Below are positions 1 to 36,573 of a stretch of DNA of 36,573 nt, in pieces (position 1 is the first letter of the stretch; each line of letters opens with the position of its first letter). This DNA comes from a virus, in the IMG/VR virus record IMGVR_UViG_3300025122_000067, positions 1 to 36,573 of that record; one strand, written 5' to 3'. The position numbers and the translations under genes were made by a program. The notes below the pieces were generated by a model. It was not told the origin of the DNA and did no database searches. It saw nothing but the letters and a program-made list of their open reading frames with translations.

Positions 1-2047
1 TATCTTCATTAAAGATGTTGACTCCATCAAACCCTCCCTGGAGGAAGAGAGTGAACTTAGCAAACTTTCTATTTCCCTGTGCATTTAAGTCCGAAATCTT
101 AAAGGCCCGTGTCTTGTTAGCTTCACTTGTCGATATCGATCCGTTTCTCACATAAGAGGCACTGACCCACTCAGTGGTATCTGCAACTCCATCAGAGCCA
201 GTTCGTACCTTTATGCTCTCTAGCGTGAAGATGTTATTATTAAACCTATCACAGTCAAAAACTGTTCCTGCAGCATCTGCCTTTCCAGGATTATTTCCAA
301 CAGAGACGTTTCTATTAGATGTCTGGAAGGTCGGGAAGTAAGAAGCCATGCTGTAAAGCGTCTGGTTAATCTCTGTCACCATATTTTTCTTTGAAAGGGA
401 CTTCTTCTGTGTGAACTGAACTCCCCAATAAAGTGAGGAGTTGGCCCTAAGGTTGGGTGCGGTTCCCACCTGGAGGCTTTCTCTCACGGGAACTGGAAGC
501 TCCACAGCTCTCTTAAGTACATCAGCCGAGGTTGCAAACCCATACGAGGAAGCATCGCCAATGCCAGCAAGAGGATTGGATCCAGATGTAACAAGGTGAT
601 TCGGTCCTCTATATCCTACCGGCAATGCATTGTCTGGGATCTGGTCCGCCTTTAGCTGGTCACTTAATACAACCCTTATGTAGCTAGATTTGGACGGGTG
701 ATCTCCACTCACAACGATCTTTTGAGATCCTGCAGGCTGATCAAAATCAAAATACGTCTGCTGATCACCAATAACCCGTGCCACATATCTGTCGGAGGTA
801 GGATCTAGACTAAGACCCCTAAACTCCTCTAGCTTAACCTTAGCCTCATCATAGTCAGAGAATCTTCTTACAACTAAATCAAAGGTTCCAAACAGGTTTG
901 TTGTAGACTTTGAAGGACTAAGATTCTCAATTGAGATCTTAAAGAGGGTATTGCTAAACTTACCATCAGCTATCGCTGCCACTCTAAAGAGATCATATTT
1001 GGTGCCACCAAAGTCCTGAGAGATTATGTAAGGTGACAGAGGTGAACCAAATCTATCCTCAAAGCTCTCATAGTTGGGAACCTGGGCAGCTCCTGTGTTT
1101 CTAGCTAAAGATCCTGTGGTTAAAAATCCTATTGACTGGTAACGGTCATCACCAGTCTTGTTTTTCGCATAGTCAGATGAAGAGATGACACCGGTACCTG
1201 TGACAACTGCGAGGGAGGAGTGGATGTCATATCTAGCATAGAGATAGTGCCCCCTGCTCTCCATGTCATATGGGTTGGTATTTAATACGTTTCCAAAATA
1301 ATTTGCTGCCTCTATGTCAAAAGATGCTGTAAGCGCACTGGGTGAAGATGCTGTGCCCTTATGACCGTTAAGGAGAAGGGTAAAATCCTGTGTTCTCCTG
1401 TCTACTGATCCAGTAATGCTACCGCGCATTCCTAGTGAGAATGCCTCTCCCTCTCGTGCCACATAGGTGCTAGCGGGGGCGCTGCTGTTCGTATCCCAGT
1501 TTCCGGAGAGGTGAGCCACCACACCCGACGGTGTCATCAAGACACCTCTCACTATGGGATGAGCTGATGCCGAATGCTGAATATTTGCAGCAGAAAATAC
1601 TGTGCTACCTAGTGACTCTGACATAAAACAGCCGAGAAAATAGGTTCTGCCTAGTGATCCGCCTGCATTGGCATAGACATTGTTACCCACATTTCCGTTT
1701 GCCTGTGGAAGCCTATCTCCAACAACAAACCCGGCATTTGTCACTGCACCAGAGTCAGAGCTTCGCTGCTTTCCATCTCCGGCACCCAAAACCCTGATAT
1801 ATGTCAACGCCTTCGCATTCTTAAGGAATTGAACAACAGCAAGCGGGCCAAATTTCTCTCCATCGGTTGCACCGAATATGAGAGAGAATGTGCTATAGTC
1901 TGCTACTGTTACAGGAACAAACGCTGGCCCTTCGTTTGCAGTTCCAATAACGCCAGCTGGGACTCCTACCGGACCAACTGCAGAGGGCTGCGAAAGGTCA
2001 ATCTCGTTTGTTGAAACGCCTGGACTTCTGAATGTTACCTCAGCCAT
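1..2047 (-). CDS. gp18: Tail sheath protein, second copy (C-terminus outside window)
   Basis: Contractile tail sheath subunit, a paralogue of the gene immediately upstream. The reading frame opens with ATG at 2047 and is still open at the left edge, giving 682 complete codons and no stop. The N-terminus (MAEVTFRSPG, then EIDLSQ, GVPAGVIGTA, GPAFVPVTV) is about 60% identical to the first 90 residues of the upstream copy. The last codons in the window encode a GGFDGVNIFNED segment matching GGFNGVNILDAN in that copy, so the two are collinear and the missing part should be the conserved C-terminal sheath domain. A GGAG ribosome site lies seven bases before the ATG and 37 bases separate it from the preceding stop. 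I translated both ends by hand, not every codon between. It is known that T4 has one sheath gene (gp18); a second copy may form a mixed sheath or an alternative one. Confidence 0.88.
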   Translation of the reverse strand, partial: MAEVTFRSPGVSTNEIDLSQPSAVGPVGVPAGVIGTANEGPAFVPVTVADYSTFSLIFGATDGEKFGPLAVVQFLKNAKALTYIRVLGAGDGKQRSSDSGAVTNAGFVVGDRLPQANGNVGNNVYANAGGSLGRTYFLGCFMSESLGSTVFSAANIQHSASAHPIVRGVLMTPSGVVAHLSGNWDTNSSAPASTYVAREGEAFSLGMRGSITGSVDRRTQDFTLLLNGHKGTASSPSALTASFDIEAANYFGNVLNTNPYDMESRGHYLYARYDIHSSLAVVTGTGVISSSDYAKNKTGDDRYQSIGFLTTGSLARNTGAAQVPNYESFEDRFGSPLSPYIISQDFGGTKYDLFRVAAIADGKFSNTLFKISIENLSPSKSTTNLFGTFDLVVRRFSDYDEAKVKLEEFRGLSLDPTSDRYVARVIGDQQTYFDFDQPAGSQKIVVSGDHPSKSSYIRVVLSDQLKADQIPDNALPVGYRGPNHLVTSGSNPLAGIGDASSYGFATSADVLKRAVELPVPVRESLQVGTAPNLRANSSLYWGVQFTQKKSLSKKNMVTEINQTLYSMASYFPTFQTSNRNVSVGNNPGKADAAGTVFDCDRFNNNIFTLESIKVRTGSDGVADTTEWVSASYVRNGSISTSEANKTRAFKISDLNAQGNRKFAKFTLFLQGGFDGVNIFNED

Positions 2048-2084
2048 TTATTTTCTCCAAATCCGTGTCATTAATATCTATCTC

Positions 2085-5000
2085 CTACTCGAAGCTTACG
2101 CCGGCATTCGTGATGATAAAGTCAATTGCAATAAACTCCACAGCCCTCGTGGGAACCACGACTATCTTACCGTTTAGCCTGTTTCCTTCCACATCTTCCT
2201 GTGTGTTATTGCTAGAATCCATCACCACCTTGAACTGATCAATTCCTTGCTGGCTTTGAACTGTTGCAAGAAGCGGAGTTACCTGTGAAACAAACCTTGC
2301 ACGCGTCTCAGGAGTATTAGATTCAAAAACTATCTTATTTGCAACATCTACAACTAGACGTTTTACCTCTAAGAGCATTCGACGAACATTAACTCTATCA
2401 AGAGCGCTCTTAGACATCTGCAAAGTTTTCTGTCCAAAGATTACAAATCCTGCACGTGGGAATGTCGCGATCGGATTAATTCTAGCATCGTAAAGTTCAT
2501 CTCTATCCGACTGATTTAGCCTCACCTTTACGTTAGTCACAAAATCAAGAGCAGCTCTATTAAATCCTGCTGGTGCAAACCAGGGGTAAGCAATGCTATC
2601 ATTATATGCCAAAGCACCTATAACAGCGATTGAAGCTGGGACTGCGACGATCGTATTGTTCTCCTCATCGTCAATCGATACATCAGGAAAATAGGTGGCC
2701 GAATAATTGTTATCTAGAGCTCGAGATTCAAGCTGCTCTAGAGTCTTAGTTACGTTAGGCACACCAGAGCTTCCAAACAGCCTGTTGGTATCCTTATCAT
2801 ATGCCGGTAAATCCTGAATGTAGAATGCCTTGGAATAATCAAGGAGACGCTCATGAACAAAGTCTGTGAGTGCTCCGTCTCTAATTCCAGGAATCATAAG
2901 GATGTTTACTCGTGATACCATCGGATCTGTTAGAATTCTCGCTGCTGTCCTATAAGATGCAACAATATTGCTTTTCTCTCCCGCTCCAAACTGATTATTG
3001 GTGCTTAACCCTATGTCTAGCGGACTTCCATCAGGAGAGGCGGGTGGGCTAGATATTGAAGCCATGCCAGCTGAGTCAGAAGACGACGCCTTGTCATCCA
3101 TTTGAGCCATGTTAGCATCTAAAATGTTTACTCCATTAAATCCACCATACATAAAGTTGGTAAACTTAGTGTATTCAGTAAATTTGTTAAAGTAGACTGA
3201 AGATGTCATCGCTGCCACAGAGGCTAGCGTAATTCTGTTTCCTCTCTTAACATCCTCTGAGACTGTATAGTTTACAGCATCAGGTCTTCCGTTTCTAATA
3301 TAAGCAGATCCGAGAATGTGCTCCTTAGCAGTTCCTGTAAGAACTGTATTGGCTGTCTTAGCAAGATCAGCGACCCCATCTGTGGTCGCAATCACGTTGG
3401 GCAGTGCGACTCGAGCTAGGGTGAACTTATTATTATTAAACTCATCTGCACCGGCACCGGTCACCAGCGTATCTAGCTTTAAGATACCAAGAAACTTTGT
3501 GTATTGCTCAATGAGCGGATTCGGTATGCTTGATGCATTGGGATTTAGAAGAGCATCCGCCATCGAGCTGGTCTTAGGAACTCTCTCAAACTTAGTTCCC
3601 CAGTAAAGTCTGCTATCCACCCTCTCATCACTTCCCGGAGAACCCTTGTAGCTACCAGAGAACATGGCGCCTCTTGTCACCTTAAATCGGAAAGGAACAG
3701 GGGGCAAGATAGAGGAGCTAAGATGTGAGAATGTAGCAACGTCAGTAGAGACGCAACCGAGCCGCTTAACTTCAGTACCACCAAGCTCAGCATATGTTCC
3801 TACCAGCGCTGTCGTCAGACTGTCGGTGAGCGTGTCTGTTGTCTTAAGAGATGGAAATCCTCTAAACCCGAACGGTAGAGCTGATTCTGGAACATCAGCC
3901 TCATATACTGCGTTGCTCATCACAACACGTATCCTAGAAGAAACATTGGGATACTTTCCAGAGACCACCACCTTTCTCTCATCTACACTCTCTGCGTCAA
4001 AGTTATACTCCGCCTTGTAGTCGCCTATCTTCTTAGCGATAAAATCACTATCATTAGGATTAAGCGTACAATTAGAATATCTCTCTACGATGCCTGTATC
4101 AGTATCAGTATCACCAAACTCTCTAACCTCAACTGAAAAGGTTCCGTAGCTGCTCTTGGGATCAGTAGATTTTCTTACATTTGAAATAGAGATCTTATAC
4201 TTAGAATTAGCCACTTCACCGTCAGAGATTGTTTCAAAATAGAAAAGATTGTTCTCAGACTTTCCGTAAGGCTGAGAGATAAACCACGTCGTTTTAGGTG
4301 TGGTGTATCTCGTGTCAAATCTGCCAAAGGACTCAAGGTAGCTTATTGAGGTGATTCCGGACGATTCATTTGTGCTAAGCGTTCCAGACATAATAGCAAC
4401 AGCAGGTCTCACATTACTCGTTGATATAGAGGCAACCTCTTCCTCGATGGGAAAGTGACCATAAAGAAGGTGCTGTTCCTTCTGAAATCTCTCCGGATCT
4501 GTGTTAAGAATCTTTGAGATGTACGCATCACTTGACGGATCAAGAGAAGCTGTATAGATCCTAATTCCTGCAGCACTGTCATCCTTTGAAAAGGTCGCAC
4601 CAGCAGTTGATGAAAGAACTAACTTAAATGTCTTATAAAAGGTGTCGGTAGATGTCGGATTAACAAAGGCGACGTCATCTGCAACGTTGGCTGCAGAATA
4701 TGACTGGTTGTAATCAAGAAGCATAGCACGGGTGCCAGTAGCACACATGATCATTCCTCTTATAAGGAATGCCTCTCCCATCTGTTGAGCAGAATTAAAG
4801 TTAATGCTGTCATTATCACTAAGCTCGGGTTCAGCAAATGCTGCTGCTCCAGAGACAAACTGTCGAACCCCAATAAACTGAACTGCGCCCAAGCGACCTG
4901 TCCTATTGTAGCTCACAGTGCTGTTTTCTGTGGATCCATCGACTCTAAATCCAGCGTTCTTAACAATGCCTGAAACTCGAGTATTCTCTATATCTGTCGT

Positions 5001-5279
5001 TGTCTCATTAGCTCCGGCACCCAATACCCTCACGTAGGTTAATGCAGTCTTATGCTTAAAAAACTCATTAACTGCATAGGGCCCAAACATAGATGTATTA
5101 AGATCACCGAATCGCTTCTCAAAATCAGAAAAGGAGCCTACGGTAACCGGAACAAATGCCGGACCCATCTCTGCAGTGCCTATTACTCCAGCGGGGACTC
5201 CGACAATTTCCGCCTCACGCTGGGAAAGGTCGATCTCTTTCTCAAAGAAGCCTGGTGACCTAAAAGTCTGCTCAGCCAT
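2085..5279 (-). CDS. gp18: Tail sheath protein, first copy
   Basis: Contractile tail sheath subunit of 1064 residues, much longer than T4 gp18 (about 660). The N-terminal RSPGFFEKEIDLS and GVPAGVIGTA segments are typical of T4-type sheath proteins. The C-terminal part (about 900-1064) carries the recognisable sheath core: AYPWFAPAGFNRAALDF, ARINPIATFPRAGFVIFGQK, and a region with MLLEVKRLVVDVANKIVFE. The extra length in the middle probably forms outward-facing insertion domains, which is inference. The ATG at 5279 has a GGGAG ribosome site eight bases upstream, and a candidate promoter lies at 5303-5321. It is followed after 37 bases by a paralogous sheath gene. Identification as sheath is secure; its share of the assembled tail relative to the second copy is unknown. 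Confidence 0.94.
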   Translation of the reverse strand: MAEQTFRSPGFFEKEIDLSQREAEIVGVPAGVIGTAEMGPAFVPVTVGSFSDFEKRFGDLNTSMFGPYAVNEFFKHKTALTYVRVLGAGANETTTDIENTRVSGIVKNAGFRVDGSTENSTVSYNRTGRLGAVQFIGVRQFVSGAAAFAEPELSDNDSINFNSAQQMGEAFLIRGMIMCATGTRAMLLDYNQSYSAANVADDVAFVNPTSTDTFYKTFKLVLSSTAGATFSKDDSAAGIRIYTASLDPSSDAYISKILNTDPERFQKEQHLLYGHFPIEEEVASISTSNVRPAVAIMSGTLSTNESSGITSISYLESFGRFDTRYTTPKTTWFISQPYGKSENNLFYFETISDGEVANSKYKISISNVRKSTDPKSSYGTFSVEVREFGDTDTDTGIVERYSNCTLNPNDSDFIAKKIGDYKAEYNFDAESVDERKVVVSGKYPNVSSRIRVVMSNAVYEADVPESALPFGFRGFPSLKTTDTLTDSLTTALVGTYAELGGTEVKRLGCVSTDVATFSHLSSSILPPVPFRFKVTRGAMFSGSYKGSPGSDERVDSRLYWGTKFERVPKTSSMADALLNPNASSIPNPLIEQYTKFLGILKLDTLVTGAGADEFNNNKFTLARVALPNVIATTDGVADLAKTANTVLTGTAKEHILGSAYIRNGRPDAVNYTVSEDVKRGNRITLASVAAMTSSVYFNKFTEYTKFTNFMYGGFNGVNILDANMAQMDDKASSSDSAGMASISSPPASPDGSPLDIGLSTNNQFGAGEKSNIVASYRTAARILTDPMVSRVNILMIPGIRDGALTDFVHERLLDYSKAFYIQDLPAYDKDTNRLFGSSGVPNVTKTLEQLESRALDNNYSATYFPDVSIDDEENNTIVAVPASIAVIGALAYNDSIAYPWFAPAGFNRAALDFVTNVKVRLNQSDRDELYDARINPIATFPRAGFVIFGQKTLQMSKSALDRVNVRRMLLEVKRLVVDVANKIVFESNTPETRARFVSQVTPLLATVQSQQGIDQFKVVMDSSNNTQEDVEGNRLNGKIVVVPTRAVEFIAIDFIITNAGVSFE

Positions 5280-5302
5280 CTATCAATCTCCCGTATGAAA
5301 AT

Positions 5303-5321
5303 CTCTACAGTTATAACTATC
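5303..5321 (-). promoter_or_regulatory. Candidate phage (late-type) promoter upstream of the sheath gene
   Basis: The minus strand reads GATAGTTATAACTGTAGAG, ending 24 bases before the sheath ATG. Sixteen of 19 positions match the sequence at 10726-10744 upstream of the tubulin-like gene, and a shorter related form occurs at 8429-8445 before the neck gene. The AT-rich core resembles, but is not, the T4 late consensus TATAAATA. Recurrence at similar distances before genes that follow real gaps is the main argument; promoter function is inferred. Confidence 0.4.
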
Positions 5322-5341
5322 GCTCAAGTTGTCAAAAGTCC

Positions 5342-6547
5342 TTACTCTAGTGTGTCTAGAGTTGTCTCTGTTTCAACAACTATCCTGCTGCTTGCGACAG
5401 TCTCGCCGGCACGCTGATTTCTAGTCAAAATCTTCACGTATGTATTTCTTTTCTCGCCGGTAAAGGGATTCTCAATAACATCAAGAAGTCTTGCATTAAT
5501 CTCTCCCCTATAGTTAGGTGTCTCTCCCGTAGCTGTAAGATCTTCAGTGTCAGACAAAATAAATTTATTTATATCCCCAGTGCCTCCCGGAGAGACATCC
5601 ACTTTTTTAACATCTGTGCTCACGTCAAAGTATCCAAACTCAACCTGTGGTGCTGAAAGAAATCTTCTAGTTGGCTGTCTAAGGCTGGGATGGTCTGGCG
5701 CGATGATATATCCGGGAACTGACATGGTGAAGCTACACTTTATAATTCTTTCTTCATCTGTAAAGTCTTGAAAGTTGTCATCGGCATCTAGCGGAGATTT
5801 AACAAAGCCTACAAACTGATATCCTTTATCAGTTTCAAGAAAGAATTCATGCCCTTGGCCGTCAAACTGTGCCATCATAGATTCAATTAGTTGATTCATC
5901 TGTGTCATATATTGGGTCCAAAAAACTATCTCATAGCTTATTGTAATAAACTTAGGATATGGTACAGTTATTATTTCAAAGATATTTTGTCCTAGATCAC
6001 TTCTTAAAAGATCACCCGTTGGATCGTCTAAAAACGATAAGTTGTCTGTCTGTCGACGCGTAGCCACAGTTCCTGCGCGAGCGTCATTGCCAGGAAAAAT
6101 TGTATCTTTTTGAAAATGTTTTCTACTCGCAACATTTTTTTGATTTTTAATTCGAAGCTTATTGACAATATTTTGAAAATCTCTATCCTTTTCGCTTAGT
6201 CTTCTTTTAATAACGTATGACTGCTGTTTTCTAAATGATATCGCTGTCCCGTAGCCCCCTTGCGACGGACTATGATCAATAGCACCTCTTTTAATTGATA
6301 TTATTGGAAGAATTATAGCGTTATTTCTATCTCTAATCGGATGACGTCTTCTAGCTAGGGCAAATCTCTCTCCTGCTGCAAAGACCACTGGAACCTTTTT
6401 TGCCTGAGAGTTTACCTCAACTTGAAACGAAAGACGTTTATCAAACAATTGAAACACTGACCTGTCAATATCAACTATTCCCACTGATGGGATGTTAAAA
6501 TCCTCAGGGACGCTTCCTTCATATCCTGTGTCTATCTTTCGTGTCAT
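5342..6547 (-). CDS. gp15: Tail sheath stabiliser / tail terminator, gp15-like
   Basis: 401-residue protein resembling T4 gp15, the hexameric ring capping the top of the sheath and joining tail to neck. Pattern matches I can see: VPVVFAAGERFA (52-63), equivalent to the gp15 VPITYAS...F segment; a hydrophobic run PKFITISYEIVFWTQYMTQM (198-217) followed by NQLIESMMAQF, equivalent to MIYELSIFTRY...MFQIVEQILPYF in gp15; and IIKCSFTMSVPGYIIAP (268-284), equivalent to EWSLTFEVNGWMYPP. It is longer than gp15 (272 residues), with a basic insertion around 105-170. The ATG at 6547 sits three bases after the upstream stop, indicating translational coupling with the gp14-like gene. The position between neck genes and sheath supports the assignment. 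Confidence 0.78.
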   Translation of the reverse strand: MTRKIDTGYEGSVPEDFNIPSVGIVDIDRSVFQLFDKRLSFQVEVNSQAKKVPVVFAAGERFALARRRHPIRDRNNAIILPIISIKRGAIDHSPSQGGYGTAISFRKQQSYVIKRRLSEKDRDFQNIVNKLRIKNQKNVASRKHFQKDTIFPGNDARAGTVATRRQTDNLSFLDDPTGDLLRSDLGQNIFEIITVPYPKFITISYEIVFWTQYMTQMNQLIESMMAQFDGQGHEFFLETDKGYQFVGFVKSPLDADDNFQDFTDEERIIKCSFTMSVPGYIIAPDHPSLRQPTRRFLSAPQVEFGYFDVSTDVKKVDVSPGGTGDINKFILSDTEDLTATGETPNYRGEINARLLDVIENPFTGEKRNTYVKILTRNQRAGETVASSRIVVETETTLDTLE

Positions 6548-6549
6548 CT

Positions 6550-7215
6550 CTAGCTCTCATCATAAAATGAAGATCCTACATTTTCAGGATCTCCTTTGGG
6601 AGACACCTCTGCAGGACCTGTAATCGGCTTAGTAAGCACACCCTTTTGCTGCAATGCTCTTACATCTCCTGTGGGACCAAGCTGATTATCTTTGAATCCA
6701 CGCTGCTGAGCAAATGTCTTCTGCACAGCATCGGGGTCGGAATAGCTCTCGTCTGTAGGTCCGAAAGTTTTTGATATAAACTGACCCTCGCGTGCCTGTT
6801 TTCCTTGAATGGTAATAAATCCCTTATGCTCAATTTCTCCAAAAATAACTGATGAATCCGGTGCAGCAAGAACCTCAAAGAAAACAGATCCAAAGCTAAA
6901 AAAGTCTCCTTCTCTAACTTCTATCTCCTTATCAAGTAAGTCTCTAGCTTGCGCATATACCTCAATCTTATACATCTCCTCTGTTCCAAACGTATTAGAT
7001 CTTATCTGTTGAGGATCATATTTTACCAACACATCTATCTCTATGGGGTTTTCAAACACCTTGTCGGGAGCCTCTTCGTATACGTCGTGCACATTTGACT
7101 TTATGTCAGAGATTGGAAAATAATAGATCTTTTGCCCAATAACATCTTTTACTATCTCCTTTCCAAGATCATTGATAAAGTTTATCTCCCTCTCAGTTAT
7201 AAACAATCTCGACAT
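6550..7215 (-). CDS. gp14: Neck protein, gp14-like
   Basis: 221-residue protein placed like T4 gp14, a neck component joining the filled head to the tail. It shares the gp14 pattern of an N-terminal helical start, a KIYYFP segment (29-34) corresponding to the CYYVPR region, and EGDFFSFGSVFFEVL (102-116), corresponding to EGDLIYFPMDNSLFEI in gp14. The tail from about 150 onward is polar, glycine/proline-rich and probably disordered. It lies between gp13-like and gp15-like genes with three-base and two-base gaps, the same 13-14-15 order as T4. No strong ribosome site precedes the ATG, so it probably relies on coupling to the upstream gene. Assignment rests on both sequence pattern and gene order. 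Confidence 0.75.
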   Translation of the reverse strand: MSRLFITEREINFINDLGKEIVKDVIGQKIYYFPISDIKSNVHDVYEEAPDKVFENPIEIDVLVKYDPQQIRSNTFGTEEMYKIEVYAQARDLLDKEIEVREGDFFSFGSVFFEVLAAPDSSVIFGEIEHKGFITIQGKQAREGQFISKTFGPTDESYSDPDAVQKTFAQQRGFKDNQLGPTGDVRALQQKGVLTKPITGPAEVSPKGDPENVGSSFYDES

Positions 7216-7218
7216 AGT

Positions 7219-8403
7219 TTATCCCATAAAGATAGCTAATCCGTTCGGCATTGGAACGTATTTTAGCTGTTTGTTGATGTTTTCAGCTCTTGTCGCCTGT
7301 AGTTCGACGAGCTTATCATATGTCATTGTCTCAAGCATTTCAGTTAGTTGTGTTATCAATGTTTTCTTGTCTTCTCTTCCTTGTGATACTAAGTCAGTTC
7401 CATTAAGCGTCAGGTCTGCACCTGGAATTGGAATGGATCCAAATTTTGATCTAATGAGTCCGAGCTGTTCTTTGCTCAATGATAGTGCATACTGGCGGAT
7501 CCACTGTCTTCCTATGCTGTTAATTTCAGAGTATTTTAATTTTCCAAACGGAATATCTGAAAGATTGGACACGCCTTTTATGGTTTCATCCTGATAAGAA
7601 GGATTAAGAGGATCCGAGAAAAATCTAATTCTAAGAAATAGCTTTCTGGGTGTGTCCTGGGTTGGCAGCGGGTATAGTCTTATTTTTGTTCCAATGATCT
7701 TATAAGAGTAGTTTGAGCGTCTCACCCTATTGGAAAGATCTAGCTGCCCAGCTCGAAGAATGTCCTCAAAAACAGGTAAAACATAAAAAATTGTCTCGGG
7801 CGTAAAAGATTCAAATGAAAACTCATTATTTAAATAATTGATTGCTGAAGTTGTGTCAAAAAACCTATATGCTGCCTGAGGGCTGAAGTGAAAGACCTCA
7901 CTTATCTGGAGCTTTGATCGAGGTGCAGTGTTCATGCTAGATGAGAAAATTAAATCTCCGCTTGCATCCTTTAGGGTGCTGTAGATGTCATAATCCTGTT
8001 GATTTTTAACTAGCTGAATTGATCCAGACATCATATCATAGGATCCACCAGTTCCAGCTTCAAATGCGTATGGTTCAGCAAATCTTGTTAAATAATCTAA
8101 GTTTTCCCTAGGGTATCGACCCTCTGATCCGGACATGTGACCATCAGAGCCTGTTGTTGGCATTCCTAAAAATTGAACTATCTGAGACTTAGCCTGATAT
8201 TGGTTTAAAATTGAACTATATTCAAGGGATGCTTCTTCTAAGTTGGCCCATATTTGTTTTTTTGTAAGCTCAACACTAAGAATATCATCGCCTAGCTTTC
8301 TTTTGACAAAGGTTATGAGATTATCTGCTTCCTGTTGAAATGCAGTGTCACTATCAAAAAATCCAAACGGTGTAGGGTTTCCAGTATTTGCAAAAGTTGC
8401 CAA
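7219..8403 (-). CDS. gp13: Neck protein, gp13-like (TTG start)
   Basis: 394-residue protein resembling T4 gp13, the neck protein contacting the portal vertex. KRKLGDDILSVELTKKQI (34-51) followed by EASLEY corresponds to the gp13 LRRLGAPIINVELTPDQI region. Near the C-terminus, IRQYALSLSKEQLGLIRSKF and PGADLTLNGTDLVSQGREDK match VKDYATALAKELNGQILAR and PGGVTIDGQRLIEEARLEK in gp13, and both proteins end in a short hydrophobic stretch with a terminal glycine. The start codon is TTG: a strong GGAGGG ribosome site lies just upstream of 8403 and no ATG occurs in the first 90 or so codons. It heads the tightly packed 13-14-15 group and is preceded by a 107-base gap with a weak promoter-like motif. 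Confidence 0.8.
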   Translation of the reverse strand: MATFANTGNPTPFGFFDSDTAFQQEADNLITFVKRKLGDDILSVELTKKQIWANLEEASLEYSSILNQYQAKSQIVQFLGMPTTGSDGHMSGSEGRYPRENLDYLTRFAEPYAFEAGTGGSYDMMSGSIQLVKNQQDYDIYSTLKDASGDLIFSSSMNTAPRSKLQISEVFHFSPQAAYRFFDTTSAINYLNNEFSFESFTPETIFYVLPVFEDILRAGQLDLSNRVRRSNYSYKIIGTKIRLYPLPTQDTPRKLFLRIRFFSDPLNPSYQDETIKGVSNLSDIPFGKLKYSEINSIGRQWIRQYALSLSKEQLGLIRSKFGSIPIPGADLTLNGTDLVSQGREDKKTLITQLTEMLETMTYDKLVELQATRAENINKQLKYVPMPNGLAIFMG

Positions 8404-8415
8404 AAGATCCCTCCG
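8398..8415 (-). promoter_or_regulatory. Ribosome binding site fixing a TTG start
   Basis: On the minus strand a GGAGGG purine run ends five to six bases before TTG at 8403. It is one of the best Shine-Dalgarno matches in the window, and the protein that follows begins with no nearby ATG, so TTG initiation is the most economical reading. Confidence 0.6.
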
Positions 8416-8510
8416 AGGTAGTACACACTTCTACACATAAGTATCCAATATCTTGACACGATTCTAAAGAAATCACAACTTAAAAAATATAAATCTAAAA
8501 ATTTTTTAAT
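8404..8510 (-). other. 107-base gap with a weak promoter-like motif at 8429-8445
   Basis: This gap separates the sulfotransferase stop from the gp13-like start. It is very AT-rich at 8480-8515. At 8429-8445 the minus strand reads GATACTTATGTGTAGAA, which resembles the motif at 10726-10744 (GATATTTATAATTGTAGAA) but is two bases shorter in the middle. I see no GC-rich hairpin followed by a T tract, so no intrinsic terminator is called here. Confidence 0.3.
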
Positions 8511-9398
8511 TTAATTAAATCTATATCCCTGCTCTGATATGAGATCAGCAAAGAGATCTTCGACCATTTTTTTTGATTCTTCAGTGTAATATTCATGAAA
8601 TGGCATTTTAGATTTTCTTTCTACGGACTTGAGTCGTGGAAGATGGGCAGTTGTCAACAATAAGCTTAAACACAGTTTATCATAATCTTCTTGAAGATTT
8701 TCAAATCTCAAGATAAAGTCAAAATTCTTATAATGATAAAACTCATTCATTATCTTTGAGAAATGGTTTAAAACAGTATCTCTTCCAGATTCTTGAAGGT
8801 TTTTGCTTGAAGCTAACGGCTGGAGTGGGTTTGTTTTTGTTTTCAAAAAAAGATTAAATTTTCTTCTTAGCATTTGCGGAGAATCATCACATCTCCCTCT
8901 TAGACCAGGCAACATAGCAGACTCATCTATACCAAGATCCATTATGCTATCTCCATCTTTTCTTGCCATGACTTTATCAGATGATGACCACCAGTAGAAG
9001 GACACCAGCGCATCCCAGGGGTTTCTCACAATAGATATTGTTTTATAATTATCAAAAATACCATTGCCCTTATTGATCTCAAAAAATCTAACGGGAGTGA
9101 TATGTGTATTATAAATTCCTTCTATAGCGTCAATATAAAAATCTTTTAACAAGACTTGCGGAGGGGGGTTAAAACTTCCCTTTTCTCTAATTAGATAATC
9201 TTTAGCCTGCTGGCCGACCAGACGCCTAACTATTTCATTGTTTCTATCTTGATATCCTGCCTCTATCTCGTCTCGGTAAGGAGAACCAGTTAGGATATCA
9301 TTTTTTCCACACTGGTTGCCAAGTGCAAACTCAATGCTTGAACCAGCAGATTTTAAAGGCTTAAAGAAAATAAACTCATTCTCATGAGAAATAATCAT
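8511..9398 (-). CDS. Sulfotransferase-like protein
   Basis: 295-residue protein with the two signatures of PAPS-dependent sulfotransferases of the carbohydrate type. FFKPLKSAGSSIEFAL (11-26) is the 5'-phosphosulfate-binding loop, in the place of the usual PK-T/S-G-GTS pattern. ISIVRNPWDALVSFYWW (121-137) is the 3'-phosphate-binding strand and helix, with the typical R-NP-D-S arrangement. Enzymes of this family transfer sulfate from PAPS to hydroxyl or amino groups of glycans or other acceptors; the acceptor here cannot be predicted. It is not part of the T4 virion gene set, so it looks like an accessory gene inserted between capsid and neck genes. It begins seven bases after the tubulin-like gene's stop with a poor ribosome site, consistent with translational coupling. 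A protein-modifying or surface-glycan role is a guess. Confidence 0.72.
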   Translation of the reverse strand: MIISHENEFIFFKPLKSAGSSIEFALGNQCGKNDILTGSPYRDEIEAGYQDRNNEIVRRLVGQQAKDYLIREKGSFNPPPQVLLKDFYIDAIEGIYNTHITPVRFFEINKGNGIFDNYKTISIVRNPWDALVSFYWWSSSDKVMARKDGDSIMDLGIDESAMLPGLRGRCDDSPQMLRRKFNLFLKTKTNPLQPLASSKNLQESGRDTVLNHFSKIMNEFYHYKNFDFILRFENLQEDYDKLCLSLLLTTAHLPRLKSVERKSKMPFHEYYTEESKKMVEDLFADLISEQGYRFN

Positions 9399-9405
9399 TA
9401 ATATA

Positions 9406-10707
9406 TTAAAACCCGCCGATCACCGAGATTGCAATCAGGCCAGGAAGCGGTTGTTTAACATATACGCCTGAAAACAATGTATCAGTTCTTCCTCCCACGT
9501 AGGAGAGTGCTGCTTCGATCTTTTTGCTTACACCCGGGTCTGATGCCATCTGGGGCGTCACCACAAGGAGCATTACACCGGTTGATGCCTTTCCACCTGG
9601 GTTTGGGCAAGGTGATGACCGCAAGCAGCCCTGATAAAGCATTGCTCCGATGTCCTGTTTGCTCACATCTCTTGCAACAGTGCTTCCTATTACCATCCTC
9701 CCTGTTGTTCCCAAGACTCTTTCAAGATCTTTAGAATCAAATGATTGGATTGGGGAATTTTCATCTGCAAGCTTAAGAACTTGCCACAGTAGCTTAGCAA
9801 AGTTTTTATTTGCTGTAGGATATAAGCCAAGCATGCCCACCTTGCCCCTAAGAAGCTGAAGCTGCTTCTCATTGTCAATGAGAATATGCGGGTGAAGTGC
9901 CACGTCTGCTGATAATGACTCATAGTTAGTTGCTATAGTCGGGTTAAGAAGCTCTTGTGCTGTAGGCTTGGTAACAATGTATACGACCTTTCCAGAAGCT
10001 CCCACAGACTTAAGGTATCTATCAAGAGAACCTTGCAAAACATGGCACGCGCTGCCTGTTCCACCGCCACCTCCAGCGAGAACAAATAACCAGTCTGCCT
10101 TTCCAACTCTTGTTCTAAGGGAGTCTTCTACAGAAGCGCTGTTATTTTCTAGAACTTTCTTTCCTAAGGCAATGTCTTTACCTACGCCATCTGCGCCAGG
10201 AAGAAGTAAGAAGTGTTCAGACGGAACACCCTCAGGCTGATCTTTTACAGTAGTGTTTATAAGTAGTGTTTTGGTAAACCCAAGATCCAGAAACGCCTTT
10301 GCTAGCTTTCCTCCACCGCCGCCAACACCTAAAAATGCACACTTGATTGCACTTGCTGCGGTGTTGCTTGGAAGCATCTGATCATCAACTGCAACCGGAT
10401 CATCATCATATGCTTCTACAAAGTCAAAATCATCAAAACCAGCAGCGAAATCGCTCGAAAATGAATCATCAGTAGGTACCTCTACAGCTGGCTGTGGTCG
10501 ACTATCTTGAGTCCCACCATCTTCAGACTGTTCCTGGGGTTGACTTTGTCCCACTTGAGCTGCGTCATTTAAAACTTCTCTCGCAGCCTCTTCATAAAAA
10601 CTATCCTTTTTTTCTTCAGGCATGTTCTCTTCTCTCCTATCCTTGTTTATAGACTTCCCGTCGGCATAAAACTCTGAGTCAAAACTAGAATGTACAGTAC
10701 TCGCCAT
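9406..10707 (-). CDS. FtsZ/tubulin-superfamily GTPase
   Basis: Tubulin-fold GTPase of 433 residues, or 405 if it starts at the internal ATG at 10623, which has a much better ribosome site. The first ~118 residues are acidic, Q/S/D-rich and probably disordered. The GTPase core then shows the T1 loop GVGGGGGK (127-134), the tubulin signature GGGGGTGS (212-219), an FtsZ-like IVTKP segment (244-248), IDNEKQLQ (277-284), corresponding to the FtsZ IPN-L segment, and FDSKD (323-327) in the place of the FtsZ T7 loop DFAD, which supplies catalytic aspartate to the next subunit. Retention of these acidic residues suggests it can polymerise and hydrolyse GTP. The protein ends with the core (AISVIGGF), with no FtsZ-type C-terminal tail. 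It follows the capsid terminator and lies upstream of the sulfotransferase-like gene. It is known that some jumbo phages encode tubulins (PhuZ) that position DNA; whether this is an orthologue is unresolved. Confidence 0.85.
   Translation of the reverse strand: MASTVHSSFDSEFYADGKSINKDRREENMPEEKKDSFYEEAAREVLNDAAQVGQSQPQEQSEDGGTQDSRPQPAVEVPTDDSFSSDFAAGFDDFDFVEAYDDDPVAVDDQMLPSNTAASAIKCAFLGVGGGGGKLAKAFLDLGFTKTLLINTTVKDQPEGVPSEHFLLLPGADGVGKDIALGKKVLENNSASVEDSLRTRVGKADWLFVLAGGGGGTGSACHVLQGSLDRYLKSVGASGKVVYIVTKPTAQELLNPTIATNYESLSADVALHPHILIDNEKQLQLLRGKVGMLGLYPTANKNFAKLLWQVLKLADENSPIQSFDSKDLERVLGTTGRMVIGSTVARDVSKQDIGAMLYQGCLRSSPCPNPGGKASTGVMLLVVTPQMASDPGVSKKIEAALSYVGGRTDTLFSGVYVKQPLPGLIAISVIGGF
10621..10642 (-). 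promoter_or_regulatory. Internal ribosome site and alternative ATG for the tubulin-like gene
   Basis: AGGAG on the minus strand lies ten bases before ATG at 10623 (residue 29 of the long frame). The same AGGAG-to-ATG spacing is used by the major capsid gene. The upstream ATG at 10707 has no convincing Shine-Dalgarno sequence. The shorter product would lack 28 polar residues and keep the whole GTPase domain. Confidence 0.5.
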
Positions 10708-10725
10708 TTAAGATCATACTCATGT

Positions 10726-10744
10726 TTCTACAATTATAAATATC
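10726..10744 (-). promoter_or_regulatory. Candidate promoter upstream of the tubulin-like gene
   Basis: The minus strand reads GATATTTATAATTGTAGAA, 19 bases before ATG 10707. It differs at three of 19 positions from the motif at 5303-5321 before the sheath gene. It lies just downstream of the strong capsid-gene terminator, where a new promoter would be needed to express the next genes. It is AT-rich and related in feel to phage late promoters; function is inferred. Confidence 0.45.
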
Positions 10745-10765
10745 TATCTAATAAAAAAAGAATTA

Positions 10766-10808
10766 GAAGATATAAACAAAAGAGGCGACCTCAAATGAGG
10801 TCGCCTCT
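10766..10808 (-). terminator. Intrinsic terminator after the major capsid gene
   Basis: A perfect 12-bp stem (AGAGGCGACCTC pairing with GAGGTCGCCTCT) with a four-base loop occupies 10781-10808. In the direction of transcription it begins 24 bases after the capsid stop and runs into a T-rich stretch (TTTGTTTATA, then further T runs). It is the only strong rho-independent terminator I see in the window and would limit read-through from the very strongly expressed capsid gene into the tubulin-like gene. Confidence 0.88.
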
Positions 10809-10831
10809 GTAATTATCACTAATCGTTGCGA

Positions 10832-12772
10832 TTAGATGATGTTGAGATTCATGACAGTAACTGTACCGTAGAAGTCAGCTCGAACCATCTTCTTACCGTA
10901 GCGAGTCATCACGCCCTTGCGGGGTGTGAAGTCCTCGGGTGCGAAGATAGTGGGAGTCACGATCAGCGGTACATAAGGTGCATATACATAGCCTGTTTCC
11001 AGGTAGCTACCACCCTTGTATCCAACAAGAACCTTGTTCCGTGGGAAGTAGGGATCCTTGTAGACCGTAAAGCGGTTGCTCAACGAACCAATCGGTGCAG
11101 CACCGAGCTGGAAGGGAGAGCTTGCCTGACCCTGACCATCAAGACTGATGTTGGGCTTGTAGAGAACCGAAGCCTCAAAGATTGTTGCAACGTCCGGGGA
11201 GCAAACCACGAAGTTAGCAGAACCTCTAAGGGTCTTACGGTGAATCTCGTTAGCTACATCAATGATGGTCTCAACAAGGGTCTCATACCACTCCCGAACT
11301 GTACCTGTGAAGGTAGGACCGGCAGCAAGCGTGGAGGCCTTGTTCTGGACGTTACCATTCGTCTTGTTGACGAAATTACCAGGCATTCTAGACCAGTAGT
11401 AGTTAGCACCCTTTGCCTCAGTAAGGAGGTCATTAAGAATCTCACGATCAATCTCTAGAGCAATCTGCTCAGAGAGGATCTGTGTGAGCTCCACCTCAGC
11501 GTCGAGGCTGTGGTAGGCGTTCAAATCCTGTGCGAGTTCTGGAGACCAGCGAGCACGGAGCTTACGGGTTGCAGCAGTTACCGCGATGGATTCGATCTTA
11601 ATGTCAATCTCTGGGATTGCCGGAGATGGAGACGTACCGAAGTTCGACTCAAAGGTGGGAATGGTAAGAGTATCACCATCACCGCCAACATTAAGCGATG
11701 GTCCCATCGCATAAGATGCAGTAATGCCCAGCGTCTGTGTAGCTGTGGGTGCAAGCGGTCCAATATATGCACCAGATACAACGCAAAGGAAAGCAGCGTT
11801 GGTGTCATTCACACCAATCATCGGGTCTGAGGTGAATTGCTTAGCGCTGGAATTCCACGTTCCAAGCTGGTTGAGACGTCGGAGGTTAAGGATATTCTTT
11901 CCGCCCTGGAATGTATCACCAAGAACCTTGACGCCCTTTGTCGTAGGCTCATCAGAAAAGAGTGACCAATCCTTCACCTGCGTGGTGTCAAGACCAGTAC
12001 AGCTTGCAATCTGATTCAGGTTGAAAACTAGAAGCTGGAATCTACCATCTCCATCTAGACCAGTATCATCTTCAATAAGAGTTGTTACCTGAGGGTCGAA
12101 CTGTAGCAGCTTGCCATCAGTACCGGTGGCATGACAGACACCTCCGAGCTGCATTGCTGCGTTGCCCTGGAAGGCGCCGGAAGCAAGAAGGATTAGACGT
12201 TGCTTAGATGTCGTTCCCTTAATAGTCCCGTGAACCTTAGTATAAGAGTGACCAACAAGATCATACTGACCGCCAGTAGCTAGAGAACCACTTCGGACTC
12301 CCTTTCCAGTGGGGTTGTTGTAGATCGAGGTGCCTTTCTCATATGTCTGAGCATCAGCATCACCCGCAGCGCCGGTCTGAATGTTGGCGTCGCCACCAAC
12401 ACGTGTGCCGTATGTGTAATCCAGATAGAAGAGCAGCCCAGAGGGAAGGCTCATCGGCTGGATGGACACGAGCTCGTTAGAGATAAGTCCGCCGAAAACC
12501 CGACGAACAATCGGGAAAGCGATGTTTGTGAAGCCTCGAATGTCGCCAGAGGAGGTGGCGTTGCCAGCACCTGTTGACAGAGAGTTTTGCTCTCTCAGTA
12601 GCTGTGCAGCCTGATTCTCAAGCAGTCGAGACATGATCTCGCGACTGTGATCGCTGAGACCTCTTAGCAGACCCGTTCGAGTCCACTTTTCCATAAGACG
12701 CTGGCCCTCAGCACCCACGTTACGATCGCGAATGCCCTCAGTCAGCTGTGATAGAGTGAATGATTTTGCCAT
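10832..12772 (-). CDS. gp23: Major capsid protein, gp23-like
   Basis: HK97-fold major head protein of 646 residues, against 521 in T4 gp23. Matching segments include FPIVRRVFGGLISNELVSIQ followed by PMSLPSG (86-112), corresponding to VRRAIPNLIAFDICGVQPMNSPTG; ARWSPELAQDLNAYHSLDAE; ALEIDREILNDL; VLVGYKGGSYLETGYVYAPY; and FTPRKGVMTRYGKK near the end. About 125 extra residues lie between residues ~125 and ~400, an inserted domain relative to T4. The N-terminal region contains T4-protease-type sites (L/I-x-E): LLE at 50-52 and LRE at 59-61. T4 gp23 is cleaved after residue 65, so cleavage after E61 or E52 would fit. Base composition is visibly richer in G+C than neighbouring genes, as often seen in highly expressed genes. 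AGGAG lies ten bases before the ATG and a strong terminator follows. Confidence 0.96.
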   Translation of the reverse strand: MAKSFTLSQLTEGIRDRNVGAEGQRLMEKWTRTGLLRGLSDHSREIMSRLLENQAAQLLREQNSLSTGAGNATSSGDIRGFTNIAFPIVRRVFGGLISNELVSIQPMSLPSGLLFYLDYTYGTRVGGDANIQTGAAGDADAQTYEKGTSIYNNPTGKGVRSGSLATGGQYDLVGHSYTKVHGTIKGTTSKQRLILLASGAFQGNAAMQLGGVCHATGTDGKLLQFDPQVTTLIEDDTGLDGDGRFQLLVFNLNQIASCTGLDTTQVKDWSLFSDEPTTKGVKVLGDTFQGGKNILNLRRLNQLGTWNSSAKQFTSDPMIGVNDTNAAFLCVVSGAYIGPLAPTATQTLGITASYAMGPSLNVGGDGDTLTIPTFESNFGTSPSPAIPEIDIKIESIAVTAATRKLRARWSPELAQDLNAYHSLDAEVELTQILSEQIALEIDREILNDLLTEAKGANYYWSRMPGNFVNKTNGNVQNKASTLAAGPTFTGTVREWYETLVETIIDVANEIHRKTLRGSANFVVCSPDVATIFEASVLYKPNISLDGQGQASSPFQLGAAPIGSLSNRFTVYKDPYFPRNKVLVGYKGGSYLETGYVYAPYVPLIVTPTIFAPEDFTPRKGVMTRYGKKMVRADFYGTVTVMNLNII

Positions 12773-12807
12773 TTTTTGTTTACTCCTTAGCAGTTATAAT
12801 GGTTCCG

Positions 12808-14241
12808 TTACTCTTTAATTCCCGCTAGCTTTGCCCAACGGTTGACTTCAGAGGATTCTGTGCGAGGGGCAGATGACCTTCCCACAGTCCTTGAAGAACT
12901 ACCGAGAGTTCGACGAACGTTTGATTCAGAAAGAGAACTTGGCTTTCTCTCCTTAAAGGATTCTACCAAGCTCTTATATAACAGCTTAACTTCTCTTAGG
13001 CTTTTAGCAGAATCAAGAGATTGAATAACAGACTTCCGCTTAGCGGAAGTGATTCCTTCATTCTGCAAAAGCTTATTAACATAGAGAAGCTTCGCATTAA
13101 ACAGATTAAGATCTGTCAACTGCTCACGAAGTGTTTCAACAGCACTTCTGTATTCATTGAGCCTATTTCTGAGAGATCGATTATTGCGTCTCTCCTTTAG
13201 CATGGCCTCAGAAAGCTTATTTAGCTTGACCTTTAGCGGGTCACCACTTTCCTTTCCTCCACCATATGCACCTTTGACGCCTGCCTTTCCACCACCGGTG
13301 CCACCGTATGCACCCTTAAGACCGGCACGTCCGCTTCCGCTTCCGCCCCAGCTGGACTCCATGGCGTCCTTAATTCCTTTCAGTTTAGTTAGATCCTTGC
13401 CGGATGCCTCACTAAGACTTCTTCTCAGCCTTACAAGCTCACTCCGCAAAATCCTTGGATCTATTTCAAGTACTTCATCAAGAGGGGGGAGCGGGGGACC
13501 TTCCTCTTCAACATCCACCTCGACCTCTTCTGCAGACTCAAAATCTTCAACGTCCACCTCTTCTTCCTCTTCCTCCACAACGCTCACTGTGGGCATTAAG
13601 TCTTCAGGAAGTTCGACCTCATCTCCAAGATCAACTATTAGGCTGACCTCTCTTAAAAGTCTAGCTAGTTCTACGTCGCTAGTTCTTTTTCCTCTACGAG
13701 ACTCCTGCATTGATCCTCGAAGTTCTTCGAGATCTATTTCATATAGAATATCGTCTTTAGCTGCCATTGCTGAACTCTCCTGTTCAAATACTATATCATT
13801 AGGTATATCGTTGGACTTAAAAAAATCTGCTGTTTGTGTAAGTTTATGTGCAATACTGGATAGCTTAGCTTTTTCATTCTCATCTAGAGAAGAAAGTGAT
13901 TCTCTCACTGCATCGCTTACAGATATTGAAGATTTTGAATCAGACAACATATTTTGAATATCATCTCCTCCCAAAAGACCTACCAGAGACATTAAAGCAG
14001 TCTCATCAAGCTCCACAGATCCCGCACCAGCTTCATTTATCCCCACGATATCATTCACAACGTCATCTAAAACATCTTGTTCGTCATTTTGTGAATTCTC
14101 TTCGCCAATTAGCTGTTGTTCAATAAACTCTCTAATTTTGGGAGTAACTGCTTCAATTATTGCGTTCTTTGCGTTCTTTTCTGCTGTCTCTCTAAGGAGA
14201 TGCGCCTCAGCGATAGCTTCGTCATAAAGAGATTTTGACAT
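12808..14241 (-). CDS. gp22: Prohead core scaffolding protein, gp22-like
   Basis: 477-residue, highly charged protein immediately before the major capsid gene, as gp22 is in T4. The N-terminus is helical (SLYDEAIAEAHLLRETAEKN). A very acidic stretch with six consecutive glutamates spans about 223-247. A glycine-rich hinge (297-330) contains two near copies of a K/R-AG-x-KGAYGG unit. A coiled-coil region (337-432) includes the segment LNLFNAKLLYVNKLLQNEG (378-396), which I associate with core scaffolds of large T4-type phages. The C-terminus ends in NRWAKLAGIKE. It would form the transient core over which gp23 assembles and which the protease then degrades. It is longer than T4 gp22 (about 270 residues), and the acidic and glycine-rich middle accounts for much of the difference. 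GAGG lies seven bases before the ATG at 14241. Confidence 0.85.
   Translation of the reverse strand: MSKSLYDEAIAEAHLLRETAEKNAKNAIIEAVTPKIREFIEQQLIGEENSQNDEQDVLDDVVNDIVGINEAGAGSVELDETALMSLVGLLGGDDIQNMLSDSKSSISVSDAVRESLSSLDENEKAKLSSIAHKLTQTADFFKSNDIPNDIVFEQESSAMAAKDDILYEIDLEELRGSMQESRRGKRTSDVELARLLREVSLIVDLGDEVELPEDLMPTVSVVEEEEEEVDVEDFESAEEVEVDVEEEGPPLPPLDEVLEIDPRILRSELVRLRRSLSEASGKDLTKLKGIKDAMESSWGGSGSGRAGLKGAYGGTGGGKAGVKGAYGGGKESGDPLKVKLNKLSEAMLKERRNNRSLRNRLNEYRSAVETLREQLTDLNLFNAKLLYVNKLLQNEGITSAKRKSVIQSLDSAKSLREVKLLYKSLVESFKERKPSSLSESNVRRTLGSSSRTVGRSSAPRTESSEVNRWAKLAGIKE
13032..13050. repeat. 8-bp inverted repeat inside the scaffold gene
   Basis: ACTTCCGC and GCGGAAGT flank a three-base loop, giving a perfect GC-containing hairpin within the coding region for residues near 398-403. 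It is not followed by a T tract on the transcribed strand, so it is not called a terminator. It may be only a codon-level coincidence. Confidence 0.35.
13252..13332 (-). repeat. Short tandem glycine-rich repeat in the scaffold protein
   Basis: Residues 304-330 contain two consecutive copies of a GR/KAG-L/V-KGAYGG unit separated by a short TGG spacer, and the DNA is also repeated. It sits between the acidic region and the coiled coil and probably acts as a flexible, basic linker. Confidence 0.6.
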
Positions 14242-14294
14242 TTTTAATCCTCTACCTTTCTAATTATTCTGTACAATTCATTTTTACACTAAGC

Positions 14295-14930
14295 TTAGTC
14301 CCTAATCTGATTAAGTAGCCTAAGAATTTTTATCCTTTGCCTTAATAACGTCTTAAGGTCGGGATCGATGACATCTAGAAAACTGTATGCGGGAATATCA
14401 ACGTCAACCTCCCCGGGATCATTAAACGGAGCCCTAGACGTTCCAAATTGAGTTCCGGTTCTTTTATAGCTTCCTGTGGTCCTAAATGCCTGGCTAGCAC
14501 CTCCGGTGCCTAAAGGAGGACCACTAAAACCTTTTGGATAAAGAGTTTTATTTGAAAATGGAGCAATTCCTGACATCACATTAGGAAGGCTTTCTTCCCC
14601 TATAAGTCCCATATTAAGCGGCTGGTTTGAAACAAAGGATGCACGGTCTGCCCTTCTTGAAGGATCAAATCGTGGGCGCCACTTGTTAATTTTAGCAACA
14701 AATGCATCTATATCATCAGAGTCTCCAAGAAACTCCTCTTCAAATTCTTCCTGTTCTTCTTCACTCACTTCAGGGCAAGAGGGCTGTAGATATATGCCAG
14801 TTTCAGATGAACCCATGATGGTCTCTGAGCCAGATCCTTTACCAAACGATGGAGCGGGACGTCCGGCAACACCATATCCGCCGCCAGCGTTGCTATCATA
14901 ATTAGCCGGATTATAATAAAGGTTCGGCAC
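14295..14930 (-). CDS. Probable internal head/core protein, unknown (GTG start)
   Basis: 211-residue protein I do not recognise. The N-terminal 40 residues are rich in glycine, asparagine and tyrosine; an acidic cluster (EVSEEEQEEFEEEFLGDSDD, 54-73) follows; and a basic, serine-rich middle leads into a helical C-terminus (DPDLKTLLRQRIKILRLLNQ). It starts with GTG at 14930, overlapping the upstream TAG stop by one base, with a GGGGA ribosome site just before it, so it is translationally coupled. Its place in the run of small genes between protease and scaffold corresponds to the region where T4 encodes prohead core proteins, so an internal head or core role is likely, but that is inference from position only. 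Confidence 0.6.
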   Translation of the reverse strand: MPNLYYNPANYDSNAGGGYGVAGRPAPSFGKGSGSETIMGSSETGIYLQPSCPEVSEEEQEEFEEEFLGDSDDIDAFVAKINKWRPRFDPSRRADRASFVSNQPLNMGLIGEESLPNVMSGIAPFSNKTLYPKGFSGPPLGTGGASQAFRTTGSYKRTGTQFGTSRAPFNDPGEVDVDIPAYSFLDVIDPDLKTLLRQRIKILRLLNQIRD

Positions 14931-15418
14931 TATCCCCTACCATCAGAACCCTGGTATGATCTTCCAGAGATATAGTCTCCCAATGTTTGTGATGAAATAT
15001 TGGTTGAAGTCTCTACAGGTGATGCTAATCCGCCTAATCCCACTCCATATTCGACGCCCGGGTCGGGAATTTCTCCAGTGTAAGCTGCCTGATCACTTGG
15101 GAAAACGCTCCCGGGACCAGGAGCTGTGGGGTTAGGCATGTAGGGAGATGCAGGAAGTCCACCAGCGCCGGTGTCGACCTCACCCAGATCTGGTGCATCC
15201 GAGAAATCTCTACTAAAAGAATTTAACCCTAATCCGTTGGTAATTGTCCCATCTAGTGCTAGCTCTTGAAACTGTGCCTTTCTTTCATCATCGTTTATAT
15301 CTCCCGCGTAAATGGGAGATGAAGCATATATGGCTTGCATATTAGATTCACTTCGCGTGCCGTACGGTTTGTCGGTAGGAGCTGCGGGTTCAACAATAGT
15401 TTGCGGTTGTTCTGCCAT
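14930..15418 (-). CDS. Small head-region protein, paralogue A
   Basis: 162-residue polar protein, rich in glycine, proline, serine and aspartate and probably largely unstructured. It is clearly paralogous to the protein at 15765-16349: both have, in the same order, DAPD, GLPA-S/T-P with a following PN, G-E/D-I followed by PG-V/I-EYG-x-G, and near the end S-x-QT-L/I-GDY. The two copies are separated by the 91-residue basic protein gene. A GGAG ribosome site lies nine bases before the ATG at 15418. Function is unknown; the position between protease and scaffold genes suggests a prohead or capsid component. Confidence 0.68.
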   Translation of the reverse strand: MAEQPQTIVEPAAPTDKPYGTRSESNMQAIYASSPIYAGDINDDERKAQFQELALDGTITNGLGLNSFSRDFSDAPDLGEVDTGAGGLPASPYMPNPTAPGPGSVFPSDQAAYTGEIPDPGVEYGVGLGGLASPVETSTNISSQTLGDYISGRSYQGSDGRG

Positions 15419-15421
15419 TTA

Positions 15422-15697
15422 TTATATCTCCTCTAAAATTTTTCTCTTTAAAAGTTCTCTAAGTTTAGCTACCTTTCTTGCCTTACGCAATAAGCGTGCT
15501 TCGTGAATTTTGAGTGCCTTCACATAATCAATTTTATTTACAAGATTATCTCCACCAGCCCAGACATCCTCTACTGTCTTAAAAGAAATATCTGAACTTT
15601 CCTTGGTACGAGACTTGCTTTTTTCTTCAAGCTTTTTTCTTTCTTCAGAAATTAAAGACTTTAAAACTTTAGGTGTAAGCGTTACGGACTTAGACAT
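15422..15697 (-). CDS. Small basic helical protein, possible prohead core protein
   Basis: 91 residues, strongly basic and predicted helical throughout, with lysine-rich helices at both ends (SEERKKLEEKSKSRTKE and LLRKARKVAKLRELLKRKI). There is no cysteine pair, signal peptide or membrane segment. Lying between two paralogous polar proteins and upstream of the scaffold gene, it recalls the small charged prohead core proteins gp67 and gp68 that T4 encodes between portal and scaffold, but I see no specific sequence match. Basic charge could serve DNA or acidic scaffold binding. GGAG lies seven bases before the ATG and the gene ends three bases before the next start. Confidence 0.66.
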   Translation of the reverse strand: MSKSVTLTPKVLKSLISEERKKLEEKSKSRTKESSDISFKTVEDVWAGGDNLVNKIDYVKALKIHEARLLRKARKVAKLRELLKRKILEEI

Positions 15698-15764
15698 ATA
15701 TCTCTCCTAGATGTAGCAACAATAATACATATACACAAGAAGGAAATTAATTTCTCAAATTATA
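15698..15764. other. 67-base AT-rich gap with a 12-bp palindrome
   Basis: The gap holds the perfect palindrome GAAATTAATTTC near 15744-15756 and the ribosome site of the 91-residue protein gene. The palindrome has no loop and no GC content, so it is not a convincing terminator. An AT-rich promoter could be present but I cannot point to a consensus. Confidence 0.25.
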
Positions 15765-16349
15765 TCAAGAAGAGCCGTCTGAGTGCGGCCATGAGCTTCC
15801 ATACGATGAATCAAGATAATCCCCTATCGTCTGTCGAGATATTCTCTCCGACGATACTGATGGATTAGATCTCTGGATTCCAGATCCGTATTCGATTCCG
15901 GGAGGTTGAATATCACCTTTCCACTCTGGTACATTATGTGATGATAGATTATTATTTGTTCCCGGTCTTCCACCTGGTGAGTTGAGGTTGGGAACAAAGG
16001 GCGTCGCTGGTAAGCCGTCTCCTTGTGCTGATGACACTAATACCTCATCATAGTCAGGTGCATCTTCATAGTTGAGATCGAAAGGTTTCTCAAGAAAATA
16101 ATACCCTTGAGAGTCTTTTATTTTTCCTTGTCTTACACCTATGTTTGGTGTGAGATCTCCCTGGCCGCCGTTTCCGTTCAACGCAGCGATTCCAATATCC
16201 TCAACAGTTTTTGATGTGTAGGTGGGGTCTGCTCCAACCGGAAGAGGAGAAAATGGAAATGACTCTTTGAGAGACTTGTCATCTCTCCGTCCCAAGCCAC
16301 CGTTTCGATGTCCGCCCCAGGGTCTCACTGTCGCATATTCATCAGCCAT
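15765..16349 (-). CDS. Small head-region protein, paralogue B
   Basis: 194-residue polar protein and the longer of the two paralogues in this region. It shares with the 14930-15418 protein the ordered motifs DAPD (97-100), GLPATPFVPN, GDI followed by PGIEYGSG, and RQTIGDYL near the C-terminus, plus a final HSDGSS resembling GSDGRG. The N-terminal ~55 residues are glycine- and arginine-rich (GGHRNGGLGRR) and specific to this copy. No enzymatic motif is visible. AGGAGGG lies eight bases before the ATG, one of the strongest ribosome sites here, suggesting substantial expression. A structural or internal head protein is the likeliest role, by position. Confidence 0.68.
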   Translation of the reverse strand: MADEYATVRPWGGHRNGGLGRRDDKSLKESFPFSPLPVGADPTYTSKTVEDIGIAALNGNGGQGDLTPNIGVRQGKIKDSQGYYFLEKPFDLNYEDAPDYDEVLVSSAQGDGLPATPFVPNLNSPGGRPGTNNNLSSHNVPEWKGDIQPPGIEYGSGIQRSNPSVSSERISRQTIGDYLDSSYGSSWPHSDGSS

Positions 16350-16370
16350 TCTATTCTCCCTCCTTTATAT

Positions 16371-16829
16371 CTATAGCTTGGAGGCATTTCCAAAGGCAAG
16401 TTCTGCCCACTTGCCTGCAGATTCTCCAAAAATATCAATAGGGTCTGATCGAGACATCATTAAATCAGCACTGTCTCCTCTAGCTGCAGAAGGAGAATGC
16501 CTCATTCCTGAATCTGCGCTCGCCTGCTCTTGAAGAGTTGTCATTGCGGTGTCAGCTAGCACCGAAGCTAGAATAGGATCAGATGTCATCTGATTAGTGA
16601 TGTTATCTATATTTTTTTCAAAATTGGGATTTTTCTTGGGCTTCTTATTCCAGGAAATATTGTCAAGTGATCTTTTTCTTGGCAATGGGTCTTGGGACAT
16701 AGTCTCTCTCGAGGAAATACTCTCAGCCATCATGGAGGTCTGTCGATCTCCGCTTAGCCCTTCCTGAAGAATTTCAACTAGGCACTCCTTAACAACGTCT
16801 TTTAAATCACGCCTGGAAAACTTGGCCAT
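16371..16829 (-). CDS. Small head-region protein with scaffold-like C-terminal motif
   Basis: 152-residue protein of unknown function. The N-terminal helix (RRDLKDVVKECLVEILQEGL, 6-25) is followed by a polar, methionine- and serine-rich, probably flexible region. LVE and LQE in that helix fit the L/I-x-E cleavage rule of T4-type prohead proteases, so a processed head protein is plausible. The C-terminus has GKWAELAFGN, resembling NRWAKLAG at the end of the scaffold protein, which may be a shared docking motif. It follows the protease gene by ten bases. GAGAGA precedes the ATG. Confidence 0.64.
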   Translation of the reverse strand: MAKFSRRDLKDVVKECLVEILQEGLSGDRQTSMMAESISSRETMSQDPLPRKRSLDNISWNKKPKKNPNFEKNIDNITNQMTSDPILASVLADTAMTTLQEQASADSGMRHSPSAARGDSADLMMSRSDPIDIFGESAGKWAELAFGNASKL

Positions 16830-16839
16830 TCTCTCTCAC

Positions 16840-17448
16840 CTACCACGATAAAATATCATTAAAAATTCTATCAATCTTATCTGACCTGTTAAAAATCTTA
16901 TTAAGATCATTAAGATCGACGTTTTTCCCTTCAGTTAGCATAAAAGCACCTGGCGTGGATGGTTCACTAACCATATCAAAGCATATAAGTTGAAAATCTT
17001 CTTGAACAATTTGCGCATTGCCTTCACTTATAGTTGATCCCACGCCTCTCGATGAAATACCAAGTGTCACTCCAGATTCAACTAGGCTTTGCAAAATTTT
17101 CCCTGCAGGTGTATTAAGTAATTCAACTGTTCCCACCACAGAATCCCCCTCAAGAAACGCGTCCCGAATAATATGAGAAACATTCTTAAGCTCTACAACA
17201 GAAGAGTCAGGATGATCACACTCACCAAGCGCTCGATTTTCCTTAATAAATTTTTGATAATTCATTACCTCTCTTTCTAAAATAGACCGAGGATAAATTC
17301 TACCATTTTGATTTAGGGTATCGCATTTTTGTAATACACCGCGGAGAAGAATTTTTCCATTATTTATCGCCAATGACTCCTGAAGTGTCTTCTGTGTGTA
17401 TGCTAGTGGCATCCACTCTGTGAGAAGTTTAAGATTACCTGAGCTCAT
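16840..17448 (-). CDS. gp21: Prohead maturation protease, gp21-like
   Basis: Serine protease of 202 residues, close in length to T4 gp21 (212), which degrades the scaffold and trims capsid proteins after head assembly. The catalytic candidates are His79 in GECDHPDSS (75-83) and Ser132 or Ser133 in LGISSRGVGS (129-138). A conserved acidic segment FDMVSEPSTPGAF (157-169), with Asp158, resembles the D-V-x-x-PS-x-PGA block of this family. N-terminal strands around LLRGVLQKCD and NGRIYP (49-53) are also typical. The ATG at 17448 overlaps the end of the upstream gene by 14 bases and has a perfect AGGAGG six bases before it. Confidence 0.9.
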   Translation of the reverse strand: MSSGNLKLLTEWMPLAYTQKTLQESLAINNGKILLRGVLQKCDTLNQNGRIYPRSILEREVMNYQKFIKENRALGECDHPDSSVVELKNVSHIIRDAFLEGDSVVGTVELLNTPAGKILQSLVESGVTLGISSRGVGSTISEGNAQIVQEDFQLICFDMVSEPSTPGAFMLTEGKNVDLNDLNKIFNRSDKIDRIFNDILSW

Positions 17449-18295
17449 TTATCGCCTCCTTTATCTCGTTTTGCAACTGGGATATTACTAAAAATTTAGA
17501 AATAACTGCATCATCAACATTATCTATTGAAACTTCTAGAATGGAGTTTTCAACTCGATCTATCTTTTCAAGAATGTATTTATTATCCGTCATCTTCTTA
17601 AACTTATAAAGCTGATTGACTGTATCTTCTCTCATGTTGTCGAGTTTTTGAGAAATACTCTTGCCATTGTCAGATGAGAGTGAAAATACATACGACTTAA
17701 TAATATTTCTCTGATCTTCATTAAGCTTGTTTTTGTATTTAGAATTTATTTTTTCAGTCATAATCCTAACGACCAATGTATCAACATTGGGATCTATATT
17801 TTCATCAAGAGATTCATCTGTCTTTTCACTTAAAAGCCATTCAACCATTTTGCCTTCTAATTCGACCATCTTTAACAAATCTGCTTCATCTAGCTTTCTC
17901 CAGTCATTCAGTAAGCTTTGAATAGTTGCATATGTCTTATATTCAGGTACTCTTCTATAATAAAAGCTAGAATCGTTTAGAATATGATTGATATCTCGTA
18001 TTAGCAAAGATTTTTCTTTATTGAGAGCACCTTTGTCAGCTCGACGAGCAGCACTCTTGGCTTCAGTTAAAATTGCTGCAGCAATAGCAGAATCACTTAC
18101 AGTTGATTTTGCAAGTGCATTAAAAAGTCTAAACTCTCTATAAATCTCAGTAGATTTATGAAATCTTTTTTCAAGTATTCTTAATGCTGACTGTGCTGAT
18201 TTTTTATCATCATTTATTAGATTATTAGAAATATATCTTAATAAAAGCTCATAAATGATTCCAACATTTCTCTTTTTATTGTGTGATTTTGACAT
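17435..18295 (-). CDS. Helical protein between portal and protease, unknown
   Basis: 286-residue protein that I do not recognise beyond its location. It is almost entirely charged and predicted helical (for example YELLLRYISNNLINDDKKSA near the start and FLVISQLQNEIKEAINELR at the end), with no cysteines, signal peptide or membrane segment. In T4 the portal-to-protease interval encodes small prohead core proteins gp67 and gp68, so a core or assembly-chaperone role is plausible but inferred from position. Its last 14 bases overlap the protease start. A 67-base gap separates it from the portal gene, in which I see no clear terminator or promoter. Confidence 0.62.
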   Translation of the reverse strand: MSKSHNKKRNVGIIYELLLRYISNNLINDDKKSAQSALRILEKRFHKSTEIYREFRLFNALAKSTVSDSAIAAAILTEAKSAARRADKGALNKEKSLLIRDINHILNDSSFYYRRVPEYKTYATIQSLLNDWRKLDEADLLKMVELEGKMVEWLLSEKTDESLDENIDPNVDTLVVRIMTEKINSKYKNKLNEDQRNIIKSYVFSLSSDNGKSISQKLDNMREDTVNQLYKFKKMTDNKYILEKIDRVENSILEVSIDNVDDAVISKFLVISQLQNEIKEAINELR

Positions 18296-18362
18296 CTTCC
18301 GTCCCTGATGAATTCAAATCCCAGAGTTTCTAAAACAATTAGATGTTATTAGGTATGTCTTT

Positions 18363-20420
18363 TCAAGACAAATCACCCTCTTCATTTACTGCTTCATTTT
18401 CAAGGAGAACTTTCTTTCTAATATTGAGTCGCTTGTCCATTGAGTGCAGTGAAGATTGCAATCTTGTTGTCATCTTAGCCTGTATTTCAATTTTATCATC
18501 TAGATAATCTAAAATCTCAAAATCATTTCCAAACTCGGTTAGCTTAGGCATCTTATGTGCATTTCTAAGTGGATTTTTAGAATCACTATTTCTCTGATAC
18601 TGCGCATTCTTAAGGCCATCTGGGTGAGTGATGGAATCTGATGCATCATTCCTATCAGGGCTAACTGAGCGCAGATGATCTACAAACCGAGCATCTTTGG
18701 ATCCCTTTTTTCTTCTCGGTCGATTCCACTCCTCTCTTTCTGCGGGTGTTATAGGATCATCTTCATCTTCATCTTTGTCTTCATCTGATTCTTTCAAAAC
18801 ATTAGAAAGATAATCGACGGCATCTTGAGCTTTTATTGGAGCGTTTGCATCGTCGATAGATAGTGACACTATATCTGGTTCGCCGGCAAGAATTGGTAGC
18901 TGGTTACTATTTCGAAGATCTCCAGCTGTTTCTATACCTGGAGGCGGAGCCGCTCCTGCTTCAGGCGGGGGACCCCCAAGGTCAAGCTCTCCCTCGGCTG
19001 CAGCGCCGCCAGGAAGTCTTACAGCTTCAATCTCAAGATCTTGCTCTCTATCTACTACCCTACCAACTGTTATGGCTTCGATGTCATCATCAGTCATCTT
19101 AAAGACATTTTTCCTAACCCAATCTCTACTTACCATTCCTTCGGTTGTCATTGCACTTTGAGCAATCTCAAATCGAGTCCTATAGAGTTCAAGTTTTTGT
19201 TGTTGAGCGATTGTAGAGGGATTAGACAGGTGCAAGGTAAAGTCTAAAAGATCCTCTCCTTCAAACCCATTAGAAAAAAGATGAATAATTGCTAGCTTAT
19301 TAAGCTCAGCTATAACAGTTCTCTGAATTCGATTAACTGTTCTTGAAAATCTAATATCTTCCTGCGAAAGCGTAGCCTTTGCGCCCAGTCCTTCATCATA
19401 CCCAAGATATGCCTTTGGAATCTTTAAAGCAGCAAAAAGCTTCTTTTGAATATATTCTACATCTTCGATTGCAGTAGCATTTGCCCCACCAGCAAGAGTA
19501 TCGATCTTAGTTCCTGACTCAGAGCCTCTAACCGGAAGGTAGTAATCCTCATCAACACTTAAAGGATTGTATCTTAAATCAACCCTTCCCGTATCTCTAT
19601 CCACCACTTGTGCTCTCTTAAGCGTTGATTGAACCTGTTCCATGTAATTGGAAATATCTTCCGGGGGTACATTTCCAACGTCGACATAAAAAACTCTTCT
19701 TTCTGGTGATCGCACGATTCTATAAACTAGCATCGCATCTTCAACTAAAATAAGCTGTCTCCAAATTCGACGAGCTGCTTCTAGAACAGATGAACCATAC
19801 GGTAAAAAGGCATCATTTCCTAAAATTCTCATATGACAAACTTGCCAATTTTCAAGAACCTGGTTTCCCTGAGTTACCCATCTGAATCTCACTGCCATGG
19901 GATCTTTAGGGTCAAAACCCTCTTCTCTCTCAATTTCATTTACTGGAATTGGAAAAGCATTGATAATTCCGTGATCTGAGCTTACGTCATTGAAAAGAAA
20001 GAAATCGCCATATTTGCATAAATTTCTCGCCCAGGCAGTTAGATTAAATTCTACATTAAGTGTATCATAAAATAATTCATCTAGCAAGCGTCCAATTGTA
20101 GGATTTTCAGAAAAAACATGCAAAACGCTTCCAGTCTCATCAGCTGCCACAGTTTCTTCTGAGTAGATATCAAGAGCAGAGCTTATTTCTGGAGTATATT
20201 CCATCTCAGAAAAATCGCTATACCTTGCCATTCTATCATATGTGCCATAAGCGCTCATAGCAGTGCTATAAACGTGACTCTGCGATTTTCTAAACATCTC
20301 GAAAGCTGAGGTGGTCTTTTGAGACCCCTTGAACTCTCTTACCTTTCTTTTAACAACTGGGCCGCTTCTAAATAGCAGCGTTAATCTTCTAAATAAAGAT
20401 TGTGAGTCTTGAGTAGCCAC
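18363..20420 (-). CDS. gp20: Portal vertex protein, gp20-like (GTG start)
   Basis: Dodecameric portal subunit through which DNA is packaged and to which the neck attaches. Clear gp20 features include MEYTPEISSALDIYSEET (73-90), NLTAWARNLCKYGDFFLFND (126-145), ILVEDAMLVYRIVRSPERRV (224-243) with FYVDVGNVPP following, and EDYYLPVRGSESGTKIDTLAG (291-311, shown by its E-D-Y-x-L-P-x-R and D-T-L-x-G positions). At 685 residues it is longer than T4 gp20 (524). The extra length is a C-terminal region from about residue 480 with a glycine/alanine/proline-rich linker and a charged DEDKDEDEDD stretch, followed by a helical end. The start is GTG at 20420 with GAGG six bases upstream, eight bases after the terminase stop. 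Confidence 0.94.
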   Translation of the reverse strand: MATQDSQSLFRRLTLLFRSGPVVKRKVREFKGSQKTTSAFEMFRKSQSHVYSTAMSAYGTYDRMARYSDFSEMEYTPEISSALDIYSEETVAADETGSVLHVFSENPTIGRLLDELFYDTLNVEFNLTAWARNLCKYGDFFLFNDVSSDHGIINAFPIPVNEIEREEGFDPKDPMAVRFRWVTQGNQVLENWQVCHMRILGNDAFLPYGSSVLEAARRIWRQLILVEDAMLVYRIVRSPERRVFYVDVGNVPPEDISNYMEQVQSTLKRAQVVDRDTGRVDLRYNPLSVDEDYYLPVRGSESGTKIDTLAGGANATAIEDVEYIQKKLFAALKIPKAYLGYDEGLGAKATLSQEDIRFSRTVNRIQRTVIAELNKLAIIHLFSNGFEGEDLLDFTLHLSNPSTIAQQQKLELYRTRFEIAQSAMTTEGMVSRDWVRKNVFKMTDDDIEAITVGRVVDREQDLEIEAVRLPGGAAAEGELDLGGPPPEAGAAPPPGIETAGDLRNSNQLPILAGEPDIVSLSIDDANAPIKAQDAVDYLSNVLKESDEDKDEDEDDPITPAEREEWNRPRRKKGSKDARFVDHLRSVSPDRNDASDSITHPDGLKNAQYQRNSDSKNPLRNAHKMPKLTEFGNDFEILDYLDDKIEIQAKMTTRLQSSLHSMDKRLNIRKKVLLENEAVNEEGDLS

Positions 20421-20428
20421 TTATAACC

Positions 20429-22048
20429 TCACTTAATAAGCCAGTCATGATCTGCTGAAATATTAAGCTTATTACCCCAGCCAGTTGGTCTTTTTGCACC
20501 CGTTTTACTTGTAGTTTTCGGATTTTCGAGCTTGCTTGAATCGGGTCTTCCAGATAGAATAGCCTCAGGAAGATCATCATATGTATTTCTTTCAAACTTC
20601 ATTCCACGCAACATTGCATCATTAAGGATTTTCGAGTTTCCGCTATATTCCGGGGATGTATCGTAGAGCCAGGTTCCTATTGCTAAGCTCATAATAAGAT
20701 CATCATTATAACCTTTCATCGCTTGAACTTTGTTTCCCTTCCAGATAAAGGTTTTAAGCTCCTCATAAAATCGAATAGAATAAATCTTAATAAGCTTGTT
20801 TCGTAAAACCTCTTCAAGTTTTGTTATTATCTGATTTTTTGATTTTCCACTAGTAGTAAATCCAGCATTATCTGTCTCACGAGCTGGGACATATTTTCCA
20901 ATATATATCGATTTTCTATTCTTGTAATATAAATTGGGATACTGAAGATCTTTTAATCGCATGATGGTTGCGAAACCGTAGCTATTGTTTTCTGGACACA
21001 AGAGAGCGTTATTATATTTTCTACCAAACTCATCCAAAATTTCAGCAAACCTGTCGGGTGGAATTTTTCCCTTATACTCCGCGACACACTCTCCCTCTCC
21101 GATATCAATAACATGAAATGTCGAAAAATCCTTTGAATCACCTCTCGCTATGTCTGCTGACATCACATAAGTGTGCTCGCTTAGCGGGTATTTCCAGATC
21201 CAGACATTCATATCTGGTCCGGCTCTCTCTTTTGGAGGACGACACATATCTCCTACCCAAGCAATATCCCTATCAGTAAGAAAAGTTTGTCCCGAAGATG
21301 CAAAGTCACAAAGGTATTCTTGTGCGATTTGTCTATCGGACATGTTAGCTGTGGTTTTTTCAAACCACAATTTATCTCTTTCAGGGTGAACGTCCCACGG
21401 TAACCGAATGGATTTAAATTCATTTAGCTGAGCTTCTGCTTCTGTATAAAGTTTATAATACTGCCCTCCCACTCCATTGGGTGTGGAGAGAATAATCACC
21501 CGACCGCCCGTGGAGATCGTAGGGTATAGCCCAGTCCATAGATCATCAAAATTTCTAACAAATGCTGCCTCATCAATAACCAAAAGAGATAACGCTTCAG
21601 AGCGACCTGCGTCATCAGACGTAGGAATAGCCTTTATAGATGATCCATGACTAAATTCAATTAACTGTTTATTATTCGTGATCATTTCTGGCAAAATAAG
21701 CCACTTTGGAAGACTCCTTATCATCGTCTTAGTCTTAGAGATAAAATTTTGTGCGACGCTAAGCTTAGTTGCAATAACAAGCACATTTTTATCTTTCTGA
21801 AACAATGTCATCCAGACTGAATATGCAGCGACTAGAGTAGACATTCCCAGCTGTCTAGATTTTAAAATTATCGAAAATCTATGATCATTAAACACATCTA
21901 CGCATTCATCCTGAAATGGGTACGTGTCAAAGCCTATGAGACCGCGAACCGGATGTTGAATTTTCAAATATGAATTGAAAAAGTATATCGGGTCCTTGCC
22001 GCATTTAACAATTTCGGATACTTGTTTTGATTTGTTAAATTTTGACAT
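20429..22048 (-). CDS. gp17: Large terminase subunit, gp17-like
   Basis: ATP-driven packaging motor and headful nuclease, 539 residues. ATPase motifs: Walker A SRQLGMST (64-71), Walker B LSLLVIDE (153-160) with catalytic Glu160, and coupling motif STP (188-190). The nuclease domain has the RNase H-like acidic triad: Asp299 in MSADIARGDSKD, Glu353 in CPENNSYG, and Asp449/Asp450 in YNDDLIMSLAIG. All key residues are present, so the enzyme should be active. It is somewhat shorter than T4 gp17 (610). The ATG directly follows the upstream stop codon and has only a weak ribosome site, so translation is probably coupled. In T4 gp17 lies next to the neck genes; here it directly precedes the portal gene. 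Confidence 0.95.
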   Translation of the reverse strand: MSKFNKSKQVSEIVKCGKDPIYFFNSYLKIQHPVRGLIGFDTYPFQDECVDVFNDHRFSIILKSRQLGMSTLVAAYSVWMTLFQKDKNVLVIATKLSVAQNFISKTKTMIRSLPKWLILPEMITNNKQLIEFSHGSSIKAIPTSDDAGRSEALSLLVIDEAAFVRNFDDLWTGLYPTISTGGRVIILSTPNGVGGQYYKLYTEAEAQLNEFKSIRLPWDVHPERDKLWFEKTTANMSDRQIAQEYLCDFASSGQTFLTDRDIAWVGDMCRPPKERAGPDMNVWIWKYPLSEHTYVMSADIARGDSKDFSTFHVIDIGEGECVAEYKGKIPPDRFAEILDEFGRKYNNALLCPENNSYGFATIMRLKDLQYPNLYYKNRKSIYIGKYVPARETDNAGFTTSGKSKNQIITKLEEVLRNKLIKIYSIRFYEELKTFIWKGNKVQAMKGYNDDLIMSLAIGTWLYDTSPEYSGNSKILNDAMLRGMKFERNTYDDLPEAILSGRPDSSKLENPKTTSKTGAKRPTGWGNKLNISADHDWLIK

Positions 22049-22429
22049 TTATTCACAGTGAAAGTTTGTAAATCTTCGATAATATGCAGTTCTTCGCGGT
22101 GTGGACCACTGGGCTGTAATTATCTCTACACTATCGTTTGTATTAAGCTCCTTAAGCTTAAGCGCCCTGCCCGTCATCTCTTTGAATTCCTTTTTTAGAT
22201 TTGACACATAATCTTTTGTCAATTTGAGAGATTCTTCTTCCACCTTGCTTACTTGATCTCTCAAGTTTCTATCTGACGCTAGATATACCACAGTTATAAA
22301 ATTAACAGAAAGAGTGTCTCCCTGAAGAGATGTCTTAATAGACATCGTTGGTGAGACTGTGGTTGATCCTCTCCCCACTGTAGTGTCAGTGATCTGGCCG
22401 ATCGCGTTAATTTCTTCAGAATTTAGCAT
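22049..22429 (-). CDS. Unknown protein upstream of terminase (possible small terminase by position only)
   Basis: 126-residue protein not recognised from sequence. A beta-rich N-terminal half (SIKTSLQGDTLSVNFITVVY, 30-49) leads into a long charged helix (SKVEEESLKLTKDYVSNLKK, 61-80), then a strand-rich end with EIITAQWSTPRRTAYYRRF. It ends one base before the large terminase start, the place a small terminase (gp16) often occupies, but gp16 is typically helical with a coiled coil and I see no helix-turn-helix, so this is only a positional guess. It could equally be a tail-completion or head-completion protein. GGGAG lies six bases before its ATG. Confidence 0.6.
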   Translation of the reverse strand: MLNSEEINAIGQITDTTVGRGSTTVSPTMSIKTSLQGDTLSVNFITVVYLASDRNLRDQVSKVEEESLKLTKDYVSNLKKEFKEMTGRALKLKELNTNDSVEIITAQWSTPRRTAYYRRFTNFHCE

Positions 22430-22461
22430 GGTGCTCTCCCAACAATAATTAGGTCTATTAT

Positions 22462-22746
22462 TTAAAAGTGAAATGAAGGAGGAATCTTTCTTTTCCTTTT
22501 TCTTTCTTTTTCGATCTCACACAGCTCTGGTCTCCACCCATCTAGCCATGATTTTCTCATCGATTGTGCCCATCTAAGCTCACAATCATAACAGCATTGA
22601 TAGCTAACATAGCTATTACGATCATCCGATGAAATCATTGCAAACTCACACACAGGACAAAAAAGAGGCACAGTTTCCTTTTTATCAGATATGACAACAT
22701 ATCCCTCAGGACGATATTGGTATAATTTTTCAGTCTTCTCACTCAT
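22462..22746 (-). CDS. Zinc-ribbon protein, unknown
   Basis: 94-residue protein with two cysteine pairs, C30-x2-C33 (CPVC) and C51/C52-x2-C55 (CCYDC), spaced as in a small zinc ribbon, followed by a basic tail with KERKRKRKIPP (80-90). Zinc ribbons of this size are often nucleic-acid or transcription-factor binding, but there is no match I can name. Its ATG overlaps the end of the Mre11-Rad50 fusion gene by eight bases, so expression is coupled to that gene. The basic tail would fit DNA or RNA contact. A role in recombination or late transcription is speculation. Confidence 0.68.
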   Translation of the reverse strand: MSEKTEKLYQYRPEGYVVISDKKETVPLFCPVCEFAMISSDDRNSYVSYQCCYDCELRWAQSMRKSWLDGWRPELCEIEKERKRKRKIPPSFHF

Positions 22747-25700
22747 GTTTTACAAACGCATCTTTTCCAATCTTTGAAATCTCTATTGAGTTATCTACAA
22801 TGTCTTTTATTTCATCTATATGGGAAATTAAAATAATATTCCTAAACCATTTTTTAAGAGACTCTAAAAGTCTACTACACGCTTCAATGTTTGTGCTATC
22901 AAGAGCTCCAAATCCTTCATCAATTATTAGCATGTTTGTTTTAGTCAAAGAGGAGACGTTAATCAATGCAGCTCGAATTGCAAGAGAAGACATCATTTTT
23001 TCCATACCTGAAGCCAGCTCTATTACTCGTCGACTATCTCCGTAATTGATAAAAATATCCATTGAATTAGATTCAGAATCAGCCTCAAGCTCAACAGTAA
23101 ATCCTACTACACCTTGTAAGATTTTAGCAATTTCAGAATTAATAAGAGGCAACTGAGACATCATAATCTGAAGAGGTATGCCTTTTTTGGAAACAGCCTG
23201 CATGAAAAGATCATACATTCTCAAGTCAGTTTTGATCGTTTTAAACTCAGACCTTTTATTTTTCATATCAGAGATCTTAACCCTGAGTCTGGCGATTTTT
23301 TCAATTAGCTTTAATTTTTTCTTATCCTGGCGCTGTATTTCATCCTCTAGGGAGATAATGCTCGACCTTATAACAGATGCTGGATTCTCTTCATCCTTGA
23401 CAACACGAGTAGACATATCGTCAAGCTTTAATTTTGCACTAGACACGCTAATCAAAACTTGATTGATTTCATTTGTAACATTGTTAACGTCTACGTTTAA
23501 CAATGAGACCTGGATAGATATCTCAGACTGTTTTTTAAGCATTCCCTCATATTTTTTAATTTTTTTCTCAATTTCTTCACCTAAAACTGACTCAAGCGCA
23601 ATTTTTGTATTTTTTAAAAGTGCAAGTGATTTCTTAACGCGCTCCTTTTGATCTTCTACAGTGTTTCTATCTCGATGAGAATCTCTAATAAACATGCATG
23701 ACTGAAAAGCATCACCGCAAGGAACTTCTCCTAATTTTTTAACTGACTTCTTCTGCCTATTAAGCTCTCTCTTGTCTTGCTCAAACTGATGCTGAATCTC
23801 AACAACTGATCTTTCAAGATTTTTTTGAACCTCAATTTTAGACTCAAGGTAATCAATAGAAAAGTCAGATTTTACCATTTCTATTTTTCTATTTTTGTCT
23901 TTCATATGAGAAATTTTCTCATTTAGATCACGTTCTTTCTCTCTAAGGCTTTCTATATCATCGTTATATCTTTCAACAATTTCTCTTTGAATAGTGAACT
24001 CTCCCTCAGTTATAACATCGGGATTGTCAGATATAGCCAAGCGAATGTGAAGATCGCTCAAGATTCCTCTTTTGTCTTTGATAATCTTTTCAAGTCCATC
24101 TGTCTCTTCTTTGTTATTGATGATGTCAAATTTAAGGTTATCGATTTCTTCATCCCAGTCTATGTCAGGATATAGCTTAGCTTTATTTCTAATGTCTGAC
24201 GACTTTAACTTTGCTATTTCATGCATCTTTTCAAAGATCCCCAGATCAAGAAATTTAGTTAAAATCATTTTTCTAGAAGTAGCACCTTCCTTTACAAAGG
24301 TATTCATCTCTCCTTGAGATGCTAGTGATGTCATTAAAAAATCATCAGACGTACCAATTAATCTTCTTAAAATCTTTTCAGTTTCTCTTCTTTGCTCCTC
24401 TGTTATATCTTCAGCTATATCTCCAGATGAATTCATTTTATGAAGACTCAAAGAGGTTGATGCATAAATCTCTCCTTTTCTTGTTTGATGTTTAACTGTA
24501 GATCTTATAACCCTATAGGGATCTCCGTTTAGATTTATATCAATAACAGCTCTAGCGCAATCTTTTCTATTATTAACAATATGAATATTTTTAATTGATC
24601 CTCGGTCAGTTGTGTTAAAAAGTCCATACATAAGTGACCCAACTATAGAAGACTTTCCCTTGGCATTTTTTCCAAAAATTCCTGTTATGCCAGGCAAGTT
24701 TTCAAAATTAATAATATTGTCATTACCATAGGCAAAAAGATTATCAAACCTTAATGAATTAATTTCCCATCTAGTGTTTCTTAATATTTCTTCTTCATTT
24801 GATATTTGTGACATGTAATTTTCTATAAGATCATCAAATTTTTCAAAATATTCATCATTTAGACCATTGCCTAAATAATATTCTCGAATTAATCTTTTAT
24901 GAGTCTTAGAGACTCTAAGGTTTTCTTTATTAAACGTTCCTGATTCTATTTTTATCTTAGACGCATCAAATGAAGACTCAGACTTAAAGACAACTTCAGT
25001 TGCTTCCTTTTCTCTTTTAAGGTCATACTGAATCTGTTTACTATCTGCGTGACTTATAACGCTTTCAGATCTTATTCTAAATCTTGACTGATCAGGATAA
25101 GAATCTGCTTCTTCGAGTGTTTTTTCAACCGAGCCCTTCCAGTCAATTGTAACAAAAGGGCAACTATGGAAAATAGGATAAAATGTGCTAGTAAATTTAT
25201 CTTTACTTTCTATTTCCCAAAATAAAAATCCTTTTCCCGTGTCTTCCCCGTAGTTTTGCTGGATGGTGCTGCCTGAATAGGCGACGCTTTTCTTATCATC
25301 TAGATATTGTCGCCTATGAATATCACCTAACAATGTGAAGTCAAAATCATTAAAAAAATTAGCTGTTACGTCTCCTTCAATCAGCCAGTCAATATCAGTC
25401 GTAGACCCCCATACAGCGCCGTGAAAAAGCGCTATATTAATACCAGACGCAGGTCGAATATTTTTCCACTCTTCCTCATCAAAACATGAAAATACACACC
25501 AATTAAAGCCAGGAACTCCCGTAGGATAAACTCCTGACTCTTTATAAAGGTGAATGTTGGGATTATTTAATGCTGAAAGAATTGGGCTGATCGCATCTTG
25601 CCTGTCTTTGTTAAGAATTAGGCCATCGTGATTTCCCAATATGACGTGAACCGGTGCTATCCTAGATAGTCCCGTAAACCACCAACAGAGGCTGTCTATC

Positions 25701-25870
25701 AGCTCTGGAGATATTCCTTGAGTCTTGCTATGTACAATATCACCCCCGACATAGATGACATCTGGGTTTAATTCTCGTGCTTGTTCAAAAAAGTCTAAAA
25801 AGGATTCTCTGTATTCCTCGTGTCGAGACAAACCCCTCCAATGAATATCAGCTATATGAATAATCTTCAT
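22739..25870 (-). CDS. Fused Mre11-Rad50 (SbcD-SbcC, gp47-gp46) recombination nuclease
   Basis: Single polypeptide joining the two subunits that T4 encodes as gp47 and gp46. Positions below count from GTG 25879. N-terminal metallophosphoesterase: DIH (11-13), GGD (45-47), GNHD (82-85), His153 and GDIH (185-188). From about 365 begins an SMC-type ATPase: Walker A GKNAKGKSS (403-411), long coiled coils (about 575-880), signature ELASGMEK (954-961), Walker B MLIIDEGFGALD (983-994) and H-loop His1020. The hook at the coiled-coil apex reads PCGDAFQSC (720-728), C-x6-C rather than the usual C-x2-C zinc hook. It should resect DNA ends for recombination-dependent replication. The frame also has GTG at 25879; I prefer ATG 25870 because the family typically begins MKI-x-HIAD-x-H. 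Confidence 0.93.
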   Translation of the reverse strand: MKIIHIADIHWRGLSRHEEYRESFLDFFEQARELNPDVIYVGGDIVHSKTQGISPELIDSLCWWFTGLSRIAPVHVILGNHDGLILNKDRQDAISPILSALNNPNIHLYKESGVYPTGVPGFNWCVFSCFDEEEWKNIRPASGINIALFHGAVWGSTTDIDWLIEGDVTANFFNDFDFTLLGDIHRRQYLDDKKSVAYSGSTIQQNYGEDTGKGFLFWEIESKDKFTSTFYPIFHSCPFVTIDWKGSVEKTLEEADSYPDQSRFRIRSESVISHADSKQIQYDLKREKEATEVVFKSESSFDASKIKIESGTFNKENLRVSKTHKRLIREYYLGNGLNDEYFEKFDDLIENYMSQISNEEEILRNTRWEINSLRFDNLFAYGNDNIINFENLPGITGIFGKNAKGKSSIVGSLMYGLFNTTDRGSIKNIHIVNNRKDCARAVIDINLNGDPYRVIRSTVKHQTRKGEIYASTSLSLHKMNSSGDIAEDITEEQRRETEKILRRLIGTSDDFLMTSLASQGEMNTFVKEGATSRKMILTKFLDLGIFEKMHEIAKLKSSDIRNKAKLYPDIDWDEEIDNLKFDIINNKEETDGLEKIIKDKRGILSDLHIRLAISDNPDVITEGEFTIQREIVERYNDDIESLREKERDLNEKISHMKDKNRKIEMVKSDFSIDYLESKIEVQKNLERSVVEIQHQFEQDKRELNRQKKSVKKLGEVPCGDAFQSCMFIRDSHRDRNTVEDQKERVKKSLALLKNTKIALESVLGEEIEKKIKKYEGMLKKQSEISIQVSLLNVDVNNVTNEINQVLISVSSAKLKLDDMSTRVVKDEENPASVIRSSIISLEDEIQRQDKKKLKLIEKIARLRVKISDMKNKRSEFKTIKTDLRMYDLFMQAVSKKGIPLQIMMSQLPLINSEIAKILQGVVGFTVELEADSESNSMDIFINYGDSRRVIELASGMEKMMSSLAIRAALINVSSLTKTNMLIIDEGFGALDSTNIEACSRLLESLKKWFRNIILISHIDEIKDIVDNSIEISKIGKDAFVKHE

Positions 25871-25897
25871 GCAATGCACTTACTTCTTAAAAATTTA

Positions 25898-26113
25898 TCA
25901 AGATAAAGGGCTCAAAAGACACTCATCTTCAGAATGAAATTTTCTACATAGCGGACACACGTCTTCATCTCCCGGAACTGTCTTTTCAGGTTCAATTCCA
26001 GGGATATCCTTAGAGTGCTCGAGCCCAGGTAGCTCATGACGTCTAAAAAGTGCGTCATCTTTCATAAGCTTCTTAATCTCTTCTCTTATTAAGTTCCTTA
26101 AAAGATTATACAT
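25898..26113 (-). CDS. Small zinc-knuckle-like protein
   Basis: 71-residue protein (ATG at 26113; a TTG one codon earlier extends the frame). A basic helix (NLLRNLIREEIKKLMKDD) is followed by three similar proline-glycine steps (ELPGLE, DIPGIE, TVPGDE) and then CPLCRKFHSEDEC, a C-x2-C-x3-H-x4-C arrangement close to the CCHC zinc knuckle (C-x2-C-x4-H-x4-C). It sits between the primase and the Mre11-Rad50 fusion gene, which suggests a nucleic-acid-binding accessory role, though the helix also resembles N-termini of small virion proteins. No family name can be given. An AT-rich stretch with ATATTTAT lies upstream at 26131-26147. Confidence 0.62.
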   Translation of the reverse strand: MYNLLRNLIREEIKKLMKDDALFRRHELPGLEHSKDIPGIEPEKTVPGDEDVCPLCRKFHSEDECLLSPLS

Positions 26114-26150
26114 CAAACAAATCCAAAATTACATAAATAAATATTCAAAG

Positions 26151-27110
26151 CTATATGATAGATCCTGTTTGAATTGATCTTATCATGTTTTTAATAGATG
26201 ATGACCTCGTCCAGGTATAAGCATCTTTCTTCGCTAAAACAAAATCACTGCTAGACATTTCACCAACATCAGCAAATTTTCCTAGCTCTAGAATTCTTAC
26301 ATTACAGCCATACGAGCTGAGAAGACGCGCACACTTTTGTGATTTCTTGGTCATGTCAGAATCCAGCGCGAGCAAGATAGGCGTTTTATTAGATACAATT
26401 TTCTTAAAAAGATAAGAATCTTCACTCAAACTAGAACCTAGAAGACACGTTGCATTAAATTCACACTTTGTTAAATCAAAAGGTCCTTCAGTTAGTGTTA
26501 GCTCCATTTTCCAGTCTACGTGGATCTCATTAAATATGATATCTAATTTATTTACTCGAGGATTAGAATATTTGGGTTTCACGTTTAAATCAATCGATCT
26601 TGAGCAATAATAATTTAAATTTCCCGTGTCATCAAATGAAGGAATGATTATTCGTCTTCTATGAAATCCTGCATCTGCTGTTCCAAATCTAAACCTCCAA
26701 AGAGCTGATCCTGAAAGACCTCTTTTCTTAAGGTATCTTATGCAAGCTTTTATGTCTGGATCTCTGCTCGCTATGCTGTCTGCAATTAGCGTAAATGTTT
26801 TCGGTAGAGAAATTTTTTCTTCGCATAGCATTTCCAAGGGTGCTATGCGTTTCTCATCTAAGAAATTAGTTACAAAATATTGTGAAGAATCATTGCTAAT
26901 AAATTTTTTTAAAATTATCCTTAAATCTTTCCCCTTGATATCGCAAACCCAGCAATGACAGTTCCAGTTGTCAAGATTAATAGAAAATTTCTTTTTATTG
27001 CCCTGGTCACAATTAGGACACCTGACAGAAACATTAATTCCATCACGAGCCACATGAATTTCTCCAAAAATAGACTTTAGAAAATGTAGCTTAGCTGTGT
27101 AGCTTTGCAT
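26151..27110 (-). CDS. gp61: DNA primase, T4 gp61-like
   Basis: 319-residue primase of the DnaG/TOPRIM class, close in length to T4 gp61 (342). The N-terminal zinc ribbon uses CPNC (31-34) and CHCWVC (51-56). The TOPRIM core shows LTLTEGPFD (204-212), with catalytic Glu208, and LLALDSDMTKK (246-256), with Asp250 and Asp252 binding metal. Between them RRRIIIPSFDDTGNLNYYCS is the usual substrate-binding strand region. It would synthesise RNA primers for lagging-strand replication with a gp41-type helicase, which is not in this window. The gene lies 31 bases after the resolvase gene and within an otherwise structural cluster. Its ribosome site is weak. Confidence 0.9.
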   Translation of the reverse strand: MQSYTAKLHFLKSIFGEIHVARDGINVSVRCPNCDQGNKKKFSINLDNWNCHCWVCDIKGKDLRIILKKFISNDSSQYFVTNFLDEKRIAPLEMLCEEKISLPKTFTLIADSIASRDPDIKACIRYLKKRGLSGSALWRFRFGTADAGFHRRRIIIPSFDDTGNLNYYCSRSIDLNVKPKYSNPRVNKLDIIFNEIHVDWKMELTLTEGPFDLTKCEFNATCLLGSSLSEDSYLFKKIVSNKTPILLALDSDMTKKSQKCARLLSSYGCNVRILELGKFADVGEMSSSDFVLAKKDAYTWTRSSSIKNMIRSIQTGSII

Positions 27111-27141
27111 AATAAAACATACAGTCCACTTTCTCGCATGT

Positions 27142-27690
27142 TCATATCATAAGCCCAGATCTAGCTATCACATAGGCATCTGCCATATCGTAACAGCCCG
27201 GTTCTAAAACAGTCTGTCCCTTTCTAGGGCCACCTTTTAAAATTTTGACTGGCCACACATAGTTTGTATCGTCAATCTGACTAGAAACCCAGTCTAAAAC
27301 CTGATGCTTGGTTGGTTTGCCTCCATTAGATTTTCTAATAATTTTAATCCCTAAGCTCTTTCGAGCCGAATTAACATTTATAAACTCAGGGTCTAATGAA
27401 AACTCACAATGACATAAATAAGAAACTATGCCATTAAACTGCGCTAGCGTTAATAATGTAGCAGCAGAAGAAAGGCCAGGCCTAAACGCTTGAAGATTTT
27501 TTTCTATAAAAATCTTAGTGACAGGATGTTTTATGTTAATTAAAGAGAGAGCATCATGCACTTTTTGGGCCTTGCTAAAAAGACCTTTTTCCTTAGCAAG
27601 CGGTATAAATCCCATCTTAACTAGTTTTCTATCATCACTTAAAATACACCAACCAGTACAGCTCGTTGATACATCAAGACCTAGAATCAT
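27142..27690 (-). CDS. RuvC-like Holliday junction resolvase
   Basis: 182-residue RNase H-fold nuclease. The acidic residues of the RuvC family are present: Asp6 in ILGLDVSTSCTGW (2-14), Glu63 in KIFIEKNLQAF (59-69), and Asp168 and Asp171 in GCYDMADAYVIA (165-176). It would cut four-way junctions or branched packaging substrates. It is known that T4 uses an unrelated enzyme, gp49 endonuclease VII, for this, so this is a non-homologous replacement if it serves the same purpose. Its ATG overlaps the TAA of the upstream structural gene by one base (TAATG), showing coupling with a virion gene. The primase and Mre11-Rad50 genes follow. Confidence 0.85.
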   Translation of the reverse strand: MILGLDVSTSCTGWCILSDDRKLVKMGFIPLAKEKGLFSKAQKVHDALSLINIKHPVTKIFIEKNLQAFRPGLSSAATLLTLAQFNGIVSYLCHCEFSLDPEFINVNSARKSLGIKIIRKSNGGKPTKHQVLDWVSSQIDDTNYVWPVKILKGGPRKGQTVLEPGCYDMADAYVIARSGLMI

Positions 27691-30161
27691 TAAAAATCCT
27701 TTTTAAATCGTATCATCACTTCTTCGCTTTCTCTTTTCATAATTGGTTGAGATAAATTGAGACGCATAATAACATTTAAATTATCGTCGTGTAAATTAAG
27801 TCCACTTATATAAACAAATGCTGGATCTGTGTCATTGGCATCAAGAGACGCTGATATTAGTCTATATGACGGATTAGAAGATGAATTAAATTGCCCTACT
27901 GGTATTGGAACATTAACTATCATTGTATGAACATTTTGCTCGCCTGTAAAAGTGGCTTCAAACTGATCTTTTCCAAAGAAAGGAAGATGAGGAGACTTTA
28001 CAATTGCAAGACCTTCATTATAAAATACATTTCCCACATTAGCCCAGACTGGATGACTTCCGCTACAGTTAGCTCGATAAAGGCTACCAGCACCGTTATC
28101 CTTAAGCAGAATATCCACCTTGCCTCCTGAACCCGTAATGTTAGAATCTCTAAGAGAAAATGTTTTCTCCATAATCGAGTTACCATAATAAAGGTTAGAA
28201 ATATCAAAAATCTCAACTTCGTTAGAGCTGGGGTCGCCAGTTCTCTGAAATATTGTCAATGTCGACCCGGCAGTGCCGGCAGTGCTTTCTGGTGAGACTC
28301 CCGCGAGAAGAAAAGCTAAAGTTGTTTCACTCGTATCGTCTGGCAATGAAGTGCTGGTCCCATCTCTGGCTGCTATAATGTCAGCTGTTGAAACAGTTGA
28401 TAACGCACGATTTTCTGACCCAGTAGATACCATCTCATTTATGTTAATAATGCCCATATCTGCTAATGTGTTGGTGATTGGGTCTACAAATTTTGACATA
28501 GCAGTTTGCTTCGAGCCGCTTACGAGCAATCCGTAGTCAGGAACGAACCTGCCGTTATCATTGGGTAAAATAGTTAAGTTTCTTTTTCTTGTAGAGCCTG
28601 AAGCATACACATATTCATTTGCTGTTATACTAGTTGCCAGTGTTGGCAGTGTGGACGCAGTTAAATTATAAAGTCTAGGATACTGACCGGTAACCATCTC
28701 TCTGGTAAAATTTTCTAGATTAATAAGTCGTCCGCCTACTCCAAATGAAAAGTCAACATTAAAGGGGTCTTCTGTGCTTTTTGATTCAGTTTCAAAAGGT
28801 GTGAGATGAACATCTCGAGTGGGAGATTCTTTAACAAAAAACGGGGGGACATAAAAAATCATATCCCTTATAGAGCTATTTCCAAATTTTTCAAAATCTT
28901 CTACAAGATTATCGTCAAGGTATTCAGAAAATATCTTAACATCATGAATTTCAGCATTAAGAGGATGATTAAAGGAAAAATTCGTAGGATCGCTAGATCC
29001 TGCACCGGGAATATTATAAACTCCCTCTGAAGAAGCTGCTGTACTATTAAAAAATTGTTTTTCATCGCCAGAGCCCTCAAAATAATTTCCAAGAATTAAT
29101 GCATCTGATGCTATGTGGCTGGGAGGGAGTATTGAAGAAGATGGAACGTTAAACGTAGAAGCAGCTTTATCAACAAGAATGCTTCCGCTTCCCGCATTCA
29201 TAGAGCTTCCTCCCCACCGAATAGTCACATGATGCCACTGGTTCCTTTTAAGAGCATTGTCTGGTGAAAGGAAAACTAAATCATAAGGATATTCACCACT
29301 ATTTGTAGAAGTCTTGTTAGATGTAGGAGAGACTGCTAGCTGTGAAGGCGGTATATCAGCACTATGACTAAGCTGCAAAAGAATCCTATAAGCACTGGTA
29401 AGTCCATCAATTTTTTCACTTCCCGAGATTAAAGATACTGCATAGGTTGAAGATAAATGCAATATTGTACCTGCTTTAAAGGATGCAGCAGGATCATCAA
29501 GTGTATAGCGGGGATTTATATAAAAATCAAATGAAAAAGATCCAGTGGGAAAATAAGGTCGTGTATTGTTTTTAACAGCACTGTTAGAGACTGATGAATT
29601 GGGAAAGGGATCTCTAGGGTAGTTTGGATAAATTATTGCAGAATTGGACGGAACCTGGGAGCTGGTAAAAAAATTCAAGGTATGATAATTGGTATAAGAG
29701 AAGGAAGACTGATCGTATCTAGCATAATAAAAAGGCATAAGAGTGTTACGAATAATTCTCTTAGAGATGAAATTCATATCCAATGTTACTGGTGGCTCAT
29801 ATCTCAAAATATTAAAATTTTTAGTGTTTCTGGCAAGCGCTGGAGCACTATCAACATAGTCAAAGTAGCCAAGCATTGTGCTATAAATGTTGGCAGAAGT
29901 ACCATCTGCGTTTGCTAATGCTACAGTCTCTGACGCAGACTCAAGAGCCAGCACCGCATCAAAAACAGTTTCATCAAACCCTACCCACGGATCTGATCCT
30001 ATCTTTGCAGGATCAATAACTTCTTTTAGATTAGAGCTGGGTCGAGCTGCCAAAGGCATCGTGCCCGTTATTCCCAGGGATGAACTTACAAATAAGGTTT
30101 TCGGATGTAAAGTAAGTGAAAACTGCTCAATGTATTCTGGGTATATCTTAACAAGAGACAT
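27690..30161 (-). CDS. Virion structural protein with LamG/concanavalin-like domain
   Basis: 823-residue protein. Residues about 203-420 form a LamG/ConA-like jelly roll: GSFSFDFYINPRYT (207-220), NQWHHVTIRWGGS (307-319), GSILVDK (326-332), DALILGNYFEG (353-363) and LNAEIHDVKIFSEYL (401-415) are the typical strands. Such domains bind glycans in appendage or fibre proteins. The C-terminal ~120 residues match the C-terminus of the upstream 415-residue protein: NVFYNEGLAIV versus NIFYQRGIVIL, QFNSSSNPSYR versus EFNYSSNPTYT, and a closing LSQPIMK...RFKKDF versus MSRPIQK...RVRLDF. This shared module probably anchors both to the same structure. GAGG precedes the ATG closely. Exact location (fibre, baseplate or head surface) is unknown. 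Confidence 0.72.
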   Translation of the reverse strand: MSLVKIYPEYIEQFSLTLHPKTLFVSSSLGITGTMPLAARPSSNLKEVIDPAKIGSDPWVGFDETVFDAVLALESASETVALANADGTSANIYSTMLGYFDYVDSAPALARNTKNFNILRYEPPVTLDMNFISKRIIRNTLMPFYYARYDQSSFSYTNYHTLNFFTSSQVPSNSAIIYPNYPRDPFPNSSVSNSAVKNNTRPYFPTGSFSFDFYINPRYTLDDPAASFKAGTILHLSSTYAVSLISGSEKIDGLTSAYRILLQLSHSADIPPSQLAVSPTSNKTSTNSGEYPYDLVFLSPDNALKRNQWHHVTIRWGGSSMNAGSGSILVDKAASTFNVPSSSILPPSHIASDALILGNYFEGSGDEKQFFNSTAASSEGVYNIPGAGSSDPTNFSFNHPLNAEIHDVKIFSEYLDDNLVEDFEKFGNSSIRDMIFYVPPFFVKESPTRDVHLTPFETESKSTEDPFNVDFSFGVGGRLINLENFTREMVTGQYPRLYNLTASTLPTLATSITANEYVYASGSTRKRNLTILPNDNGRFVPDYGLLVSGSKQTAMSKFVDPITNTLADMGIININEMVSTGSENRALSTVSTADIIAARDGTSTSLPDDTSETTLAFLLAGVSPESTAGTAGSTLTIFQRTGDPSSNEVEIFDISNLYYGNSIMEKTFSLRDSNITGSGGKVDILLKDNGAGSLYRANCSGSHPVWANVGNVFYNEGLAIVKSPHLPFFGKDQFEATFTGEQNVHTMIVNVPIPVGQFNSSSNPSYRLISASLDANDTDPAFVYISGLNLHDDNLNVIMRLNLSQPIMKRESEEVMIRFKKDF

Positions 30162-30173
30162 TGGTCCTCGACA

Positions 30174-31421
30174 TTAAAAGTCAAGTCTCACTCTAATTGT
30201 TAAATCATTTTCATCTGATTTTTGAATAGGGCGAGACATTTTGGCGACTGCTAATAGGTTGTCTGATGCATCATATAATCCTACTGTTGTAAAATAGGAA
30301 AATGATTTTTGTGTACTTTCAGATCCGATATCAATCACATTTATTCTACCATTAGTATCAGTATAAGTTGGATTTGAAGAATAATTAAACTCATCCGGCC
30401 CAATGCGGCAAAAGATGAGCGTAGAATTTATAGCTGTCTCATTCTGGAAAGTAATCGAGCACGATCCACTAGACCCAAACCTGCATGAAGCAAAGTGGTC
30501 TAATATGTTATCCATAGATGCAGAAGATAAAAGATCGGGAATAAAACGTGCCATTCTATTTCCAGAATTTTCATCTCCAATCACCATCATTCCACTGGGA
30601 ACGTCTGCGTAAGGAGATCCTACAATCATCGCATTAATAGCACCAGATACGTGTTGAGTTCCTGAAATTACCTTTTTCATGTCCAGGATGACGATCCCTC
30701 TCTGATAAAAGATATTTCCAACAGTTCTGCTGGAGTCAGAAGAGTCAACAACATTTCCTATGGTTCCTCCAAAGGATGTCTGCAACGAAGTAGAGGATCC
30801 AACATCTGTATAGACAGCAGACCCTGAGTTTGAGGTGACATTAAGGTTTGGCTGAAGTCGGTGAACTACCGGACCACCTTCTCGATCCCAGGAAGCACTT
30901 TGAAAAAATTTCATTCCAAAGCTTTCTCGCTTAATAGCATCTCTAGAAAACAGCCTCTTAAAACATATAAATAATGCCTCACCAATTTTTTGATCATCGG
31001 TAGCTGACCCACAAGGAGCAAAGGGTGCTGTGAACTGAGAGTCTGCATTTCCCAATAGATTTTGTGCCATTTGTCGATAGATTGAAACCTTCTCACGTAT
31101 CATGACAGACTGAGAAGCAAAAAGAACTTTTCCATTTGAATCTACGCCGGTTTGCGAACCAGTAACAACGTGACTCCCTGAAAATAGTCCAGCTGTGAGA
31201 TCTACAACAGCATTTGCTGTCTGTAAAGAAAAATCCTGATCGTATACAGTCTGAAAAAGAGAAGACGTTATTCCTGGACCGATGCCACCTGTAACGAAAA
31301 CCTGATATTTCTTCCTAGTGGTGGAGCCAGAAATATCTTCTTGAATTACATCAACTAATTGATTTAAAAAAGACTTTGTTGTCTTAATGTCTGCGCTAGT
31401 TATCTCTTTATATGTTGCCAC
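30174..31421 (-). CDS. Virion structural protein, shared C-terminal domain (GTG start)
   Basis: 415-residue protein. The N-terminal part (DIKTTKSFLNQLVDVIQEDI, then YQVFVTGGIGPGITSSLFQT) is followed by a long beta-rich middle. The C-terminal ~180 residues contain GNIFYQRGIVIL, EFNYSSNPTYT, FSYFTTVGLYD, LLAVAKMSRPIQK and a final RVRLDF, a module also present at the end of the 823-residue protein that follows. I associate the GLY-x-LLAVAK-S-P-K pattern with virion proteins of large T4-type phages, without being able to name the part. GTG at 31421 is the start; an AGGAAT-type ribosome site is near. Only 12 bases separate it from the next gene. Confidence 0.7.
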   Translation of the reverse strand: MATYKEITSADIKTTKSFLNQLVDVIQEDISGSTTRKKYQVFVTGGIGPGITSSLFQTVYDQDFSLQTANAVVDLTAGLFSGSHVVTGSQTGVDSNGKVLFASQSVMIREKVSIYRQMAQNLLGNADSQFTAPFAPCGSATDDQKIGEALFICFKRLFSRDAIKRESFGMKFFQSASWDREGGPVVHRLQPNLNVTSNSGSAVYTDVGSSTSLQTSFGGTIGNVVDSSDSSRTVGNIFYQRGIVILDMKKVISGTQHVSGAINAMIVGSPYADVPSGMMVIGDENSGNRMARFIPDLLSSASMDNILDHFASCRFGSSGSCSITFQNETAINSTLIFCRIGPDEFNYSSNPTYTDTNGRINVIDIGSESTQKSFSYFTTVGLYDASDNLLAVAKMSRPIQKSDENDLTIRVRLDF

Positions 31422-31456
31422 TTTATATTCCTAATTCCTATTTTAGAATTCTTATT

Positions 31457-32176
31457 TTATAAGCCGCTCTGAATTGTGCAATCACCGGAAAGATATTCAC
31501 CAGTATTGTTTCCAAAGATAGATATCTTAGTTCTTACGTAACTCTGACCTGATACCTTGTATAATGAAAACGTTGTATTGTCAACTGACTTAGCATAAAG
31601 AGTTACAGCACCTGCCGTAAAACCGCCTTCACCGATCAGAGAGCTGGCTGGAACCATATATTCGTGTGATCCATCAGTGAATATAGATGTGGCAGTTAGA
31701 CCCTTAACACCTACGAACCCTCCATCTTTTATGAGAATTCTCCACATAAAATCACCACCATCAACAGCATTAGTCTTTCCAGCTGGGCTATATTGAGTCC
31801 AGGAAACTGCAGCTGAAGTTTTAACACTTCCTACATTTGTCCTTGCCAGCTCTATGACACCAGATGAATTGGGGCCTGTAATCCATTTAAGCAGCGCAAG
31901 GTGAGTTAGCGTCCTTGATCCGTATGACGCAAGCTTCCACTTTAAGCTAAGATCTGGTGCTGTGCACGCCTCAAATACAGGGGTGTTTTTTTCAATCTTT
32001 TCAGAACCTACAACCCTGCCAAATCTTTTAACAATTCCGTAGTCCACCTCGTCATCGGCAAGAGCAAATTTAACAATGTTAAAACTACAATCATTTCTCG
32101 CAAGAAACGCTCTTCCGGTGTCAGTTAAAACAGCGTCAATGATAATATTATTAGTTGAATGATCTAAAAGACCCAT
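31457..32176 (-). CDS. Virion structural protein, unknown
   Basis: 239-residue protein with an N-terminal signature that I associate with tailed-phage structural proteins: IIIDAVLTDTGRAFLARND (11-29), VKFALADDEVDYGIVKRF (35-52) and NTPVFEACT (64-72). The remainder is beta-rich and glycine/serine-rich, typical of a capsid- or tail-surface protein, with no catalytic motif. AGGAG lies seven bases before the ATG at 32176 and a 71-base gap precedes it. That gap contains an AT-rich GAATGTTTATGTAATGTA on the minus strand, loosely like the promoter candidates elsewhere. Role in the virion is not determined. Confidence 0.7.
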   Translation of the reverse strand: MGLLDHSTNNIIIDAVLTDTGRAFLARNDCSFNIVKFALADDEVDYGIVKRFGRVVGSEKIEKNTPVFEACTAPDLSLKWKLASYGSRTLTHLALLKWITGPNSSGVIELARTNVGSVKTSAAVSWTQYSPAGKTNAVDGGDFMWRILIKDGGFVGVKGLTATSIFTDGSHEYMVPASSLIGEGGFTAGAVTLYAKSVDNTTFSLYKVSGQSYVRTKISIFGNNTGEYLSGDCTIQSGL

Positions 32177-32247
32177 TTGTCATCTCCTGATAGTAAATAT
32201 ACATTACATAAACATTCTAAGTAAAATATGTCGCATTACGTGCCCAC

Positions 32248-34260
32248 CTATTCAAGTACCAAAGTTACAACCTCAGCTGAGCTGGCATCTACAGAGACAG
32301 GAGGTCCTGTTTCATTAATGATTTTGATATCTATAAGCCAGTCTTGCTGCCAGTCAGTATTGATAATATGAAGCTTATATTTTTCGCCAATCACGTTAAG
32401 GTTTTCAGTTCTTTTAACCTCAACTGTAGAAGGAGGAACTACAGGAGTTCCTGGTGTGGTAACTGTCTCATATGTCTCTTTGATCACCCTATAATATTCA
32501 GGGTTGAAATAAATTTTCATTCTTGAGTGACCAGAATCTTTCATTGAATCAGCAAATGTATCTACATTTAGATAAAGATTGGGATACGGTTTTGGTGCAC
32601 CAGACCTTGATATTAATGAAGTCTCCAGTTTATTTTTGTATATGTCAAATGAAACCTGCATTTGAATAGAGTAATTTGAGGTATATCCTCGGGCGTCAAC
32701 GCATGCAACTGTGTAAATAAAATTTGAATCTTTGGTAAACTCTTCGTCTCTATAGGCTGTTTGCGGGAGCTTTGTTTGCAATAAAATACTATCTGGGACC
32801 ACCTCCGGAGGTGTGACCTTAGATACTGATTGATCAAAATCTATCTCTGCAATGATGGTAAAAGGCACATTGATTGAGGTCCTTCTCAAAATTTGATATC
32901 TTACCTGATCCTGCTGCGTGTTAAACGGAGGCTGCCACAAAACTATAAGATTATCAAACTCATAATCATACATAAATTTTAAATCTGACGGAGGAGGGGG
33001 AGGGATCGTTTCTGTGCAATAGGCGCTAATTAACCTTCCTCCTGATGCCATCAGACACACTGCTATCACGAGTTGATCCTCTTCCACACCTTCTGGATCT
33101 CTGCAAATAGCTTCAAACCTTACAAGAGCAACAGTCCTGGCACGATAAACATAAACTCCGCCATATCTAACCCCAGTATCGATGAATGCTAGATTAGAAT
33201 GCCCATCAGCATACATGGGTTCATACTTAATTTCACCACCGTCCTCTCTTATCTCTGTTTTCTCAATAATAAATCCCACAGGCACTGTAGCTGACTGATG
33301 GGTGGTAGACATCTCCCCGTCTTCTCCCACATATGATGCAGGAATAACTTGCTGAAGTATGGGCTTTAGGCCCATCTCATAGTCATCTGCGCTTATAACT
33401 CCAGGCATGATAGAAGCCACAGCTACATCCTGCACGGTGCTGGCAGTCGCTTGAATGCCGCGAAGCTCATCTTCATAAACACTAATTTGATCATCTAAGG
33501 AGGCTTTAACCATAGTTCCAAAAATTAAGTTATTCACATTAAAGTCAAACTCGAGAAGCTTTACATTTCTTAGGGACTCTGCTGCTGTCTCTAGGTCAAT
33601 ATCCCCCTCAGCATATGACACGCCCTGTGACTGCATGTTTCCCATGGTCTCACGAATCAGGCTTCCCGCAGCCATGTTAGACTCTTCTATGGCTGCCGCT
33701 AACTTTTCTGCTGCCTCGACACCAGTTAGCTTATCTAAATTTCCAAACGACGACACTGAAGATGAAAGAATTAGATAAAAATCATCATCTGCTTGTGTGT
33801 CCTTTAGCTTGACAGAGCTAAAATATGCGTTAGAAATAGCATCCTCATACATAATCTGACCCACATAGTCTTCAATTTTAATAGTGTCTTTAAGTGATTC
33901 AAGCATATCATCTTCTGAGCTGAAATCGGCTGGTGTGATCTCAACTGCAACATATCTAGGCTGACGCTCAAGAGCAGCTTCTAAAAGAAATCTTTCTGTA
34001 GGCTTTTTTAAATCAAATGAAAATTGTTCTCCGACACCAGCAGCTCTCTCATCAGGCATATAAAAGTTATACGTAAAGCTTGCTGTAGTCTTTTTAGGAT
34101 CAGGAATGTTAATGAGAGTTAGGGGTGCTGCTGGGTATGAGTAAGTGTCCTCTACCGGCATATCACACGAAAGATCGCTAGTTAGTGTAAACTCCTTTAC
34201 TGATTTGGTCCCACCAAAATCAGCAAATTCAGCAGATATATCGTATCTATCGGATCCCAT
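32248..34260 (-). CDS. Virion structural protein with fibronectin-III-like domain
   Basis: 670-residue protein. Residues about 420-538 look like a fibronectin type III domain: a proline run (PPPPPSDLKF), NLIVLWQPPF (437-446) with the conserved tryptophan, VRYQILRRT (453-461), and FIYTVACVDARGYTSNYS (514-531) with the tyrosine corner. Such domains are common on phage surface proteins and may give weak carbohydrate binding. Upstream, a helical, alanine-rich section spans about 180-235 and the rest is beta-rich. The protein ends 71 bases before the next gene. GAGAGGAATA precedes the ATG at 34260. Probably a baseplate-, tail- or fibre-associated component, but I cannot place it. Confidence 0.68.
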   Translation of the reverse strand: MGSDRYDISAEFADFGGTKSVKEFTLTSDLSCDMPVEDTYSYPAAPLTLINIPDPKKTTASFTYNFYMPDERAAGVGEQFSFDLKKPTERFLLEAALERQPRYVAVEITPADFSSEDDMLESLKDTIKIEDYVGQIMYEDAISNAYFSSVKLKDTQADDDFYLILSSSVSSFGNLDKLTGVEAAEKLAAAIEESNMAAGSLIRETMGNMQSQGVSYAEGDIDLETAAESLRNVKLLEFDFNVNNLIFGTMVKASLDDQISVYEDELRGIQATASTVQDVAVASIMPGVISADDYEMGLKPILQQVIPASYVGEDGEMSTTHQSATVPVGFIIEKTEIREDGGEIKYEPMYADGHSNLAFIDTGVRYGGVYVYRARTVALVRFEAICRDPEGVEEDQLVIAVCLMASGGRLISAYCTETIPPPPPSDLKFMYDYEFDNLIVLWQPPFNTQQDQVRYQILRRTSINVPFTIIAEIDFDQSVSKVTPPEVVPDSILLQTKLPQTAYRDEEFTKDSNFIYTVACVDARGYTSNYSIQMQVSFDIYKNKLETSLISRSGAPKPYPNLYLNVDTFADSMKDSGHSRMKIYFNPEYYRVIKETYETVTTPGTPVVPPSTVEVKRTENLNVIGEKYKLHIINTDWQQDWLIDIKIINETGPPVSVDASSAEVVTLVLE

Positions 34261-34290
34261 TATTCCTCTCTTTCTCTATTAACTATGTCA

Positions 34291-36573
34291 CTATGCATCT
34301 ACAATCGCCTGCATTGATTTCAAGTCATTCTCAAGAGAAAAAAGATCACTTGTGCTAATTTCCCCTCGAAATATTTTCCCAAGATCTGGACCCAGAACAC
34401 ATTGAATTGTAAACTGATAGTATGTTGCTGACGATACATCTGCCTCCTCTAGCACAAAACTATACGGACTTGTAGACTCTATTTCTTCCTCCGTCAGACC
34501 CTCTTCCTCAGATGTCTCTCCGGTATCACTATCATCAGACTCAGAATCCCAAAGATCAAAATCTGCCTCATCGATTAGCATACAAAAAACTCTCTCAAAC
34601 ATTTTAGGATACATGCACATGTTTTCATATTTGTTAGGGCTAAAGAGCACTGATCGGGCCATCTCTGATAACACTCTTTGATATTGCAGTGTTTGACCTA
34701 CATCCGGGTCTCTACCAGACCCAGCCTCTGGGTAATCAGATCTTGCAAGCTTTTCTGCACCGCTATCAAAGGTGCTCCTCTTATCTAGATCTGTATACTG
34801 GATAGAGGTGGTGGAATTAATTCCATAGTGGGTATCCTCGTCCTGAAAAAAGAATGCATGCTCAGAGACGTCAATTCCCAGCGTGACCTTTAAATACATC
34901 TTTAAATAATAATCGGTGACATGATTGTGATATATCTGTCCTGCATAAATAAATCCATACGCCTGATTAATGTCAACTCCCTTTCCCCCAAGCTCATAAA
35001 AACTAGTTTCATTACCGGTAAGTGCCATGGCCGAATTCCCGCCGCCATCGTCGTAAGCCTGTCCCTTTATTTCATTATAAGTGAACGCCGGATCGGAATC
35101 AAAGGTCTGGACTGCTACGTTAGATACTACATCATCAACATCCTGGCCATCTGCAAATCTAGATGACGCGTCAGCTATGCCTGCCCTTCCCTCTATAATA
35201 AACTTTGAAACATCAAATGCAAACACCTTGGGAGAATAGATCTCACTATCGTCCATCATATTTTTCTTGTGAATTAAGATGTAGATGAGATTTGAATCTC
35301 TATAATTGATATCATTTCTGCCTGAAACAGTAATGTTACGCATATATTCCATAAATCCCGCAGGTAGGCCTACTGTGAGTATTCGTTTTCTACCTGTCGT
35401 GAGGGTTCTGATGAAGTGCGATGCCAGCATTACGGTCCCTAAACACTGAATCTGATTTTTTAAGACAGCGATGCTAGCAGGTAGATGCGGTGACTCTCGA
35501 TTTTCATGTGCTAGGGCATAACGAGAGGCATTAGACAAGAGAAGCTGTTCCTTGTTAATTGTAGACATAAAAACACTTCCAAGCGTGGTATCCGTTCTCA
35601 AAAAATCCAAAAAATTATCTGAGTATTTATTTGTTACAACCTCAGTAGAGGTTAAGATTCCATTTAAAGACTCGACTGCGCTTGCTATTCTATTTGAAAC
35701 TGCACTGAGAAAGTTAAAACAGTTATAGACATTCACATCCCAGGCAGCACAGTAACCCACCGTTGTTCTCATGACATCAAAAGCTGCCCCGTAGGCATCA
35801 CCGTTAGGATAGGACCAAGATGCTTCCGGCATGCCTTCGGGGGTCTCCACACCAGAGGCCTGAAGAGCATCTAGTGTGTCTTCGAGGCTTGTTCCGTAAC
35901 ACTGCGCCCAGCGATCTTCGCCGTAGTAGTTAGACTTGGGATCAACATCCTTGGCAGCGATGCTTAGCTCGGCGAGCCAGAATCCCAAAACATTTCTGGG
36001 ACAATAGGACCACTGCATTTTCCAATCGGCTTCGTATGTGCCGCCGTTGCTCGCGTGGGCGATCACTTTTATTGAAAGCTCATAGTGAACGTCTACGCAT
36101 GAGCTTGCAGCGCGCACCATCATCTGAAACATCGCGTTTAGTCTTCCAAAGACACCTATTTCCAATCCTGTGGTTATACCCGGCCTGTCACCAACGTCAT
36201 GCCCAGTTGCCTTCGCCACATCTTTTTCAAAATCCTCAAGACCCATCCACACATAGTCAAATATCTGATTAATGTTAAAGTCATAAAAGTAATTACGTAG
36301 ACCAGCTGCCCCGTAGTCGCTCGGGTTTATTTCCCCGCTATCGAATAGTGTCTGAGTTACTTCACCCTCATTAAAAAAGCCACTCCTGGACGCTGTACAG
36401 CTAGTGTGGGTCTTCCACTCGTTACCGCCGCCGGATGGATCGTCCCGCCACTCTTCATACATCGCCTCTCCGCTTAACGCAGGATACGCCTCTATCAACA
36501 CATCTATAAAATTATCAACCGCATTGCTATAGCTATTAGTAGTCTCTTGAGACGCATTATCCTCATCTCTTCT
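34291..36573 (-). CDS. Large virion protein, unknown (5' end outside window)
   Basis: The frame is open through the right edge. A GTG at 36501 could be read as a start, but it lacks a ribosome site and the 24 codons upstream (for example SYSNAVDNFIDV) continue without a stop and look coding, so the true start lies beyond 36573. At least 760 residues. It has a cysteine- and tryptophan-containing region around YEADWKMQWSYC and RWAQCYGTS, a helical middle, and an acidic stretch SESDDSDTGETSEEE near the C-terminus before a final segment with YYQFTIQCVLGPDLGKIFRG. No domain I recognise. Followed at 30 bases by the fibronectin-III-like gene, so it is probably another structural protein of the same operon. 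Confidence 0.66.
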   Translation of the reverse strand, partial: RRDEDNASQETTNSYSNAVDNFIDVLIEAYPALSGEAMYEEWRDDPSGGGNEWKTHTSCTASRSGFFNEGEVTQTLFDSGEINPSDYGAAGLRNYFYDFNINQIFDYVWMGLEDFEKDVAKATGHDVGDRPGITTGLEIGVFGRLNAMFQMMVRAASSCVDVHYELSIKVIAHASNGGTYEADWKMQWSYCPRNVLGFWLAELSIAAKDVDPKSNYYGEDRWAQCYGTSLEDTLDALQASGVETPEGMPEASWSYPNGDAYGAAFDVMRTTVGYCAAWDVNVYNCFNFLSAVSNRIASAVESLNGILTSTEVVTNKYSDNFLDFLRTDTTLGSVFMSTINKEQLLLSNASRYALAHENRESPHLPASIAVLKNQIQCLGTVMLASHFIRTLTTGRKRILTVGLPAGFMEYMRNITVSGRNDINYRDSNLIYILIHKKNMMDDSEIYSPKVFAFDVSKFIIEGRAGIADASSRFADGQDVDDVVSNVAVQTFDSDPAFTYNEIKGQAYDDGGGNSAMALTGNETSFYELGGKGVDINQAYGFIYAGQIYHNHVTDYYLKMYLKVTLGIDVSEHAFFFQDEDTHYGINSTTSIQYTDLDKRSTFDSGAEKLARSDYPEAGSGRDPDVGQTLQYQRVLSEMARSVLFSPNKYENMCMYPKMFERVFCMLIDEADFDLWDSESDDSDTGETSEEEGLTEEEIESTSPYSFVLEEADVSSATYYQFTIQCVLGPDLGKIFRGEISTSDLFSLENDLKSMQAIVDA

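Follow-up and report, generated by a model that had tools for sequence, protein, structure and literature searches.

A tubulin/FtsZ-superfamily protein with an acidic N-terminal arm and two predicted starts in T4-related marine jumbo phages

Introduction

What would a tubulin/FtsZ-like GTPase do in a phage that encodes it directly behind the major capsid gene of a T4-type head cluster, and does this position tell anything about its role? We addressed these questions for IMG/VR virus record IMGVR_UViG_3300025122_000067, whose whole analysed stretch of 36,573 nucleotides is called the window throughout. Previously known phage tubulins come from nucleus-forming phages (PhuZ), from a few TubZ-bearing phages and from phage G. 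PhuZ filaments position DNA and carry capsids (summarised in PMC13282480), in a survey of marine jumbo phages tubulin was unique to the phiKZ group (PMC9123017), and where reviews discuss phage tubulins, nucleus-forming phages are the main setting (PMC7824862, PMC13282480); these sources are from the openly licensed literature, and an earlier mention elsewhere is possible. A sequence-only reading of the window had proposed a polymerising GTPase, transcribed from a promoter of its own and linked to head assembly or to late infection.

Results

The gene and its surroundings

The open reading frame named in the sequence-only reading is real and encodes 433 residues; its strand, which had not been given, is the minus strand (Table 1). 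A pseudogene was ruled out because this frame is open and strongly conserved. The gene indeed follows the capsid gene directly, with gp23 immediately upstream across a gap of 124 bp, and on its 3' side come a sulfotransferase-like gene and then a gp13-like neck protein. Likewise, the T4-type head cluster was recovered, as the window contains terminase, portal, S77 prohead protease, gp23, the Ad2/gp13-like neck protein and sheath, and upstream the T4 order gp17, gp20, gp21, gp22, gp23 is kept, where gp22 (scaffold) is assigned by position only. A search of the window and of four class A loci found no Rfam RNAs, and the search for anti-phage defence gave no match. Sulfotransferase-like genes recur in this late cargo interval, both in the window and in the gp23-gp13 interval of loci L036, L044, L063 and L073, and perhaps modify virion or cell-surface glycans.

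Table 1. Features of the tubulin locus, in positions of the window
Feature	Position	Strand	Remark
Tubulin/FtsZ-superfamily GTPase, long form, 433 aa (MASTVHSSF...)	9406..10707	-	ATG start
Short isoform (predicted), 405 aa, begun at the in-frame ATG of residue 29	9406..10623	-	Shine-Dalgarno in front
MASTVHSSF tag at the N terminus (pattern in the family: M(A/P)S(T/S/G)(V/L/I))	10681..10707	-	
Shine-Dalgarno AGGAG of the internal start	10634..10638	-	
Conserved acidic-aromatic motif DFDFVEAYDDDP (family DFDFVEAYDDxP), just before the GTPase domain	10396..10431	-	
T1 loop GVGGGGGK	10306..10329	-	conserved in 37 relatives
T3 region NTTVKD (FtsZ: NTD)	10240..10257	-	
T4 loop AGGGGGTGS	10051..10077	-	
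T7 catalytic loop FDSKDLE, aspartates spaced like FtsZ D209/D212	9721..9741	-	
Promoter-like ATATTTA, shared with late operons	10737..10743	-	
Terminator-like hairpin after gp23, separating gp23 from the tubulin gene	10781..10808	-	perfect 13-bp inverted repeat
gp23 major capsid protein	10832..12772	-	Pfam Gp23 E=2e-77
Sulfotransferase-like cargo gene, same gp23-gp13 interval as the tubulin gene	8511..9398	-	
gp13-like neck protein (head-tail adaptor Ad2), bounding the cargo interval on its far side	7219..8403	-	

Fold and family assignment

The assignment to tubulins and FtsZ stands above chance by Pfam, by phmmer against the PDB, by a family profile and by AlphaFold2 combined with Foldseek. 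Searched as a single sequence, the protein matches Pfam Tubulin at E=8.7e-5 (below the Pfam gathering score), PHROG PhuZ at E=1e-3 and FtsZ in the PDB at 3.5e-7 (phmmer), while a 37-member profile finds FtsZ (1.2e-8), TubZ (2.4e-5) and RepX (4e-4) among PDB chains and no PhuZ chain below E=1. TIGR00065 and PF00091 are matched individually by all 37 aligned members; the TIGR00065 score, 30.1 bits, lies below the FtsZ-ortholog cut-off of 295.2. As the sequence-only reading had proposed, we predicted the structure and built a phylogeny. From the family alignment, AlphaFold2 models a complete tubulin/FtsZ fold for residues 111-433 (block pLDDT about 81-97), in which helices and strands follow in full order and the Rossmann GTPase domain, the central helix and the C-terminal domain are all present.

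Foldseek returned 913 matches at E<=0.001 for this model, headed by CetZ and FtsZ (E 1e-19 to 1e-17; target-normalised TM 0.67-0.78), with about 20% identity to FtsZ; the best structural hit is CetZ, which is a cellular protein in archaea (3zid, TM 0.67 by target, 20% identity). Of the viral models, uncharacterised 'FtsZ' proteins of uncultured phages match best, headed by A0A6J5RW92, an 'FtsZ Cell division GTPase' of uncultured Caudovirales with a similar length of about 450 aa (18% identity), and PhuZ ranks further down. In the tree PhuZ forms one clade (SH-aLRT 100) with the present family outside it, and gp138 of phage G occupies a separate branch; branches are long and the deep placement is uncertain. 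A chance match to a glycine-rich loop was rejected because the agreement extends to the T7 loop, to the fold and to the pattern over the whole length. By sequence and model, then, the protein is a member of the tubulin/FtsZ superfamily and not an FtsZ ortholog.

GTP-binding and catalytic loops

The T1 and T4 loops and the aspartates of a T7-like FDSKD, on which the sequence-only reading had relied, were confirmed and are conserved. Invariant in 37 proteins are G-x-GGGGGK in T1, GGGTGS in T4, DNE in H7 and the core of FD(S/T)KDLE, and the latter retains in the 37 relatives both catalytic aspartates, spaced D-x-x-D like D209 and D212 of FtsZ. The protein should thus, as far as its motifs tell, bind GTP and stack. 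Elsewhere the family departs from FtsZ: the N207 position is replaced by a variable S/T/A/V, NTD of T3 reads NTT, and the arginine at the R142 position is apparently lost. Hence, the hydrolysis rate or the use of nucleotide could differ from that of FtsZ.

The N-terminal arm, its tag and two starts

The tails of FtsZ, TubZ and PhuZ are at the C terminus. The phage protein lacks the FtsZ C-terminal peptide, as had been noted, because it stops at the last beta strand, and every aligned member ends within a few residues of this strand with no linker, peptide or tail. The N-terminal arm varies among members and is acidic, as had also been described for the window protein (24 D/E and 4 K/R in residues 29-112 of the window protein), and mostly disordered, with the exception of a helix that AlphaFold2 predicts at residues 32-52. 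In the acidic-aromatic motif of the arm, F94, F96 and Y100 are invariant and D93, V97, D101 and D102 are conserved in at least 90%. Two properties of the N terminus had been missed, namely a conserved tag and a dual start.

The tag pattern opens 39 of 1976 ORFs, 38 of which are tubulins (some loci are near-duplicates), and is missing, when applied strictly, from 27 of 59 family members. All tagged sequences that were scored have Ser3, encoded by TCT, TCG, TCA, AGT and AGC; as the selection pattern includes Ser3, the evidence lies in the variety of codons and not in the serine itself. Five different codons for one residue indicate that the tag region is translated and under selection at the peptide level. 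In 31 of 32 tagged genes an internal in-frame Met precedes the core, and its pairing with the anti-Shine-Dalgarno sequence reaches a median of -6.6 kcal/mol against -3.4 for control Mets within the domain (p=1.6e-6, with a small bias from taking the best of the available Mets). Pairing at M1 of tagged genes is weak (median -4.2), and untagged members start where the internal site would be, behind a strong Shine-Dalgarno (median -8.2). The main product in the window may therefore be the 405-aa form, given the better Shine-Dalgarno of the ATG at residue 29, and the simplest reading of these data suggests two isoforms, tagged and untagged, from one gene.

A capsid-targeting sequence at the tubulin N terminus was considered and is not supported, the tag being unlike the MKxLREYIRxLLxE tags of other proteins. 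Such N-terminal tags (MKLLREYIRxLLxE or MKITKRQLRxxIxE) are common to many unrelated ORFs of the relatives (L012 11776-21023; L156 9437; L155 1670) and are possibly capsid-targeting-like sequences. L005 has, at 9896-10216 and just upstream of an intact tubulin gene, the truncated N-terminal ORF of a second tubulin (106 aa, MASSVKSTY...), a trace of tandem copies or of replacement.

The site of the gene among relatives

At loci that show both flanks and have gp23 or gp13 nearby, tubulin always lies in the gp23-gp13 interval, usually just before gp13. This interval is a cargo slot, which in other phages holds sulfotransferases, unrelated genes or nothing, often without tubulin. About half of the relatives have the gene elsewhere, in large genomes some 40-150 kb from gp23. 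At about 60 loci of this other kind, a few of which are duplicates or reference loci, it frequently comes right after a phage tmRNA, with a sigma-70 region 4 gene and phoH following. The tubulin tree needs six changes of site, three of them forced by strongly supported branches. A fixed link to the head cluster is thus ruled out, and adjacency to gp23, from which the sequence-only reading had drawn a connection with head assembly, does not argue for physical involvement in the head. No cargo-adaptor gene was found travelling with tubulin among the relatives.

The tmRNA genes, which encode tag peptides such as ANDNVEYDYALAA, immediately precede tubulin in many relatives (L012 9300-9663, L009 5725-6130, L176 9447-9809 and others); since they are missing at the gp23-gp13 site, tmRNA was rejected as a partner and regarded as a syntenic neighbour. 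Directly downstream of tubulin and convergent with it, a small sigma-70 region 4 protein (TLQEIGDIFGVTRMRICQIEK) is encoded at L176 11032-11310, with equivalents at L009, L010, L028, L042 and L146.

Expression

The promoter of its own that had been suggested for the tubulin gene is supported by the terminator-like repeat behind gp23 and by the promoter-like ATATTTA. This motif precedes the first genes of virion operons (18 of 25 gp22, 23 of 60 gp13 and 11 of 36 sheath genes); no copy was seen in front of gp23 or gp15. It stands in front of 11 of 23 tubulin genes at the gp23-gp13 site and 12 of 32 elsewhere, i.e. only about 40-50% of them, against a background of 17/179 and 25/287 other genes with intergenic space; for tubulins elsewhere, the comparison with the 25/287 gives p=4.5e-5 (Fisher), where related sequences are not independent. 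We infer that ATATTTA is a promoter and, with its temporal class read from the genes downstream of it, a late one. As the motif occurs in both tubulin settings, independent of location, it is the strongest support for a late role of the gene, in line with the late-infection alternative of the sequence-only reading. Two other candidates were dropped: a search of the coding strand immediately before the gene did not find the T4 late promoter TATAAATA, and TTATAAYTG is enriched in the window, but not upstream of the relatives' genes.

The carriers

In IMG/VR, relatives occur in at least 333 stretches on contigs of up to 293 kb, most of the records used being fragments; a tblastn search of INPHARED found gp138 of Bacillus phage G as the only relative (25% identity over 42% of the query). 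Some carriers are contigs of 200-293 kb that encode T4-type heads, and the gp22-gp23-gp13-gp14-gp15-sheath cluster is common to the large genomes, which therefore form one clade of T4-related jumbo phages. Chimallin was detected in 0 of 18 related records and a multisubunit RNA polymerase beta subunit in 0 of 11, with phiKZ positive in both searches and several records partial. Seven records with a length of at least 140 kb were reached via gp23 and not via tubulin; four of them carry tubulin, which is not an unbiased rate as the gp23 queries were taken from tubulin-bearing phages. Tubulin is not universal in this gp23 clade, as one of the seven, 257 kb long, yielded no match. Weak hints at hosts come from tubulin contigs in MAGs of Flavobacteriales and Halobacteriovorax and from the nearest isolates by gp23/gp17, which infect Flavobacterium and Microcystis.

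Discussion

Fold and motifs, the shared late motif, retention through relocation, the dual start, selection on the tag and the spread over more than 300 stretches together support a late filament. That the protein binds GTP, forms filaments, is expressed late in marine T4-related jumbo phages and organises late infection is a reading to which we give about even chances; by analogy with PhuZ, a late GTP-driven filament would most likely organise DNA or capsids. In such a mechanism, GTP-bound subunits would stack in head-to-tail order, each T7 loop would trigger hydrolysis in the following subunit, and filaments would treadmill or turn over. The acidic N-terminal arm, which carries the tag only in the long form, could stand in for the C-terminal tail of FtsZ, TubZ and PhuZ and provide the point at which filaments attach to cargo or to one another. 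The filaments would most likely position phage DNA or move capsids in a PhuZ-like manner, without a phage nucleus. More tentatively, and with some doubt, we propose that nucleus-less T4-related jumbo phages own a late cytoskeleton in which a distinct two-isoform tubulin ties dynamic filaments to capsids or DNA through its tagged acidic arm.

The comparison with PhuZ (phiKZ, 201phi2-1, PhiPA3; Chimalliviridae), made in the sequence-only reading, holds for function only. PhuZ is likewise a tubulin-fold GTPase of jumbo phages, for which positioning DNA or moving capsids late is likewise proposed, whereas it falls into its own clade with weak similarity to the present family, whose carriers have T4-type heads and yielded no chimallin or multisubunit RNA polymerase hit. 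The acidic C-terminal tail of PhuZ builds a multi-stranded filament; here, such a tail is missing and a tagged N-terminal arm with a dual start is found. Bacterial FtsZ is the best sequence match, shares the T1, T4 and T7 loops and has a core that ends at the same last strand, but it possesses the C-terminal linker and peptide, NTD and N207 that this phage-encoded protein lacks or replaces, and it is without the long acidic N-terminal arm. TubZ of Bacillus plasmids and Clostridium phage c-st belongs to the same superfamily, in a mobile-element setting and with weak profile matches, while the present family has no C-terminal helical tail and, among the neighbours examined, neither a TubR-like gene nor tubC centromere iterons beside tubulin. 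Phage G gp138 (putative FtsZ-like) is the FtsZ-like protein of another huge phage, set apart by its low identity and separate branch.

Other roles have to be weighed against the late filament. The protein might antagonise host division by co-polymerising with host FtsZ, capping it or competing for its partners, such that septation is blocked and the cell enlarges for virus production. Bacterial FtsZ as the closest solved sequence, the conserved loops of the longitudinal interface and the cell filamentation reported for a jumbo phage (PMC13282480) speak for this. We nevertheless consider it unlikely: identity to FtsZ is about 20%, a C-terminal peptide for FtsA/ZipA-type partners is missing, the intact catalytic loop would be needless for a simple poison, and the promoter motif is of late type. 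Host-takeover genes, moreover, are usually early.

The late-type motif also weighs against type III (TubZ-like) partition, in which filaments would pull phage DNA via a centromere and a TubR adaptor in a carrier or pseudolysogenic state. The common superfamily, the profile matches to TubZ and RepX chains and the small sigma-70 region 4 HTH gene adjoining tubulin in some relatives would fit, but this HTH gene is not of TubR type, runs convergently with the tubulin gene and is missing from the gp23-gp13 site, and no iteron array lies near the gene, which makes partition quite improbable. The same motif, together with a position next to gp23 in many genomes and an N-terminal tag of unassigned purpose, would suit a virion or prohead component that is packaged or acts as scaffold or vertex partner in head assembly and never forms cytoplasmic filaments. 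To this we assign the smallest chance of all, given that the gene lies far from gp23 in about half of the family, that many members lack the tag and that a passive component would not need a conserved catalytic T7 loop.

If the late filament is true, an abundant conserved tubulin in T4-related jumbo phages without detectable chimallin would separate phage cytoskeletons from phage nuclei, suggesting that the building of internal filaments during virus assembly extends to phages that have no 'phage nucleus', and it would become testable whether tubulin-driven organisation of assembly had more than one origin. New here are the N-terminal tag, the internal start with strong Shine-Dalgarno (two predicted isoforms) and the acidic N-terminal arm without a C-terminal tail; the tail-at-the-other-end design with its dual start is a natural comparison for the control of filaments by tubulin tails.

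Two further observations concern other genes of these phages. Some relatives carry two tandem gp23-type major capsid genes (G009 139-143 kb, G014 176-180 kb; L132, L133 and L134). In the window, SbcD- and SbcC-like domains (T4 gp47/gp46) are fused into one protein of 1046 aa, encoded at 22739-25879.
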